A DNA stretch of 64,000 nt from Polynucleobacter sp. (GTDB lineage Bacteria > Pseudomonadota > Gammaproteobacteria > Burkholderiales > Burkholderiaceae_D), in the NCBI GenBank assembly GCA_021737945.1, contig JAIPCX010000001.1, positions 62,001 to 126,000 of the forward strand, read 5' to 3'. Below are positions 1 through 64,000 of the stretch, piece after piece; within the stretch, counting starts at the first letter, position 1, and every line of letters begins with the position of its first letter. Below the pieces are notes generated by a model that was not told the origin of the DNA, ran no database searches, and saw nothing but the letters and a program-made list of their open reading frames with translations. The position numbers were made by a program, and so were the translations under genes.

Positions 1-918
1 TACTTCTTCGGGAAGAATTTCTGGCGTTGGGTTCGCCAATGCAAGCACCAACGGACGCTCGGCCATCGCGCGCACCATCTCTGGTTTGAGTACGCCACCG
101 GCAGACAGACCCAGGAAAATATCTGCGCCAGGAATTACTTCAGCCAAGGTACGTGCAGCAATATCTTGCGCAAAACGTTCTTTGTCCGGATCCATTAATT
201 CTTTGCGGCCTTTGTAAACCACACCGGCCAAATCAGTGACAAAGATATTCTCGATCGGAAATCCAAGATCGACGATAAGATCTAAACACGCTAAGGCTGC
301 AGCGCCTGCACCTGATACCACTAACTTACATTTGTTTAGATCTTTACCAACAACCTTCAGGCCATTCAAAATGGCTGCACCAACGATGATAGCGGTCCCA
401 TGTTGATCATCGTGGAATACCGGAATTTTCATCCGGTCACGTAGTTTGCGTTCAATGTAAAAACATTCGGGTGCTTTGATGTCTTCTAAATTGACACCAC
501 CAAAAGTAGGCTCGAGGGCTGCAATGATGTCGACTAATTTATCGGGATCGGATTCATTGATCTCAATGTCGAACACATCAATACCCGCAAACTTCTTAAA
601 CAGAACACCCTTGCCCTCCATAACTGGCTTCGCTGCCAGCGGTCCAATATTGCCCAGACCCAGCACCGCCGTGCCATTGGTGATGACCGCCACTAGATTG
701 CCACGAGCGGTATAGCGAAACGCATTCGCTGGATCGGCCGCAATCTCTTCACAAGCCGCCGCCACTCCGGGCGAATAGGCCAATGCCAGATCGCGCTGGT
801 TAGTCAGCTGCTTAGTGGGGGTGACACTGATTTTTCCTGGGGAGGGGAATTCGTGGTATTCGAGAGCCGCCTGACGAAATTGCTGACGGAGTTCTTTTTG
901 GTTCTGATCTGATTCCAT
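1..918 (-). CDS. maeB: NADP-dependent malic enzyme, N-terminal part (cut by window edge)
   Basis: Oxidatively decarboxylates malate to pyruvate and CO2 in the cytoplasm. I translated the minus strand from the ATG at 918 ([10 protein letters not shown]). The reading frame stays open to base 1. The malic-enzyme N-terminal domain is visible ([36 protein letters not shown]), followed by the catalytic stretch FHDDQHGTA and the NAD(P)-binding [11 protein letters not shown]. The missing C-terminus in this family usually carries a phosphotransacetylase-like domain, which lies outside the window. A GGAG-like site (GCCCCTCC on the plus strand) sits just before the start. It is divergent from thiL. Family is certain; NADP preference follows from family resemblance only. 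Confidence 0.93.
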
Positions 919-1036
919 GGAGGGGCAACTTTCTTTGATGCGTCATGCTAGGTTCTGGATTTTATCAGACGGCCGATTTTCGAACGCCCTGTCCCAAGAT
1001 AGCTTAGTTAGGGGCACTCTTAGGTAGAATCACCGC

Positions 1037-2014
1037 ATGCTTAGCGAATTTCAACTCATCACTCGTTATTTCAAACGCAGCTCAAGAGCAGGTAGCCCCG
1101 TACAGCTTGGGGTAGGTGATGATTGTGCCTTACTCCAACCACTGAGCGGTGAGCTGTTAGCGGTTTCCACGGACATGCTGATTGAAGGTCGGCATTTTTT
1201 CGTTGGCGCCAACCCCTACGATTTGGGTCACAAAGCACTGGCAGTAAATCTTTCCGATCTCGCGGCTATGGGTGCGCAACCCATCAGCTTTACCTTGGCA
1301 CTGGCCTTACCGGCGTCAGACCCGCATTGGCTTCAACCATTTTCGGAGGGTTTATTCCATCTGGCCGATGCACAGGGGATAGAACTCATGGGTGGCGATA
1401 CCACGCGCGGACCACTCGCCATTAGCATCACCGTGATCGGGAGTGTGCCAAGCACCCAGGCACTCAAACGCAGCGGTGCGCAAGCGGGCGATGAATTATG
1501 GATCTCAGGAACCCTAGGTGATGCACGCCTTGCTTTGGAAGTTTTACAAAATAAACGTACTCTTGGACCCGATCTGTTGACGAAGGCTTCTAAACGGCTG
1601 CACAGACCCGAACCGCGTGTAGCGCTGGGTTTGGCTTTGCGGGGCATTGCCAGCGCTGCGATTGATGTATCCGATGGCTTATTGGGTGATCTGGGTCATT
1701 TACTGAATCAGTCATCGCTTAGCGCTACCCTGTTCGCTGACGATCTGCCCTTCGGTGAAGCAGTAGCCAGTCAAACCATCGATACGCGCTATGAATTGGC
1801 ATTAAATGGTGGCGATGACTATGAGTTATGTTTCAGCGCAGCGGCAGATCAACATCAAGCGGTTATCGATGCCGGACAACGCAGTCAGACTCCGGTCACC
1901 TGCATTGGTCGGTTAAGTAAGGGATCGGGCATTCATGTGCACGATCATCAAGGTAATCTCATTTCAGCCGCCAATCATTCCTTCGATCATTTCACTGAAA
2001 ACAGCTCAACGTGA
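1037..2014 (+). CDS. thiL: Thiamine-monophosphate kinase
   Basis: Phosphorylates thiamine monophosphate to thiamine diphosphate, the last step of cofactor synthesis. The 325-residue product has the family length and the ThiL/PurM-fold signatures in order: GVGDDCALL near residue 27, STDMLIEGRHF near 45, the metal-binding GGDTTRG near 120, IDVSDGLLGDLGHL near 210, and NGGDDYELCF near 255. Its stop overlaps the GTG start of pgpA by 4 bases (GTGA), so the two are translationally coupled. That coupling is common in proteobacteria although the two functions are unrelated. No TPP riboswitch was seen upstream. Confidence 0.96.
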   Translation: MLSEFQLITRYFKRSSRAGSPVQLGVGDDCALLQPLSGELLAVSTDMLIEGRHFFVGANPYDLGHKALAVNLSDLAAMGAQPISFTLALALPASDPHWLQPFSEGLFHLADAQGIELMGGDTTRGPLAISITVIGSVPSTQALKRSGAQAGDELWISGTLGDARLALEVLQNKRTLGPDLLTKASKRLHRPEPRVALGLALRGIASAAIDVSDGLLGDLGHLLNQSSLSATLFADDLPFGEAVASQTIDTRYELALNGGDDYELCFSAAADQHQAVIDAGQRSQTPVTCIGRLSKGSGIHVHDHQGNLISAANHSFDHFTENSST

Positions 2015-2544
2015 ATTCTTCAACATCCAGCCCTGACTTAGATAGAGCGCCGATTCTTCGCCCCGGGGTGAATTTCATGCTTTCCCATCCCGCACATATT
2101 TTGTCACTGGGTTTGGGTAGCGGACTCTCACGCATTGTGCCCGGCACGGTAGGCACGTTGTTTGGCTGGTTACTGTTTCATGCACTCTCAGTGCGTTGGC
2201 CAGAAATAATGACACCCACAACGTGGGCTTGGATCATCCTTATTGGATTTATTGTGGGCGTATGGGCATGCAATAAAACAGGACATGCACTCGGCGTGTT
2301 AGATCACGGCGCGATGGTGTGGGATGAAATCATTGCTATCTGGCTGGTGATGTTATTCGTTACACCGGCGAGTTTTAAAGTACAGCTGTGGGCTTTTTTA
2401 GTATTTCGTGCATTTGACATGATCAAACCTCCACCAATCCGTCAGTTTGAACAAAAATTTAAAGGTGGATTTGGCGTGATGGGCGATGACATCATCGCGG
2501 CATTCTTTACTTTGCTGGTGTTTGCGCTTTGGCGTTTTATTTAA
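2011..2544 (+). CDS. pgpA: Phosphatidylglycerophosphatase A
   Basis: Inner-membrane phosphatase that removes phosphate from phosphatidylglycerophosphate to give phosphatidylglycerol. It is 177 residues, with the PgpA hallmarks GTVGTLFGWLLF (about residues 46-57) and DHGAMVWDEIIAIW (about 98-111), where the acidic residues belong to the active site. Three to four hydrophobic membrane segments are visible. The GTG start at 2011 overlaps the thiL stop; an internal ATG (MLSHPAHI, about residue 23) is possible, but the preceding RPGVNF resembles the usual beginning of the family. pncC follows after 44 bases. Confidence 0.93.
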   Translation: MNSSTSSPDLDRAPILRPGVNFMLSHPAHILSLGLGSGLSRIVPGTVGTLFGWLLFHALSVRWPEIMTPTTWAWIILIGFIVGVWACNKTGHALGVLDHGAMVWDEIIAIWLVMLFVTPASFKVQLWAFLVFRAFDMIKPPPIRQFEQKFKGGFGVMGDDIIAAFFTLLVFALWRFI

Positions 2545-2588
2545 CTCTGTTACGACGCTCTGAAGCGACATAAAAAAAGGAATCGGTC

Positions 2589-3074
2589 ATGGACCCATTG
2601 AATGAACTCGCCACCGAAGTCGGCAAAGCACTCAAACAGCGCGGCTGGTTGCTAGCAACGGCTGAATCCATTACCGGCGGCAGCATATCGCAAGCGATTA
2701 CCGATATTCCCGGTTCGTCTGAGTGGTTTGACTGTGGCTTTGTGACGTATTCGAATGGATCGAAAACCCAATTTTTAGAAGTACCAGAAGCACTCCTCGC
2801 ACAGCACGGAGCCGTCAGTGAAGAAGTGGCAGCTGAAATGGCCAAGGGCACACTTGCCAATACCGATGCACATATCACGCTCTCAACGACGGGTATTGCA
2901 GGGCCTGGTGGAGCGGTTCCCGGTAAGCCCGTTGGCACCGTTTGTTTTGGATGGGCATGCGAAAAGCGTGTGCATACAGAGCGACTTGTGTTTGCCGGTG
3001 ATCGACATTCCGTGCGAACACAGACAGCAGAACATGCACTAAAAGGCTTGCTGGAATTTATGCAGCAACTTTAA
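2589..3074 (+). CDS. pncC: Nicotinamide-nucleotide amidohydrolase (CinA C-terminal family)
   Basis: Deamidates nicotinamide mononucleotide to nicotinate mononucleotide in pyridine-nucleotide recycling. The 161 residues match the stand-alone CinA C-terminal domain: TAESITGGSISQAITDIPGSS at about residues 24-44 (the active-site Ser/Thr region), VTYSNGSK, and TGIAGPGGAVPGKPVGTV near 101-118. The N-terminal MoaB-like half of full CinA is absent, which is the normal short form. The start has AAAGGA upstream. It is probably the last gene of a thiL-pgpA-pncC unit. Confidence 0.93.
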   Translation: MDPLNELATEVGKALKQRGWLLATAESITGGSISQAITDIPGSSEWFDCGFVTYSNGSKTQFLEVPEALLAQHGAVSEEVAAEMAKGTLANTDAHITLSTTGIAGPGGAVPGKPVGTVCFGWACEKRVHTERLVFAGDRHSVRTQTAEHALKGLLEFMQQL

Positions 3075-3462
3075 AAAATATAGTTGTGCGTTGTTCGGCT
3101 GACAGCAAGGCGCTTATTGCATCAGATCATGTCGAACACTCAAGACAATTTTTACCTGCTGTCTAAAAATTTGATAACCGCACTTCAACTGCACATATAA
3201 GCTAATTATTAGCGCGCATCCCATTTTTTGAATAACCATATCGAAATATTCGATCACGATTTTCAATCACCTTGAGCCTACCCATACTCCGCTGGCCGTT
3301 GCCTTTGGATGGTTTCGTCAGATGGTGATAACCGCACCGATCTTAATGATCGGTGATCATTTTTTGCCGAGGCTGGCTTAAGGCACGGCCCCTACATTCA
3401 GCAGTTGTTGATTTTACTAATCACGGTCGCTGGTGCGTTAAACAGCACCACCATGATTAGTG
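3075..3462. other. Intergenic region between pncC and pyrF
   Basis: 388 bases between two converging genes. No convincing ORF or tRNA was seen. The left 250 bases are AT-rich and featureless to my eye. The right part carries two perfect hairpins: one at 3335-3355 followed by a T run, and one at 3417-3460 with nested arms (CTAATCA/TGATTAG outside, TGGTGC/GCACCA inside) just beyond the pyrF stop. Confidence 0.6.
3335..3365 (+). terminator. Intrinsic terminator, plus strand
   Basis: A perfect 8-bp stem, CACCGATC/GATCGGTG, with loop TTAAT is followed by ATCATTTTTT. It reads as a rho-independent terminator for plus-strand transcription. It lies about 260 bases after the pncC stop, so either the operon has a long 3' UTR or an unannotated short transcript ends here. 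Confidence 0.6.
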
Positions 3463-4281
3463 TTAACGAAACTGGTTGATGGCATCGCGTGTTTGCAGTG
3501 CGACGCGCGATGCCGCCTCAGCGAAACTCTCATTAGCCTCAGGCTTAGCGTAAAGAATGGCGCGCGAAGAGTTAATCATCATGCCTGCACCGCTAGAACT
3601 ACGACCCGCCATAACGGTTGCTTCGATATCACCACCTTGTGCACCGATACCGGGTACCAGCAACGGCATGTCGCCGACGATTTTTCTAACTTGCTCAAGT
3701 TCATGAGGAAAGGTTGCGCCAACCACTAAGCCGCACTGGCCATGAAGATTCCATTTTTCTGACACCATGCGCGCGACATGCTGATACAAAGGAACGCCAT
3801 CAATCGTTAGAAACTGCAAATCCGAGCCCCCGGGATTCGATGTGCGGCACAGGATGATGGCACCGCGATCCTTCCATTCCAGATACGGCTCAACGGAATC
3901 AAATCCCATATACGGATTTAAGGTCACTGCATCGGCGTCGTAACGCTCGAATGCCTCGCGTGCATATTGTTCAGCAGTAGAACCTATATCACCACGTTTA
4001 GCATCAAGTACCATCGGAATATCTGGATAGTTTTGTTTCAGATAATCACAGATCGCTTGCAGTTGATCCTCCGCCGACAGTGCAGCGAAATAAGCGATTT
4101 GCGGCTTGAAAGCGCAGGCATAGCTAGCAGTAGCATCGATGATGGCTTTGCAAAACAAAAAAATCGCATCCGGCTTATCTTTAAATTCGGCAGGGAACCG
4201 CGCCACATCGGGATCCAATCCCACGCAGAGCAAAGAATGATGGTTTGCTGTTGCAACAGCTAGTTTTTCAGTGAATGTCAC
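3463..4281 (-). CDS. pyrF: Orotidine 5'-phosphate decarboxylase
   Basis: Converts OMP to UMP, the last step of de novo pyrimidine synthesis. The 272-residue length marks the longer, type-2 subgroup of OMP decarboxylases. [11 protein letters not shown] occurs near residue 21, the catalytic [16 protein letters not shown] near 92-107 (Asp-Lys pair), and the phosphate-binding [10 protein letters not shown] near 210-219. It starts at an ATG at 4281, divergent from the EamA transporter gene, with about 54 bases between the two starts. A nested hairpin follows the stop. Confidence 0.96.
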
Positions 4282-4335
4282 GATAGTCGAATTAAAAAGT
4301 TTGAGGCCAGGGAGTCCCCGATATTGTAGCCGGTC

Positions 4336-5262
4336 ATGCTATTGTCTCGCCCCATGAGACATCTCAACCACAAAGATCTGGTGCTGCTTGCGCTTTTAAC
4401 GCTGTTCTGGGGCCTGAATTGGCCAGTGATGAAAATAGGTGTACGCGAATTTCCACCGCTGACTTTTCGCGTGTTAAGCATGGTCGGTGGTCTCGCTGTC
4501 ATCTGGCTCGTAGCTCGAGTGCAAGGTGTTTCGCTCGCTATTCCCAAGGGTGAAACGCGCACTATCATCAAACTAGCTATCCCCAATATGCTGATATGGC
4601 ACTCGTTCATTATTATCGGCGTAAAAATGTTGTCGTCAGGTCGCGCTGCCATACTTGGCTACACCATGCCCGCTTGGGCGGTATTAGCTGGCCTGGTGTT
4701 TTTTGGCGATCGAATTAATCGCTCTTCTCTCGTTGGTATTTTGCTGGCTATGTCGGGAGCGATGCTCTTGCTGTCGAGTGAGTTTTCGCGGATATCGGGT
4801 CAACCATTGGGAACATTGCTGGTACTGATTGCTGCCGCTGGTTGGGGCTTCGGAACTGTGCTGATGAAACGCACCATCATTGACATGCCGACTTTATCTC
4901 TCACTTTTTGGATGCTGGCATTTTCCAGTACCTGCATTACCTTGATAGCGTTGATCGTTGAAGGCCCCAGCATGCGCTGGCCGAACTCGGTGGAGTGGCT
5001 ATGCATCTCCTACAACGCGATTATTATTTTTGGTTTCGCCCATGTGGTGTGGTTCAAACTAGCGCGCACACTTCCCCCCGTAGCATCTAGTTTGTCGGTA
5101 ATGTTGATTCCAGTGTTAGGTACGTTTTCAGGTGCGTGGATAATCGGCGAAACACCTCACTGGCAAGATTACGCTGCGATTGTCTTGATTTTGGGTGCGA
5201 TGTCGACAGTCATGTTCAAACCAAAACAAAACCCAGCGACAACGACTCAAGAAAATTTGTGA
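4336..5262 (+). CDS. EamA/DMT-family membrane transporter
   Basis: A 308-residue integral membrane protein of the drug/metabolite transporter superfamily with two EamA repeats and about ten hydrophobic segments. The first helix contains [12 protein letters not shown], typical of the repeat start, and the second repeat begins near [14 protein letters not shown] (about residue 172). Substrate cannot be read from sequence; relatives export amino acids or metabolites. The start could be the ATG at 4336 or the one at 4354 (MRHLNHKD); neither has a strong ribosome-binding site. It converges on dacB, with a short inverted repeat (ACACTA/TAGTGT) between the two stops. Confidence 0.85.
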
Positions 5263-5281
5263 TTGAGTACGACACTAACTA

Positions 5282-6712
5282 TTAATAGTGTTCGTAAATC
5301 CATTCGAGTAATTCGTTAAAACTCGTTCTGGCTGAATTCGCCTCGGCATGATTAATCATGCAAACGACACTGATCCAACGCCCCGATTTTGCTTTCACAT
5401 AGCCAGCAATACTGGCCACATCATTCAGACTGCCAGTTTTTATGTGAGCTCGAGCCTTAACGGCAGAATTTTTAAGCGTTCTAATCATCGTACCGTCAAC
5501 ACCCACAATCGGTAATGAGGCGATGAATTCTGGCATGTAGGGACTATGCCACGCATGGTAAAGCACCTTGCTCAAGGCATTCGCACTCAAACGCTCTTTG
5601 CGCGACAAGCCTGCGCCATTTTCAATCACTACACTTTCAGAATTTACACCTAATGTATCCAACCAGGCTTTTGCTTGCGCCGCACCGACTTCGGGAGTTA
5701 CTGCTGTACTCGTAGGTAATGTGGCGAGACTGATTAGCAATTGACGCGCCATCACATTATTGCTGTGCTTATTAATGTCACGAATAATCTGCGCCAATGT
5801 GGGTGATTCCCATTGCAGCAGTTCGCGTGCACTGTCTAGTTTTTTTTCTTCACGCATCACACCGACGATGCTGCCACCCAGCTCACGCCACAATTGCCGA
5901 AACACTGCATCAAAATAACGTGCATGACTCAGCGTATGTGCGTGCAACACCAGCACTCGTTCGCCACAGTCTACGGAATAAGTACCAGAGAAATGTACGG
6001 ATGATGGGTCAACGACCGTGCCTAATTTCTCACGCCAGTTGATACAGGGCTCTGTGTCTAGCTTAGGCGGCTCGATTAAAAAATCGACCATCGGCGGTTC
6101 CATCGCCACACGCACACTCTGAGTTTGCGCATCAGGGAAAAATCGTAAGCTAATCGCCTTTGCATCGAGTAAGAGCGCATCAGGCAGCGCGTTATATGCT
6201 CGGTAAGGCAAACCATCAAATGCAGCCGCATCGTCTAGCGTTGTTTGAAACAGGCTGCGATCTAGTACTAAGTCACCTTGAATCTCACGCACACCCAAGC
6301 TACGTAACCGACGTAGTAAACGTGCAAGGTCTTCATGTGCCAGTCGCGGATCACCACTTCCTTGAATAATTAAATCGCCATTCAGCACATCAGCGACAAG
6401 AGGGCCTTGCGCATACACACGCGTAATCCAGCGATAATCTGGACCTAACAGGTCTAAGGCCGCAGCTGTTGTTACCAGCTTCATGACCGATGCAGGATTA
6501 AAAGCGAGTTGTTGATTATGAGAGGCCAGAACTTTTCCCTCGACTGTTCTAATGTCAAGGGCAGCTGCAGCGGTCGGGATACCCGATAGCGCAAGCGATC
6601 TGCTAAATGGCGCAGGCAAGCCGCTACCATGCGGTAGCGCGCTACAAGCGCCCAGCATTGTCACTAGTAATAACAATGACCATCGGCCCAACAAGCCCAT
6701 GCTAACTATCAT
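5282..6712 (-). CDS. dacB: D-alanyl-D-alanine carboxypeptidase/endopeptidase (PBP4 family), lipoprotein-like
   Basis: Low-molecular-mass penicillin-binding protein that trims or cleaves peptidoglycan cross-links in the periplasm. All three serine acyl-enzyme motifs are visible: SVMK (about residues 79-82, with catalytic Ser and Lys), SNN within KHSNNVMA (about 316), and KTG within HIKTGSLND (about 425). The N-terminus has a hydrophobic segment ending LLLVTMLGAC, a good lipobox, so the protein is probably a lipoprotein, whereas E. coli PBP4 is soluble. An AAGG site lies 8 bases before the ATG at 6712. Confidence 0.93.
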   Translation of the reverse strand: MIVSMGLLGRWSLLLLVTMLGACSALPHGSGLPAPFSRSLALSGIPTAAAALDIRTVEGKVLASHNQQLAFNPASVMKLVTTAAALDLLGPDYRWITRVYAQGPLVADVLNGDLIIQGSGDPRLAHEDLARLLRRLRSLGVREIQGDLVLDRSLFQTTLDDAAAFDGLPYRAYNALPDALLLDAKAISLRFFPDAQTQSVRVAMEPPMVDFLIEPPKLDTEPCINWREKLGTVVDPSSVHFSGTYSVDCGERVLVLHAHTLSHARYFDAVFRQLWRELGGSIVGVMREEKKLDSARELLQWESPTLAQIIRDINKHSNNVMARQLLISLATLPTSTAVTPEVGAAQAKAWLDTLGVNSESVVIENGAGLSRKERLSANALSKVLYHAWHSPYMPEFIASLPIVGVDGTMIRTLKNSAVKARAHIKTGSLNDVASIAGYVKAKSGRWISVVCMINHAEANSARTSFNELLEWIYEHY

Positions 6713-6830
6713 TCGCGCAGCCTTTCTTTCGATTGCCGTGATTATCCCACGTGATGTCAGCGCGTTTGGCTACAATAGTCGGATGGCGTAGCCCTACCCA
6801 AGCGCACGATTTTTATGGAATAACAATGTA

Positions 6831-7787
6831 ATGCTTCCTTTTATTAGCGGCACCGAACTCAAGCAGTACCTGCCTTATCCCATGCTGATCGAAGCTTTGC
6901 GAAAAACATTCACGCAAGTGAATCATGCACCGCTGCGTCATGCGCATCGTGTATCTGAACCAGGTCCGACGACGCTTTTAATCATGCCCGTCTGGCAGGA
7001 ATCAAAACAGCTTGGCCTTAAAGTGGTCACCGTCGCGCCTGAAAATCGTGGTCAAGGTTTACCGACCGTGCACGCTCTGTTTATATTGATGGATACCGCT
7101 ACCGGTGTGCCGATTGCACTCATGGATGGCGAACAGCTTACGCTACGACGTACGGCTGCAGCGTCTGCTTTGGCTTCGGATTATTTATCGCGCAAAGAGA
7201 GTCAACATCTTCTGCTGGTGGGCACAGGACGCTTAGCGCCGCACATGACTATTGCCCATTGCATGATGCGACCGATTCAACACGTTAGTGTATGGGGACG
7301 AAATTCACACAGCGTTGCGCAGACTGCCGAGGCATTACGTAAAGAAGGCTTACCTGAGCACATTACTATTATTGAGTCGCATGATTTATCGCAGTCAGCC
7401 CAACAAGCTGACATCATCTGTTGTGCTACTACGAGCAAAGAGCCTTTAATTTTTCATGACTGGGTAAAACCTGGCACGCATATCGATCTGGTCGGCGGCT
7501 TTCGACCCGATATGCGCGAGGCAGATGATGAGCTGATGCGTCATGCACAAATTTTTGTTGACACAGTCGAAGGCACGCTAGCTGAAGCAGGTGATTTAAT
7601 TCAGCCTATACAAAAGGGATTAATCACCAGTGGTGCCATACGTGCTGAATTAGCGGATTTGACCACTGATCGTCATGCGGGTCGATTAAATAACGACGAC
7701 ATTACCGTCTTTAAATCAGTAGGCACAGCGATTGAAGATTTGTGTGCTGCTAGTCTGGCTTGGGATTCTTGGAAATTAACTAGGTAG
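6831..7787 (+). CDS. Ornithine cyclodeaminase / mu-crystallin family protein
   Basis: 318 residues of the OCD/mu-crystallin fold, NAD(P)-dependent enzymes that include ornithine cyclodeaminase, alanine dehydrogenase and ketimine reductases. The family stretch ALMDGEQLTLRRTAAASALASDYL (about residues 99-122) contains the Arg-Thr-Ala-Ala motif. A nucleotide-binding LLVGTGRLAPH follows near 128, and the C-terminal DTVEGTLAEAGDLIQPI (about 245) carries the usual acidic residues. The exact substrate is not decided by sequence, so no gene symbol is given. It lies divergent from dacB, and its stop abuts the pirin stop. Confidence 0.88.
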   Translation: MLPFISGTELKQYLPYPMLIEALRKTFTQVNHAPLRHAHRVSEPGPTTLLIMPVWQESKQLGLKVVTVAPENRGQGLPTVHALFILMDTATGVPIALMDGEQLTLRRTAAASALASDYLSRKESQHLLLVGTGRLAPHMTIAHCMMRPIQHVSVWGRNSHSVAQTAEALRKEGLPEHITIIESHDLSQSAQQADIICCATTSKEPLIFHDWVKPGTHIDLVGGFRPDMREADDELMRHAQIFVDTVEGTLAEAGDLIQPIQKGLITSGAIRAELADLTTDRHAGRLNNDDITVFKSVGTAIEDLCAASLAWDSWKLTR

Positions 7788-8675
7788 TCACCGCTTCAGC
7801 GCATCTGGCAAAGGAATGAATTCCGTTTCTTCTGGCACTGTTGCAAAACGTTGATGCAACCAATCGTCGCTGGCTTGTCGAATTCTCTCTTCACTACTTG
7901 ATACAAAATTCCATGCCATTGTCCGTGGCCCGTCTAATAGTTCGCCACCAAGCAGCATGATAATGGCGCCTTGTGATCCACCACGTATCTCCATACGTGC
8001 ACCTGTGCGTGTAACGAGCAAACAGCCTGCACTATGCACACCATCGATTCCACAGTCAATTTCACCACTCACTATATAAAGAGCTTGCTCGGTATATTCC
8101 GTAGGTAGTAAAAATTTCGCTGATGGCTGCAAGGTCAACTGTGCGTAAACTAGCGGAGATCGAGTCGGCAAGCTCGATTGCATTCCCATAAAGCTTCCTG
8201 CTACTAATATGATGTGTGCGCCATCGAGCATTAATGTCGATAACTCGGATGCTTTTTGGTGAGTGAAATCTGGTTCGCACTCTTCATCCGCTTGCGGCAG
8301 CGCTACCCAACATTGCAAACCATATAAAGAAGAAGCTTGTTCGCGCTGTTGCGTATCGCTACGCTCTGAGTGCACTATGCCGCGCCCTGCTGTCATCCAA
8401 TTGACTTCACCGGGTCGAATAGTTTGCACATAGCCCAAACTATCGCGATGCAGAATTTCACCTTCCAACAACCAGGTAACCGTTGCCAGACCAATGTGAG
8501 GATGAGGACGAACATCCAAACCTGATCCCGGCGCGAATGAAGTAGGACCCATCTGATCGAGGAATACAAACGGACCGACCATGCGACGCTCGGCAGCAGG
8601 AAGCGCGCGCCTGACCTGAAAGCCATCACCTAGATCGCGAACTCGCGGAACAATAATAGTTTCTAAATTTGACAC
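7788..8675 (-). CDS. Pirin family protein
   Basis: Bicupin protein of 295 residues, cytoplasmic. The metal-site segment RPHPHIGLATVTWLLEGEILHRDSLG (about residues 56-81) supplies the three His and one Glu that bind iron in characterised pirins, and MTAGRGIVHSE follows, as in quercetinase-type members. The C-terminal cupin is more divergent. Bacterial pirins act as quercetin dioxygenases or as partners of metabolic enzymes, and the sequence does not decide between these roles. It is convergent with the OCD-family gene and lies upstream of, and divergent from, groES. Confidence 0.9.
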   Translation of the reverse strand: MSNLETIIVPRVRDLGDGFQVRRALPAAERRMVGPFVFLDQMGPTSFAPGSGLDVRPHPHIGLATVTWLLEGEILHRDSLGYVQTIRPGEVNWMTAGRGIVHSERSDTQQREQASSLYGLQCWVALPQADEECEPDFTHQKASELSTLMLDGAHIILVAGSFMGMQSSLPTRSPLVYAQLTLQPSAKFLLPTEYTEQALYIVSGEIDCGIDGVHSAGCLLVTRTGARMEIRGGSQGAIIMLLGGELLDGPRTMAWNFVSSSEERIRQASDDWLHQRFATVPEETEFIPLPDALKR

Positions 8676-8851
8676 AATTTATTCTCCAGTGATGCGAATC
8701 ATGCCTGAAAGACTTTGCATAAAGGCTAGGCGCCTAATCATATTTACCAAAATAAAGATTCAAGAATGCTCACTAAGTCGGCTAAAAAGTCGAGGATTAT
8801 CAATTCGATATTCGATTTTGAATAATTTATATGAAGTTTTCAGAAGTGCTT

Positions 8852-8880
8852 CTTGAAAAAGCAGGTCGCCGTCCCTATAC
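8852..8880 (+). promoter_or_regulatory. Sigma-32 (heat-shock) type promoter of groESL
   Basis: CTTGAAA at 8852-8858 matches the heat-shock -35 exactly. After a 14-base spacer, CCCTAT at 8873-8878 resembles the -10 core CCCCAT. It lies directly upstream of the CIRCE element and about 130 bases before groES, so transcription would start inside or beside the operator. Confidence 0.75.
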
Positions 8881-8907
8881 TTAGCACTCGTTGGAGGAGA
8901 GTGCTAA
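8881..8907 (+). promoter_or_regulatory. CIRCE operator (HrcA binding site)
   Basis: A perfect inverted repeat TTAGCACTC - 9 bases - GAGTGCTAA, identical to the CIRCE consensus, immediately downstream of the heat-shock promoter. HrcA bound here blocks groESL transcription and releases on heat stress. hrcA itself is not in the window. Confidence 0.96.
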
Positions 8908-9008
8908 CAACTCCCCTGGCAAAAAGTCTTTTCACGTCCAGCCAGCGAAGTCGGACCCCCATTAACTGGCGTACAAACAAACATAACTTATTGTTTTAAG
9001 GAGTTTTT

Positions 9009-9296
9009 ATGAAGATTCGTCCCTTGCACGACCGCATTGTCGTTCAACGCCTAGAGCAGGAAACTAAGACAGCGTCGGGCATCGTAATCCCAGATCAGGC
9101 AGCCGAAAAGCCCGATCAAGGCGTAGTGAAGGCCGTTGGTAATGGCAAAGTCGGTGATGACGGCAAGGTTCGTCCTCTCGACGTCAAAGTCGGCGACAAA
9201 GTCCTTTTTGGTAAATATTCAGGCCAAACCGTCAAAGTCGGTGACGACGAATTGCTCGTCATGCGTGAAGACGACGTGATGGCTGTCGTCGAATAA
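9009..9296 (+). CDS. groS: Co-chaperonin GroES
   Basis: 95-residue lid of the GroEL folding chamber, cytoplasmic. The start [14 protein letters not shown], the mobile-loop region [14 protein letters not shown] (about residues 18-31) and the ending [16 protein letters not shown] are textbook GroES. The start is preceded by AAGGAG at 5-base spacing. groEL follows after 48 bases in the same operon, controlled by the promoter and CIRCE site upstream. Confidence 0.98.
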
Positions 9297-10997
<1,701 letters not shown>

Positions 10998-11023
10998 TTC
11001 AGAACCAACCGCTGCACTCTAAA

Positions 11024-11049
11024 AACTCGCGCTCTGCGCGGGTTTTTTT
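11024..11049 (+). terminator. Intrinsic terminator of groESL
   Basis: AACTCGCGC / GCGCGGGTT forms a 9-bp stem with one G-U pair and loop TCT, followed by a run of seven T. It lies directly downstream of groEL on the plus strand. Confidence 0.9.
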
Positions 11050-11231
11050 ATACTCTAAAAAATTCTAAACCACGCTCACCTATCGTTTCGGTAGAAAGCT
11101 TGCGCCGCATCAGAGGCACTGCTGTTTTCGCTACAACTCTCGCTACGTACTAGTTACGCACTCATCACAAGAAATTTTAACGATCCGATTGATCGATTAA
11201 AAACCATACGTATAAACAACGAGGAGATGAC

Positions 11232-12350
11232 ATGCTACCTATTCTGAGACGCACAGCCATAATTCAGCCAGCCTTACCCAGCCTATTGCATGAATCGTAT
11301 CTATCACGAATGAATACCGAGTGCATTTCAAAAATCAATAAGATCGGCATTAATCATTCAACTAAAACAGCGATGGAAGAAATTAATAGCCTGTATCAAA
11401 TCTCTATTAATGAAGAAGTAAAAAATCAATATGGCATGCTGCACGCCAACCAACTCTTTTTACCTGATGATTCATTCACATCAAAAGAATTAGCCAAAGG
11501 TCATCAAATTTCGTGTGGACTTTTTTCTTCGCATGAATTCCAACAAAATTACTCGGTAACACTATCTAGAATGTCACTTGAAGCGGCTATTAATCCTTTT
11601 CATAAAAATTATCTTATGAAATCGTTTCAAAAGACTATTTTGGCGATCACCTCAAAAGAACGAAATGCGCTGTCAGAAATAATTCATCCAAAAGTATTTG
11701 ACTGGCTAGATTTAAAAATGAACCCGGATGAAATTAAATTATCGTCCAATGCCGCACAAAAAAACTTACCGCAACTTCGATTGCATCATGTGCTCGCCTT
11801 GGTCGACTATTGCAATTCACAGACCGGTAGCTTTAACTGTGTCAATGATGCGCTGAGAGTGTGGCAAATGTCGGGATCCGATACGTTCGCCAGAATAAGC
11901 AGCTGCCTAATAAGCGCACTAGACGAGGCCTTAGAGACGCTATCGTTACATGAAAAATTCCGATATGAAGGGCCCGCCTACAAAGGCCTAGTGCTAGCTA
12001 ACGGTGCAGGGCCGTATCGACTCGCCCATATGCAAGTAGGTATGACTTATGTCAGCCCTCACTGGCTATCAGCTACTACCCGACCTGAATCCAGTTATGC
12101 CAGCGATGACTCCTGTTACAGCTCACATGCGATCTCAACCAATGTACGAGATACTCAGCTAACCATCGTTCATACCAAGGCTGTCAAGTTTCATCTTTTT
12201 AATGACATCAGCTCGATTGATCAAGGCGAGATCATGATCTCTAAAAAACCGTTTGAGTTTTTATCGCCTAAGACAGTCGATGCCCATGTACTTGTATCAG
12301 GTCATGCTCGTAACGAGCTGTATTGCAAGATGAAAAACGAAGATTTATGA
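11232..12350 (+). CDS. Orphan protein with ADP-ribosyltransferase-like C-terminus
   Basis: 372 residues, not recognised as a named family. GAGGAG lies 6 bases before the ATG. The gene is visibly richer in A+T than its neighbours and is flanked by the groEL terminator. No signal peptide or membrane segment is apparent. The C-terminal 125 residues carry a series resembling the R-S-E type ADP-ribosyltransferases: YKGLV at 250-254 (Lys where Arg is usual), WLSATTRPESS at 278-288 (the Ser-x-Thr strand), and QGEIMISKKPFEFLS at 331-345 (acidic motif followed by a hydrophobic strand). The N-terminal 240 residues look helical. It may be a secreted effector or toxin. The fold call is an inference from short motifs only. 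Confidence 0.6.
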   Translation: MLPILRRTAIIQPALPSLLHESYLSRMNTECISKINKIGINHSTKTAMEEINSLYQISINEEVKNQYGMLHANQLFLPDDSFTSKELAKGHQISCGLFSSHEFQQNYSVTLSRMSLEAAINPFHKNYLMKSFQKTILAITSKERNALSEIIHPKVFDWLDLKMNPDEIKLSSNAAQKNLPQLRLHHVLALVDYCNSQTGSFNCVNDALRVWQMSGSDTFARISSCLISALDEALETLSLHEKFRYEGPAYKGLVLANGAGPYRLAHMQVGMTYVSPHWLSATTRPESSYASDDSCYSSHAISTNVRDTQLTIVHTKAVKFHLFNDISSIDQGEIMISKKPFEFLSPKTVDAHVLVSGHARNELYCKMKNEDL

Positions 12351-12425
12351 GCTGAGGAAAATACAGCATCTTTGCGGATGATGTGGTCTTACAGACTGAT
12401 CAACTTTATTTTCATGAGGCAGGTT

Positions 12426-13223
12426 TTATGCTTTCCATGAAGGAGGACGTTTTTCTATAAAGGCTTGTACACCTTCTAATGCCGCTTCATCCATCATATT
12501 GCACGCCATGTTCTCACCGGCTAATTGATAAGCGGCTGCTATACCCATCTCTAGCTGACGGTAAAATAATTGCTTACCCATAGCAATCGCAACGGCTGGC
12601 TTAGCGATGATGCTTTTCGCAAGCAGTGAAATTTCGTTATCCAATAATTCAGGAGACACAACGCGATTTACCAAGCCGCGCTCTTTGGCAGCGTGCGCGT
12701 CAATGAAATCACCCGTCAGCAACATTTCCATCGCTTGCTTACGCGGCACATTGCGCGATAAACCTACGGATGGTGTTGAACAAAATAATCCATAGTTAAC
12801 ACCGGATACAGCAAAACTAGCATCGGTAGAAGCCACCGCGAGATCGCACATAGACACCAACTGACAACCTGCAGCTGTCGCAAGACCATGGACGCGCGCA
12901 ATAACTGGTTGAGGCATTTGCTGTATTGCCAACATCAATTTACTGCAGCGATGAAAAAGTTCTTTGTAATACGTGGTGGAGGGTTCAGCACGCATCTGCT
13001 TCAAATCATGTCCTGCGCAAAATGCCTTACCTCGTGCAGCGAGTACCACCAATCTAATCGACGAATCTTTTGCAATAGTATCAATCTCGCCTTGTAACGC
13101 TGCCAGCATTTCTTCTGAGAGTGGATTAAAGCGATCACCACGATTCAGCGTGAGAGTAACAATGCCTTGTTCACGCTGACTGATGATATAGGGGGTATCT
13201 GCGGATGAAGTAGGCTGACTCAT
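12426..13223 (-). CDS. Enoyl-CoA hydratase/isomerase family protein (ECHDC3-like)
   Basis: 265-residue crotonase-fold protein. The CoA-binding stretch RGKAFCAGHDLKQMR (about residues 64-78) and the oxyanion-hole loop with GLATAAGCQLVSMCDLAVAS (about 113-132) are present. The segment GVNYGLFCSTPSVGLSRNV (about 142-160) resembles the ECHDC3 subgroup; it lacks the first catalytic Glu found at this place in classical hydratases, whereas the second lies in AMEMLLTGD. Activity may therefore differ from simple crotonase chemistry. Its ATG overlaps the stop of the upstream rbgA-like gene (ATGA), so the two are coupled. Confidence 0.88.
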   Translation of the reverse strand: MSQPTSSADTPYIISQREQGIVTLTLNRGDRFNPLSEEMLAALQGEIDTIAKDSSIRLVVLAARGKAFCAGHDLKQMRAEPSTTYYKELFHRCSKLMLAIQQMPQPVIARVHGLATAAGCQLVSMCDLAVASTDASFAVSGVNYGLFCSTPSVGLSRNVPRKQAMEMLLTGDFIDAHAAKERGLVNRVVSPELLDNEISLLAKSIIAKPAVAIAMGKQLFYRQLEMGIAAAYQLAGENMACNMMDEAALEGVQAFIEKRPPSWKA

Positions 13224-14179
13224 GATGTCTCTCGTCTATTTTTTTGTGCAGGACTATTCGAAATTTCTTCAGGCTCGTATTCTTCTCGCGGTTGCTCGAG
13301 CCCTAATGATACTGGGGGTTGATAACTTGCGAGTAGTGCGAGGCGTCGCTCAGGCGTCTCCAGACTAATACGACCGAGGACACCGCTTCGATAATCTTGC
13401 AGCAGTGTATGCGCCGCTTTTTCAATATCCGCCTCACCACCTCGTAAACGCAAGCCACGTTTCTGAGCAATGGTCTCTAAAACGCCCACACCATCAATCA
13501 CACTGGAAGTCATGCCATAACGCGTCACTAGCATAGCGCGATAATGTTCGAGTAACTGGCTCGCAAGAAAAGCGGCGACTTCTTCTTCAATAATCGCATT
13601 CACACCAATCGCATGACTCGCTGCCAGCATCAAGCCATCAGTGGGATGGGCTATTTTGGGCCACATCATGCCGGGCGTATCAATCAGCACGATGTTATTA
13701 CCTAAAAATAGTCGTTGCTGCGTCTTAGTAACTGCAGGCTCATCACCCACCTTCGCTACCCGCTTTTTCAGCAAGGCATTCATCAAGGTAGATTTGCCGA
13801 CATTCGGAATACCCATAATCATCACACGCAAAGGCTTAAGCGTTGTGCCGCGATGGGGAGTTAGTTTCATACAAACGGCTGGAATCTTTGCTACTTCGGC
13901 TACTTTTTTACAGGAGAGCGCAATCGCATGTACCTGTGGTTGGGCCTCGTAATACTTCAGCCATGCTTGCGTCGCAGCGGGATCTGCTAAGTCGCTTTTG
14001 TTCAGTATTTTTAGACAGGGGCGCTGACGCGCTTTGCGTAACTCAGTAATCATGGGATTACTGCTCGCTTCCGGCAGACGGGCGTCCAGCACCTCAATAA
14101 CGAGATCTGTTTTCTCCATGGACTCGGCGGCTTTTTTGCGCGCAGAGTTCATATGACCGGGAAACCATTGGATGGACAT
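13220..14179 (-). CDS. ylqF: Ribosome biogenesis GTPase YlqF/RbgA
   Basis: Circularly permuted GTPase of 319 residues that acts in large-subunit maturation in Bacillus; the role in proteobacteria is less studied. The start MSIQWFPGHMNSARKKA is diagnostic. Motif order is permuted: G4 (LNKSDL, about 59-64) comes before G1 (GIPNVGKST, about 122-130) and G3 (DTPGM, about 167-171). The C-terminal ANTAR-like tail region is present. It is first in a two-gene unit with the crotonase-family gene, with a 4-base overlap. Confidence 0.94.
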   Translation of the reverse strand: MSIQWFPGHMNSARKKAAESMEKTDLVIEVLDARLPEASSNPMITELRKARQRPCLKILNKSDLADPAATQAWLKYYEAQPQVHAIALSCKKVAEVAKIPAVCMKLTPHRGTTLKPLRVMIMGIPNVGKSTLMNALLKKRVAKVGDEPAVTKTQQRLFLGNNIVLIDTPGMMWPKIAHPTDGLMLAASHAIGVNAIIEEEVAAFLASQLLEHYRAMLVTRYGMTSSVIDGVGVLETIAQKRGLRLRGGEADIEKAAHTLLQDYRSGVLGRISLETPERRLALLASYQPPVSLGLEQPREEYEPEEISNSPAQKNRRETS

Positions 14180-14506
14180 GAAAAGAGCCGATGAAAAAAT
14201 AGAGAAGCGGATAAAAACGAGTTGTGATGCGGTATTTTACCTGCCCTCTCGAATTCAACCGAGGACAAGCGAGGATAGCCAACACTCTCAAGGCAAGGTC
14301 ATGCTACACGCCCTGGTCTCCTGAAAGCAGCCTCGATACTTGAACCTGATAAGCATGGACATCGATAACCTCAACGCACCACAAACCAACACGATCTAAA
14401 GCTGGTTGACTGACACAACTCCGTACCAGAGGGCAGCCAGGTTCTCATGGACTATACTCGCCCTTTGGCAATGATTTGTCTCTATCCTTTGCGTGAACCG
14501 ACATCG
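14180..14506. other. Intergenic region between ylqF and mltB
   Basis: 327 bases between divergent genes. No convincing RNA gene or terminator was seen. A good -10 hexamer, TATACT, occurs at 14451-14456, about 50 bases before the chosen mltB start, but no clear -35 stands 17 bases before it. An in-frame upstream ATG at 14447 overlaps this region; the signal peptide argues for the later mltB start. Confidence 0.4.
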
Positions 14507-15631
14507 ATGAATAACATTATTTCAATTCGCTTTTTTATCGTTTTTCTGGCCTTTACTAGCTTACTGCTTCCTGAGATTTCCTGCGCAAAAAGTCACCACC
14601 ACTCAAAAAAATCCAGTAGCGTTTCGGTTACCGCCAAACACAAGGCGGTCAAAAAAACACTCGCTACTGAAGAGTCGGAGTTTACTAATTTCATGCAATG
14701 GAAAGCTGTCGCTGAATTTGTTAGTCAAATGGGAGAGCAGCACGGCTTTAATCAAGATGAACTGAATACTTTGTTTTCACAAGTACATTACCTGGAAAAG
14801 GTCGTGAAACTCATCAACCCTGCTCCTTCGGGTAAAAGTAAAAACTGGACGGCTTACAAAAGCCGTTTTGTTGAACCATTACGCATACGAACCGGACTAC
14901 TTTTTTGGGAAAAATATGAAACTGAACTACGTCGTGCCCAGACTGAATTCGGCGTCCCGCCTGAAATCATAGTCGGTATTCTCGGTGTAGAGACTATCTA
15001 TGGACGCAGCCCGGGCAACATTCGCGTTATGGATGCGCTAACGACACTGGCATTTGCTTATCCAGAAACGGCTAATCGCGAAGAACGTATGCGCTACTTT
15101 CGAGATGAGCTTGAACAAATTCTTTTGTATTCACGTGAAAACAATATTGACCCACTCAGTGTCTCTGGCTCATTTGCCGGAGCAATTGGCTACCCCCAAT
15201 TCATGCCTAGCAGCATACGCCGCTTTGCTGTTGATTTTGATGGCGATGGTCGTATTGATCTCAGAAATTCTCCAGTCGATGCTATTGGTAGCGTAGCCAG
15301 TTTTCTGTCACAGCATGGATGGACTGCGAACCTGCCTTTAGCTTACCCCGTCAGTGTTGATAAGAGCGCAGAATCGGAGTGGAAGCCGTTGATAGGTGTG
15401 GTTCTCGCTGCCACCAACACCACCGATGAAATCGGTCGTGCAGGAGTTACATTACCCGTAGATATTTCACCAACGTTGATGGTTGGGCTAATCGATTTAG
15501 AAGACGGCATTCACCCCACACAGTATTGGCTAGGCAGCGCGAATTTTTTTGCTATCACTAAATATAACCGTAGCTATTATTATGCAATGGCAGTCATTGA
15601 ACTAAGTAAAGCTATCAAACAACGGCACTAA
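14507..15631 (+). CDS. mltB: Lytic murein transglycosylase B
   Basis: Cleaves peptidoglycan glycan strands in the periplasm, forming 1,6-anhydro-muramyl ends. From the ATG at 14507 the protein opens with a signal peptide (MNNIISIRFFIVFLAFTSLLL, cleavage probably after SCA). An in-frame ATG at 14447 would add 20 residues ahead of the signal sequence and is less likely. The catalytic Glu lies in VGILGVETIYGRSPG. SFAGAIGYPQFMPSS and the Asp-rich FDGDGRIDLRNS (a calcium-site-like loop as in Slt35) follow. No proper lipobox precedes the Cys in EISC. DUF1415 follows after 2 bases. Confidence 0.93.
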   Translation: MNNIISIRFFIVFLAFTSLLLPEISCAKSHHHSKKSSSVSVTAKHKAVKKTLATEESEFTNFMQWKAVAEFVSQMGEQHGFNQDELNTLFSQVHYLEKVVKLINPAPSGKSKNWTAYKSRFVEPLRIRTGLLFWEKYETELRRAQTEFGVPPEIIVGILGVETIYGRSPGNIRVMDALTTLAFAYPETANREERMRYFRDELEQILLYSRENNIDPLSVSGSFAGAIGYPQFMPSSIRRFAVDFDGDGRIDLRNSPVDAIGSVASFLSQHGWTANLPLAYPVSVDKSAESEWKPLIGVVLAATNTTDEIGRAGVTLPVDISPTLMVGLIDLEDGIHPTQYWLGSANFFAITKYNRSYYYAMAVIELSKAIKQRH

Positions 15632-15633
15632 TC

Positions 15634-16227
15634 ATGAATTCGTTTCTTGAGGCCGATACCCTGACAGAAAAACAGATCATTGCTTACACTAGTGCATGGG
15701 TAGAGCACGTTGTGATTGGCTTAAATCTATGCCCATTTGCGAAACCTGTACATACCAAAGGCCAAATAGATTATTTTTTAAGTCATGCGCGCGATGAGAC
15801 CACACTAGCCGCCGACCTCAGGCTTGCCATGCAGCGCTTAATTGCAAGTACACCAGAAAAAATGGATACGTGTTTACTAATTCATCCATGGGTACTCTCT
15901 GACTTCTTTGATTACAATAATTTTCTTGATATCGCTGACGGAATTTTGGATGAATTAGAGTTGATTGGCGTACTGCAGATCGCCAGCTTTCATCCTCACT
16001 ATCAGTTCGCTGGAACCACTGAAGATGATGTCACCAACTGCACTAATCGATCCCCATTTCCTATGCTGCACCTACTGAGAGAAAAAAGTCTGGATAAAGC
16101 AACGGCCGCACTTCCGGACGCAAACGTGATTGTGGATCGCAATGTAGACACCATGATCTCACTCGGTAATGAAGGCTGGAATCATTTGCAGTCACAATTA
16201 AAACAATCAATAAAATCCACTTCGTAA
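15634..16227 (+). CDS. DUF1415 family protein
   Basis: 197-residue cytoplasmic protein of the proteobacterial DUF1415 family, whose function is unknown. Recognised by the opening block VEHVVIGLNLCPFAKPV (about residues 23-39), the central IHPWVLSDFFDYNNFLDIAD (about 83-102) and FHPHYQFAGTTEDD (about 119-132), rich in conserved His, Asp and Cys. It starts 2 bases after the mltB stop, so co-transcription is likely. Confidence 0.9.
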   Translation: MNSFLEADTLTEKQIIAYTSAWVEHVVIGLNLCPFAKPVHTKGQIDYFLSHARDETTLAADLRLAMQRLIASTPEKMDTCLLIHPWVLSDFFDYNNFLDIADGILDELELIGVLQIASFHPHYQFAGTTEDDVTNCTNRSPFPMLHLLREKSLDKATAALPDANVIVDRNVDTMISLGNEGWNHLQSQLKQSIKSTS

Positions 16228-16782
16228 GCAATCGCTTCGAATTGCAGCGCTAGGCTCGCCCATCGATGGGTATTCAGAGCCGTTGTTTCTCCTACGTTTT
16301 TAATCACTTTGCCAGCATTCGAGTATCAACTTGCATCTGCGAAGGACTCTGCTGCACCAACAAAACGCAACTCTGTATGAAAAGTCTAATTTCTAGGCCA
16401 ACAATGTTCCCAGATTCACTAATTCTTTGTGATCTTGCGCGAAGTCAAACAGAATTATCAATTCATTAATTAAACTCAAGTTAAGGTAAGGAAACTTTCC
16501 GATGTGGTAAGTATTTTGGGTACTTTGGCAGTTGAATAATCAGAAATAGTTAGTAAATTTTTATTTAATTTACCGCCTACTAAGGCTTGAACCTAATCCA
16601 GAGTGAGCTTGTGAATTTTTATACGTATTTTTTGAAAAACAACCACCAAGTTAAATTAATAGTCTGATAATTTTTATTTTTCAGGGGTGCTGATAGATCA
16701 CGTTGCATTGCTTTTAAGCCCAGACTTCATGATCCGATCAGTGCAATTCACTCACCAAACGCTATAGGGAATCCGCATTCAA
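16228..16782. other. AT-rich intergenic region
   Basis: 555 bases without a gene I would support. The sequence is AT-rich, especially 16,440-16,700. A short ORF at 16,266-16,469 has cysteine-rich, low-likelihood coding content and no ribosome-binding site. I saw no tRNA, hairpin terminator or repeat. Part of it must hold the promoter of the small helix-turn-helix gene downstream. Confidence 0.5.
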
Positions 16783-17100
16783 ATGACAACCCAATTCGAT
16801 AACCAGGACAGCAGCCGGCTCTCAGACCAATTGGCCTACGACCCCAATAATTTGCTGGACACGCTCATCGATAAGCTGCACCTCAAAAATGATGCCGCGC
16901 TCTCGAGAGCCTTAGAAGTAGCCCCGCCGGTGATTAGTAAAATTCGTCATCGTCGTCTTCCGGTGGGCGCTTCGCTGCTAATACGCATGCACGAAGTCAG
17001 TGATCTGAGTAATCGAGAGCTGAGGACTTTGATGGGGGACAGAAGGGAAAAATTCCGTATCAGTGACAAGCAATTCAAGCCTAAGCAAGCGAGTCATTGA
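16783..17100 (+). CDS. Small helix-turn-helix protein
   Basis: 105 residues with a predicted helix-turn-helix in the middle: LLDTLIDKLHLKNDAALSRALEVAPPVISKIRHRRLPVGASL (about residues 23-65), the pattern of Cro/CI-type DNA-binding domains (alternate-subunit recognition helix PPVISKIRHR). There is no effector domain and the C-terminus is basic, so it is probably a small transcription regulator. Similar stand-alone proteins occur in Burkholderiales; the target is unknown. The long AT-rich upstream region fits a regulated gene. Confidence 0.75.
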   Translation: MTTQFDNQDSSRLSDQLAYDPNNLLDTLIDKLHLKNDAALSRALEVAPPVISKIRHRRLPVGASLLIRMHEVSDLSNRELRTLMGDRREKFRISDKQFKPKQASH

Positions 17101-17245
17101 AGCAGTCAACGCGGATTCAGGCAGTCCGGTTAACAATACTAGCCGTACTGCCTGAGGATGTGTCAAACGCTGTATTGAGCACTACATGAAGCACGGCATC
17201 ATGCACCGTAGCAGGCGATGTACAAGCGACATATCAATCAAAACA

Positions 17246-18148
17246 TCATGCTGGAAAAACGCCTGTCGACAAGTAGCGGTCGCCACGATCGCAAACAATG
17301 AAAACGATCAGGGCATTTTCAACGGTTTGTGAGACGCGTAACGCAACCTCGCATGCGCCTGCTGCTGATATACCCGCGAATATTCCCTCTTCAACTGCCA
17401 TGCGGCACGCCATCTGCTCGGCTACCGACTGGCTAACACTCTCCACCTGATCAACTCGGCTGCGATCAAATATTTTAGGTAGATAGGCTTCAGGCCATTT
17501 ACGGATTCCAGGAATCTGCGATCCATCCTCGGGTTGAGCGCCCACGATGGTGATAGCAGGATTCTGTTCTTTCAGATATTTCGACACGCCCATAATGGTG
17601 CCAGTGGTACCCATAGCGCTCACAAAGTGCGTCACCTTGCCTTCGGTATCACGCCAGATTTCAGGGCCTGTTCCTTCGTAATGTGCGCGTGGATTGTCGG
17701 GATTAGCGAACTGATCAAGTATCAGCCCCTTGCCCTCCTTCTGCATCTGATCGGCCAAATCACGAGCGTATTCCATGCCACCCGTTTTGGGCGTTAACAC
17801 AATCTCAGCGCCATAAGCCGCCATGCTCTGCCGGCGTTCAAGGCTGAGATTTTCTGGCATGAGCAAAATCATTTTGTAGCCGCGCATAGCTGCTGCCATA
17901 GCTAATGCAATACCTGTATTACCGCTGGTAGCTTCGATCAGCGTATCGCCCGGTTTGATTTCACCGCGCTCTTCTGCGTGCTTGATCATGGACAAGGCGG
18001 GCCTATCTTTTACCGATCCTGCAGGGTTATTACCCTCCATCTTTCCAAGAATGATGTTGTTGCGACGAGCAGCATCCTCGCCGGGTAGTCGCTTTAACTG
18101 CACCAGAGGGGTATTACCGACCAGGTCCTCGATAGTTGGGAATGGCAT
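17246..18148 (-). CDS. cysM: Cysteine synthase B (O-acetylserine sulfhydrylase)
   Basis: PLP enzyme forming cysteine from O-acetylserine and sulfide or thiosulfate. It is 300 residues from the ATG at 18148 (MPFPTIEDLVGNTPLVQLKRLPG); upstream in-frame starts would add an unlikely tail. The PLP lysine lies in NPAGSVKDRPALSM (Lys about 46), and the phosphate-binding loop in EATSGNTGIALAMAAA (about 72-87). LPKIFDRSRVDQVESV near 225-240 is typical of CysM rather than CysK. Confidence 0.94.
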   Translation of the reverse strand: MPFPTIEDLVGNTPLVQLKRLPGEDAARRNNIILGKMEGNNPAGSVKDRPALSMIKHAEERGEIKPGDTLIEATSGNTGIALAMAAAMRGYKMILLMPENLSLERRQSMAAYGAEIVLTPKTGGMEYARDLADQMQKEGKGLILDQFANPDNPRAHYEGTGPEIWRDTEGKVTHFVSAMGTTGTIMGVSKYLKEQNPAITIVGAQPEDGSQIPGIRKWPEAYLPKIFDRSRVDQVESVSQSVAEQMACRMAVEEGIFAGISAAGACEVALRVSQTVENALIVFIVCDRGDRYLSTGVFPA

Positions 18149-18288
18149 GTTGAGGTTTATCCGTAATGACAAGGATGAAAACCCCCATTTTAATCCTTGT
18201 GACGCTGACAGGCAGAGCACAAAAATCTGCCAGCGTCACACCGAGTAATAGCATGCTCGGGTTTTGCCTTTGACTGAGCGAGACCTGA

Positions 18289-18648
18289 TCAGTTTTTTTG
18301 CTGGGGCGGCTTAGTCGATTCTGCAGAGATTTTGGCCGGCTTAGCTGGCTTATCCGCAGTCATAGAAGGATTTTTGGGCTGACCATTCACCACTAAACCA
18401 GCGGCGGACAGTTTGACTGAATTGCGATCACCTATACCTCTTACACGCTGCTCCAGATCTGACCAGTCTTTGAAATTGCCATTTTTCTTGCGCTCATCCA
18501 GTATGGCTTTTGATGTGGCTGGCCCTATCCCTGCAATACCATCAAGAGCGGCCTGATCGGCTGTATTAATTTCGACGGCGGCAAACGCTGGCTGAAACGC
18601 AAACAATGCGAAGATCGTTGTAGCGAGTATCAAAATCTTCTTCAACAT
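18289..18648 (-). CDS. ComEA-like helix-hairpin-helix protein
   Basis: 119-residue secreted or periplasmic DNA-binding protein. A signal peptide is clear (MLKKILILATTIFALFAFQPAFA), followed by one helix-hairpin-helix pair: INTADQAALDGIAGIGPATSKAILDERKKNG (about residues 26-56) and LEQRVRGIGDRNSVKLSAAG. The C-terminal tail is Lys/Pro-rich and low-complexity. ComEA homologues bind incoming DNA during competence, and beta-proteobacteria often have one beside cysM/lapB. GGAGA lies 7 bases before the chosen start at 18648; an earlier in-frame start lacks such a site. Confidence 0.88.
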   Translation of the reverse strand: MLKKILILATTIFALFAFQPAFAAVEINTADQAALDGIAGIGPATSKAILDERKKNGNFKDWSDLEQRVRGIGDRNSVKLSAAGLVVNGQPKNPSMTADKPAKPAKISAESTKPPQQKN

Positions 18649-18891
18649 GAAATTTCTCCATTTCGGTTTAATGAATGACGGTGCCAAAAATAGCAACGCC
18701 AACCGAATTAGACTGCAATTAAGGTGAAGTAACGATCAAAGAAATTATGATTAATTCGCATGGTGCGAATTAAATGTAGAAAGTTCGATAGGCGAAATAA
18801 TCTACTACGCCAATCGAAAGTACAGGGCGATAAATAGACCGAATCGATAAGATCGCAGATGAAATGCTCGAAATAGTAAACGTAGAATTTC

Positions 18892-20073
18892 TTACGCTTG
18901 GTTCATCGCGGAAAGCTCTTCGCTACGTCGTGGGGCATAGCTCTCCCACTGGCTGCAGCCTGGGCACTGCCAATAAAATTGCTTGGCTTTGAAACCACAA
19001 TGATTGCAGCGATATCGCGCCAGCTTCTGCGCATAGCCACCCACCAAACTCTTAATGAGTGACAGCTCTGCACGACCTTCTGGCGGCGCATCCATCAAGC
19101 GAGCTTCAATTAATTTATCCAGCCCTAACAAGGTCGGAGTGCGACGCAATTCATCACTCACCAACTGATTGGCACTGCTACTGCCATCGAGTTCCAACAC
19201 TGCTTTGAATACCACCTCAAGCAAATCAATCGAGGGCGCTTCAGAGAGATAGGTTTTTAAAAGATTCGCGCCTTCACGTGAACGACCGACAGCACGGTAA
19301 CCATCCATCAGACGTTGCGCCACCAGTGCGACATGCGGAACACTCTGTTGTTCAACACGGCGCCATGCCTGCAGCGCAGCCTCGATATCGCCTTTGGCCA
19401 TCAGCGCATCGCCTATCAGCATCATGGCTCTAACATTGTTACGGTCATGCACCAGGGCTTTTTCCAGCGTTTGTAGTGCGGCATCCGCGCTCACATGAAC
19501 TAACTCATCCTGCGCTATTTCGCAATGAAACTGAGCAATCTCTTTTTGATAGGCGCCAGCACCAGACATTTGCAACGCTAATGCCGCATCGATAGCGCGC
19601 TTCCATTCTTTTTCACGCTGATAAATTTCTAGTAAGGCACGGCTGGCTTTATTAGCATATTGCGTACCGGCGAGCTGATGAAACGTTTCTTCTGCACGAT
19701 CGAGTAAACCGGCTTTTAAAAAATCCTGCCCCAACTCATAGCGAGCCTTACCTGCAGCTTCAGCAGACAAATCTGCTCGTGCAAGCAAATTCTGATGTAC
19801 TCGCACGGCACGTTCGATGTCACCGCGCTGGCGAAACAAGCTACCTAATGCGAAATGAAGTTCTGCAGTTTCTGGGTCTAACCGCGCAATATCAACAAAG
19901 ATTTCAATCGCTTTATCAGGATCTTCATCCAGAAGCGCATTCAGACCTTTGTAGTAGTTGTTGGGCAAACTACGTGATTCATTAATCACGTGCCGTATAT
20001 CGATACGCGCTGCAATCCAACCGAGCGCGAAGAATAAGGGAACACCCAGAAGCCACCAGGTTTCAAATTCCAT
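18892..20073 (-). CDS. lapB: LPS assembly protein LapB (YciM)
   Basis: Inner-membrane adaptor that controls LpxC turnover with FtsH and so sets lipopolysaccharide synthesis. It is 393 residues with an N-terminal membrane anchor (WWLLGVPLFFALGWIAARID), then a TPR array (ALNALLDEDPDKAIEIF, ELHFALGSLFRQRGDIERAV and following repeats to about 340). At the C-terminus is a rubredoxin-like metal site with four cysteines (YRCNHCGFKAK and WQCPGCSQWESY). It is directly downstream of lapA, 26 bases away, as in most beta- and gammaproteobacteria. Confidence 0.96.
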   Translation of the reverse strand: MEFETWWLLGVPLFFALGWIAARIDIRHVINESRSLPNNYYKGLNALLDEDPDKAIEIFVDIARLDPETAELHFALGSLFRQRGDIERAVRVHQNLLARADLSAEAAGKARYELGQDFLKAGLLDRAEETFHQLAGTQYANKASRALLEIYQREKEWKRAIDAALALQMSGAGAYQKEIAQFHCEIAQDELVHVSADAALQTLEKALVHDRNNVRAMMLIGDALMAKGDIEAALQAWRRVEQQSVPHVALVAQRLMDGYRAVGRSREGANLLKTYLSEAPSIDLLEVVFKAVLELDGSSSANQLVSDELRRTPTLLGLDKLIEARLMDAPPEGRAELSLIKSLVGGYAQKLARYRCNHCGFKAKQFYWQCPGCSQWESYAPRRSEELSAMNQA

Positions 20074-20099
20074 AGGGATGATTTAGCCGGCTAGGTAGG

Positions 20100-20423
20100 T
20101 CACAGACCCACCTGTTCAATGATACTTTCTGGAGGTGGCGGTCGATCACGCACCTGCGCCACTGCAACGGCTTCTTTTTTCTGCTCTTCCGCTTCTTTTT
20201 TGTAACGAGCCAGTTCACGACGATAGCCGAGTACGGTGGTCACCATCGCCAGCACGCCCATCACAACACCACCGATGAAAAACATCAGCAAGAGAATGAT
20301 AATCGGGGAGCGGGTCTGATTACCCCAGAAAAAATGCAGCACGACCTCGTCCGTATTTTTCAACGCAAAGTCGAAAAACACCACGAAGAGGACAAGGGCG
20401 ATTAAACGGAATAGTAGCTTCAT
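20100..20423 (-). CDS. lapA: LapA family membrane protein (DUF1049)
   Basis: 107-residue inner-membrane protein with two N-terminal transmembrane segments (LIALVLFVVFFDFAL and IIILLLMFFIGGVVMGVLAMV) and a cytoplasmic charged, coiled-coil-like tail (RRELARYKKEAEEQKKEA). This is the DUF1049/LapA architecture; it partners LapB. Its place between ihfB and lapB is the conserved arrangement. Confidence 0.92.
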   Translation of the reverse strand: MKLLFRLIALVLFVVFFDFALKNTDEVVLHFFWGNQTRSPIIILLLMFFIGGVVMGVLAMVTTVLGYRRELARYKKEAEEQKKEAVAVAQVRDRPPPPESIIEQVGL

Positions 20424-20514
20424 TGGGAAAACAATCTCAGACCATGCTTTCTTGATGTTGCTGAATTGTACGCGAAAAGAAATCAGAGTCTCCCCAAGCC
20501 CGACAAGTCAGCAT

Positions 20515-20544
20515 AAAAAAGCGGCACCCGCAGGTGCCGCTTTT
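20515..20544 (-). terminator. Intrinsic terminator after ihfB
   Basis: A perfect 8-bp stem GCGGCACC/GGTGCCGC with a 4-base loop, flanked by A6 on the left and T4 on the right. On the minus strand it reads as stem plus six T, ending the rpsA-ihfB transcript 18 bases after the ihfB stop. lapA therefore probably has its own promoter or depends on read-through. Confidence 0.9.
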
Positions 20545-20561
20545 AGGGAAAAACTAGAAAT

Positions 20562-20867
20562 TCAGTCGTCCTTGATGGGTTGACCGACCATAGCATCAAC
20601 CCGCTCCCGTAATTCCTTGCCCGGCTTAAAGTGAGGAACCCGTTTTTCAGGAACCATCACCGTATCACCCGACTTGGGATTACGGCCTATCCTTGGCGGA
20701 CGACTATTCAATGCAAAACTGCCAAAGCCACGAATCTCGATGCGCTGCCCAGCAGAGAGCGCATCGGTCATCGCATCAAGCAAGGTCTTGACAGCGAAAT
20801 CCGCATCTTTGGCAACCAGTTGCGGATAACGCTCGGCCAAACGGGCAATCAGCTCCGATTTTGTCAT
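20562..20867 (-). CDS. ihfB: Integration host factor subunit beta
   Basis: 101-residue HU/IHF-family DNA-bending protein, partner of IhfA in nucleoid structure, recombination and promoter architecture. [17 protein letters not shown] opens the protein; [26 protein letters not shown] (about residues 43-68) is the beta-arm with the intercalating Pro region. [16 protein letters not shown] follows. It lies 14 bases after rpsA in the usual order. Confidence 0.97.
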
Positions 20868-20881
20868 CAGAGTGATTCCTA

Positions 20882-22594
20882 TCAGGATTTATTGTCTAGC
20901 TTGGCTTTCAGCAGTGCGCCGAGACTGGTTGTACCCGACGAAGCTGACGTATCTGTCGTAATTTTTTGCATGGCTTCTTGAGTATCAGCACTGTCTTTCG
21001 CTTTGATCGACAGTTGAATACCGCGTGCCTTGCGATCGACGTTCAGAATCATGGTCTCGATCTCGTCACCCACTTTTAAGTGAGTACCGGCATCTTCCAC
21101 GCGGTCACGAGAAATCTCGGAAGCACGCAGATAGCCTTCGACTTCTTCGGACAACTGAATTACAGCGCCCTTAGGCTCAACCGACTTAACGACACCGGTC
21201 ACCAATGCGCCTTTGTCATTCATAGCGCAGTAGTTATTGAACGGATCACCTTCGAGTTGTTTTACGCCGAGCGAAACGCGCTCGCGCTCAACGTCGATAG
21301 CCAACACAACGGCTTCCAGATCATCGCCCTTTTTGAAACGACGCACAGCTTCTTCGCCAGTTTCAGTCCATGACAAATCGGACAAATGAACCAGACCATC
21401 GATGTTGCCTGCCAAACCAATGAAGACACCGAAATCTGTGATCGATTTGATCGCGCCAGATACTTTGTCACCCTTCTTGTGGGAGATAGCGAAATCATCC
21501 CAAGGATTCGCCTTGCACTGTTTCATGCCGAGGCTGATACGACGACGCTCTTCGTCAATCTCCAGAACCATAACTTCAACTTCATCGCCCAGCTGCACAA
21601 CTTTTGAAGGAGCGACGTTTTTGTTCGTCCAATCCATCTCAGAAACGTGCACCAGACCTTCGATACCTTGTTCGACTTCCACGAATGCGCCGTAGTCGGT
21701 CAGGTTAGTTACCTTGCCGAATAAACGCGTGCTTTGTGGGTAGCGACGTGCCAAGCCTGTCCAAGGATCATCACCCAACTGTTTAACACCCAGCGAAACG
21801 CGATTTTTTTCTTGATCGTACTTGAGCACTTTAGCGGTGATCTCTTGACCGACTGCGAGCACTTCAGAAGGATGACGCACACGACGCCATGCCAAATCCG
21901 TGATGTGCAACAGACCATCGATACCACCCAGATCAACGAATGCGCCGTAATCAGTGATGTTCTTAACAACGCCGGTAACGATGGTGCCTTCTTTCAACGT
22001 CTCCATCAGTTTCGCGCGCTCTTCACCCATAGAGGCTTCGATCACTGCACGACGTGACAACACAACGTTATTACGTTTACGGTCCAGCTTGATGACACGG
22101 AACTCCATGGTCTTGCCTTCGAAAGGCGTAGTGTCTTTCACTGGGCGCGTATCAACCAGCGAACCAGGAAGGAATGCACGAATACCGTTCGTAAGAACAG
22201 TCAGACCACCTTTAACTTTACCGCTGACAGTACCAGTAACCAACTCGCCAGACTCCATCGCTTTTTCGAGCGAGAGCCAGGATGCGAGACGTTTAGCTTT
22301 GTCACGCGACAGTATGGTGTCACCGAAACCATTTTCGAGAGACTCGATAGCAACGCTGACGAAATCACCAATGTTGACTTCGAGCTCGCCATTATCGTTT
22401 TTGAATTCTTCGATCGGTATAAACGCTTCGGACTTCAGTCCGGCGTTAACGATCACAAAGTTGTGGTCAAGGCGAACAACTTCCGCCGAAATGACCTCGC
22501 CCGAACGCATATCCTGGCGCGACAAAGATTCTTCAAATAGAGCGGCAAAACTTTCCATGCCGGAGGATGCGGGGGATTGGGTAGCTATAGACAT
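20882..22594 (-). CDS. rpsA: 30S ribosomal protein S1
   Basis: 570-residue ribosomal protein that captures mRNA for initiation. Six S1 (OB-fold) domains can be followed along the sequence, with repeats such as [20 protein letters not shown] (about residue 215), [21 protein letters not shown] (about 302) and [21 protein letters not shown] (about 388). The N-terminus has [20 protein letters not shown]. It is upstream of ihfB and downstream of cmk, the conserved order. Confidence 0.98.
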
Positions 22595-22710
22595 AATTTA
22601 GAAAGGTTATCCAAACACAGCGGAATTGCCGCGTATGGGTTAGGTTGTCAGATACCTTGCCGAGCATTGCGCACAGCGAGGCGCCAGAACATCAACGACG
22701 ACTTCTTACT

Positions 22711-23370
22711 TCAGGGTGCGGAGTGATACCAACCCAGCACCTGCTCAACTGCCTGATCAATACTCATATGAGATGTATCGAGCAGCTTTGCGCCTTCAGC
22801 TGGTTTTAGCGGTGCAATGACGCGCTGAGTATCTCGCTCGTCACGCTCTCGCAAATCCTGCAAAAGGTCGACTATACTAGCAGAAAAACCTTTGTCAATC
22901 AATTGCTTATAGCGCCTTTCGGCGCGCGCCTCGACGCTCGCTGTAAGGAAGACCTTGAGGAGGGCATCAGGAAAAATCACGGTCCCCATGTCGCGACCAT
23001 CAGCTACCAAACCCGGCATACGACGAAAATCGTGCTGCAGCGTCACCAAAGCACTGCGCACTTTAGCCAAAGTAGCAATTTTTGAAGCAGCCACACCGAC
23101 CGCTTCGGCACGGATGTCATTGGAAACTTCGCGACCTGAGAGCAGTATGCGCTCACCTTCAAAATGAATATCGAGTTTGGCAGCTAGCCCGGCCAATGCA
23201 GACTCATCCGTTAATTCGATGCTTGCATCAAGTGCTGAGAGGGCGGTAAGTCGATATAGCGCACCTGAATCAAGCAGACCAAAACCTAAATGACTTGCAA
23301 CTCGGCTGGCGACGGTGCCTTTGCCAGAAGCCGTAGGACCATCAATAGTGATGACGGGAATAGTGGACAC
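22711..23370 (-). CDS. cmk: Cytidylate kinase
   Basis: Phosphorylates CMP and dCMP with ATP. It is 219 residues. The P-loop is [19 protein letters not shown] (about residues 8-26), the substrate region [12 protein letters not shown] lies at about 124-135, and the LID region contains [19 protein letters not shown] (about 174-192). It follows aroA by 6 bases and precedes rpsA by about 116. Confidence 0.97.
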
Positions 23371-23376
23371 GATGTT

Positions 23377-24696
23377 TTAGCTCCGCTGAACAATACTGGC
23401 CAGCGCATCGAAATAATCGGGGAATGTCTTTGCCACGCACTTCGGATCGTTAATGCGCACCTGCGTTCCCTCGCGTGCGGCACCGGTTAAGGTCGCCAGC
23501 GAAAAACACATCGCCATACGATGGTCGTCATAGGTATCGATGGTTGCTCGATCAAGTACGATGGGCGGTGTAACACGAAGATAATCTTCGCCCTCTTCGA
23601 TCAGCGCACCCAGCTTGCGGAGTTCTGTGGCCATCGCACTTAGACGATCGGTTTCTTTGACGCGCCAACTAGCGATATTGCGCAGCGTACTAGTACCGTC
23701 TGCATAGAGTGCAGCAACTGCAATCGTCATCGCGGCATCGGGAATGTGATTAAAATCAGCATCAATCGCTTTCAGCACACCGTTCGAACTGGCCTCTATC
23801 CAATTCTCGCCCATGGTGATGGTGGCGCCCATTTGCTCAAGCGCTTCGACAAAGCGCACATCACCCTGAATACTCGATTTACCCACGCCTTCAACTCGCA
23901 CAGGGCCACCAGCAATCGCACCGGCTGCCAGAAAGTACGACGCTGACGATGCATCGCCTTCAACATGAATGACTCCGGGGCTTTGGTACTGCTGCCCTGG
24001 TTGAATAGTGAATGCAGACCAACCCTCACGTTCTGGCTTTACACCAAACCGCTCCATTAAATTCAAGGTGATTTCTATATAGGGTTTGGAAATCAACTCG
24101 CCTATGACTTCAATGCGCAGCGCTTTATCGCGCGCAATCAATGGAGAAGCCATCAGCAGCGCTGTTAAAAACTGGCTCGATACATTGCCACGTACTTGCA
24201 ATTTTTCTGGATGCAAATTACCGCGTTGTATATGCAATGGTGGGAAGCCCGGATTTCCTGTGTAATTAATACGAGCACCAGCGAGATTCAGCGCATCAAC
24301 TAAATCACCAATCGGTCGCTCATGCATACGCGCCACACCGTGAATAGTGTAATCGCCGCCCATTGCCGCCAACGCCGCCGTTAATGGACGAATGGCCGTA
24401 CCAGCATTCCCCATAAACAAGTCAGCTGAATGAATCGGAAATGCTCCGCCCGCACCCACGACAGAATAATCTTGGCTCTCACCATGCTGCTGCCAGTGCA
24501 CGCCGAGTTTTTGCAACGCCATCAACATGACATGCGTGTCGTCAGACGCTAACAGCGATTTAATCACAGTGGTTCCTCGCGCCATTGCCGCAAGCAATAA
24601 GGTGCGATTTGAAATACTTTTTGAGCCCGGCAAACGCACCGTGCCGCGCGCCGCTGCAGCCATTTTAAGATCAAGGTGATGCGGATAATGTTTCAT
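23377..24696 (-). CDS. aroA: 3-phosphoshikimate 1-carboxyvinyltransferase (EPSP synthase)
   Basis: Joins shikimate-3-phosphate and phosphoenolpyruvate in the shikimate pathway. It is 439 residues. The class I signatures are [18 protein letters not shown] (about residues 22-39), [18 protein letters not shown] (about 93-110) and a C-terminal [19 protein letters not shown] (about 347-365) followed by YDDHRMAM. The TAIRPL segment keeps the glycine typical of glyphosate-sensitive class I enzymes. It lies 3 bases after tyrA in the aromatic block. Confidence 0.97.
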
Positions 24697-24699
24697 AAA

Positions 24700-25635
24700 T
24701 TAGTCTCCACCTTGCTCGTGTGGTCGCGGCTGTTCTGCTGCTTCAATCGCCGCAATCCAGCTCTGCCGCGCATCACGCGCGCGCGCAAAAATTGCTTCTA
24801 AGCCAGGGGCCTCTTGTTGGGCTAATACTTCCCGCAAATGCGTTACCTGAGCAATGTAGGAATCTAATTCGTTCAGTAGTGCAGGACGATTAGCCAAGGC
24901 AATATCACGCCACATTTCAGGCGATGAACCAGCAATTCGTGTGAAATCGCGGAAACCACTCGCGGCATATTGAAAAAGTGTCTCAGCGTTGGATCGCGCA
25001 GCAATGTCATCAACCAATGCATACGCTAATAAATGTGGCAAGTGACTCACGGCTGCAAACACGGCATCGTGTTCAGCTGCATCGAGTTGATGAATCAGTG
25101 CGCCGCACTGCTCCCATGCATTCGCAACTCGCGCTAAGGTTGAAGGTAAGTTTTCTTGCAGCGGAGTGAGAATCACTTTTTTACCGACATACAAATTACT
25201 GAGTGCCGCTTCAGGACCATTTTGCTCGCGACCAGCAATTGGATGCGCTGGTACAAACTGCGCAATCTTTGAACCTAATGCATGCCTAGCAGCCAGCACC
25301 ACATCCGACTTAGTGCTACCCGCATCCGTTACCACCGTATCCAATGATAAATGCGGAGCGATAGCAGCGAGCAGCGAACCTGTCTGCGCAACAGGAGCTG
25401 CGATAAGCACAAGATCAGCACCTGCAACAGCGTCTTGAATTGTTTCAGCGATGCTATCGATTAAGCCCAGTGATTTAGCGCGCTCTAGCGTTTCGCGTCG
25501 GCGACCAACACCCATCACCTCAGCCACCACACCTTTGTTCTTAAGCGCGAGCGCGAATGATCCGCCAATCAGGCCGACCCCAAAAATGGAGATTTTTTTT
25601 AGTGAATAGTGTTGGCTCACCGTTTGCTCATTCAC
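24700..25635 (-). CDS. tyrA: Prephenate dehydrogenase
   Basis: Oxidatively decarboxylates prephenate (or arogenate) on the way to tyrosine. NAD(P)-binding ISIFGVGLIGGSFALALKNKG lies at the N-terminus, DAGSTKSDV near residue 120 and the catalytic-His segment VPAHPIAGREQNGPEAA near 142. The start is uncertain: I chose the GTG at 25635, two bases after the hisC stop; GTG at 25620 is equally plausible. Longer in-frame starts would run into hisC and are rejected. The sequence does not settle NAD versus NADP preference. Confidence 0.93.
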   Translation of the reverse strand: MNEQTVSQHYSLKKISIFGVGLIGGSFALALKNKGVVAEVMGVGRRRETLERAKSLGLIDSIAETIQDAVAGADLVLIAAPVAQTGSLLAAIAPHLSLDTVVTDAGSTKSDVVLAARHALGSKIAQFVPAHPIAGREQNGPEAALSNLYVGKKVILTPLQENLPSTLARVANAWEQCGALIHQLDAAEHDAVFAAVSHLPHLLAYALVDDIAARSNAETLFQYAASGFRDFTRIAGSSPEMWRDIALANRPALLNELDSYIAQVTHLREVLAQQEAPGLEAIFARARDARQSWIAAIEAAEQPRPHEQGGD

Positions 25636-25637
25636 AC

Positions 25638-26738
25638 TCAGGCGAGTATCGACTGCAAGGCAGTAAGAAACGCAGTGTTTTCTTCCGGTAGCCCTATCGA
25701 TACACGCAGCCATTGCGGCAAACCGTAATTACCTACAGGGCGAACGATGATGCCTTTTTTAAGTAAAGCGAGATTCACGCGAGCACCAGCGCCGTCATCT
25801 TGACCAGCACGAAACAACACAAAATTTCCAGACGAAGGTAGGTATTCGATCTTCATAATATCGAATGCCGAGGTGATTTGTTGATAACCCTGCGCATTTA
25901 CTTCAGCACTCTTTTTCAAATACGCCGCATCATTTAATGCTGCAATCGCTGCTGCCTGAGCCAAAGAATTGACGTTAAAGGGTTGACGCAAACGGTTCAG
26001 CAAATCCGTCAACGCCGGCTGCGCAATACCAAAACCAACGCGTAAACCAGCTAGTCCATAGGCTTTAGAAAAACTACGGGAGACAATCAGATTGGGGTAC
26101 TGCGCTACCCATTGCAAGGAATCATAGCGCTGCGCATCAGAGAGATATTCTGTGTATGCCTCATCCAACACCACCACCACTGACGATGGTACTGATTGAA
26201 TAAAGGAATGAATCTTTTCAGCCGCTATGAATGTGCCGGTTGGATTATTTGGGTTAGCTACAAATACAAGTCGCGTTTCGTTCGTAATGGCTGCGCGCAT
26301 GGCATCCAAATCGTGACCGTAATTCGCCGCAGGCACCACAATTGCCTTTGCCCCTACTGCCTGCGTTGCTAATGGATACACAGCAAAAGAAAATTCCGAG
26401 TACACCACCGCTTGCCCAGGCGCGACTAAGGCACGCGCGGCTAATTCAAGAATGTCGTTACTACCATTACCTAAAGTAACCCAATCAGTAGGCACTGAAA
26501 ATTTCTTGCTGATAGTGCCTTTGAGATCAAAGCCATTTGAATCGGGGTAGCGCGCTAATTCAGCCAACGCGACAAGCATCGCTTGCCGAGCGCTCTCCGG
26601 AAGCCCAAGTGGATTTTCATTGGATGCCAGCTTGACGATGGTTGCCTCATCAAGACCAAACTCTCGTGCGACTTCCGAAATAGGTTTGCCGCCCTGATAA
26701 GGAGCGATCGCACGGACGTAATCAGGACCGAAATTCAT
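25638..26738 (-). CDS. hisC: Histidinol-phosphate / aromatic aminotransferase
   Basis: PLP aminotransferase of 366 residues, class I/II fold. The N-terminal KLASNENPLGLP (about residues 36-47) is the HisC signature. LDEAYTEYL (about 187-195) and the PLP-lysine segment SRSFSKAYGLAGLRVGFGIA (about 215-234) follow. Placed between pheA and tyrA, it may serve phenylalanine and tyrosine transamination as a second HisC-type enzyme rather than histidine synthesis. Family is sure, pathway is inferred from context. Confidence 0.93.
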   Translation of the reverse strand: MNFGPDYVRAIAPYQGGKPISEVAREFGLDEATIVKLASNENPLGLPESARQAMLVALAELARYPDSNGFDLKGTISKKFSVPTDWVTLGNGSNDILELAARALVAPGQAVVYSEFSFAVYPLATQAVGAKAIVVPAANYGHDLDAMRAAITNETRLVFVANPNNPTGTFIAAEKIHSFIQSVPSSVVVVLDEAYTEYLSDAQRYDSLQWVAQYPNLIVSRSFSKAYGLAGLRVGFGIAQPALTDLLNRLRQPFNVNSLAQAAAIAALNDAAYLKKSAEVNAQGYQQITSAFDIMKIEYLPSSGNFVLFRAGQDDGAGARVNLALLKKGIIVRPVGNYGLPQWLRVSIGLPEENTAFLTALQSILA

Positions 26739-26754
26739 AAGTAATAAGAAAAAA

Positions 26755-27828
26755 TCAGGAAGCGTGCGGGTACGAACCCAACACCTTGAAAAAAGCTGCT
26801 TGCGTCTGCAACTCGGCTAAGGCCTTTGATACCGTCGGATCATTAGCATGACCTTGAATATCGACATAGAAGTAATAATCCCAGCGACCGGTTCTGGCGG
26901 GACGCGATTCAAAGCGCGTCATTGATACGCCATGTTTCGCCAGTGGCGCGAGTAATTCATACACAGCACCAGGTTTATTCGGTACTGATAAAACGATAGA
27001 GGTTTGATCTTTTCCGCATGCTGAAGGAATCAATCGACCAATCACCACAAACCGCGTGCGATTATGAGGATCATCTTGTATGTGCGCATGAACAATTGAT
27101 AAGCCATATCGCTTCGCCGCCATTTCACCCGCGATAGCAGCAGCACTGTGATCATCAGTCGTAATTTTTGCGGCCTCACCATTCGACGCAACCGCTTGGC
27201 GTTCTATGGTTGGGTAATGTTCATTCAACCACGATTGGCACTGCGCTAATGCTTGTGAATGAGCGCAAATGCGCTTAATGCCTTGCATGCTACCCGTGCG
27301 TGTCATCAAACTATGATGAACTGGCAAAGCGACTTCACCGCTAATGGTCAAGGTTGTTTGCAACAATAAATCGAGTGTGCGATTGATAGTGCCTTCGGTA
27401 GAGTTTTCTACCGGCACCACACCAAATTCTGCCGTACCTGCCTCTACCGAACGAAATACTTCGTCAATCGATATGCACGGTAATTCAGTGACTGCCTGAC
27501 CGAATTGCTGCCACACTGCTTGCTCGCTGTAGGTGCCGACTGGGCCAAGAAAAGCAACCGTAACGCGATTTTCAAGTGCACGGCACGCCGACATCACTTC
27601 ACGAAAAATGGATTGCAAATCGGAAGAATGTAACGGTCCAGGATTATTTTTCGCCACGCGCGCCAAGACTTGTGCTTCGCGCTCAGGCCGAAATACCGGC
27701 GCATTGGTTTCTGCCTTAACGTGACCAACCTGCTGAGCGACTTTTGCGCGCTCATTCAGCAGGGTCAGTAATTGCGCATCCAGAGCATCAATCTGTTCAC
27801 GCAAAGGTTTGAGTTTGTCATCACTCAT
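26755..27828 (-). CDS. pheA: Bifunctional chorismate mutase / prephenate dehydratase (P-protein)
   Basis: Converts chorismate to prephenate and on to phenylpyruvate. It is 357 residues. An N-terminal AroQ-type chorismate mutase helix domain (LREQIDALDAQLLTLLNERAKVA, about residues 8-30) is followed by the dehydratase domain (FLGPVGTYSEQA near 93; VVPVENSTEGTINRTLDLL near 138; RTRFVVIGR near 254). A C-terminal ACT regulatory domain (SIVLSVPNKPGAVYELLAPLAKHGVSMTRFESRP, about 272-305) implies feedback control by phenylalanine. It heads the aromatic block after gyrA. Confidence 0.97.
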   Translation of the reverse strand: MSDDKLKPLREQIDALDAQLLTLLNERAKVAQQVGHVKAETNAPVFRPEREAQVLARVAKNNPGPLHSSDLQSIFREVMSACRALENRVTVAFLGPVGTYSEQAVWQQFGQAVTELPCISIDEVFRSVEAGTAEFGVVPVENSTEGTINRTLDLLLQTTLTISGEVALPVHHSLMTRTGSMQGIKRICAHSQALAQCQSWLNEHYPTIERQAVASNGEAAKITTDDHSAAAIAGEMAAKRYGLSIVHAHIQDDPHNRTRFVVIGRLIPSACGKDQTSIVLSVPNKPGAVYELLAPLAKHGVSMTRFESRPARTGRWDYYFYVDIQGHANDPTVSKALAELQTQAAFFKVLGSYPHAS

Positions 27829-27904
27829 GGCTGGTTGCCTTTGTTTTTTTCATCGCCGATAAGGTACAGTCAACTATCGCCAACAGGTGCTAAGGATAGG
27901 CAGA

Positions 27905-30547
27905 TCAGCCTGCGTCATCCTCGCCCGAAACTGCGTCGCCTGAAACCGCGTCATCCGAAACTACGTCTTCTGCATCACTTTCGGCTATTCGCTGAAGTCC
28001 AGATAATCGCGTTCCATCTTCAACCGCAATCAGAGTCACGCCCTGCGTGGCACGACCCATTTCACGAATCTCTGATACACGCGTACGAATCAACACACCA
28101 CCGGTCGTAATCATCATGATTTCATCGGTCGATTCAACTAACGTAGCCGCCACGACTTTGCCGTTGCGCTCGCTTGTTTGAATCGCAATCATGCCTTTGG
28201 TACCACGACCATGACGCGTGTATTCCGTAATAGGCGTGCGCTTGCCGTATCCATTTTCAGTCGCTGTCAACACAGATTGCTGCTCAGTCTGCGCTACCAA
28301 CATTGCGATTACGAGCTGACCTTCGTCGAGATTCATACCGCGCACGCCGCGCGCTGTACGGCCCATAGGACGAACATCGCTTTCATCAAAACGAACCGCT
28401 TTACCCGCATCAGAGAACAGCATCACGTCATTGCCACCATTCGTCAACGAGGCACCGATCAAGAAATCTCCGTCATCCAAATCAACGGCAATAATTCCCG
28501 CCTTACGTGGATTACTAAAATCAGATAGTGAGGTCTTTTTAACCACACCGTGTGAAGTCGCCATAAATACATAACGATCTTCAGGGAATTTGCTGTCTTC
28601 ACCAAATAATGGCAACACTACTGTGACTTTCTCGCCTTCTTGGAGCGGGAACATATTCACAATTGGCTTACCGCGAGAAGTACGGGAGCCCTGCGGCACT
28701 TCCCAAACTTTGAGCCAGTACATACGGCCACGATTTGAGAAGCAAAGAATGTAGTCATGGGTATTCGCAATAAAGAGCTGCTCGATCCAATCGTCATCTT
28801 TAGTGCCCGCTGCCTGCTTGCCACGACCGCCGCGTTTTTGCGCACGGTACTCCGACAAGGGTTGCGATTTCATGTAACCCGAATGCGAAAGCGTAACCAC
28901 CATATCCTGAGGTGTAATCAAATCTTCCGTACCCAAATCAGTCGCGTTGATTTCTATGGTCGAGCGACGCTTATCTTTATTGCCCTCACCGTACTCATTA
29001 CGAGCAGCGATCAGCTCATCGCTGATGATCGTCGTGACCCGATCTGGGCGACCGAGAATATCGAGTAAATCAGCAATATGCTCCATCACTTCTTTGTATT
29101 CGTTAACGATCTTATCTTGTTCAAGACCGGTTAAGCGTTGCAGACGCATCTGCAAAATTTCCTGCGCCTGATCATCCGACAATTTGTACATGCCATCGGA
29201 TTGCAAACCATAATGACGTGGCAGATTTTCAGGACGGAAGGATTCAATGCCGCCAGCATTTTCTGCTCCCGTACGCGCGAGCATTTCACGCACCAGCGAT
29301 GAATCCCATGAACGCGCCATCAGCTCAGCCTTAGCTACTGGCGGAGTCGGAGCAGCTTTGATTAGCGCGATGAATTCATCAATGTTCGCTAGCGCTACAG
29401 CCAGACCTTCCAACACATGACCACGATCACGCGCTTTGCGTAATTCAAAAACCGTACGGCGCGTGACAACTTCGCGTCTATGCGACAAGAAGCATTCCAG
29501 CATCTGCTTCAGGTTCAAGAGCTTAGGCTGCCCATCAACCAACGCCACCATGTTCATGCCAAAGGTGTCTTGTAATTGCGTCTGCTTGTACAGATTGTTT
29601 AGAACTACTTCCGCAACTTCACCACGCTTAAGCTCGATAACAACGCGCATGCCTGATTTATCGGATTCATCACGGATATCAGAGATGCCGTCTAATTTTT
29701 TATCGCGAACAATCTCAGCTATGCGCTCAAGTAACGATTTTTTATTGACCTGATAAGGCAACTCATCCACGATGATAGAAGAGCGGTTATCACGTAAATC
29801 TTCGAAATGCGTACGAGCGCGCATCACAACGCGACCACGACCGGTGCGATAACCATCACGCACTCCTGACACGCCGTAGATAATTCCGGCTGTAGGGAAA
29901 TCTGGTGCAGGAATGATTTCTATCAATTCATCGACGGTGCACTGAGGCGTCTGCAATACATGCAAAGCACCGTTAATGACTTCGGTAATGTTGTGAGGCG
30001 GGATGTTCGTTGCCATACCAACGGCAATACCAGAAGAACCGTTGATTAGCAGATTCGGTATGCGAGTAGGTAATACGGAAGGCTCTTTTTCTTTGCCATC
30101 GTAATTGGGCACAAAATCAACGGTATCTTTGTCGATATCGGCCAGCAACTCACTGGCAATTTTATCGAGACGACACTCGGTGTAACGCATCGCAGCAGCG
30201 TTATCACCATCAATCGATCCGAAATTTCCCTGCCCATCGACCAGCGTGTAACGCAAAGAAAAATCCTGCGCCATACGCACTAGCGTGTCGTAAATCGCCT
30301 GATCGCCATGTGGGTGATACTTACCCATGACCTCGCCCACCACACGCGCACATTTGACGTGAGGGCGATTCCAAACATTGTTAGTTTCATGCATCGCGAA
30401 CAATACGCGGCGATGTACTGGCTTGAGTCCATCCCTCACATCAGGTAATGCGCGACCGACGATCACGCTCATGGCGTAATCGAGATAACTCTTGCGCATC
30501 TCTTCTTCGAGGGAAATCGGGATGGTCTCTTTGGCGAACTGATCCAT
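27905..30547 (-). CDS. gyrA: DNA gyrase subunit A
   Basis: 880-residue catalytic subunit of gyrase, which introduces negative supercoils together with GyrB. The quinolone-resistance region [17 protein letters not shown] (about residues 78-94) shows Asp followed by Gln-Ala-Ile and then the catalytic Tyr in MRYTECRL (about 120). The C-terminal beta-pinwheel carries the GyrA box QKRGGRGKQ (about 561). The tail is acidic with short repeats ([15 protein letters not shown]). serC, usually found between gyrA and pheA in related genomes, is absent here. Confidence 0.98.
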
Positions 30548-30629
30548 TGGCAGGCTGATAATTTAAGAAATTTGAACGGACTATTTCATGAAAACACAAG
30601 GAAAATCGTATGGTTTCAATAGCGATATT

Positions 30630-30651
30630 GAGCAGTCGCAACTGCTCTTTT
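30630..30651 (+). repeat. Hairpin in the gyrA-ompA intergenic region
   Basis: A perfect 7-bp stem GAGCAGT/ACTGCTC with loop CGCA and four T on the plus-strand side. It sits in the 295-base gap between the divergent gyrA and first ompA-like genes, about 80 bases upstream of the gyrA start. Seen from gyrA it would lie in the promoter or leader; seen from the plus strand it resembles a weak terminator. No function is assigned. Confidence 0.4.
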
Positions 30652-30842
30652 CAGAACACGAAATTTTACCACGCGGACCCCTCTTAAAGAAGGCTGACCG
30701 CAACTAAAACTAACCTATCCCGCACCCAGATTACGAACCCCCTATCCAGCGTTTGATTAGCACCAAAACCCTCCTGTCTGCGAGTGTCAGACTAATCGAA
30801 TTGCAATTTCGCTCAGCACGCACACAGCAAGGAGACCTACCC

Positions 30843-31538
30843 ATGGGCCAGCGTTCAAATATCTTTCTGATACTGATTTCATTCACTCTAGCGAGTGCAT
30901 CTGCAGATGATGTAATCACTTCACCTCCTGATAACAGCAACAGCGGAGCTTATTTGACCGACTCGGCTGGAAACGCAATTCGAGGCAGCGCAGGCGACTG
31001 TTGGCGCGCAGGTATCTGGACCCCCGCTTTAGCCAATCTAGTCGGCTGTGATGGAGTCATGGCCAAGGCATTGCCGGTGACCTCACCCGCTGAAGCACCC
31101 GAAGAATTAGCCACATCGCCAACAGAAACCGACGTAGTTCCAGAGCAAGCGATTGTTTCAACGAGCACATACGAGGCCTCTGAAAAAATTAGCTTTGATA
31201 CTGAAACCCTCTTTGATTTTGATAAAACAGCCCTAAAAAATGAGGGAAAGCAAAGACTGGATTTACTCGCTGCACGGTTAATGGATGGCGTTGTTCAGGT
31301 TGTGGTGGCTTTAGGCCACACAGACTCACTAGGTACCCAGACATATAACCAACTACTTTCTGAAAAACGCGCCAGAGCCGTGGCTGACTATCTCAACAAC
31401 AAAGGCATACCCAACGAAAAAATCTTTACGGAAGGACGCGGCGGCTCACAACCCATAGCAAGCAATTCAAGCGAGACAGGACGCGCCATGAATCGACGCG
31501 TAGAGATAGCAGTTGTAACCCACCGAGCCAGGGAATAA
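30843..31538 (+). CDS. OmpA-family outer-membrane protein (first of a pair)
   Basis: 231 residues from the ATG at 30843, which has AAGGAG 8 bases upstream and opens a signal peptide (MGQRSNIFLILISFTLASASA). A short N-terminal module AYLTDSAGNAIRGSAGDCWRAGIWTPA with two Cys (DCWR and GCDG) is followed by an Ala/Pro/Thr linker and a C-terminal OmpA-like peptidoglycan-binding domain (FDFDKTALKNEGKQ, GHTDSLGTQTYNQLLSEKRARAV, GRAMNRRVEI). There is no eight-strand OmpA barrel, so it probably tethers to peptidoglycan. The next gene is a paralogue. Confidence 0.88.
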   Translation: MGQRSNIFLILISFTLASASADDVITSPPDNSNSGAYLTDSAGNAIRGSAGDCWRAGIWTPALANLVGCDGVMAKALPVTSPAEAPEELATSPTETDVVPEQAIVSTSTYEASEKISFDTETLFDFDKTALKNEGKQRLDLLAARLMDGVVQVVVALGHTDSLGTQTYNQLLSEKRARAVADYLNNKGIPNEKIFTEGRGGSQPIASNSSETGRAMNRRVEIAVVTHRARE

Positions 31539-31679
31539 TCCCCTCTACTCCAAGCAAAAGTTGTTTGCGAGTCACCTAAGTAGTCTGGCAAAACTTGTCC
31601 TGAGGATCATTGTTTGGAGCCTAAAGTCATTTCAGAGTGGGTTTGTTGTTTTTTTTGTCAGTGTCAATAACTCACTAAA

Positions 31680-31709
31680 TTGGCAGACTTCTTGGGCTAA
31701 TGCTAATAA
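31680..31709 (+). promoter_or_regulatory. Candidate sigma-70 promoter of the second ompA-like gene
   Basis: TTGGCA at 31680-31685 and TAATAA at 31704-31709 with an 18-base spacer, about 100 bases before the ATG at 31807. The gap between the two paralogues (268 bases) is otherwise without a gene. Confidence 0.4.
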
Positions 31710-31806
31710 ATAGCAGTAAAATTATGGTCTAGTTCGGGAAATGGACCAGCATTCTCTACTTTTAGCTGCCCCCGACGAATACAGCTCAACTAACACGGGA
31801 ACCAAA

Positions 31807-32505
31807 ATGAAACGCACTTTGCGCAATTTAGCCATCCTTCTAGCGCTCTCCTCAGTGAGCGCACTTGTCTTCGCCGCAGACGCGGCCCCCAAAAAAGGAT
31901 ATTTAACCGATTCTCAGAACGGCGTGGTCAAAAGCAACTTTGGCCTATGCTGGCACACTGGGTTCTGGACACCTGCTGATGCCGTTGAAGGTTGTGATGG
32001 CATGCTTAAAAAAGCCGCCATACCCTTGGTAACACCGCTACCAGCACCTGCACCAGCGCCGTATGTCGATACGTCACCCGGACCTGTAGCAGATGCCGCA
32101 GCTCCAGCTGTAGCTGTAGCTCCAGTCGCAGCTGTCGCCGTTCCATCTTCAGAAAAAATTACGTTCGAAGCCGATACCTTCTTCGATTTTGATAAATCAG
32201 TACTCAAGCCTGCTGGCAAAACCAAGCTGAATGATTTGGCTTCTAAGCTTCAGGGTATAGATATCGAAGTCGTAGTCGCTACCGGTCATACCGATGCGAC
32301 AGGATCCGACGCCTACAACATCAAACTTTCCCTGCGTCGTGCTAATGCCGTAAAAGCCTTCCTAGTATCCAAAGGCATTCCTGCAGATCGCATCTTCACC
32401 GCTGGTAAAGGCGAAGGTAGTCCAGTAGCCAGCAACAAAACACGTGACGGTCGCGCAAAAAATCGCCGCGTCGAAGTTGAAGTCGTCGGCTCACGTAAGA
32501 AATAA
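31807..32505 (+). CDS. ompA: OmpA-family outer-membrane protein (second of a pair)
   Basis: 232 residues with a signal peptide (MKRTLRNLAILLALSSVSALVFAAD). The same layout as its upstream paralogue: GYLTDSQNGVVKSNFGLCWHTGFWTPADAVEGCDG, an Ala/Pro-rich linker (about residues 75-110), then an OmpA-like domain (FFDFDKSVLKPAGKTKL, TGHTDATGSDAYNIKLSLRRANAV, DGRAKNRRVEVEV). This is the form usual beside gyrA and ubiG in beta-proteobacteria. A strong terminator follows 33 bases after the stop. Confidence 0.92.
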   Translation: MKRTLRNLAILLALSSVSALVFAADAAPKKGYLTDSQNGVVKSNFGLCWHTGFWTPADAVEGCDGMLKKAAIPLVTPLPAPAPAPYVDTSPGPVADAAAPAVAVAPVAAVAVPSSEKITFEADTFFDFDKSVLKPAGKTKLNDLASKLQGIDIEVVVATGHTDATGSDAYNIKLSLRRANAVKAFLVSKGIPADRIFTAGKGEGSPVASNKTRDGRAKNRRVEVEVVGSRKK

Positions 32506-32538
32506 GTACTTAACATTTATTACGTAGGCGCTGCACTA

Positions 32539-32564
32539 AGCCCCCGCACGCGGGGGCTTTTTAT
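32539..32564 (+). terminator. Intrinsic terminator after ompA
   Basis: AGCCCCCG/CGGGGGCT, an 8-bp GC-rich stem with a 4-base loop, then TTTTTATT. It separates ompA from ubiG, whose start is only about 45 bases further on. Confidence 0.92.
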
Positions 32565-32608
32565 TGGGCGTCGCAGGCACATGGCTGGTTTCAGCTATCA
32601 TGATGGTT

Positions 32609-33304
32609 ATGAACGCCGACCCTCTCGAACTACAAAAATTCAGCGAATTAGCTCACCGGTGGTGGGATCCCACGTCTGAATTTCGTCCCCTGCATGAAAT
32701 CAACCCACTCCGACTGGAATGGATTAATGCGCTTGTACCTCTCGCCGGAAAGCGCGTTTTAGATGTTGGCTGCGGCGGCGGCATCCTGACAGAAGCAATT
32801 GCAAAAAAAGGGGCGAATGTCAAAGGTATTGATCTCTCTGAAAAAGCTCTCAAAGTCGCCGAACTTCACAGCCTTGAATCAGGAGTACAGGTCAACTACG
32901 AACTGATTGCTGCTGAAGCATTAGCCGCTCGCGAAGCGGGTCAATACGATGTCGTCACGTGTATGGAAATGCTAGAACACGTGCCCGATCCATCTGCCAT
33001 CGTTCAAGCCTGCGCGACATTAGTTAAACCCGGTGGTCGATTATTTTTTTCGACCTTAAATCGCAATCCAAAATCCTACCTGTTTGCCATCATTGGTGCC
33101 GAGTACGTGCTGCGTCTGCTACCCCGCGGCACACATGATTATGCAAAATTCATTAAGCCTGCCGAGCTATCGCAATTTGCTCGAAACGCCAATATTGAAG
33201 TGCAGACTCTCAAAGGTATGACCTACAACCCACTCACAAAAATTTACTCGCTCAATCACGATACCGACGTCAATTATTTGATGGCTTGCAGTAAACCCAA
33301 CTGA
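32609..33304 (+). CDS. ubiG: Ubiquinone biosynthesis O-methyltransferase
   Basis: SAM-dependent methyltransferase for both O-methylations of ubiquinone synthesis. From ATG 32609 the protein begins [21 protein letters not shown], as in relatives; nearby ATGs at 32600 and 32603 are alternatives and no clear ribosome-binding site decides. Motif I is [16 protein letters not shown] (about residues 46-61), and [14 protein letters not shown] near 114 is the family motif. gph follows 11 bases later, a usual pairing. Confidence 0.95.
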
Positions 33305-33315
33305 TCACCGTAACT

Positions 33316-33984
33316 ATGTCTATGCTACCATCATTGCCACGCGCTTTATTATTTGATCTTGATGGCACTCTAGCTGACACCGCCCCCGATCTTGCAGCGG
33401 CTGTGAATAAAATGCGCACTGATCGTGCGCTCGATGAAACACCTTTCGAGATACTACGTCCACTCGCTTCTGCCGGTGCTCGTGGTTTGATTGGCGCCGC
33501 GTTCGACATAGCACCTAGCCATGCTTCGTACGATGACATGCGAACTGAATTTTTAGCGAACTACGCAGCCGCCATTGCTGATAGCACAGTCCTGTTTGAT
33601 GGCATCAATCAATTGCTTGCAGAAATTACTCAGCGTGGAATGCAGTGGGGCATAGTGACGAATAAACCCGCGCTGTATACCGATGCGCTCGTTCCAAAAA
33701 TTGGATTACAACATGCCGCTTGCGTTATCTCGGGCGACACAACTCCGCATGCAAAACCTCATCCTGAACCTTTGTTCGAAGCAGCACGTCAATTGCAATT
33801 AGCGCCACAAGAGTGTTGGTACGTTGGCGATGACTTGCGTGATATTCAAGCAGGCAAAGCCGCAGGCATGCCCACCATTGCAGCAGCTTGGGGATATTGT
33901 GGCCACACCGAACCTGCTGATTGGTTGGCAGACATCATTGCCGCTCACCCACTTGATTTAGTGACTTTAATCACACGCTCTTGA
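33316..33984 (+). CDS. gph: Phosphoglycolate phosphatase (HAD family)
   Basis: Dephosphorylates 2-phosphoglycolate, mostly a repair product. It is 222 residues. HAD motif I is LLFDLDGTLADTAPDL (about residues 10-25, nucleophile Asp), motif II lies in GIVTNKPALYTD (about 113-124), and motifs III/IV in KPHPEPLFEAA and YVGDDLRDIQAGKAAGM (about 170-186). It is adjacent to ubiG. The ssrA gene begins 50 bases after the stop. Confidence 0.93.
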   Translation: MSMLPSLPRALLFDLDGTLADTAPDLAAAVNKMRTDRALDETPFEILRPLASAGARGLIGAAFDIAPSHASYDDMRTEFLANYAAAIADSTVLFDGINQLLAEITQRGMQWGIVTNKPALYTDALVPKIGLQHAACVISGDTTPHAKPHPEPLFEAARQLQLAPQECWYVGDDLRDIQAGKAAGMPTIAAAWGYCGHTEPADWLADIIAAHPLDLVTLITRS

Positions 33985-34034
33985 AATTTCTCGCTCCGCC
34001 CATAGATGAAGTCTACAATGACGATCCTGTTATT

Positions 34035-34411
34035 GGGGGCGACCTGGTTTCGACAGGGGTTGCAAAGCAGCGCAGGGCATACCGAGGGCTGGTCACCTCG
34101 TAAATCCAACCGGAATTGCTTAAATGCAAACGAAGAAAATTACGCTCTCGCAGCGTAAACCCCTGAGAACTTAATAACTTCTTAGCTCTACACCGTCTTG
34201 TCGCTGGGGCGGGCTGGCAACAGCGGTAGAGTCATTCACAGCGAATCGCGTTGCGTCGGGTCACTTGGCACAACGTTAAATTTAGGTGACTCGTTTTGCT
34301 GCAGCGTGTGTGTCCGCGTCAGCAAGATTAAATTCAAACGACAACACTAAGTATGTAGAACTGTCTGTAGAGGACTTTTGGACGCGGGTTCGATTCCCGC
34401 CGCCTCCACCA
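34035..34411 (+). ncRNA. ssrA: Transfer-messenger RNA (tmRNA)
   Basis: Rescues stalled ribosomes and tags their products for proteolysis. The 5' end GGGGGCG pairs with CGCCTCC at the 3' end (7 bp, one G-U), leaving ACCA, and the T-arm GCGGGTTCGATTCCCGC is intact. The tag reading frame is at 34126-34158 and encodes ANEENYALAA followed by TAA. A candidate -10 (TACAAT, 34014-34019) lies upstream without a clear -35. The 3' end is a frequent attachment site for integrating elements, and GC-rich foreign DNA follows directly. Confidence 0.97.
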
Positions 34412-34421
34412 ATTTTCAGAA

Positions 34422-34449
34422 AACCAACCGTTCTCGGTTGGTTTTTTTT
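34422..34449 (+). terminator. Intrinsic terminator of ssrA
   Basis: A perfect 9-bp stem AACCAACCG/CGGTTGGTT with loop TTCT and a run of eight T, 10 bases after the CCA end of tmRNA. Confidence 0.95.
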
Positions 34450-34738
34450 CGCCCGTCTCCCCCAGTGTTAGCGCAGGTTCGGGCCTTACTGCGGCGGACG
34501 CCACCGCCCCGGATTACGCCGTTTGGGGCGGTTTCCCATTCTCTCTTCCCGCACATTCTCTGTTTCTGCGAAGGACGCCGCCGCGCCGGAACCAGCAATG
34601 ACGCGGGTTTACGGCTCCATGTTCGTCTTGGAAGCCGCCTTTCGTTGGCGACCTAGACAAAAATCGGACCACACGCCACTAGGCGACAGCAAGACCTGTC
34701 GTACTCAACAAGGATCAGGCCTCTCAATTTGCGCACAC
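34450..34738. other. Left junction of the accessory region
   Basis: 289 bases between the ssrA terminator and the end of the large minus-strand STAND gene. Base composition changes to GC-rich within this stretch. No integrase, tRNA or ORF that I would support was seen. A hairpin ACCGCCCC/GGGGCGGT (34503-34532) without a T run might end the defence operon on the minus strand. No obvious repeat of the ssrA 3' end was found here. Confidence 0.5.
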
Positions 34739-37700
34739 TCAGACGGAATATCCATTCTTCGCCGTCTTGAGCGAAATTTTCCCGTCGCTACTTTGCTGAT
34801 TGCTCTGCCTGCTTGCGAACACGTGGATTGCCAGGGTCACCATCTCACGGGTAGACGTGAACTGTTGGAGGCCTGCTGGTGTCAAAACGAGGTAGCAACC
34901 TTCACCCCACAGAGACTCCGCGTCGATATCAACTGGGCCGGCGTCACGCCACCAATAGAGCTTTGCGACCAGGGCTCCGCTGGCGTCGAGAAAAACGTTC
35001 GGTTCTTCGTCATGTGCGCGCCATTGAAGCCTCCTCACCCAGTTCGGACACAACGCGAACGGATAGGCTGCTGCGTCAAAGCCCATGTCCACAGAGCAAA
35101 CGACTCGTCTTACCAGCGTTGGCGCCAATTGATTGTCAAGTGGGACGTAGTGGCCTAGCCAAACAGCGATCGGCAGCCTGGCATAGCAGTCGTCGAAGTC
35201 TTCGCCGTTGGTCTGTGCCAAGGGTGCTCTAAAACGGGTGAGACGGTATTCCGACAGACGCGGCTTGAAAATCTTGAAGCGCGACACCTCGGCTACGACC
35301 TGACCGTCTCGGTGTGCCGGGAAGGGCGCAACGTCGCCGTCGACTTCCTCAACCCACTTCCGCTGTTGCTCGGCCCAACCGGCACTTCGATCAATCAGCG
35401 GCAGTCGAATCCATTCCGGGCGTGCCTGTGGGAGCTGCAGCGGTCGAGGTGGAAGCGGGAAACCCAAATGCTCCAACAAAGTAGGCCTGTCGCGGATGTT
35501 CAGCTTGCCGGCCAGCCGCAATTCTCCCGCGACGTGGCGAAGGGCAGTAATGGCAATGTAGGCATGGGGCTTTAGATAAGTGATCTGCATGTCGAGGACG
35601 CGGAGCTGACCCTCAAGCCTTTTGACGCCAGAGGGCCCGAATCCCTCAAGTCCCCCCCAATCCTGAATGAACATCGCCGCGCGTCGGCGAACTGTCATCT
35701 CCTCAATGCCTGCCGCCTTCGCAATGTGATGTGCCGTCGAGCGCAACATCTCGGTCCAGCCAAGAGGCGACTCGACGCGCATTGCACCGGTTCTCTCGTC
35801 CGTGAATGCCTCCTCGCTCTCTGGCGGGTATTCGAGTTCGAGACGATAGAAGAGCGGCAGCGGTATTGCGTCCAAGTGAACAGCCAGCCCCCACCGGTGC
35901 GACAAGAGCGCGGCTGACTCTGCCACCGCGATGTCACGGTGACTGACCAACGCAGCCACAGCGCTGCCCAACTCGGGTGCAGGGTCCGCGCTGTCAGCAG
36001 CCAGCAGCGTTCCGAGCGCCTGCAAGGGGGCATCTAACTCGTCGGCCATAAGTCGTTGCATAAGGGACTTGAACAACGACTCACCGAGACCGGCTTGCCT
36101 TGCCAAGCTCAGCGTGCAATTGCGTGCGTGTCGCTGAACTTCTGCAACCGGGAGCCGATAGGCAAAGTGCAGCAAATCCTCCAGAAGTTCCGTGTCGCTG
36201 AGCGGTAGCTCGCTCGGCTTGAAGGGCTGCCCCAACTGGAACTCGCGAGTGCAGGCTATCTGCTCCTCAAGCAGTGACCAGATGGCCGGCCAATCCGGCG
36301 CCGCGCTGATTACCGGCAGTATCGAATCCAGTTCTGTCAGCAGCGACTGGGTGTTCTCCTGTCCCGCCGTCACTGAATCGACGATGTTCTCGAAGGCAGC
36401 GGGGCATGTGGATGGCCCCAGCAAAAGTTTCTTCGCCTCAAAGTAGAAGAACTTGCCGCCACCCATCCACTGGCTCCAGGAGCTCCAGGGATCCTTGCTT
36501 GTCTCATAGCCTTGCATCAGCTTGTTGGCGTACTCGACCTCACCCGCCAAAGCAAGCCGCTTCACCATCAGGAAACGACAGCGCGCGTTGTCCTGCAAGA
36601 CCTGCCAGCGCTCAAACATCCTCCCCGCCAGATCAAGCGGAGCTGCCTCAGCCAGATCCCTGAAGCGGTGCGGTGCGTTGTAGTTCAGTTCGTCGCCATC
36701 CGCTTCGAACGCGCGCTCAAGCTCTTCCAGAGTGGCGTCCGAGTCGTACTTGCTGGGCGTGGACGAGTGTCGAGGTTCCGGCGCTTCTGACGTCCAGCGG
36801 GCTACGGCGGTGTCGAGCTCGACTGACGAAAACCCATGTTTTACGGCAGCAGTGCGAAGGCGCTGGAGTAGTCCGACCCTTTCGTGTGCCCTGCTGGCTA
36901 CCTGGATTACCCCCAAAAGCATCAGCGCGAGCGGTTCGATCTGTCCAGGGCCTGCAGCATCGGCGGCACCGTCGATGAAGTCGCCGACGTGGTACGGGTC
37001 CCGGTAGTACGGTTCCATGTAGAACGGCAGGCACAGCCCGCACCAGACGGTCGCGCAGGCCCAGACGAGTTCAGGGCTTCGCCGGACCATCCCCGTCATA
37101 AGCAGGTCGACACGGTTCGGCCAGCCAATCAAATGCCAATCCGCCAGTGTCTTTGACACCTCGAAGCCGAAGCGAGGTCCGACCTGCATCGCTTCCTCAA
37201 TTAGCGACATCGTCAGGCGATGCGCAGCCGACGACCCTTCCGTTTCGGCCATGCCGCCGACCTGACGCATCAAGTTTGAGACCCGCTTGACACGGTTCTC
37301 CGGATCGGCGGCGTTCGCGAGGACCAGGATGTCTCGCCAGATTGCGTACTGCGGGTCTTTTTTGGGAGCCAAAGCGTACCCAAGGCATTGCTCGGGAACC
37401 ATCGCCAGCAACTGTTTCGCCCGCTCTAAGTCCCCGACCGTAGCCAACGCGATGGCCAAATCCGCCAACCCGTCGATCTGCTCGCTTGGCGTGCTCTCTT
37501 GAAGCTCTGCCACGAGGGCGTTGAGCCGGTCGACGGCCGCCACCCTGTCGCCGTCAACCCGATACGCATCGACGGCCAGTCTACGTCGCAGGTACGCAGT
37601 ACCCCCCTGCGTCGATGAGGCGATTGCGGCGTCAACTTGTCGAAGTACTGCGCGGTACTCATCCTCGCCACACTTTGCGCCAAGCCTCAGCAGCGCTTGC

Positions 37701-40700
37701 GCGAGCACGGGGACAGCTTTGAAGGCTTGCTGAATACGATATGACTCGCTGCCGCCTTGTGATGTCAGACGTAGGACGTACCCAAGGGCAACGCGGGCTT
37801 CGTCCTGGATGCTGCCAGCCGGCACGGTTACGTTGTCGACCGCGACGCGACCTAGTAGCACGCCTATCGTCGAGGCGTGCTGCTGGAACGGGTGAAGGAA
37901 GCTGTGCTTCGACGGTATCGCGCTCGGCAGCGGCTTATTGAGCAGGGTGCAAAGCCTCGCGTGATGCATCACCGCGCCGACCAGATCACCCAGCCCAGCC
38001 AAGTCCGTCTCTTCGTCGCACATGGAGATCATCGGTGCGACCAACTTGGCGAACAGAGCCTCGGCTAGGTCATGACGACCAGCTTCGAATGCAATCAGTG
38101 CCATCCGGCGCCGGTAGCCGTTGGGCACCTCTCCGAAGCCAGGAAGGGCGGCAGCGGCATCAAACAGGGCAAGCGCTTGCACTGCTTCGCCGCGCCGATT
38201 TGCCGCAAGCCCTGCATGAACCATCACAGACGGCTTGTCTTCGTCGGCTACCCCGAGCTTGCTGCAGAGTTCTCGTGGATCGGCGTCAACCTTCTGAAGA
38301 AGCATTGCCTTGGCTGCTTCCCTCCTCAGATGCTGGCGTAGCGCGACGACAGTTTCTGGATCCACCTTCTCGGGCTGGCGCAGCCCCTCTGCGGCGAGGT
38401 GGTCAATCGCTGTTTGGATCTGCTCAGTGTCTCGGAAGTGGACGGCGCGCCTTGCCCACCTTTCGAATTCCTTGATGTTGTGGTCGTGCCCGTGGTTCTG
38501 GAACTTGGACGTATGGAGCTGCGACAGTGGCTCGAGGCTTTCAAACAGCTCCTTCGCGCGCTCGAAGTCGCCTCGCGCCACCATGGCGTCGACGACCTCG
38601 TAGCCCTGGCTGGGGAAGCACTGTACGAAGGAAAGGGCTGCATCAATGTCCCCGACCGCCAGCATCGCCAACGGAAGCTGGTTGGCGTACTCAAGGGCTG
38701 TTTCGCGCCGCCCAACTTCGTCACGACACAGCAGCAGCCGTGCGAAGGCGGTCGTGTCGTGCGTTGCACGCACAGCCAGCAAAGCCAGGCGGATATCGGC
38801 ATGGATCTCGGCGATTGAACGCCCGTCGGCCAGTTGCTGCCTGAAGCGAGCGGGCATCGCTAGTTCAAGTACATCGGCACCGTCGCCGGCACGGGCGCGG
38901 TAGCGCAGCTCAAGCCAGTGCTGCGCCGATTCGGGCGGCGCGTTTTTCGCCAACTTGGCGAGGTCGCGGTACACGCGCTGCGAGTATTCGGCGTCGACGG
39001 TTCCGAGGCGGGTTCGCGGTTGAGCGATGACGAATAACCTAAAGCTGTTGTGGAAGACGCTCCACCCCTGGGATGAACTGCGGAGCAGGTGCCGTGCAAC
39101 GATCAGCGCGCGTTCAATCGCGGACTCCTTGACCATCGTTTCCAGCAGCCGCAGGTCAATGGGTGCCTCCGCCCGAGCGATGTAGCCCAGCACGTCCATG
39201 GCATCGACATCGCTTGCGATCTCGCGCCAAGCAGCGGTGTAGACGGTCTCAATATCGCCGTCGAACGGCATGCCGCCGCTGAGAAGGTGCTTACGTCCGG
39301 CTTCGTCCGCGTGCAGTAGCGCCTGAATCAAGTAACGCGTTGCCAACGGGTGGCCATGCGTGAGATTGCTCAGATCCAATCTCGGAATCTCGGCAGGCAG
39401 GCCAAGCGCATCCGCCATCCGGGCGACCTCCTCGCGGCCGAGAGGCCCCATGAGAACCTGTCGCTCGCTCTTCTCCGCTTGCTCTCTTACGGCGGGCTTC
39501 AGATTTGCGAGATCCAGTCGCTGCGTGCCGAGCACGAACACAACCCCATTGGGGATGGCTGCGGGAAGAGGCAGCTCGCCCAGAAGCGAATTGGTCGGTC
39601 GCTCTTCGCGAGGCACATGGTCGAGCCCGTCGACGACGATGATTGTTCGGATCCCGTCGCGGTCGAAGCGTTCACCAGCCTGCCGCACCATCACGCCGAA
39701 CTGTTCGCGGCGCTCATGCAGCGAGTCATCGCGAAGACGAAGTCCAAACAATCCGCTTTTGCGCAGCTGCGTGCCGACGTCGGTCAGGAAGTTGTCGGCC
39801 TCCCCGCGCCCTACGCCTTGAGCAGCGCCTGGCAAGTACGCCAAGTAGCGAACGAACCGGACATTGGCTTCAGTGGCCAGCGCAACCTGCAGAAGAGTGG
39901 ATTTCCCGGAGCCAGGCGGTCCTATGAGTGAGACATAGCCCTGATGGGCGGCATGCAGCGCGGCTAGCAGCTTGACCTCAGTGTCGCGGTTGCGCTGGAC
40001 ATAGGCGCCGATCGGGAACCGATGGATGAGCAGCGTCTTAGCGGGATCGCGCCAGCCAAGCTCACGAAGCAACTCGTCACGCGTCCATCTGTCTTTGTCG
40101 CGCGCATCCGCGACCAGTTTAGGCAGTACGCTGGCAATCTCGGATGCCTGCCGCGCCTGCTCGGCGTTCAGCTTGTGCGACTGGATGAAGTCGGCCGCAG
40201 CTCCGCACACCACACGGAGACTGTGTAAGAACTGTTCGAAGTCGTCATCGCCCAAGTCGGCTTCACGGCGCAGGTGGTTAATCAGTCGGCTCCATTCCGG
40301 CGTGTACCAATCCGATAGCGGCCGATTTGGATGCTGCTGGAACTCTTCAAGAAATGCCGCGCTGTGGGGCGGCGTGCCGTCGCCTGGCTTGTCAGTAATC
40401 GACGGAAAGTCGTTGACAACCAGGCGAATCTCGACCCGGCTTCCTGGGTTGACCTTGCTCAGGCATCGCCAAGCATGAACCAGGGGCTTCAATAAGCCGT
40501 TGGCGCCAGTAAACAGCGTCTCAACCCTGAAGGGGCCAGGGAACTGGGACGTCTTAAACTGATGGCCAACCACCAATCCATCGAAGCCAAGTACCAGGTC
40601 GTCGGCAATGCCCGCGCTGCGGTCGGCGACTCCTATCCAAAGCAGCTCGTCGCGCTCAAGCGAAGCATAGATGGCAGCGCCCGCGCGCTCGTACTGGCCG

Positions 40701-40786
40701 ACGTATCCACGAAGAGCTCGGCGCTCGCCTTCCGCCGGCGCCATTGCAGGAGTTGTGGCGGTAGGTGGCTCCGGTTTTTTGACCAT
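34739..40786 (-). CDS. Giant STAND-type NTPase with N-terminal nuclease-like domain (Avs-like defence protein)
   Basis: 2,015 residues, cytoplasmic. The N-terminal 130 residues resemble the Cap4/DUF4297 type of PD-(D/E)XK nuclease: ADDLVLGF (Asp 62/63) then GHQFKTS (Gln76-x-Lys78). A P-loop follows (LIGPPGSGKSTLLQVA, about 287-302) with Walker B TIIVVDGLDHV (about 381-391), the layout of STAND ATPases. From about 600 to the end the protein is helical-repeat-like (many AxxLFxxL and ALAxxLxxxG motifs), the part that in Avs proteins recognises phage products. The size suits Avs proteins, but I cannot place it in a numbered Avs class. It is the last gene of a four-gene minus-strand cassette, 45 bases after the QueC-like gene. 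Confidence 0.82.
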   Translation of the reverse strand: MVKKPEPPTATTPAMAPAEGERRALRGYVGQYERAGAAIYASLERDELLWIGVADRSAGIADDLVLGFDGLVVGHQFKTSQFPGPFRVETLFTGANGLLKPLVHAWRCLSKVNPGSRVEIRLVVNDFPSITDKPGDGTPPHSAAFLEEFQQHPNRPLSDWYTPEWSRLINHLRREADLGDDDFEQFLHSLRVVCGAAADFIQSHKLNAEQARQASEIASVLPKLVADARDKDRWTRDELLRELGWRDPAKTLLIHRFPIGAYVQRNRDTEVKLLAALHAAHQGYVSLIGPPGSGKSTLLQVALATEANVRFVRYLAYLPGAAQGVGRGEADNFLTDVGTQLRKSGLFGLRLRDDSLHERREQFGVMVRQAGERFDRDGIRTIIVVDGLDHVPREERPTNSLLGELPLPAAIPNGVVFVLGTQRLDLANLKPAVREQAEKSERQVLMGPLGREEVARMADALGLPAEIPRLDLSNLTHGHPLATRYLIQALLHADEAGRKHLLSGGMPFDGDIETVYTAAWREIASDVDAMDVLGYIARAEAPIDLRLLETMVKESAIERALIVARHLLRSSSQGWSVFHNSFRLFVIAQPRTRLGTVDAEYSQRVYRDLAKLAKNAPPESAQHWLELRYRARAGDGADVLELAMPARFRQQLADGRSIAEIHADIRLALLAVRATHDTTAFARLLLCRDEVGRRETALEYANQLPLAMLAVGDIDAALSFVQCFPSQGYEVVDAMVARGDFERAKELFESLEPLSQLHTSKFQNHGHDHNIKEFERWARRAVHFRDTEQIQTAIDHLAAEGLRQPEKVDPETVVALRQHLRREAAKAMLLQKVDADPRELCSKLGVADEDKPSVMVHAGLAANRRGEAVQALALFDAAAALPGFGEVPNGYRRRMALIAFEAGRHDLAEALFAKLVAPMISMCDEETDLAGLGDLVGAVMHHARLCTLLNKPLPSAIPSKHSFLHPFQQHASTIGVLLGRVAVDNVTVPAGSIQDEARVALGYVLRLTSQGGSESYRIQQAFKAVPVLAQALLRLGAKCGEDEYRAVLRQVDAAIASSTQGGTAYLRRRLAVDAYRVDGDRVAAVDRLNALVAELQESTPSEQIDGLADLAIALATVGDLERAKQLLAMVPEQCLGYALAPKKDPQYAIWRDILVLANAADPENRVKRVSNLMRQVGGMAETEGSSAAHRLTMSLIEEAMQVGPRFGFEVSKTLADWHLIGWPNRVDLLMTGMVRRSPELVWACATVWCGLCLPFYMEPYYRDPYHVGDFIDGAADAAGPGQIEPLALMLLGVIQVASRAHERVGLLQRLRTAAVKHGFSSVELDTAVARWTSEAPEPRHSSTPSKYDSDATLEELERAFEADGDELNYNAPHRFRDLAEAAPLDLAGRMFERWQVLQDNARCRFLMVKRLALAGEVEYANKLMQGYETSKDPWSSWSQWMGGGKFFYFEAKKLLLGPSTCPAAFENIVDSVTAGQENTQSLLTELDSILPVISAAPDWPAIWSLLEEQIACTREFQLGQPFKPSELPLSDTELLEDLLHFAYRLPVAEVQRHARNCTLSLARQAGLGESLFKSLMQRLMADELDAPLQALGTLLAADSADPAPELGSAVAALVSHRDIAVAESAALLSHRWGLAVHLDAIPLPLFYRLELEYPPESEEAFTDERTGAMRVESPLGWTEMLRSTAHHIAKAAGIEEMTVRRRAAMFIQDWGGLEGFGPSGVKRLEGQLRVLDMQITYLKPHAYIAITALRHVAGELRLAGKLNIRDRPTLLEHLGFPLPPRPLQLPQARPEWIRLPLIDRSAGWAEQQRKWVEEVDGDVAPFPAHRDGQVVAEVSRFKIFKPRLSEYRLTRFRAPLAQTNGEDFDDCYARLPIAVWLGHYVPLDNQLAPTLVRRVVCSVDMGFDAAAYPFALCPNWVRRLQWRAHDEEPNVFLDASGALVAKLYWWRDAGPVDIDAESLWGEGCYLVLTPAGLQQFTSTREMVTLAIHVFASRQSNQQSSDGKISLKTAKNGYSV

Positions 40787-40831
40787 TCTCGGGACTATGT
40801 GATTGGATTAAATTTTGGTGAAAAACTGCTT

Positions 40832-42991
40832 CTAGAGAACTCTTTCAGCATCACCCAGTACTTCCAGCCCCATAGGCCGCACATCCCAGACGATTGGCGC
40901 TCCTGGACGATAGACCACCTCATTGCCGTGCTTGATGCTAGCCTTCAGGTGCTCGGCCAGCGGCTTATCGTACTTCCCGATGGCCGCGATTGCCCGGTTG
41001 ACAGCATTGCGGAACGCGTCGCGGACATTCTTCCGCTTGTCGCCAGCCTTGCGGAGCTTGCCGCCCTTGCCAACACCTGCAGTGATTTCATCGGCAATCT
41101 GCGCCATCTCGTCCTCGATCTCCTCCACACGCTGGTGATCACCATCCTCCTCGGCTTCCGCTTTCTCGGTGACAAGCGATTGATACGTGGCGCGATACTG
41201 CTCGACAGCTTTCCTGTCCATAACGACTCCCGCGTCGCCTAGTGGCGCTCCGGTCGTCACCTGAAATCCATCTTCGATGTCATCGTGCTCTAGCCCGGAA
41301 TTAACCCGGTCGGCGACGCCCAGCGCATAGCCGCAGACGATCTCATAGACCGATGTCTCACGATCCGGGAACGCCAGCAACAGGTTGATGTATTCAGCCC
41401 CCTTGTCGACGCCTTGGATCAGGATCGGGTGTCGCCCTCGTCCTTGAAAACGTGCCTCCCAGACGTTGCCGCGTTTTCGGAAGAGGTTGTCCGGCAGCTT
41501 TTCGGCCGACACCACGGTGGGCATGGAGACCACCGAGCCGGACTCGTAGGCTGTCCGAACCAGGCTATCGCCGGGCAGTGTCCGTTCGCGGATGGCGGTG
41601 CGGTGCCGACTGAGCAGTTCGTCCAACGCCCCCATTACCTCATTGGCGTGCCGCTTGTAGAGATCAAACACACGCTGAGCGACTTGAGCTGTGTCACCGC
41701 CCAGGAATTTGAAAACCCGCCCCACATCGGGGTAGCTGCTGACAAACTGCGCGACATCGGTCAGGTTTCGCACCTGGTTAGCGCGCTCCAGATAGGCCGC
41801 TGCCATGATCTTGTCGACATTTTTCTTCTGGTCCTGGGCATCGCGGCTCTGGGTGAACACGTCAAATTTGTAGTGATCCACCGGGTCATACTGATCGGCC
41901 TTGGCGGCAAGCACCGCAAAGCGCCGGTCGATGCATTGCGAGCATCCACCGCAATGGGTGTGCTGGTTCGTCATCTCCCAGGTATGCGTGCAGGTCATCG
42001 AATGCCTGATCAAGTCTTCGCAGCCCGCATCCGTGATGACCTTGACGACATCGGCCTTGGTTTTCCAGATGTACGGGTTCTCGACGGTGAAGGCTTCGCC
42101 GGCCACCAGAGATATGATGTCCTGAAAGCCCTTCATTACCCGGGGATGCGTTGTGCGTGTGGCGCGACCACCGACCACCTGGGCGCACACCGGTAGATTC
42201 AGACTGATGACGCCGTTTTCGTAGAAACGCACGCTGTTGAGGCCCAGCATCTTGGCGATCGTCGCCCCGATGGAAACGTACAGGAATGACCGACTGCGCT
42301 GGGTGTATTCATGGTTCATTTCCTTGCTCTTGTGCACCCGGACGGTAATACGGGGCGGTGCATTGCCATTGGCCTTCTCGGCCAGGAGGTTCTCAAGGGT
42401 TTGATGGCGCTTGTTGAGCTTGTTCGTGGACTTGTGCGTCACCAACAGCACACGCCGTTTCTGGTTGACCACCTCGTCGATGGCACCGGCCAGCGAATCC
42501 AGGCCGCCAGAGAACATCACCACCTGCTCAGGCTTGCGGTACATCTGCTGGGTATCGTCGAACCCGAGGTACTCCTGGAACGGATGATCCTGGTCCAGCT
42601 TGATGAAGTCGAACTGGTACTGGTCATCAGAAAGGAAGCCGAGCGTCGCGCACAGCACCTCTTGGACGGGCGCGCTGTTCCAGAAATCCGGGTTCCGCAC
42701 TGGCACGACGAAATGCAAGTCGCGTCGCCAGCCGTCGCCGAAGGTGTCGACATCATCTGCGCCGCGCCGGATGACCTGGTCGGTGCTGTAGACGTAGGTG
42801 GCGACCTCCAGCAGATCGTTGAACAGCGAGGGCACCGGCTGGAACATTTTTCGGTGGACATCCTCGATGCGCAGGGTGATGTTGCCTTTGCCTTCCTTGC
42901 CAGACAGGCGCAACCGCAGATCGCGTTCCGGATCTTCGCTGACGCCCTTGGCGGAGGCATTACCACACAGGATGTATCGTTTATCTTGCAT
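40832..42991 (-). CDS. QueC-like PP-loop protein with unknown C-terminal half
   Basis: 719 residues. The N-terminal 150 are unassigned. A QueC-like domain follows: the PP-loop VMFSGGLDSLAGA (Ser161-Ser166 core) and a zinc site made from MTCTHTW (Cys334) and HCGGCSQCIDRR (Cys347, 350, 353), matching the four cysteines of the 7-cyano-7-deazaguanine synthase QueC. No queuosine genes lie nearby, so a housekeeping role is unlikely. QueC-like proteins are known in the Qat and type IV CBASS defence systems. Residues about 400-719 are not recognised; they include a charged, helical stretch (EKAEAEEDGDHQRVEEIEDEMAQIAD). The gene overlaps its upstream neighbour by 11 bases, implying coupling. Confidence 0.82.
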   Translation of the reverse strand: MQDKRYILCGNASAKGVSEDPERDLRLRLSGKEGKGNITLRIEDVHRKMFQPVPSLFNDLLEVATYVYSTDQVIRRGADDVDTFGDGWRRDLHFVVPVRNPDFWNSAPVQEVLCATLGFLSDDQYQFDFIKLDQDHPFQEYLGFDDTQQMYRKPEQVVMFSGGLDSLAGAIDEVVNQKRRVLLVTHKSTNKLNKRHQTLENLLAEKANGNAPPRITVRVHKSKEMNHEYTQRSRSFLYVSIGATIAKMLGLNSVRFYENGVISLNLPVCAQVVGGRATRTTHPRVMKGFQDIISLVAGEAFTVENPYIWKTKADVVKVITDAGCEDLIRHSMTCTHTWEMTNQHTHCGGCSQCIDRRFAVLAAKADQYDPVDHYKFDVFTQSRDAQDQKKNVDKIMAAAYLERANQVRNLTDVAQFVSSYPDVGRVFKFLGGDTAQVAQRVFDLYKRHANEVMGALDELLSRHRTAIRERTLPGDSLVRTAYESGSVVSMPTVVSAEKLPDNLFRKRGNVWEARFQGRGRHPILIQGVDKGAEYINLLLAFPDRETSVYEIVCGYALGVADRVNSGLEHDDIEDGFQVTTGAPLGDAGVVMDRKAVEQYRATYQSLVTEKAEAEEDGDHQRVEEIEDEMAQIADEITAGVGKGGKLRKAGDKRKNVRDAFRNAVNRAIAAIGKYDKPLAEHLKASIKHGNEVVYRPGAPIVWDVRPMGLEVLGDAERVL

Positions 42992-43769
42992 CGCTGCGTG
43001 CTCCCGCCTTCAATTCGTCCTTCATCTTGGTCAGTGCATAGCTCGCAAAGCCATCCGACGATTTCCTCGAAATGTCGCCGCCTTCCTCAAAGCGATGTTT
43101 AGAAAACCACTCGCTGGAAAACTGCTCAACGATCACCGACGCCTCCCGGGTATGGGTTTCCAGCGCCGCGTTAAAAACAGCGGACTGATTCATCGTCGCA
43201 AACCGCATCCCGTCGCCGAGCTGGGTGTTGACGACCTTGCTCAGGAAATATTGCAACCCCTCGTTGGCCAGCCGGGCGAAAAAGCGCCGCGAGAACTCGC
43301 CGAATTCCTTTGGTCTGCCCAAGTCCGCAAGCGCCGCCCGTATCGTGTCAGGGTCGGATGCGAACAGCGAGTGAAGCTTGGGTGACAAGACATCGTTGAC
43401 GGCTCCGACGATGGCCCGATTGGCCAGCCCGCCCAGGTCGGATCGCTCGCGGTTCCCCTCCACGCGACGGTCCAGTGCCTCCGTGATTGCCGTGGTCACG
43501 TCGATAAGCGACGGATCTGAGGGGAGATGAATGCCTGCCGCCGCCAGGTGCTGCAGGATGTCGGGCTTCTTCGCGGCAATCGCCATTTGCGTCATCAACC
43601 AGACGGCCTCGGTGTAGCCCACATCCTTCATGACGAAGGAGAAGGCTTTTTCCGCCGCCGTGATGGTGGCATTGGCGATTTGGGAAACGTCCGCCCCGGC
43701 TGCAATCAGCCCGACGACCTCCTTCCACGCCCTTGTCCTTGGCAATAGCCCAAGCCGAACATGCCCCAT
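42981..43769 (-). CDS. Unknown protein coupled to the QueC-like gene (possible substrate or partner)
   Basis: 262 residues, no family recognised. It starts MGHVRLGLLPRTRAWKEVVGLI with AAGGGGAA upstream and is all-helical by eye, with no cysteine-rich, membrane or catalytic signature. A Gly immediately after the initiator Met would be exposed by Met removal. In Qat systems a small partner (QatB) accompanies the QueC-like QatC, and the gene position here is analogous; resemblance to QatB itself is not demonstrated. The end overlaps the QueC-like gene by 11 bases, so the two proteins are probably made together. Confidence 0.7.
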   Translation of the reverse strand: MGHVRLGLLPRTRAWKEVVGLIAAGADVSQIANATITAAEKAFSFVMKDVGYTEAVWLMTQMAIAAKKPDILQHLAAAGIHLPSDPSLIDVTTAITEALDRRVEGNRERSDLGGLANRAIVGAVNDVLSPKLHSLFASDPDTIRAALADLGRPKEFGEFSRRFFARLANEGLQYFLSKVVNTQLGDGMRFATMNQSAVFNAALETHTREASVIVEQFSSEWFSKHRFEEGGDISRKSSDGFASYALTKMKDELKAGARSDAR

Positions 43770-43804
43770 CCAGGATTCCCCTTGTTGATATCAGCGCATC
43801 GCGG

Positions 43805-44038
43805 TCACTCATTCCGTTTTACGACCACGATGCTCCGCGCTTTCTTTACTTCTTTCCTCAAATACCCCTTGCGTACCAATTGCGTGATCTGCTCGTGTGC
43901 ACTGGCGTGGCTGATGCCAAGCGCCTCGGCCAATTCCTTGACGGTGGGCGGCAGGCCGGTGCTGTCAAGGAGTTGGCAGATCACATTCAGTGTTCTTGCC
44001 TGCGGCTCCGTAATGCCTTCGGTCCTCTTTTTGCTCAT
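43805..44038 (-). CDS. LexA-type winged-helix regulator
   Basis: 77 residues from the ATG at 44038, which has GGAG 7 bases upstream. A TTG-initiated longer form would begin at the predicted transcription start and is rejected. Sequence TEPQARTLNVICQLLDSTGLPPTVKELAEALGISHASAHEQITQLVRKGYLRKE reads as a LexA DNA-binding domain: helix, then the helix-turn-helix ELAEALGISHASAHEQI, then the wing. The LexA peptidase domain is missing, so release must be by another route than self-cleavage. It is the first gene of the cassette, directly under a promoter with a perfect palindrome in its spacer, which suggests autorepression of the whole operon. Confidence 0.85.
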   Translation of the reverse strand: MSKKRTEGITEPQARTLNVICQLLDSTGLPPTVKELAEALGISHASAHEQITQLVRKGYLRKEVKKARSIVVVKRNE

Positions 44039-44063
44039 GGCATCGCTCCAGGCCAATGGTTCA

Positions 44064-44092
44064 AATATATGACCTGATAAACATCAGGTCAA
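44064..44092 (-). promoter_or_regulatory. Sigma-70 promoter with embedded operator for the defence cassette
   Basis: On the minus strand, TTGACC (44092-44087) and TATATT (44069-44064) are separated by exactly 17 bases. The spacer and the -35 edge are occupied by the perfect inverted repeat TGACCTGAT - 4 bases - ATCAGGTCA (44070-44091). Transcription would begin near 44057, giving a leader of about 20 bases before the ATG at 44038. A dimer of the winged-helix protein bound here would exclude RNA polymerase. Confidence 0.82.
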
Positions 44093-44264
44093 TGGAGGCG
44101 ACCCGGCGAAAACGCCATTGGCGCTTTTGTCATGGAAGCGTCAGACCGATTCGGGCCGATCTCATCCTTCGCTCACCCATGTTGTAGACCGCCCAAACGG
44201 GATACTCCGACCGCCTTGTACGCCTATTCTCTGTGACGGTCTGACAACTTTACTGGCTACCGAA

Positions 44265-44453
44265 ATGATCGTCGAACAAACACTCCCTGAATTGATGTCT
44301 CCACGCCAAAGGGCGTGCGAAGCCGCAGAAATCCTGGCCGCCGCCATCGCCCGACTGCATTCCACTTGTCCCCGAGAAAGCGAGATTCCTCTTGGCTTCT
44401 TGGCACCCGAGCGCGTTCATACAAACCCGTCTACAGAAGGAGTTTGCAAATGA
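44265..44453 (+). CDS. Small protein of the DUF2924/recombinase module
   Basis: 62 residues from ATG 44265 (MIVEQTLPELMSPRQRACEAAEILAAAIARL); a longer in-frame form from 44118 lacks coding character. The helical segment resembles short proteins that commonly precede DUF2924 and the serine recombinase in proteobacterial prophages. Its stop overlaps the DUF2924 start (ATGA). Function unknown. Confidence 0.65.
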   Translation: MIVEQTLPELMSPRQRACEAAEILAAAIARLHSTCPRESEIPLGFLAPERVHTNPSTEGVCK

Positions 44454-44911
44454 ACGTACCGACAGCCGCCCCATCCTTGGCGGCTCAAATTGCCAATCTG
44501 CCCAAGTTGGCCATGAATGATTTGTGGGTGCTTTGGGACAGGTATTTCCCGCGCCGTCCGCCGCACAACAACCGCGCCTACGTCGAAGGCCGGGTGGCCT
44601 ACAAGATCCAGGAAGAAGCCCTTGGCACCAAGCTGGTCGTCCAGACCCAGATGGCCCGGATCGGTGAAGCCCAATCGCGGATCAAGACGCAACGCGGCGT
44701 CGAAGTCCAGGTCGTGCCCGGCACGGTGTTGGTGCGCGAATTCGACCGCCGTGAGCACCGCGTCACAGCGCAGGCCGACGGCACTTTCGAATACGAGGGT
44801 CGCCGCTACAAGAGTTTGTCTGCCGTCGCCCGCCACATCACGGGCACCCAGTGGTCTGGGCCCCTATTTTTCGGGATCACCAAAAACAAACAGAAGCGAG
44901 GTGCCAAATGA
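44450..44911 (+). CDS. DUF2924 family phage protein
   Basis: 153 residues from ATG 44450, preceded by AAGGAG. The core IANLPKLAMNDLWVLWDRYFPRRPPHNNRAYVEGRVAYKIQEEA is the DUF2924 signature, and the C-terminus ends LSAVARHITGTQWSGPLFFGITK, a basic strand-rich module common in this family. It is nearly always found directly upstream of a large serine recombinase, so a role as recombination accessory or DNA-binding protein is likely. It overlaps the recombinase start by 4 bases. Confidence 0.88.
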   Translation: MNVPTAAPSLAAQIANLPKLAMNDLWVLWDRYFPRRPPHNNRAYVEGRVAYKIQEEALGTKLVVQTQMARIGEAQSRIKTQRGVEVQVVPGTVLVREFDRREHRVTAQADGTFEYEGRRYKSLSAVARHITGTQWSGPLFFGITKNKQKRGAK

Positions 44912-46275
44912 ACGACGTCGTGACCAAAAAGCGCTGCGCCGTCTACACCCGCGTCTCAACGGACGAACGCCTCGACCAATCTTTCAATTCACTGGATGCT
45001 CAGCGCGAGGCAGGCCAAGCCTACATCGTCAGCCAGCGCGCTGAGGGCTGGTTGCCGGTGGGCGACGACTACGACGATGGTGGCTACTCGGGCGGCAACA
45101 TGGAACGCCCGGCATTGAAACGCCTGATGGCGGACATCGCTGCAGACCAGATCGAAATCGTGGTCGTTTACAAGATTGACCGCCTGACGCGCAGCCTGAC
45201 CGACTTTGCCAAGCTGGTGGAGGTGTTCGAACGGCACAAGGTGTCGTTCGTGTCGGTGACCCAGCAGTTCAACACCACCACGTCCATGGGCAGGCTCATG
45301 CTCAACATCCTGCTGTCCTTCGCACAATTCGAACGAGAGGTCACGGGCGAACGCATCCGCGACAAGATTGCGGCCAGCAAGCGCAAGGGCCTGTGGATGG
45401 GGGGCTACACGCCGCTTGGGTACGAGGTCAAAGACCGCAAGCTGGTCATCGAGGAGAAGGACGCCGCAACCATCCGGCGCATCTTCACCCGATTTACGGA
45501 AATCCAGTCGATCACGGACATCGTTCGGGAACTGTCCCTGGAAGGGATCACCACCAAGCCCAACCGCCTGAAGGACGGCAGCACGCGCAATGGCACGCCG
45601 ATGGACAAAAAGTACATCTCCAAACTCCTGCGCAACCCCATCTACATCGGCGAGATTCGCCACAAAGATTCCGTATTCGCGGGCCAGCACGAGCCAATCA
45701 TCACTCGCCAGTTGTGGGATCGGGTGCAAGCCATCCTCGGCGAGGATGCTCACCAGCGTATGGGCAAGACCCAGACCCGGCACAAAACCGATGCCTTGCT
45801 GCGCGGGCTGATGTATGGGCCCGACGGTGGCAAGTACCACATCACCTACAGCAAGAAGCCCTCGGGCAAGAAGTACCGCTACTACATCCCCAAGGCGGAC
45901 AACCGGTACGGCTACCGCAGCAGCGCCACCGGGATGATTCCCGCCGACCAGATCGAAGAGGTGGTGGTAAACCTGCTGGTCGGTGCGCTCCAGTCCCCCG
46001 AAAGCATCCAAGGCGTCTGGAACACCGTGCGTCGCCAATATCCGGAGATCGACGAGCCGACCACCGTGCTGGCGATGCGCCGCATCGGTGAAGTCTGGAA
46101 GCAACTGTTCCCTGCCGAGCAGGTGCGGCTGGTCAACCTGCTGATCGAACGCGTCCAGCTCCTCTCCGACGGCGTCGACATCGTCTGGCGCGAATCCGGC
46201 TGGCGGGATCTGGCCGGGGAGCTGCGGCCGGACAGCATTGGCGGCGAAATGCTGGACATGGAGGTGGCGGCATGA
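44908..46275 (+). CDS. Large serine recombinase (prophage integrase)
   Basis: 455 residues. The resolvase domain has the catalytic Ser in CAVYTRVSTDE (Ser17), DDGGYSGGNMERPALKRLM, and VVYKIDRLTRSLTDFAKLVE with the conserved Arg residues. The recombinase domain follows (GYTPLGYEVKDRKL, then YISKLLRNPIYIGEIRHK near residue 250). The usual zinc ribbon is present only as LLRGLMYGPDGGKYHITYSKK with its cysteines lost, as in other DUF2924-linked members. It probably integrates and excises the prophage; the attachment site is not seen. It starts inside the DUF2924 stop and ends inside the next start. Confidence 0.93.
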   Translation: MNDVVTKKRCAVYTRVSTDERLDQSFNSLDAQREAGQAYIVSQRAEGWLPVGDDYDDGGYSGGNMERPALKRLMADIAADQIEIVVVYKIDRLTRSLTDFAKLVEVFERHKVSFVSVTQQFNTTTSMGRLMLNILLSFAQFEREVTGERIRDKIAASKRKGLWMGGYTPLGYEVKDRKLVIEEKDAATIRRIFTRFTEIQSITDIVRELSLEGITTKPNRLKDGSTRNGTPMDKKYISKLLRNPIYIGEIRHKDSVFAGQHEPIITRQLWDRVQAILGEDAHQRMGKTQTRHKTDALLRGLMYGPDGGKYHITYSKKPSGKKYRYYIPKADNRYGYRSSATGMIPADQIEEVVVNLLVGALQSPESIQGVWNTVRRQYPEIDEPTTVLAMRRIGEVWKQLFPAEQVRLVNLLIERVQLLSDGVDIVWRESGWRDLAGELRPDSIGGEMLDMEVAA

Positions 46276-46748
46276 ACCGATCGTCCAAGATGCTGGTGGG
46301 TGATGGAAAACCCCACGAACGCCGCCATCCACTGGAAGGCGGTGGTGTGCGGATCACGACCTTTGTGCCTTTTCACTTCAAGAAGCGCGGCATCAAGAAG
46401 GTGATCGTCGCCCCGGACGGAGTCAGCCAGCCTGTTGCAGTAACTGAAACACCGGTGCTGAGCCCTGAACAGGATCGACCGCTGCTCAAGGCGCTGGGGC
46501 GTGGCATCTATTGGCAGCAACTGATCGATAGCGGCGCGGTGGCCAGCGGTACCGAGATCGCCGAGCGCGAGGGTATCCATCAATCCACGGTCAATACCTT
46601 TCTGCGCCTGGCGCTTCTCTCCCCCGACATTGTCCAGGCGGCCTACGAAGGACGGCTGCCCCGGGCCGTGTCGCTGGAGTCCATCTGGCGGGCCACGGTG
46701 CCTTTGGACTGGAATGAGCAACGCCGGTTGATTGCGTCACTCGGGTAG
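46272..46748 (+). CDS. Phage helix-turn-helix protein downstream of the recombinase
   Basis: 158 residues. The N-terminus has a basic beta segment (GGVRITTFVPFHFKKRGIKKVIVAP) and the C-terminal half a helix-turn-helix (SGTEIAEREGIHQSTVNTFLRLALLSPDIVQAA), similar to ParB/KorB-type DNA-binding helices found in small proteins next to these recombinases. The start overlaps the recombinase stop (ATGA), so it is coupled. It is probably a DNA-binding partner or directionality factor; the role is inferred. Confidence 0.75.
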   Translation: MNRSSKMLVGDGKPHERRHPLEGGGVRITTFVPFHFKKRGIKKVIVAPDGVSQPVAVTETPVLSPEQDRPLLKALGRGIYWQQLIDSGAVASGTEIAEREGIHQSTVNTFLRLALLSPDIVQAAYEGRLPRAVSLESIWRATVPLDWNEQRRLIASLG

Positions 46749-46774
46749 CGGGGGGACACGCAAAAAAAGTTTCC

Positions 46775-46831
46775 GCTACGCCAAAAGTAGCTGTTGCTAC
46801 GCCGGATGTAGCGCCTTCCCCGATGAAGGCG
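46775..46831 (+). repeat. Tandem palindromic repeats and hairpin
   Basis: Two copies of GCTACGCCNNNNGTAGC at 46775-46791 and 46796-46812, 4 bases apart, each with self-complementary ends (GCTAC/GTAGC). A hairpin CGCCTTC/GAAGGCG (46812-46831) follows directly. This lies in the gap between the recombinase module and the next gene, so it could be an operator array or a recombination site. Confidence 0.6.
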
Positions 46832-46905
46832 TGATCGGCGTCAACGGCTGGTACAGGACTGGCCACCGGTCGCGCCCCAATCCCTGAACGGGAAGGAGCA
46901 CGGCA

Positions 46906-47217
46906 ATGGCCTATTCAATGGCACTGTCAGGAGGCTTCGGTGGCACACCGGGCCTCAATTCCGGCGTCGGATTCACTTCGACGCCCACCCCTGAATCCGC
47001 AGCGCTGTCCCAACGGCGGTTCCTCAGCGAGGTCGAACTCGCCAGTCGCTGGGGCATGTCCCCCAAGACGCTCACGCGCTGGCGCGGTATGGGCCGGGGC
47101 CCTGTCTTCAACAAGTTTTCGAAGAAGGTGGCCTATCCCCTCGATGGCAAGAACGGCGTGCTCGATTACGAGAAGCGCCACGTCTATGCCTCGACATCCG
47201 AACGCGTGCCGGTGTGA
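46906..47217 (+). CDS. Small helix-turn-helix DNA-binding protein (excisionase-like)
   Basis: 103 residues with AAGGAG before the ATG. The first 35 residues are Gly/Ser/Thr-rich and probably disordered. The core FLSEVELASRWGMSPKTLTRWRGMGRGPVFNKFSKKVAYPLDG is a MerR/excisionase-type winged helix as in AlpA and phage Xis proteins. It is the first gene of the replication-recombination block and may be the directionality factor or an early regulator. Confidence 0.8.
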   Translation: MAYSMALSGGFGGTPGLNSGVGFTSTPTPESAALSQRRFLSEVELASRWGMSPKTLTRWRGMGRGPVFNKFSKKVAYPLDGKNGVLDYEKRHVYASTSERVPV

Positions 47218-47227
47218 GGAGATGGCC

Positions 47228-47710
47228 ATGAAAGAACTGTCCATTTACCCCGCTGACCTCGCAAGCATGTCCGTCGCTCAACTGGCGGCAGCACCAATCC
47301 AGGACTTCTTGGATGCCGAACGCAATGTCGATGAAGCCATCGCTTATCTCAAGCCGCTGCGCACCAAGCTGGATGCCGCCAAGGTGCTGCGATTTGGCGA
47401 ACAGGCACGCGCCGCACTGCGCGACGCCGGTCGTGACTTCGGCACCGCCCACGTCAACGACGGCACACTGCATGTCAAGTATGAGCTCCCCAAGAAGGTG
47501 ACCTGGAGCCAGACCATCCTCAAGGAGATGGCCCAGCGCATCCTTGCCTCGGGCGACAAGGTCGAGGACTACATCGACATCAAGCTGTCGGTGTCCGAGT
47601 CCCGCTACACCAACTGGCCCACGTCGATGCAGCAGCAGTTCGCCGCCGCGCGCACGGTCGAAGAAGGCAAGCCGGTCATCACCCTGACGCTCGATGGGGG
47701 TGCTGCATGA
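47228..47710 (+). CDS. Phage protein of unknown function
   Basis: 160 residues from ATG 47228, with GAGGAG 6 bases upstream; an ATG at 47222 is less well spaced. The protein is helical (DFLDAERNVDEAIAYLKPLRTKLDAAKVL), followed by strands with YELPKKVTWSQTILKEMAQRI and KLSVSESRYTNWPTSMQQQFAAART. I do not recognise the family. Its stop overlaps the start of the RecA-like ATPase gene (ATGA), so it probably works with the recombination genes. Confidence 0.7.
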   Translation: MKELSIYPADLASMSVAQLAAAPIQDFLDAERNVDEAIAYLKPLRTKLDAAKVLRFGEQARAALRDAGRDFGTAHVNDGTLHVKYELPKKVTWSQTILKEMAQRILASGDKVEDYIDIKLSVSESRYTNWPTSMQQQFAAARTVEEGKPVITLTLDGGAA

Positions 47711-48555
47711 ACAAGCTCCCCATTGTGTCCGCCATCGAGCGGATGGCCGAGCGCAAGGGCGTGAAGCTGCTGATGCTGGGCAAATCTGGCATCGGCAAGA
47801 CATCCCGGCTCAAAGACCTGGATCCCGCCACCACCTTGTTCCTCGATGGCGAAGCAGGTGACTTGGCGGTGGCCGATTGGCCGGGTGACACCATCCGCCT
47901 GACATCCTGGCCCGATTGCCGCGACCTTTTCGTATTTCTCGCGGGCCCAGACAAATCGCTGCCGCCAGAGAGCGCGTTCTCGCAGGCGCACTACGACCAC
48001 GTCGTCGAGAAGTTTGGCGATCCGACCCAGCTCGACCGCTACCAGACCTTCTTCCTCGACTCGATCACGCAGCTGTCGCGCCAGTGCTTTGCGTGGTGCA
48101 AGACGCAGCCGGGCGCAACCAGTGACCGCTCCGGCAAGCCTGATTTGCGTGCGGCCTACGGGCTGCTCGGCCAGGAAATGATCGGCGCGTTGACGCACCT
48201 GCAGCACGCACGCGGCAAGAACGTGGTGTTCGTGTCGATCCTTGACGAAAAGCTCGATGACTACAACCGCAATGTGTTTGTGCCTCAGATCGAGGGCAAA
48301 CAGACCGTCGCCGCGCTCATCGGCATCGTCGACGAGGTCGTGACGCTGGCCGAGATCAAGGCTGAAGACGGCAGTGCTTATCGCGCCTTCGTCACGCACA
48401 CCGTCAATCCCCACGGCTTCCCGGCCAAAGACCGCAGCGGTCGCCTTGACCTGCTGGAGCCGCCGCATCTCGGCGCGCTGATCGCCAAGTGCGCGGGCAC
48501 ATCCATCACGCCCGCCAGCGCCACCACCACGACCCCCACTGAATCCCAGGAGTAA
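47707..48555 (+). CDS. Phage RecA-like ATPase (Sak4/AAA_24 type)
   Basis: 282 residues. The Walker A is MLGKSGIGKTSRLKDL (about residues 23-38), FLDGEAGDLAV near 45 and the Walker-B-like TFFLDSITQLSRQ near 116. Such phage ATP-binding proteins are single-strand-annealing or RecA-like recombination proteins. The following gene is a candidate ssDNA-binding protein and a Cas4-like nuclease lies downstream, which supports recombination or replication. The tail is Thr/Ala-rich. Confidence 0.85.
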   Translation: MNKLPIVSAIERMAERKGVKLLMLGKSGIGKTSRLKDLDPATTLFLDGEAGDLAVADWPGDTIRLTSWPDCRDLFVFLAGPDKSLPPESAFSQAHYDHVVEKFGDPTQLDRYQTFFLDSITQLSRQCFAWCKTQPGATSDRSGKPDLRAAYGLLGQEMIGALTHLQHARGKNVVFVSILDEKLDDYNRNVFVPQIEGKQTVAALIGIVDEVVTLAEIKAEDGSAYRAFVTHTVNPHGFPAKDRSGRLDLLEPPHLGALIAKCAGTSITPASATTTTPTESQE

Positions 48556-48560
48556 TCGCC

Positions 48561-49187
48561 ATGTCTTCCAACTATTTTGATTTTCAGGATGCCGACCCCC
48601 AACAGTCTGGCTTCGATTTGATCCCGAAGGGCGTCATCGCGCCCATGCGCATGACCGTGAAACCGGGCGGCTATGACGACCCGAGCCAGGGCTGGACGGG
48701 TGGTTACGCCACCCAGTCGTTCGATACCGGCGCGGTCTTCCTTTCTGCCGAGTTTGTGATCACCGGCGGTGAGTACGCGAAGCGCAAATTGTGGTCGAAC
48801 ATCGGACTGTCCTCGCCCAAGGGGCCGACCTGGGGGCAGATGGGGCGCAGCTTCATCCGCGCCGCGCTCAACAGCGCCCGCAATGTCCATCCGCAGGACA
48901 ACAGCCCCCAGGCTACCGCCGCTCGCCGCATCCAGGGCTTCCACGAGCTGGATGGCCTGGAGTTCCTGGCCCGCGTGGATATCGAAAAGGACAGTAAGGG
49001 CCAAGACCGCAACGTGGTCAAGGTCGCGGTCGAACCCGATCACCCCGACTACGCCAAGTTGATGGGTGTGCCGCCCAAGGCGGCGGGCGGCGGCACGTCC
49101 GGCGCTCCGGCGCAGGCAGCACCTGCGTATCAGGCCCCGGCCCCGCAACGCGCACCAGTGACGGGCAAACCGTCGTGGGCGCAGTGA
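48561..49187 (+). CDS. Probable phage ssDNA-binding protein
   Basis: 208 residues, 5 bases after the Sak4-like gene, with AGGAG upstream. A central OB-fold-like strand-rich part (SAEFVITGGEYAKRKLWSNIGL; FHELDGLEFLARVDIEKDSKGQDRNVVKVAVEP) is followed by an Ala/Pro/Gly-rich flexible tail (about residues 170-208), the layout of phage single-strand binding proteins. Assignment rests on context and layout, not on a recognised motif. Confidence 0.6.
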   Translation: MSSNYFDFQDADPQQSGFDLIPKGVIAPMRMTVKPGGYDDPSQGWTGGYATQSFDTGAVFLSAEFVITGGEYAKRKLWSNIGLSSPKGPTWGQMGRSFIRAALNSARNVHPQDNSPQATAARRIQGFHELDGLEFLARVDIEKDSKGQDRNVVKVAVEPDHPDYAKLMGVPPKAAGGGTSGAPAQAAPAYQAPAPQRAPVTGKPSWAQ

Positions 49188-49198
49188 GGGAGGTCGCC

Positions 49199-50053
49199 AT
49201 GAACACCCCCATCCTCACTGCCAGCCACTACGGCGTCGTGCATTTCGGCGATCTCGACTGCGAAGCGGTCGTGCTCACCACCGGCGAGCGCGGCTACGTC
49301 CGAAAGGAACTGGCCAAGCTGCTCGGTTTTCACGAAAACAACACGGGTCACCGTTTTCGGCAAATTCTGGCTGATTACGCGCCTAACTCGTTGTCAGAGC
49401 TGGATAAATTTGACTCACCGATTTTCCTTCCGAACGGTCGCCGGGCCCAGTTTTTCCCTGCAGGCGTCATCACCATGATTGCGTCCGGCGTAATCGACGC
49501 CGCGCTCAGCCGGACACTGCACCGTGCCCGGCAAAAGCTCGTGCCAAACTGCATGAAGATCATGCGGGCTCTCGCAACCACAGGCGAGGTCGCGTTGATC
49601 GACGAGGCCACCGGCTACCAGCACCATCGTGCACCGGATGCACTGCAGGAGTTGATCTCCAAGTTGCTGCGCCAGTCCTGCGCATCGTGGGAGCGCCGCT
49701 TCCATCCGGACTACTACCGCGCCATCTATCGGTTGTTCGGCTGGAAGTACCAGGGTCACGAACAGAACCCGCCGCACGTCGTCGGCCAGATCACGCTGCG
49801 TTGGGTCTACGGGCCGGTGTTGCCGGAGGAACTTCTGGGCGAGATCCGCAACCGCAAGGGCATCTCGCAGAAGCACCACCAGTGGCTGTCCGATCAAGGG
49901 CTCGCGCATCTGGAATCGCAGATTCACGCGGTCACGGCGATTGCGCGCAGCTCGATGAGCTACCCCGACTTCAAGCGCCGCTGTGAGGCCGCCTTCGCTG
50001 GCGCTGCCTTGCAGTTGGGCCTGCTGCTCGATGAACTCGAGGAGGAGGTGTGA
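49199..50053 (+). CDS. P63C-domain phage protein
   Basis: 284 residues from ATG 49199 with GGGAGG upstream. The N-terminus has a KilA-N/Bro-like character (ERGYVRKELAKLLGFHENNTGHRFRQIL), and the C-terminal P63C domain is recognisable: RKGISQKHHQWLSDQGLAHLESQIHAVTAIARSSMSYPDFKRRCEAAF. P63C proteins are common in prophages; some act as regulators, but function is not settled. Its stop overlaps the GTG start of the next gene. Confidence 0.85.
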   Translation: MNTPILTASHYGVVHFGDLDCEAVVLTTGERGYVRKELAKLLGFHENNTGHRFRQILADYAPNSLSELDKFDSPIFLPNGRRAQFFPAGVITMIASGVIDAALSRTLHRARQKLVPNCMKIMRALATTGEVALIDEATGYQHHRAPDALQELISKLLRQSCASWERRFHPDYYRAIYRLFGWKYQGHEQNPPHVVGQITLRWVYGPVLPEELLGEIRNRKGISQKHHQWLSDQGLAHLESQIHAVTAIARSSMSYPDFKRRCEAAFAGAALQLGLLLDELEEEV

Positions 50054-50550
50054 AATGCTGGGTCTGCAAACGACAGGCCCGGGGCTACGGCCACACCGAC
50101 AACCGCCACGGTGTGGGCGATCCCCGGCGCTATCCCATCGACTGGGTGTTCTGCTCGCGTCGCTGCCAGGAGGCATTTCACGCGCTGTATGGCAACTGGC
50201 AGCGGGCCAAGGAAGGTCGCATCGACAAGACGGAGGTCGCCATGATCGATCCGTCTGATGTCGAACTGGCCGCCATGCGCCAGTGCCTCAAGGCCTTCGG
50301 CGAGGCAGCGGGCGAGATCGGCTTCACCAAGCCGCTGGGCGAATACTCCGAAGCCGAGGCGCTGCGGGTGATCGAATCAATAGTCACCTGCTGGTCGGAC
50401 GCAATGGTCGCGCACCACGAGACCAGCAAGTTTCCGCCAGTGCGGGGCTTGCCACACACGCCTGATCCGCTGGCACCCGACGCCGCTAATCCGTTCTCGG
50501 ATCTGGAGGACGACCTGCCTTGGGAAGAACCGAAGGGAGGCAAGTCATGA
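50050..50550 (+). CDS. Small phage protein with N-terminal zinc finger
   Basis: 166 residues, GTG start overlapping the previous stop. The N-terminus carries four cysteines in a zinc-finger pattern (MKCWVCKRQARGYGHTDNR, then DWVFCSRRCQEAFH), and the C-terminus a helical region with YSEAEALRVIESIVTCWSDAMVAHHE and an acidic-Pro tail. This resembles the phage DUF6511-type family as I recall it. Its stop overlaps the ATG of the nuclease gene. Confidence 0.7.
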   Translation: MKCWVCKRQARGYGHTDNRHGVGDPRRYPIDWVFCSRRCQEAFHALYGNWQRAKEGRIDKTEVAMIDPSDVELAAMRQCLKAFGEAAGEIGFTKPLGEYSEAEALRVIESIVTCWSDAMVAHHETSKFPPVRGLPHTPDPLAPDAANPFSDLEDDLPWEEPKGGKS

Positions 50551-51281
50551 TGGACTTCAACTCTTCATCGAGCATCGCGGGCCAGGTCACCGCCCTGGTC
50601 GACGCCGGGTTGCAGCAGGCCCGCGAGCGCCAGTCTGAGCGCCAGTACCTCGGGGCTTCGCGCCTCGGGGTGGCCTGCGAGCGTGCGTTGCAATTCGAGT
50701 ACGCCAAGGCACCCATCGACCACGGGCGAGACATCCCCGGTCGGATGCTGCGCATCTTCGAGCGTGGCCACGTCATGGAGGACTGCATGGTCGCGTGGCT
50801 GAGGGACGCAGGTTTCGACCTGCGCACCCGAAAAGCCGACGGTGAGCAGTTCGGTTTCTCGGTAGCCGATGGTCGCCTGCAGGGCCACGTCGACGGCGTC
50901 ATGTTCGCGGGCCCCGAGGGCTTCGCCTATCCCGCGCTCTGGGAATGCAAATGCCTGGGCAACAAATCCTGGAGTGATCTGGAGAAGAAAGGCCTGTCCA
51001 TTTCCAAGCCCGTCTACGCCGCGCAAGTGGCGATTTACCAAGCCTATCTCGAACTGCACGAGCACCCGGCGATCTTCACGGCCATCAACGCCGACACGAT
51101 GGAGATCTACACCGAGCTCGTGCCCTTTGACGCGGCGCTGGCCCAGCGCATGTCGGATCGGGCGGTGAAGGTCATTACGGCGACCGAGGCCGGCGAGCTG
51201 CTGCCGCGTGCCTTCCATGACTCAACCCACTTCGAATGCCGGATGTGCGCGTGGCAAGACCGTTGCTGGAGGATGCAATGA
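50547..51281 (+). CDS. Cas4-like PD-(D/E)XK nuclease with putative iron-sulfur cluster
   Basis: 244 residues from ATG 50547 with GGGAGG upstream. The nuclease core has GHVDGVMF (Asp116) and LWECKCLG (Glu133, Lys135). Four cysteines sit as in Cas4/AddB: one N-terminal (RLGVACERALQFEY, Cys44) and three at the C-terminus (ECRMCAWQDRCW, Cys231, 234 and 240), enough for a 4Fe-4S cluster. Probably a 5' exonuclease for phage recombination with the Sak4-like ATPase. No CRISPR array or cas genes are near. Confidence 0.85.
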   Translation: MMDFNSSSSIAGQVTALVDAGLQQARERQSERQYLGASRLGVACERALQFEYAKAPIDHGRDIPGRMLRIFERGHVMEDCMVAWLRDAGFDLRTRKADGEQFGFSVADGRLQGHVDGVMFAGPEGFAYPALWECKCLGNKSWSDLEKKGLSISKPVYAAQVAIYQAYLELHEHPAIFTAINADTMEIYTELVPFDAALAQRMSDRAVKVITATEAGELLPRAFHDSTHFECRMCAWQDRCWRMQ

Positions 51282-51490
51282 ACCATATCCAATCACAAAC
51301 ACTAGCGGCGGAACCGATGGTGGGGGCACGCCACGCGGCAAGTCTGCTCAACCTTCCGCCGTATTTCTTCACCAAATCTCGGTGCCGCGCGTCGAAGCGT
51401 ATTCCGCACTACCGGGTCGGCCAGATGGTTCGCTTCCGGATGTCGGAGCTCAGGGCATGGGCAGTCACGCAAGGAGGGGCACATGAGTGA
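51278..51490 (+). CDS. Small helix-turn-helix protein
   Basis: 70 residues from ATG 51278, overlapping the nuclease stop (ATGA). [50 protein letters not shown] is an excisionase-type winged helix with the final helix of MerR-like small proteins. It overlaps the next gene by 8 bases. Probable DNA-binding regulator. Confidence 0.75.
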
Positions 51491-52079
51491 CTACCGTGTT
51501 CGCGTCACCGTGCGCAATGCCCGTCTGCTGCGTGCCATCGAACGGGCGGGCCACAGGCCGGGCGCTCCGTTCGCAGCCGTTGTCGGCATCAGCTACTACG
51601 GGGCGCTGTTGCCCTACATCAACCTCACGCGTTCGCCGCTCACGCCGGATGGCTTGTTGCGGGAATGCGCGTGGAACCTGTGTGACTTCCTGAACGCATC
51701 CCCATCCGATCTGTGGTCGGATGCTCAGCTCCAGCCGCTGGAAACCAACCACTCCAGCATCGATCTGGATGCTGACAGCGTGCAAGCCTTGGCCTGTGGA
51801 ACGGCATCCGCCGACCCACTGCGGCTGGCCAGCCACGCGCAGGCAGGTCGCATCATTCAGGATGCACTCGATACGCTGACGCCGCGTGAGGCGGACGTGA
51901 TCCGCGAGCGCTTCTTTGTCGGGTCGTCACTCGATGAGGTTGCCGCGAAGATGGAAGTCACGCGCGAGCGCGTTCGCCAGATCGAGGGGAAGGCGCTACG
52001 AAAGTTGCGACACGAATCTCGCATTCCGCACGAACTGGCTGGCATCGCCGATATGATCGGGGGGGCCACCGATGCTTGA
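51483..52079 (+). CDS. Sigma-70 region 4 protein (phage regulator)
   Basis: 198 residues. The C-terminal third is a clean sigma region 4.2 ([47 protein letters not shown], about residues 134-180). The N-terminal 130 residues contain no recognisable region 2, so it is not a complete sigma factor. It might act as an anti-sigma, co-activator or replication regulator. It overlaps the primase-helicase start by 8 bases. Confidence 0.82.
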
Positions 52080-54366
52080 CTTCAATGACACTCCAAAACC
52101 AGTCGAGGCCGGACGCATCCTCGATGACAGTGAACGCGAGGCGCTGCGTGCCGGACTGATTGCTGGCCTTTCCTCGGTGCTGGCCACGATGTTCCCAGCT
52201 GGCAAGCGACGCCGGGGGAAGTTCCTGATCGGGGACGTGTTGGGCAGCCCTGGAGACAGCCTTGAGGTGGTGCTGGACGGTGAGAAAGCTGGGTTGTGGA
52301 CGGATCGTGCGACGGGCGATGGCGGCGATATCTTCTCCTTGATCGCTGGGCATTCGGCGCTCGACATCCACACCGACTTCAATCGTGTGCTGGATACGGC
52401 GGCTGATCTGCTCGGTCGCACCCGCGAGATGCCAGTGCGCCGATCCGGCAAGAAAGCCGTGCCCGTCGACGAACTCGGCCCCGCCACCGCGAAGTGGGAC
52501 TATCTCGACGCCCAAGGCCATCTGATTGCCGTCGTCTACCGCTACGACCCGCCTGGGCAGAAGAAGCAGTTCCGGCCATGGGATGCCAAGCGTCGCAAGA
52601 TGGCACCGCCCGACCCGCGCCCGCTCTACAACCAGCCAGGGATGAACAGCGCCGCGCAGGTGGTGCTGGTTGAGGGTGAGAAATGCGCGCAGGCCCTGAT
52701 TGACGCGGGCGTCAATGCCACCACGGCGATGCACGGCGCGAACGCTCCGGTCGAAAAGACTGACTGGTCGCCATTGGCCGGCAAGGCCGTGCTGATCTGG
52801 CCCGACCGCGACAAGCCGGGCTGGGAGTACGCGACGCAGGCGGCACAGGCCATCTTGTCGGCGGGGGCCAAGTCCTGCCACGTCCTCTATCCACCCGAAG
52901 AGGCTGCAGAAGGCTGGGACGTGGCCGATGCCATTGCAGAGGGCTTCGATGTCGCCACCTTCCTCACACACGGGCCGCGCCTGCAGATGCACGACGTGGC
53001 CGATGACGTTGATCCGGTGGTCAGCAGCGACGAATCCGTCTGGGGTACGGAGGACGCGCTAGCGCTGTTCTTCACGCGCCGCTACCACCGCGATTGGCGC
53101 TACGTGTCCGGCTGGGGTAAGTGGCTGGTGTGGGACGGGCAACGCTGGCGCACTGAGGACACGCTGGCGGCCACGGACTTGATTCGCAGCGTCTGCCGCC
53201 AGACGGCAGTGCGTGCCGACAACCCCAAGGTCGCCGCCAAATTGGCCAGTGCAGGAACGGTCGGCGGCGTGGAGCGCCTGGCGCGTGCTGATCGCAGGCA
53301 CGCGGCCACCACCGACGAATGGGATGCAGATCCGTGGCTGCTCAACACGCCGGGCGGTGTGGTCGATCTCAAGACTGGCCGGATGCGCCCGCACGAGCGC
53401 GCCGACCGGATGACCAAGATCACCACAGCCACACCCAGTGGCGACTGCCCGACCTGGAGGCAATTCATCGACGAGGTCACGGGTGGCGACAAGGAGCTGC
53501 AGTCCTACCTGCAACGGATGGTCGGCTATGCGCTGACCGGGTCGACGCAGGAGCACGCGCTGTTCTTCCTTTACGGTACGGGCGCGAACGGCAAGTCGGT
53601 GTTCGTCAACACGCTGGCCACCATCCTGGGTGATTACGCGACCAACGCGCCGATGGACACCTTCATGGAAACGCGCACCGACCGGCACCCGACCGATATG
53701 GCGGGACTGCGCGGCGCGCGCTTCGTGGCGGCCATCGAAACCGAGCAGGGCAAACGTTGGGCCGAGTCCAAGCTCAAGAACCTCACCGGTGGCGACAAGA
53801 TCTCTGCGCGCTTCATGCGCCAGGACTTCTTCGAGTTCTTCCCGCAGTTCAAGTTGTTCGTGGCGGGCAACCACAAGCCCGCCATTCGCAACATCGACGA
53901 GGCGATGAAACGCAGGCTGCACCTGATCCCTTTCACGATCACCGTGCCGCCCGAGCGCCGCGACAAGAACCTGCAACAGAAGCTCTTGGCCGAACGTGAC
54001 GGCATCCTCGGGTGGGCCGTGCAGGGCTGTCTCGACTGGCAGCGCCACGGACGGCTAGCCCCGCCGCATCGCGTGGTGGACGCGACGGAGGAGTATTTCG
54101 AAGCCGAGGACGCCCTGGGTCGCTGGCTCGAGGAGCGCTGCGTGCGCGAGCCCAACGCCAAGTCATTGACCGCCGAGTTGTTCAACGACTGGAAGCAGTG
54201 GGCTGAAGCCTCTGGCGAGTTTGTCGGCGCACAACGCCGCTTTTCCGATCTGCTCATAACACGCGGGTTGGAAAAATGGCGCAACGGGATGGGCGTGCGC
54301 GGGTTTCAGGGCATTGGCCTCAAGCACCCGCCGACCCCTGCCTACACCCCCTACGCGGACAACTGA
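52072..54366 (+). CDS. Phage primase-helicase (P4/D5 type)
   Basis: 764 residues. The N-terminal half contains a TOPRIM-like segment ([17 protein letters not shown] near 200 and [15 protein letters not shown] near 240). A D5-N region follows ([28 protein letters not shown] near 335). The SF3 helicase has Walker [19 protein letters not shown] (about 498-515) and [28 protein letters not shown], then [17 protein letters not shown]. It would prime and unwind the element's DNA for autonomous replication. A perfect 16-bp inverted repeat lies 20 bases after the stop. Confidence 0.92.
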
Positions 54367-54385
54367 CCCCTATGAAAACCACGTG

Positions 54386-54483
54386 GTCTGACGCAGCTGA
54401 CGCAGTTTGTCGTAACCCCTACGCGTGCGCGTGTGCGCGCGCCTCACGGAGGGTATCGATAAGCCGTGTCAGCTGCGTCAGAC
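54386..54483 (+). repeat. Long inverted repeat flanking an alternating GC tract (candidate origin)
   Basis: GTCTGACGCAGCTGAC at 54386-54401 is perfectly repeated in inverse at 54468-54483, 66 bases apart. The interval holds a run of alternating purine-pyrimidine, CGCGTGCGCGTGTGCGCGCG, at about 54422-54441. It sits between the primase-helicase and the RuvC-like gene, a reasonable place for a replication origin or a strong regulatory hairpin. Confidence 0.65.
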
Positions 54484-54506
54484 CCGATCAAACAAGGACT
54501 GACAAC

Positions 54507-54980
54507 ATGAACACAACGACCCTCCTCGCCCTCGACCTGGGCACCACAACCGGCTGGGCATTGGCCTGCCGCGACGGCAGCATCAGCAGTGGCAGCCAAT
54601 CCTTCAAACCCCAGCGATTCGAAGGCGGCGGTATGCGCTTCCTTCGGTTCAAGCGCTGGCTCACCGACATCAAGCAGTGCAACGACGACATCGACCAGGT
54701 GGTGTTCGAAGAAGTCCGCCGCCACGTCGGTGTCGACGCCGCTCATGCCTATGGTGGCTTCATGGGCCAGCTGACCGCCTGGTGTGAACACCACCAGATC
54801 CCGTACCAGGGCGTGCCTGTGGGCACGATCAAGAAGCACGCAACCGGCAAGGGCAATGCCAGCAAGGCCGAGATGGTGGCAGCCGTTCGTGCCCGTGGCC
54901 ACCACCCGGCTGATGACAACGAGGCTGACGCCATCGCCTTGCTGTACCTGGCGATCGAAATGGCAACAGAGGGGGTGTGA
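54507..54980 (+). CDS. RuvC-like Holliday-junction resolvase (phage)
   Basis: 157 residues from ATG 54507 (MNTTTLLALDLGTTTGWALAC). Longer in-frame starts would cross the inverted repeat and are rejected. The RNase-H-like acidic residues are visible: ALDLGTTTG (Asp), QVVFEEVRRH (Glu), and the pair in DDNEADAIALLY near the C-terminus. Resolves branched DNA before packaging. It follows the primase-helicase in the replication block. Confidence 0.85.
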   Translation: MNTTTLLALDLGTTTGWALACRDGSISSGSQSFKPQRFEGGGMRFLRFKRWLTDIKQCNDDIDQVVFEEVRRHVGVDAAHAYGGFMGQLTAWCEHHQIPYQGVPVGTIKKHATGKGNASKAEMVAAVRARGHHPADDNEADAIALLYLAIEMATEGV

Positions 54981-54981
54981 C

Positions 54982-55191
54982 ATGAAAGTGCCGCAATACC
55001 GCTATCGCTGCCCTCTGGGCAACCTCCAGCCCACAACGACCGACCTTGACGCTGTCAAACGCGAGGGTTGGCGCAATGACCACATTCTGGTGGTCTCGGA
55101 AGAAGACGAACGACTGGACTGGATCGAGAAGCAGTTCGTGCGCAGGCTGGGTGAACGCCTCTACGGTGATGGAGGCAAGTGCCATGGTTGA
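54982..55191 (+). CDS. Small phage protein
   Basis: 69 residues from ATG 54982, 1 base after the resolvase stop. MKVPQYRYRCPLGNLQPTTTDLDAVKREGWRNDHILVVSEEDERLDWIEKQFVRRLGERLYG has no recognised motif, but its spacing and its overlap with the next start support coding. Function unknown. Confidence 0.6.
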   Translation: MKVPQYRYRCPLGNLQPTTTDLDAVKREGWRNDHILVVSEEDERLDWIEKQFVRRLGERLYGDGGKCHG

Positions 55192-55573
55192 ACTCATGAA
55201 CCAATGGACGGCTGATGCCGTGGCGGCACGGTTCGCCGAGGCAGCCGAGACTGCGCACAAATTGCCAAGGGTGGGCCCCGGTGGCTACTTCAATCCCTGG
55301 ATGACCTTGGCGATGCAAGTACCCGAACGCTATCCCGACCCCGAACGGGTGTACCGGTCCATGCCACCCAGCCCGCAGGCCGTAGAGCGGATGCTCGAGA
55401 CCATGCGGTGGGTGCAATGGCTGGAAGTGGAGCAGCGGCATCTGGTGTGGATGCGCGCCAACCGCTACGAGTGGCAGCAGATCGGCAGGCGTTTTGCCTG
55501 TGACCGGAACACCGCCTCGCGGCGCTGGCACCGGGTGATGGAGTTGGTGGCGTACAGGCTCAACTCTGGTTGA
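55184..55573 (+). CDS. DUF6362-like phage protein with helix-turn-helix
   Basis: 129 residues. The N-terminus TADAVAARFAEAAETAHKLPRVGPGGYFNPWMTLA and the C-terminal HTH VEQRHLVWMRANRYEWQQIGRRFACDRNTASRRWHRVMELVAYRLN resemble a phage family I recall as DUF6362. It overlaps the preceding gene by 8 bases. Such proteins often end the early operon; here the moron-like region follows. Confidence 0.75.
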   Translation: MVELMNQWTADAVAARFAEAAETAHKLPRVGPGGYFNPWMTLAMQVPERYPDPERVYRSMPPSPQAVERMLETMRWVQWLEVEQRHLVWMRANRYEWQQIGRRFACDRNTASRRWHRVMELVAYRLNSG

Positions 55574-55817
55574 TCGTGCAGCTGTTGATGCTGGCAAGAT
55601 TTCCTACTGCAATGCCCATGATCAAACCTCTTACCAGCGTCACCGCAGGGTGTTCTGATGTCTTTGGGTGTGTGCGAGCATCAATAAGCTGCAACGCGCA
55701 CCCATGGGCGGTTTTTGGGCGTGCAGCATGAAGGCCGATTTGAGGGTAGAGTTTCAGCTACGGTCAGAACAGTGGTGTGCAAAACGGACGTGGTCGGAAT
55801 AGACCGGAAAGCGACCT

Positions 55818-55847
55818 TGAACCCGATCTGAAATTTGGTGTATAGTT
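55818..55847 (+). promoter_or_regulatory. Sigma-70 promoter of the NYN gene
   Basis: TTGAAC (55818-55823) and TATAGT (55842-55847) with an 18-base spacer. It lies in an otherwise co-directional phage operon, indicating that the next gene has its own transcription. Confidence 0.6.
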
Positions 55848-55902
55848 CCTCCACGACTCACCCTTTGACCGCCTGGTTTGGCTAGGTGCTCTTAGGGCGA
55901 CA

Positions 55903-55922
55903 GGCCGCCTCCGGGCGGCTTT
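55903..55922 (+). terminator. GC-rich hairpin between promoter and NYN gene
   Basis: GCCGCC/GGCGGC with a 4-base loop, followed by only three T. It could be a leader attenuator or end a short transcript of about 70 bases begun at the promoter just upstream. It is weak as a terminator. Confidence 0.4.
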
Positions 55923-55943
55923 GTCACTTCTGGAGATGGATTT

Positions 55944-56600
55944 TTGCGGACGGTTGTCTACGTTGATGGCTACAACCTCTACTACGGGTTGTTGAGAAAG
56001 ACCACGCTTAAGTGGCTGGATCTGTTCGCCCTGTTCCGTGACCATGTGCTCGATCCTGAAGCTGATCTCATCCAGGTGCGCTACTACACGGCGCCTGTTC
56101 TGGGTCGAATGTGCGATAGCCCAGAGTCCCCGCAACGTCAGCGGCGTTATCTGCAGGCGCTGCGCAAAATGTATCCCGAGAAGATTGCCATCATTGAAGG
56201 CAAGATCCTTGCGACAACGCCGTTTCAACGACTGGTAAAACCGATCGCCGAAGCCCCGGATCTGCAGATGGTGCAGGTCTACGATTTCAACGAAAAGAAA
56301 ACCGACGTCAATCTCGCAGCAGACTTGATCGCTGGCGCGTGGACTGGAGCTTATAACCAGGCCGTCGTCTGCAGCAATGACACTGACCTGGAAGCCGCGC
56401 TGGCGACTGTTCGACAGCATCACCCCGGCATCCGACTGGGTGTAGTTGCCCCGATATCAGGCGACGATCATCGCAGGATATCGACGGACCTATCGAGACA
56501 TGCTCACTGGTCGAAGCCGCTAAGCCCGGTGCATTTGAAAAACGCTCAGTTGCCCGAACGCATTCCGCATTCGGCACTGCACAAGCCTGACACTTGGTGA
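55944..56600 (+). CDS. NYN/PIN-like ribonuclease-domain protein (moron-like cargo)
   Basis: 218 residues from a TTG start with GGAG 8 bases upstream. The NYN fold signatures are TVVYVDGYNLYYGLL (Asp of the active site, about residues 3-17), EKKTDVNLAADLIAGAW near 116, and QAVVCSNDTDLEAALATVRQ near 139-158 with the C-terminal acidic pair. NYN proteins are metal-dependent RNases of the PIN superfamily. It has its own promoter and is followed by a terminator, so it looks like an inserted cargo gene that may affect the host or competing phages. The target is unknown. Confidence 0.85.
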   Translation: MRTVVYVDGYNLYYGLLRKTTLKWLDLFALFRDHVLDPEADLIQVRYYTAPVLGRMCDSPESPQRQRRYLQALRKMYPEKIAIIEGKILATTPFQRLVKPIAEAPDLQMVQVYDFNEKKTDVNLAADLIAGAWTGAYNQAVVCSNDTDLEAALATVRQHHPGIRLGVVAPISGDDHRRISTDLSRHAHWSKPLSPVHLKNAQLPERIPHSALHKPDTW

Positions 56601-56771
56601 TCCAAATACGCGAGGTGCCGTTGTTAGCTTTGACGGACGTGAGCATGTGGCTTTGCCAAGCATTCTGACGTATCTGACACATCCGACACAGATTCGATGG
56701 GTCCTTCCGGTCGCCTCCGCTATGCGGGGGGCAACAGCGCGAGATTTCGATAGCGTCTGCCCTTAAAAACA

Positions 56772-56827
56772 GGTTACCACCCAGCCAGGTTACCGGCCTG
56801 TGGTTACCACCACCCCAGACAGTTACC
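56772..56827 (+). repeat. Four iterated RGTTACC motifs
   Basis: GGTTACC at 56772, 56788 and 56802 and AGTTACC at 56821, three of them extended to TTACCAC. Spacing is 16, 14 and 19 bases. They lie in the 284-base gap before the first methyltransferase gene and may be binding sites for a regulator. Confidence 0.5.
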
Positions 56828-56844
56828 ACCCCCTGAATATTTCC

Positions 56845-56878
56845 AACCCGCCCGGCGGCAACGCTCGGCGGGTTTTTC
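56845..56878 (+). terminator. Intrinsic terminator upstream of the first methyltransferase
   Basis: AACCCGCC/GGCGGGTT, an 8-bp stem, ends in five T only 7 bases before the ATG at 56885. It closes the NYN unit. The methyltransferase then has no visible ribosome-binding site between this hairpin and its start. Confidence 0.8.
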
Positions 56879-56884
56879 AATTCC

Positions 56885-58309
56885 ATGACGCCAAACCTGC
56901 AGATCGAATACCGGCCGATCGATGCGCTGCTGCCTTACGCGCGCAATCCGCGCACGCATTCCCCAGCCCAGATCGCCAAGATCGCGGCCAGCATCGTGGA
57001 ATTTGGCTGGACGCAACCCATCCTGGTCGATGGGGACAACGGCATCATCGCCGGTCACGGTCGCTTGGCCGCTGCGCGCAAGCTGGAGTTGCCCGAGGTC
57101 CCGGTCATTGAACTGGGCCACCTCGCCCCGGCGCAAAAACGCGCCTACGTGATCGCCGACAACCGTCTGGCGCTGGATGCGGGTTGGGACGACGAGTTGC
57201 TGGCGCTCGAGATAGCGGAGCTGTCTGAGGCCGGTTACGACTTGCTGATGACAGGCTTTGACGATGACGAGTTGGCACAGATGCTGGCTGACTTGGGTGA
57301 TGCTGAAAGCAGCGAGTCTGGAGATGAGCCGGATGCCGATGAGGAAAGCGACGTTCCCGAACCACCCAAGCAGTCTATCTCCCGCCCGGGCGATGTCTGG
57401 CAGTTGGGCCCGCACCGCCTGATCTGCGGCGACGCGTCCGATCCATCCGTGATCACCACCCTGATGCAGGGCGAGCAGGCCAGCCTGTGTTTCACCTCGC
57501 CCCCTTACGGCAACCAGCGCGACTACACCTCTGGCGGCATTGCCGACTGGGATGGCCTGATGCGCGGCGTGTTCGCGCAAGTGCCCATGGCCGCCGATGG
57601 CCAGGTGCTGGTCAACCTCGGCCTGATCCACCGCGACAACGAGTTCATCCCGTATTGGGACGCATGGCTCGACTGGATGCGCAGCCAAGGCTGGCGACGG
57701 TTTGCCTGGTACGTGTGGGACCAGGGGCCAGGGATGCCCGGCGACTGGCAGGGGCGCCTGGCGCCCAGCTTCGAATTCATCTTCCACTTCAACCGCCAGA
57801 CACGCAAACCCAACAAGACGGTGCCCTGCAAGTTTGCCGGCCAGGAGACCCACCTGCGTGCCGACGGATCCTCGACCGCGATGCGCGGCAAGGATGGACA
57901 AGTCAACGGCTGGACCGCTGCCGGTCAACCGACCCAGGACCACCGCATCCCCGATTCGGTCATCCGGGTCATGCGCCACAAGGGAAAGATCGGCAAGGAC
58001 ATCGATCACCCGGCCGTCTTTCCGGTGACGCTGCCGGTGGAGGTCATTGAGGCGTACACCAATGAAGGCGAGATCGTGTTTGAGCCCTTTGGCGGCAGCG
58101 GCACCACGCTGATGGCCGCCCAGCGGACAGGGCGTATTGGCCGCGCGGTGGAGATCGCACCCGAGTACGTCGACGTGGCGCTGCTCCGTTTCCAACAGAA
58201 CTTCCCTGGCGTGCCGGTCACCCTGGCCGCCACCGGAGAACCCTTTGAGGTTGTTGCTCAACAACGCAAAGCCGAGCATCGACAAGAGAGCGAACATGCA
58301 ACTGTCTGA
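56885..58309 (+). CDS. ParB-like nuclease domain fused to DNA methyltransferase (first copy)
   Basis: 474 residues. The N-terminal ParB/Srx-like domain has LLPYARNPRTHSPAQIAKIAASIVEFGW and GIIAGHGRLAAARKL (about residues 14-64). The methyltransferase follows: motif IV TSPPYG (about 208-213) and motif I FEPFGGSGTTLMAA (about 399-412), in the permuted beta order. SPPY favours cytosine-N4 but adenine-N6 is possible. Such fusions are typical of phages and protect phage DNA. The start is odd (no ribosome-binding site after the terminator). It overlaps the endolysin start by 14 bases. Confidence 0.9.
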   Translation: MTPNLQIEYRPIDALLPYARNPRTHSPAQIAKIAASIVEFGWTQPILVDGDNGIIAGHGRLAAARKLELPEVPVIELGHLAPAQKRAYVIADNRLALDAGWDDELLALEIAELSEAGYDLLMTGFDDDELAQMLADLGDAESSESGDEPDADEESDVPEPPKQSISRPGDVWQLGPHRLICGDASDPSVITTLMQGEQASLCFTSPPYGNQRDYTSGGIADWDGLMRGVFAQVPMAADGQVLVNLGLIHRDNEFIPYWDAWLDWMRSQGWRRFAWYVWDQGPGMPGDWQGRLAPSFEFIFHFNRQTRKPNKTVPCKFAGQETHLRADGSSTAMRGKDGQVNGWTAAGQPTQDHRIPDSVIRVMRHKGKIGKDIDHPAVFPVTLPVEVIEAYTNEGEIVFEPFGGSGTTLMAAQRTGRIGRAVEIAPEYVDVALLRFQQNFPGVPVTLAATGEPFEVVAQQRKAEHRQESEHATV

Positions 58310-58745
58310 ACATTTCGAACTGGCCGAGTTTCTGGTCTCCGAGACTGCCGCTCGCCGTGGCATCAGCAACGAGCCCAACCCTGAGGTCATCGAGAACTTG
58401 CGTCGGCTGTGTCAATTGGTGCTGCAGCCGCTGCGCGCTCACCTCAAGCGCACGGTGGTGATCACCTCCGGCTACCGCTCGCCGGCATTGAACCGCGCGA
58501 TCGGCGGCAGTCCGACCAGCCACCACATGCAAGGGCGTGCGGTGGACCTCATCGTGCCAGGCATGACGCCGTTGCTCGTATGCCAGGCCGCCCACCAGTT
58601 GAAGCTGCCCTGCGTGCAGATCATTCACGAGTTTGGACGTTGGACCCATCTGGCAGTGGCGATCTCGAATGAGCGCACCCAGTTGCTCACGGCCAAGCTG
58701 GCGCAGGGCAAGACCATCTACGAAGCGGGGCTGGTCCATGTCTGA
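58296..58745 (+). CDS. Peptidase M15-type endolysin
   Basis: 149 residues from ATG 58296 (MQLSEHFELAEFLVSETAARRG). The zinc-peptidase M15A signatures are SGYRSPALNRAIGG (about 59-72), SHHMQGRAVDLIV (His and Asp ligands, about 75-87) and WTHLAV (about 114-119, third His). It has no signal peptide, as expected for an endolysin that needs a holin; a small membrane protein follows two genes later. It is placed between the two methyltransferase fusions, overlapping both. Confidence 0.87.
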   Translation: MQLSEHFELAEFLVSETAARRGISNEPNPEVIENLRRLCQLVLQPLRAHLKRTVVITSGYRSPALNRAIGGSPTSHHMQGRAVDLIVPGMTPLLVCQAAHQLKLPCVQIIHEFGRWTHLAVAISNERTQLLTAKLAQGKTIYEAGLVHV

Positions 58746-60030
58746 ACCTTGGCTCTCTACCCAAATCGAACGCTGGCCGACTGCCAAGCTCGTGCCCTAC
58801 GCCCGCAACGCCCGCACCCATTCCGAGGAGCAGGTGGCGCAGATTGCGGCATCCATCGTCGAGTTCGGCTTCACCAATCCGATCCTGGCGGGATCCGATG
58901 GCGTTATTGTCGCCGGTCACGGACGGCTGGCCGCTGCACAAAAGCTCGGTCTGGATACCGTGCCCGTGGTCGTGCTCGATCACCTGACGCCCACCCAGCG
59001 ACGTGCCCTCATCATTGCGGACAACCGCATTGCAGAAAACGCCGGTTGGGACGACGCCATGCTGCGCATCGAATTGCAGTCGCTGCAGGAAGACGGCTTC
59101 AACCTGGATATCACCGGATTTGACGCCGATGCCCTGGCCGAAATCATGGCGGGCGAAGAGACCACGGTCGATGGCCAGACGGACGACGATGCGGTGCCCG
59201 AGGTACCCGTCACTCCGATTTCCCGCCCAGGTGATGTTTGGGAGATGGGCAAGCACCGACTGGTGTGTGGCGATGCCACCGACCCTAGGAGCTACGAGCT
59301 GCTGATGGCCGACGCCCAAGCCAACATGGTGTTCACCGATCCACCGTACAACGTGGACTATGCCAATAGCGCGAAGGACAAGATGCGTGGCAAGGACCGT
59401 CCGATCCTGAACGACAACCTGGGCGATGGCTTCTACGATTTCTTGCTGGCGGCGTTGACCCCGATGCTGGAGCGTTGTGCAGGCGCCACCTACATCGCCA
59501 TGTCGTCCAGCGAACTCGACACGCTGCAGCAGGCCTTCCGTGCTGCCGGTGGTAAGTGGTCAACCTTCATTATCTGGGCCAAGAACACTTTCACGCTTGG
59601 ACGGGCCGACTACCAGCGCCAGTACGAGCCCATCCTGTATGGCTGGCCCGAAGGAGAGAACCGCCACTGGTGCGGTGACCGCGACCAGGGCGACGTGTGG
59701 AATATCAAGAAGCCGCAGAAAAACGACCTGCACCCGACCATGAAACCGGTGGAGCTGGTCGAGCGCGCGATCCGCAATTCCAGCCGACCGGGTGACATCG
59801 TGCTCGACCCGTTTGGCGGCTCCGGTACCACCCTCATCGCCGCTGAAAAAACCGGCCGCATCGGTTGGCTGATCGAACTCGACCCCAAGTACGTCGATGT
59901 GATCGTGCGCCGCTGGCAGGACTGGAGTGGGCACGAAGCCTACCGGGAAGCTGACGCAGTGAAGTTCAACGACTTGGCGGCTTTGGCAAGCATGCTGATT
60001 TCAGAGAACCCACAGGAGGCCGACGCATGA
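58738..60030 (+). CDS. ParB-like nuclease domain fused to DNA methyltransferase (second copy)
   Basis: 430 residues from ATG 58738. The N-terminal ParB-like domain is clearly homologous to that of the first copy (LVPYARNARTHSEEQVAQIAASIVEFGF, GVIVAGHGRLAAAQKL). Motif IV is FTDPPYNVDYANSA (about 198-211), pointing to an adenine-N6 or related enzyme, and motif I is LDPFGGSGTTLIAAEKTGRIG (about 354-374). The motif IV difference from the first copy suggests two different target specificities. It overlaps the endolysin by 8 and the next gene by 4 bases. Confidence 0.92.
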   Translation: MSEPWLSTQIERWPTAKLVPYARNARTHSEEQVAQIAASIVEFGFTNPILAGSDGVIVAGHGRLAAAQKLGLDTVPVVVLDHLTPTQRRALIIADNRIAENAGWDDAMLRIELQSLQEDGFNLDITGFDADALAEIMAGEETTVDGQTDDDAVPEVPVTPISRPGDVWEMGKHRLVCGDATDPRSYELLMADAQANMVFTDPPYNVDYANSAKDKMRGKDRPILNDNLGDGFYDFLLAALTPMLERCAGATYIAMSSSELDTLQQAFRAAGGKWSTFIIWAKNTFTLGRADYQRQYEPILYGWPEGENRHWCGDRDQGDVWNIKKPQKNDLHPTMKPVELVERAIRNSSRPGDIVLDPFGGSGTTLIAAEKTGRIGWLIELDPKYVDVIVRRWQDWSGHEAYREADAVKFNDLAALASMLISENPQEADA

Positions 60031-60275
60031 AGCAGTCGCGCCTGATGTCCCTGGTGGAATCGCTCGCCAATGTGCTGGTGGGTTACGGGGTGGCGGTGGC
60101 CACGCAGATGGTGGTGTTCCCGCTGTTCGGTCTGGCCGTGACCGTCTCAGACAACCTGCTGATTGGCTTGATTTTCACGGCCGTCTCGATCTTGCGCAGC
60201 TACGCGCTGCGCCGGGGCTTTGAGGCGCTCCGGGTGCGTCAGTCGGCCATTGACTCCTCGACGATCTCGCAGTGA
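60027..60275 (+). CDS. Small two-helix membrane protein (holin-like, DUF7220-type)
   Basis: 82 residues, ATG overlapping the previous stop. Two hydrophobic segments (LANVLVGYGVAVATQMVVFPLFGLAV and LLIGLIFTAVSILRSYAL) are followed by a basic tail, the shape of a class II holin. I recall such prophage proteins as DUF7220. The last 37 bases overlap the opposite-strand gene. A lysis role is inferred from the nearby endolysin. Confidence 0.7.
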   Translation: MKQSRLMSLVESLANVLVGYGVAVATQMVVFPLFGLAVTVSDNLLIGLIFTAVSILRSYALRRGFEALRVRQSAIDSSTISQ

Positions 60276-60613
60276 ATCACAAAGCCCGTCAGGTAGGGCA
60301 GTCCCTTGGGGATGCCGTACTGCTTGCTGGTCAGGCGTCCGATGGTCCAGCCCATCCAGCGTTGAGTAGCTGCGTGGATCGCATCAGGCAGGTCCGATCC
60401 GGCGTGCAGGCCGTTGAGCACGTCGTCGGCAAAGTGTCGGCCGTGGCGGCTGTCCAGGAAGGCGCGGACTGATTCGAGGGGCTGGTAAGTAGCGTCCGAG
60501 ATCGACGTCATCGCGATCGGCCAGGCGGCTTCGGCGTGCTCGCCGAGGGTCCCAAATAGGCCCCACGACTCATTTTGAGTTGCAGGAATTTTTGCTTGCT
60601 GGGTGGTGGTCAT
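60239..60613 (-). CDS. Phage protein (DUF7673-type)
   Basis: 124 residues from ATG 60613, with GGAG 6 bases upstream. A longer in-frame start at 60727 would include the repeated leader element and is rejected, though it overlaps the previous stop. The core GEHAEAAWPIAMTSISDATYQPLESVRAFLDSRHGRHFADDVLNGL resembles a phage family I recall as DUF7673. A short (CAGACA)-like microsatellite precedes it (60,625-60,650). It is the last gene of the minus-strand block and converges on the holin-like gene. Confidence 0.75.
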   Translation of the reverse strand: MTTTQQAKIPATQNESWGLFGTLGEHAEAAWPIAMTSISDATYQPLESVRAFLDSRHGRHFADDVLNGLHAGSDLPDAIHAATQRWMGWTIGRLTSKQYGIPKGLPYLTGFVIHCEIVEESMAD

Positions 60614-60652
60614 CGTCGGCTCCATGTCTGTGTCTGTGTCTGTTTCTGTGTT

Positions 60653-60699
60653 GGCGATGACTCCATTGACGCGCTGTAGGGCACAGAAGCCAAGGCTTT
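60653..60699 (-). repeat. Leader repeat, copy 1
   Basis: On the minus strand it contains AGCCTTGGCTTCTG, then CAGCGCGTCAATGGAGTC, shared with copies at 61010-61056 and 62671-62716. It lies 40 bases before the 60613 start. Translated in one frame it reads SLGFCALQRVNGVIA. Confidence 0.8.
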
Positions 60700-60723
60700 C
60701 CCGATCATTTATCGAGAGCGTGA

Positions 60724-60987
60724 TCATTTCGCGACGCTGGCCAGTTCGGCCTGTGCGTTGGCGATCAGGTCCAGACGCAGATTGGGCGTGATGTTGCAGG
60801 CCAGGGCGTTGAGCGCCCAGTTCATCACCTGTGATTTGTCGTGCGGCGTCTCGGCCGTGTCGAGTCGCTCGATGTAATGGTCCAACTCCCGCAGACTGCG
60901 CTCCAGGGTGGACCGGGCGGTGAGCAAGGCGTCTTTGGCCTTTTGCTCGGTCATCTGGCGCATCAGGGTGTCGAGGTCGAGGGTCAT
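60724..60987 (-). CDS. Small helical phage protein
   Basis: 87 residues, ATG at 60987 with AAGGAG 8 bases upstream. MTLDLDTLMRQMTEQKAKDALLTARSTLERSLRELDHYIERLDTAETPHDKSQVMNWALNALA is helical with coiled-coil character. Family unknown. It is preceded by leader repeat copy 2, 23 bases upstream. Confidence 0.7.
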   Translation of the reverse strand: MTLDLDTLMRQMTEQKAKDALLTARSTLERSLRELDHYIERLDTAETPHDKSQVMNWALNALACNITPNLRLDLIANAQAELASVAK

Positions 60988-61009
60988 GGTGGGGCTCCTT
61001 CAATCGTTG

Positions 61010-61056
61010 GGCGATGACCCCATTTACGCGCTGCTGCGATGCAAAGCCAAGGCTTT
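61010..61056 (-). repeat. Leader repeat, copy 2
   Basis: On the minus strand it contains AGCCTTGGCTTTGC and then CAGCGCGTAAATGGGGTC. The same frame as copy 1 reads SLGFASQQRVNGVIA. It lies just before the 60987 gene and just after the end of the 61092 gene. Confidence 0.8.
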
Positions 61057-61091
61057 GATGGAAGAAGATGAACAGCGTGGCGGCAGAGCCA

Positions 61092-61451
61092 CTAGCCCAG
61101 CCGGGCCGCGTAGCGGGCGTAGTCGCCGCCAGACGGGTCGACATAGAGGTACGGGCGTCCGGGTGCGTGAACTTCCACGCACAAACGTCCCTGGCCAACA
61201 TAACCACCCTTGCCGGCCAGCCAGTCGCGCGAGACCAGCAGGTTGGCGGCAAAGCCATCGAACTCCTCGGGCGTCATGGTCCGGGTCTCGGTGACGTAGA
61301 CGAGGTAGTCGCCGCTGGCGCTCATGTCCTTGAGGTTCTCGGGCTTGCGCGCAAAGGGCAGTCGGATCCCGAGTTGCTCGACTTGAATGTCCTGGCCCTC
61401 CCACTGGAGAGTCAGCGGGGTGCGTTCAATGGTGATGGACATGCTGGGCAT
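61092..61451 (-). CDS. Phage protein of unknown function
   Basis: 119 residues. MSITIERTPLTLQWEGQDIQVEQLGIRLPFARKPENLKDMSASGDYLVYVTETRTMTPEEFDGFAANLLVSRDWLAGKGGY looks strand-rich. There is no recognised domain. The start could be the ATG at 61451 or the one at 61442. It overlaps the upstream gene by 26 bases. Confidence 0.65.
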   Translation of the reverse strand: MPSMSITIERTPLTLQWEGQDIQVEQLGIRLPFARKPENLKDMSASGDYLVYVTETRTMTPEEFDGFAANLLVSRDWLAGKGGYVGQGRLCVEVHAPGRPYLYVDPSGGDYARYAARLG

Positions 61452-61785
61452 GACGGGCCTTTCTGGTTTGATTGGAGACTTGGTTGGTTGATTGGTACTT
61501 GGGGCTCACGGCCTTGGCCTGCAAGGCTTCGACGCCCGCCAGTGCGAGGGTCAGCACGGCGTTGTGAAACGCCGCTTCGGTCAAACATGGCGCGAGCCGC
61601 GCGTCTTCGAGCAGGCGGTCGATGCTTGGGGCCACCTTGGCCCGCATCGCGGCACACACCGCCTCCTGGCGCGCCGGGCTGACGGTTTTGATTTCGGGGC
61701 ACAGGCTGATCAGGGCGCGAAACGCCTGGTCGGCCAGGCGCCGCCCCAGCTCATCGATGCGCGCCAAGTTGGGGCGGGCGTTCAT
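61426..61785 (-). CDS. Phage protein of unknown function
   Basis: 119 residues, ATG 61785 overlapping the DUF3489 stop. MNARPNLARIDELGRRLADQAFRALISLCPEIKTVSPARQEAVCAAMRAKVAPSIDRLLEDARLAPCLTEAAFHNAVLTLALAG is helical; the C-terminus is His-rich. Family not recognised. It is co-transcribed with DUF3489. Confidence 0.65.
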   Translation of the reverse strand: MNARPNLARIDELGRRLADQAFRALISLCPEIKTVSPARQEAVCAAMRAKVAPSIDRLLEDARLAPCLTEAAFHNAVLTLALAGVEALQAKAVSPKYQSTNQVSNQTRKARHAQHVHHH

Positions 61786-62342
61786 GCGGCCTCCGATTCA
61801 GTGGCGGTGGCATTGACAGTGGGCTCGATGCGGTAAACGCGCTGACCACCGGCATCCTTGGCTGATGTGATGGTCAGCCCCAGGCGCTTCTTGAGCGTGC
61901 CGGCCAGGGTCCCGCGCACGGTGTGTTGCTGCCAGCCGGTGGCTTCCATGATCTGCGCGATGGTGGCGCCCTCGGGGCGTTGCAGCAGGCCAATGACCAG
62001 GGCCTGTTTGCTGTCGGCGCGGGTGCGAACCGGCTTGCCCTTGGCGGGCTGCTGCCAACTGGCCTCTGCACTGGCGACATCGGCCTCCAGTTCCGGATCG
62101 TCCAGCGTGATGGTCGGTGGCAAGGCGCCCGGTCGGGGCAGGCCCAGGGCGTTGTAGCCCTCGGCGGCCACCACCCAATCATCGCCGTCGGGCGTGATTA
62201 GGGCACGTTTGAACAAGCCTTCGAGCACCTTGGCACGGGCGCCGCCCTTGATGTGCTCGGGGAACCAGGCGATCTTGCCGCCGCTGTGTTGTACGGCGTG
62301 CTCCAGGATGGCCTGCTGGTTGGGGTTGAGTGCGGTGGTCAT
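61782..62342 (-). CDS. DUF3489 family phage protein
   Basis: 186 residues from ATG 62342. The C-terminal part is DUF3489: RADSKQALVIGLLQRPEGATIAQIMEATGWQQHTVRGTLAGTLKKRLGLTITSAKDAGGQRVYRIEP, a winged-helix that should bind DNA. The N-terminal part has LNPNQQAILEHAVQHSGGKIAWFPEHIKGGARAKVLEGLFKRALI, also helix-turn-helix-like. Role unknown; probably a regulator in prophages. The start follows the previous gene by 7 bases. Confidence 0.86.
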   Translation of the reverse strand: MTTALNPNQQAILEHAVQHSGGKIAWFPEHIKGGARAKVLEGLFKRALITPDGDDWVVAAEGYNALGLPRPGALPPTITLDDPELEADVASAEASWQQPAKGKPVRTRADSKQALVIGLLQRPEGATIAQIMEATGWQQHTVRGTLAGTLKKRLGLTITSAKDAGGQRVYRIEPTVNATATESEAA

Positions 62343-62349
62343 GGCGCCC

Positions 62350-62640
62350 TCACGCTTGCAGGGCGGCGGCGCTGCCGTTGCCACTGGTTTGATGTGCTGT
62401 GGTGACTTTGCGAACGCGGTGCACGGTCTGCTTCGGGCTTCTACCGGCCGCACGCAGTCCAGCATCAAACGCAGCCTGCAAGGCGCTTTTGACACCCCAG
62501 ACGCTCACGTCGTGGAAGTCCAGGCTGTCGCGGTGGCGGGTTTGCAGGGTTTCGATGAACAGGTGGTCCAGGGCAATCGATTCGAGCAAGAGCTCGATCT
62601 CGTCAGGGGAGAGTGCGGTGGGTTGCTTGGGTTTGGTCAT
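62350..62640 (-). CDS. Small phage protein (DUF6900-type)
   Basis: 96 residues from ATG 62640 with AAGGAG 7 bases upstream. ALSPDEIELLLESIALDHLFIETLQTRHRDSLDFHDVSVWGVKSALQAAFDAGLRAAG resembles a family I recall as DUF6900 in prophages and plasmids. It is the first gene of the minus-strand operon and is preceded by leader repeat copy 3 at 31 bases. Confidence 0.75.
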   Translation of the reverse strand: MTKPKQPTALSPDEIELLLESIALDHLFIETLQTRHRDSLDFHDVSVWGVKSALQAAFDAGLRAAGRSPKQTVHRVRKVTTAHQTSGNGSAAALQA

Positions 62641-62670
62641 GTGGGGCTCCTTGGTGGGTTGCTTGTCAAT

Positions 62671-62716
62671 CGACATCTGCATTCACGCGCTGTGCGCCCC
62701 AGAAGCCAAGCGCTTT
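62671..62716 (-). repeat. Leader repeat, copy 3
   Basis: On the minus strand it contains AGCGCTTGGCTTCTGGGG and then CAGCGCGTGAATGCAGATGTC. It is the most divergent copy. The frame reads ALGFWGAQRVNADVD between two stop codons without a start codon, so it is not an independent ORF. Confidence 0.75.
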
Positions 62717-62795
62717 TTAATCCCGGGTGATTCACTCGCCTTTGCCTGACCCATACCTCCAGGAGGCCACCCACTTGCACTGAAGTGATCTACAC

Positions 62796-63377
62796 ATGGG
62801 ACTGTCCATTCGCGCCTACGCGCGCTATCGAGGCGTGTCGCACGTGGCCGTCAAGAAGGCCATCGATACCGGGCGGATTAGCCAGTTGCCGGATGGCACT
62901 ATCGATCCGGTGGTGGCCGATGCCCAGTGGGCAGCCAACACCACACCGACCCGACGGTCGGTGGCAGATGTCGCCAGTGACAAACCGGCTCCGCAGGTTT
63001 CCGCAACTGGCCGCGAGACTCCGCAGGCTTCCGCAAAGGTTGTGCGTGACGCGCCAGAGCCACCCACCTCGGCGCTGTCGTCCGGCGGCACTTCGCTGCT
63101 CCAGGCCCGCACCGTCAACGAGGTAGTCAAGGCGCAGACCAACAAGGTGCGCCTGGCCCGACTGAAGGGTGAGCTGGTCGATCGGTCACAGGCTGTGGCC
63201 CATGTGTTCAAGCTGGCCCGTGCTGAGCGCGATGCCTGGCTCAACTGGCCGGCACGCATCTCGTCGCAGATGGCCGCTGGGCTGGGCGTTGATCCGCATG
63301 TCTTGCATGTGGCGCTGGACGCCGCCGTGCGCCAGCAACTTCAGGATCTGGGCGACTTGCAAGCCAAGGTAGATTGA
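62796..63377 (+). CDS. Terminase small subunit-like protein
   Basis: 193 residues. The N-terminal helix-turn-helix MGLSIRAYARYRGVSHVAVKKAIDTGRIS (about residues 1-29) is of the Nu1/terminase small type. A variable Pro/Ala-rich middle is followed by the C-terminal ARLKGELVDRSQAVAHVFKLARAERDAWLNWPARISSQMAAGLG, usual in phage DNA-packaging Nu1-like proteins. It is directly upstream of the large terminase, with 2 bases between them. It recognises the packaging site. Confidence 0.86.
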   Translation: MGLSIRAYARYRGVSHVAVKKAIDTGRISQLPDGTIDPVVADAQWAANTTPTRRSVADVASDKPAPQVSATGRETPQASAKVVRDAPEPPTSALSSGGTSLLQARTVNEVVKAQTNKVRLARLKGELVDRSQAVAHVFKLARAERDAWLNWPARISSQMAAGLGVDPHVLHVALDAAVRQQLQDLGDLQAKVD

Positions 63378-63379
63378 CC

Positions 63380-64000
63380 ATGGACGAGCTGTATTACGAA
63401 GGCTGGGACGCCATCGAGCGTGCCTGGCGCGAGGGTCTCACCCCCGATCCGCTGCTCACGGTGTCCGAATGGGCCGACAAGCACCGGGTGCTCTCCAGCA
63501 AGGCCGCCTCCGAACCGGGCCGCTGGCGCACCAGCCGCACGCCCTACCTGCGCGAGATCATGGACTGCTTGTCCCCGATGTCGCCGATCGAGCGTGTGGT
63601 GTTCATGAAAGGCGCGCAGGTGGGCGGCACCGAGCTCGGCCTGAACTGGGTAGGTTATGTGATCCATCACGCCCCGGGCCCGATGATGGCGGTGTGGCCC
63701 ACGGTGGAGATGGCCAAGCGGGCCTCCAAGCAGCGCATCGACGCGCTGATCGAGGAAAGCCCCGCCATCCAGGAGCGCATCGCTCCCGCGCGCAGCCGGG
63801 ATTCGGGCAACACGATTCTCGCCAAGGAATTCCATGGCGGCGTGCTGGTGATGACCGGTGCCAACAGCGCGGTGGGGCTGCGTTCCATGCCGGTGCGCTA
63901 CCTGTTTCTCGACGAGGTCGACGGCTACCCACTGGATGTGGAAGGCGAAGGTGATGCGATCTCGCTGGCCGAGGCGCGCACCCGCACCTTTGCCCGGCGC
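63380..64000 (+). CDS. Terminase large subunit (lambda gpA family), cut by window edge
   Basis: 207 residues visible. The ATPase Walker-A-like FMKGAQVGGTELGLNWVGY (about residues 75-93), PTVEMAKRASKQRIDALI and the Walker B RYLFLDEVDGYP (about 172-183) are typical of the gpA/GP2 terminase family (large subunits of lambda and Mu-like phages). Start ATG 63380. The rest is beyond the window, so the prophage head and tail genes lie further right. Confidence 0.93.
   Translation, partial: MDELYYEGWDAIERAWREGLTPDPLLTVSEWADKHRVLSSKAASEPGRWRTSRTPYLREIMDCLSPMSPIERVVFMKGAQVGGTELGLNWVGYVIHHAPGPMMAVWPTVEMAKRASKQRIDALIEESPAIQERIAPARSRDSGNTILAKEFHGGVLVMTGANSAVGLRSMPVRYLFLDEVDGYPLDVEGEGDAISLAEARTRTFARR

Follow-up and report, generated by a model that had tools for sequence, protein, structure and literature searches.

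A phage-borne gene pair resembling a stripped-down branch of the Qat anti-phage system, beside a STAND gene in a variable slot

Do four closely set genes beside an integration site form one defense system, or do they belong to different ones? On the minus strand of the window (the whole 64,000-nucleotide stretch of DNA that we analyzed), four ORFs encode an HTH protein, a protein starting with Met-Gly, a QueC-like enzyme, and a STAND-like NTPase (Table 1). A sequence-only reading had described these genes as tightly packed and had inferred that they act together. The packing was confirmed for all four: the HTH and Met-Gly genes are 35 bp apart, the Met-Gly and QatC-like genes overlap by 11 nt, and 45 bp separate the latter from the STAND gene. 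What the middle two genes encode looks like a branch of the anti-phage system Qat, pared down and distinct from the known form; the STAND protein looks like an unrelated Avs-like gene product encoded in a variable slot between this pair and the attachment site.

Gene layout and prophage setting

Table 1. Features of the locus in window coordinates
Feature	Position	Strand	Details
tmRNA gene, prophage attachment site	34035-34411	+	
STAND-like NTPase, possible N-terminal nuclease	34739-40786	-	2,015 aa; judged a separate cargo gene
QatC-family QueC-like enzyme	40832-42991	-	719 aa; core residues 1-478, extra C-terminal domain 479-719
C-terminal domain type A of QatC-like protein	40835-41554	-	from residue 480
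QatB-like Met-Gly protein, probable protein substrate	42981-43769	-	262 aa
LexA-type HTH protein, probable regulator	43805-44056	-	83 aa; Pfam LexA_DNA_bind 3.6e-14
DUF2924 gene, precedes serine integrase	44351-44911		
Large serine integrase of prophage	44851-46275	+	Pfam Resolvase 1e-38; phrog_95 1.1e-110

Because the Met-Gly and QatC genes of relatives overlap by 4, 8, 11, or 14 nt in 137 of 146 pairs measured, the overlap is not a product of chance. The HTH gene, which starts with TTG in the 83-aa call (the true start is uncertain), is kept almost only in the close clade: it is present at 49 of 55 loci whose QatC is at least 60% identical and at 1 of the 105 others.

Beyond the integrase lie genes for a Sak4-like annealing protein, primase, terminase, portal, head protease, and tape measure. 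Because integrase, primase, terminase, portal, and tape measure genes stand alongside, we place the four genes at the attachment end of a prophage; the sequence-only reading had recognized an adjoining integration hot spot but not the prophage itself. Two further genomes (L021, L024) keep module remnants no more than about 2-5 kb away from the tmRNA gene. A candidate for the other attachment end lies at G000:C22:165916, where 48 bp match the tmRNA end at 90%. Much of this match is a terminator-like hairpin, and it recurs on contig C3, so the right prophage border that it would give is tentative.

The region between qatC and the attachment site varies among relatives. Of 31 loci in the tRNA search, mostly from the close clade, 28 were left after removing duplicates and remnants; an RNA gene follows qatC in 17 of these (tmRNA in 6, tRNA-Ala in 11), and 11 show none, several owing to a contig end. 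Each of the 17 RNA genes has TCCACCA at its end; 12 of them are followed by similar terminator-like sequences, and two more by a looser form. The RNA gene lies 256-259 bp from the QatC stop in 10 loci and 765 to 3,294 bp from it in seven; the window has a distance of 6,420 bp, which the STAND gene almost fills. Elsewhere the slot holds a ResIII-type helicase (L031), DUF4145 proteins (L121, L123), a 159-aa protein without a family (L033), or an AAA_21 ATPase with an HNH gene (L037), a combination that we take to recall Septu; nothing was identified in the longer slots of L028 and L029.

Distribution of the pair and of the STAND gene

A scan of genome contigs, based on five aligned QatC-like proteins, brought up 156 relatives. 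Among the best 80 of these, tblastn found a Met-Gly partner in 76 and STAND in none; the four loci without a partner comprise two at contig edges (L044, L045), one whose QatC is truncated (L046), and a single genuine exception (L030), and at L047 the partner is truncated. The scan of viral contigs gave 138 relatives, the best 80 of which include 75 with the partner and one with STAND. The five lacking a partner begin at or near a contig edge, and the single STAND locus (L109) is a 98% copy of the window prophage. STAND thus occurs at 1 of 160 related loci (best 80 genome and best 80 viral relatives), the QatC stop codon being in view at 157 and at least 1.5 kb of downstream sequence, enough for a STAND start, at 125. 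In an order-level sample of 399 genomes, its own included, nine have a QatC-like match at E<=1e-10; the nearest relative (G080) carries the HTH, Met-Gly, and QatC genes at 77-89% identity and the integrase at 90%, with a 159-aa gene in the place of STAND; the contig concerned agrees with L033 in its length and gene content.

The STAND gene has a distribution of its own. It is matched in 35 plasmid records, in six of them across 80% or more of the protein, and a 54%-identical gene is found in 11 of 5,426 E. coli genomes. At E<=1e-60, a scan of 369 genomes from the class found it in the genome studied here alone, and the viral scan returned the 98% copy only. Nine plasmid STAND regions (L013, L014, L015, L017, L018, and L191-L194, with L013 and L014 holding the same gene) contain no Met-Gly or QatC match by tblastn at E<=1e-3.

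These distributions bear on a four-gene system in which a QatC-type modification would license or trigger the STAND protein as a sensor-effector that kills the cell. Such a system would suit the shared strand, the 45-bp gap, and the likely single transcript, as well as the arrangement retained in the second provirus. However, STAND accompanies the pair at only one of the 160 related loci, the slots of sister prophages hold other genes or nothing, and the nine plasmid regions with STAND relatives show no match to the pair. We therefore rejected joint action as proposed from the sequence, which we consider highly improbable; the genes very probably represent two systems rather than one.

The STAND protein itself has AAA/nSTAND matches that stay under their Pfam cut-offs, along with an Avs1b match covering only residues 277-764 (8.2e-19). 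Against NCBIfam NF041810 (Avs1b) it scores 59.5 bits, far below the curated cut-off of 1500. With Avs proteins it shares an NTPase core resembling part of Avs1b and, weakly, a TPR-like C-terminal region, which makes it a candidate sensor of phage proteins. Against solved structures only P-loop matches were obtained. In its N-terminus, D63 and Q76-x-K78 are conserved in five aligned relatives and are consistent with a nuclease, as we take these residues to be the motif of PD-(D/E)xK nucleases; a weak Cap4 nuclease match (E 0.038) appears in only one of the five relatives.

The enzyme, its partner, and known systems

The QueC-like assignment of the enzyme was right, with matches to Pfam QueC (2.3e-8), PADLOC QatC (1.5e-58), and NCBIfam QatC (7e-66), the last at 222.7 bits and so below the curated equivalog cut-off of 280 for NF041925. 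It has a QatC fold with N- and C-terminal extensions. The ATP loop SGGxDS and the R-x-R motif are present in 155 of 155 QatC-like proteins, the SGGxDS count being partly a product of selection, as one of two viral scan patterns spanned part of the loop; the four zinc cysteines are likewise found in 155 of 155, again partly by selection through the zinc-motif pattern of the collection scans. In an alignment to 9zee, the window protein has Thr278 and Thr280 where QueC and Cap9 have Tyr/Asp. T278 is kept in 138 and T280 in 148 of the 155 proteins, with Ser in the remainder.

The Met-Gly protein begins MGHVRLGLLP, following the N-terminal pattern MGHxRLGxLPxTxxW, and 142 of 145 partners start with MGH. 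It has no family match in Pfam, PADLOC, or NCBIfam at E<=1 and no PHROG match at E<=0.001; a profile of 70 Met-Gly proteins matched no QatB chain at E<=1, and Foldseek alone gave nothing significant. Its helical QatB fold emerged by structural realignment only, in agreement with the earlier suggestion that this 262-residue protein and the enzyme resemble the B-C core of Qat. The first helix of the model begins at residue 13, and the long disordered N-terminal tail of QatB (30-90 residues in many) is absent, as is the QatB motif MGTS, which we found in all 12 canonical loci read (four of these have the motif within a longer predicted frame, which in one case starts at GTG). At L055, partner and QatC are fused in one 930-aa frame.

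In a phylum sample of 398 genomes, the QatC model matched 78 at E<=0.001, most of them weakly, and 14 besides the genome studied here at E<=1e-25. Nine of these 14 neighborhoods resemble QatABCD: all nine have a QatA match and eight a QatD match, and one of the nine is broken. Two hold Met-Gly-His pairs, with neither QatA nor QatD matched, and in the remaining three the partner is of a third kind, which carries MSDGP at its start or close to it; L235 and L237 gave no QatA match. In a 53-row tree, in which 33 of the 37 MGH rows were hand-picked from the 160 loci for spread, each kind falls on one side of a branch (MGH 97/99, MGTS 100/99, MSDGP 100/89). The order among the three is uncertain because the MSDGP rows, the QueC outgroup, and the Leptospira row form long branches.

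Compared with QatABCD, the pair shares the QatC fold, ATP loop, Thr pocket, and zinc cysteines, along with a QatB-fold partner encoded directly upstream of qatC. In contrast to QatABCD, an HTH gene takes the upstream place of the QatA KAP ATPase, and no TatD nuclease QatD comes after QatC, where the window has STAND and relatives have other cargo or the attachment site. The partner bears MGH rather than MGTS, and the window QatC, a member of the separate clade and phage-borne here, adds an exchangeable C-terminal domain. Type IV CBASS likewise combines an enzyme of the QueC type with a neighboring protein whose N-terminus bears a glycine, but there the partner is a CD-NTase, whereas ours has the QatB fold and no Pfam match; moreover, the enzyme has the QatC-type Thr pair instead of the Tyr/Asp of Cap9, residues that bind deazaguanine (PMC13279940). 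With canonical QueC the enzyme shares the SGGxDS loop and zinc cysteines. As the sequence-only reading had stated, QatA, QatD, CD-NTase, and Cap10/TGT are missing from the genes and neighbors scanned (including by Pfam for TGT), with no KAP match among the neighbors. That reading is partly supported overall; the pair itself is very probably Qat-like. No description of a two-gene branch was found in the literature searched, outside which lie subscription journals and most preprints, and one may be in print elsewhere.

Beyond residue 478, the C-terminal domains of MGH QatC proteins differ. The 155 domains fall into 15 groups not linked by BLAST, the window type (type A) with 92 members and the second with 43. 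Type A resembles the C-terminus of Streptomyces AAA/STAND and TPR proteins in two-sequence comparisons (E 8e-15, 2e-14) and matches four actinobacterial plasmid records at 3e-10 to 6e-8, a fifth at 0.9. In the window protein it has no Pfam family above cut-off (DUF7260 16.4 bits against 27), and type A gave no convincing PDB profile match. Type B has weak matches to several HTH or winged-helix Pfam families, the best at 2.8e-4 and each family in at most 4 of 21 members; weak winged-helix matches appear in single members of the second type and in 2 of 25 of the first. The domain, exchangeable among relatives, probably senses or binds nucleic acid.

Proposed mechanism and alternatives

Given the pairing, folds, conserved residues, prophage context, and exchange of neighbors seen by computation, we infer that a temperate phage carries a two-gene Qat-like immune module at its attachment end, under a LexA-type HTH regulator. 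QatC would form a complex with its QatB-like partner and, using ATP, modify the glycine at the partner's N-terminus, as the analogy to Cap9 suggests and as has been proposed for Qat: it would activate a small carboxylated molecule and join it to the glycine, and the modified partner would block competing phages. The fused C-terminal domain would take on nucleic-acid sensing or binding, perhaps the task of the separate DNA-binding QatA in QatABCD, and might thus stand in for QatA. Since the host carries a QueC of its own as well as a PTPS-family gene, 7-deazaguanine precursors are probably available, and they would be candidate substrates for QatC. The two-gene branch is consistent with published Qat data: the two proteins QatB and QatC are enough to counter some phages, both the active site of QatC and the N-terminal glycine of QatB are required, the Qat reaction is still unresolved, qatA or qatD lies near about a third of QatC-cluster genes, and QatABCD cultures collapse at high phage dose (PMC13279940, PMC13329287, PMC11996544, PMC10889362); P. 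aeruginosa QatA binds DNA (PMC13279940). Taken whole, a phage-borne Qat-like immune pair with unrelated STAND cargo is the probable explanation; defense is a likely role for the pair, and N-terminal modification is favored somewhat above even as its reaction.

The same genes could instead serve the phage as a regulator or counter-defense, with QatC modifying its partner to control lysogeny or oppose host defenses. Their phage-borne position beside an integrase and a LexA-type regulator would fit this, as would the PHROG family that QatC matches, classed as moron/auxiliary metabolic. However, the fold and active site are akin to those of QatBC, which is experimentally defensive (PMC13279940), the pair also occurs on a Leptospira plasmid, and 56 of the 160 loci, some of them short contigs, lack the integrase match seen at 104, all of which makes this role unlikely. 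A collection of 50,697 phage records contained no Met-Gly match, and its two QatC matches, both weak, come from Listeria phages. It is conceivable, though doubtful, that the C-terminal domain is itself the effector, for example a nuclease, making the pair a complete sensor-killer switched by the N-terminal modification. The Leptospira C-terminus, which matches the DpnII-MboI nuclease family (1.2e-9), and the diversity of domain groups point that way, but the window type and the second largest give only weak matches, the recurrent ones winged-helix-like and none clearly catalytic. An effector domain would be a variant of the phage-borne immune pair and is not exclusive of it.

For the Qat family, the locus offers a simpler object for finding reaction and trigger (B and C only, with a short partner tail and a fused domain), and its swapped C-terminal domains are a natural experiment on what that module senses or does. 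It also shows phages carrying such genes in a slot beside the attachment site, where adjacency should not be read as one system. We tentatively suggest, at less than even confidence, that modification of proteins by QatC-type enzymes serves immunity as a general chassis, and that in the MGH lineage, which is largely phage-borne, a fused domain has taken the place of QatA. If so, at least three lineages would pair QatC with their own class of acceptor, marked by MGTS, MGH, and MSDGP N-termini, and the MGH enzyme would have absorbed exchangeable sensor or effector domains to become a self-contained two-gene system.

Relatives of the Met-Gly/QatC-like pair

In L055, one continuous frame of 930 aa naturally joins the Met-Gly protein to QatC; its N-terminus reads MGT, versus MGH. 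On a Leptospira noguchii plasmid (L016), a Met-Gly-His protein is encoded with a QatC-like protein, and the C-terminus of the latter gives a match to the DpnII-MboI family of restriction nucleases (1.2e-9).

A third QatC-type arrangement was observed in 3/3 loci (L238, L239, and L240), in which a small gene lies immediately 5′ of a gene for a QatC-like protein of 458–461 aa. MSDGP opens the small protein (189–195 aa), except in two of the loci, where it falls a few residues into the first frame. By eye, the frames following the QatC-like gene in all three resemble genes for an HTH protein and a PIN-like protein.

Coordinates of the features described
Feature	Position	Strand	Remark
Met-Gly protein–QatC fusion	L055:4964-7756
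Met-Gly-His and QatC-like proteins	L016:7207-9851
QatC-like frame	L238:7158-8543	+	locus oriented with QatC on +
QatC-like frame	L239:7274-8653	+	same orientation
QatC-like frame	L240:7448-8824	+	same orientation
Adjacent frames of 348 aa and 597 aa	L108, about C22:147000-150050		close to prophage right side
Region L249	G000:C22 152001-170000		26-44 kb past window end
48-bp match	C22:165916
Methylase-matching gene	window 56885-58309		in prophage
Methylase-matching gene	window 58633-60030		in prophage

The prophage and the contig beyond it

Read by eye, the two L108 frames resemble an ABC-three-component-type defense pair, and frames in L249, farther along the source contig (C22), resemble a type I restriction system together with an AbiEi/AbiEii pair. 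Beyond the latter frames, a 48-bp stretch matches the end of the tmRNA; the L249 region may represent either a second element or the far border. Within the prophage, two genes match N6/N4 DNA methylases and, weakly, ParB_N, and may perhaps serve as self-protection against restriction.
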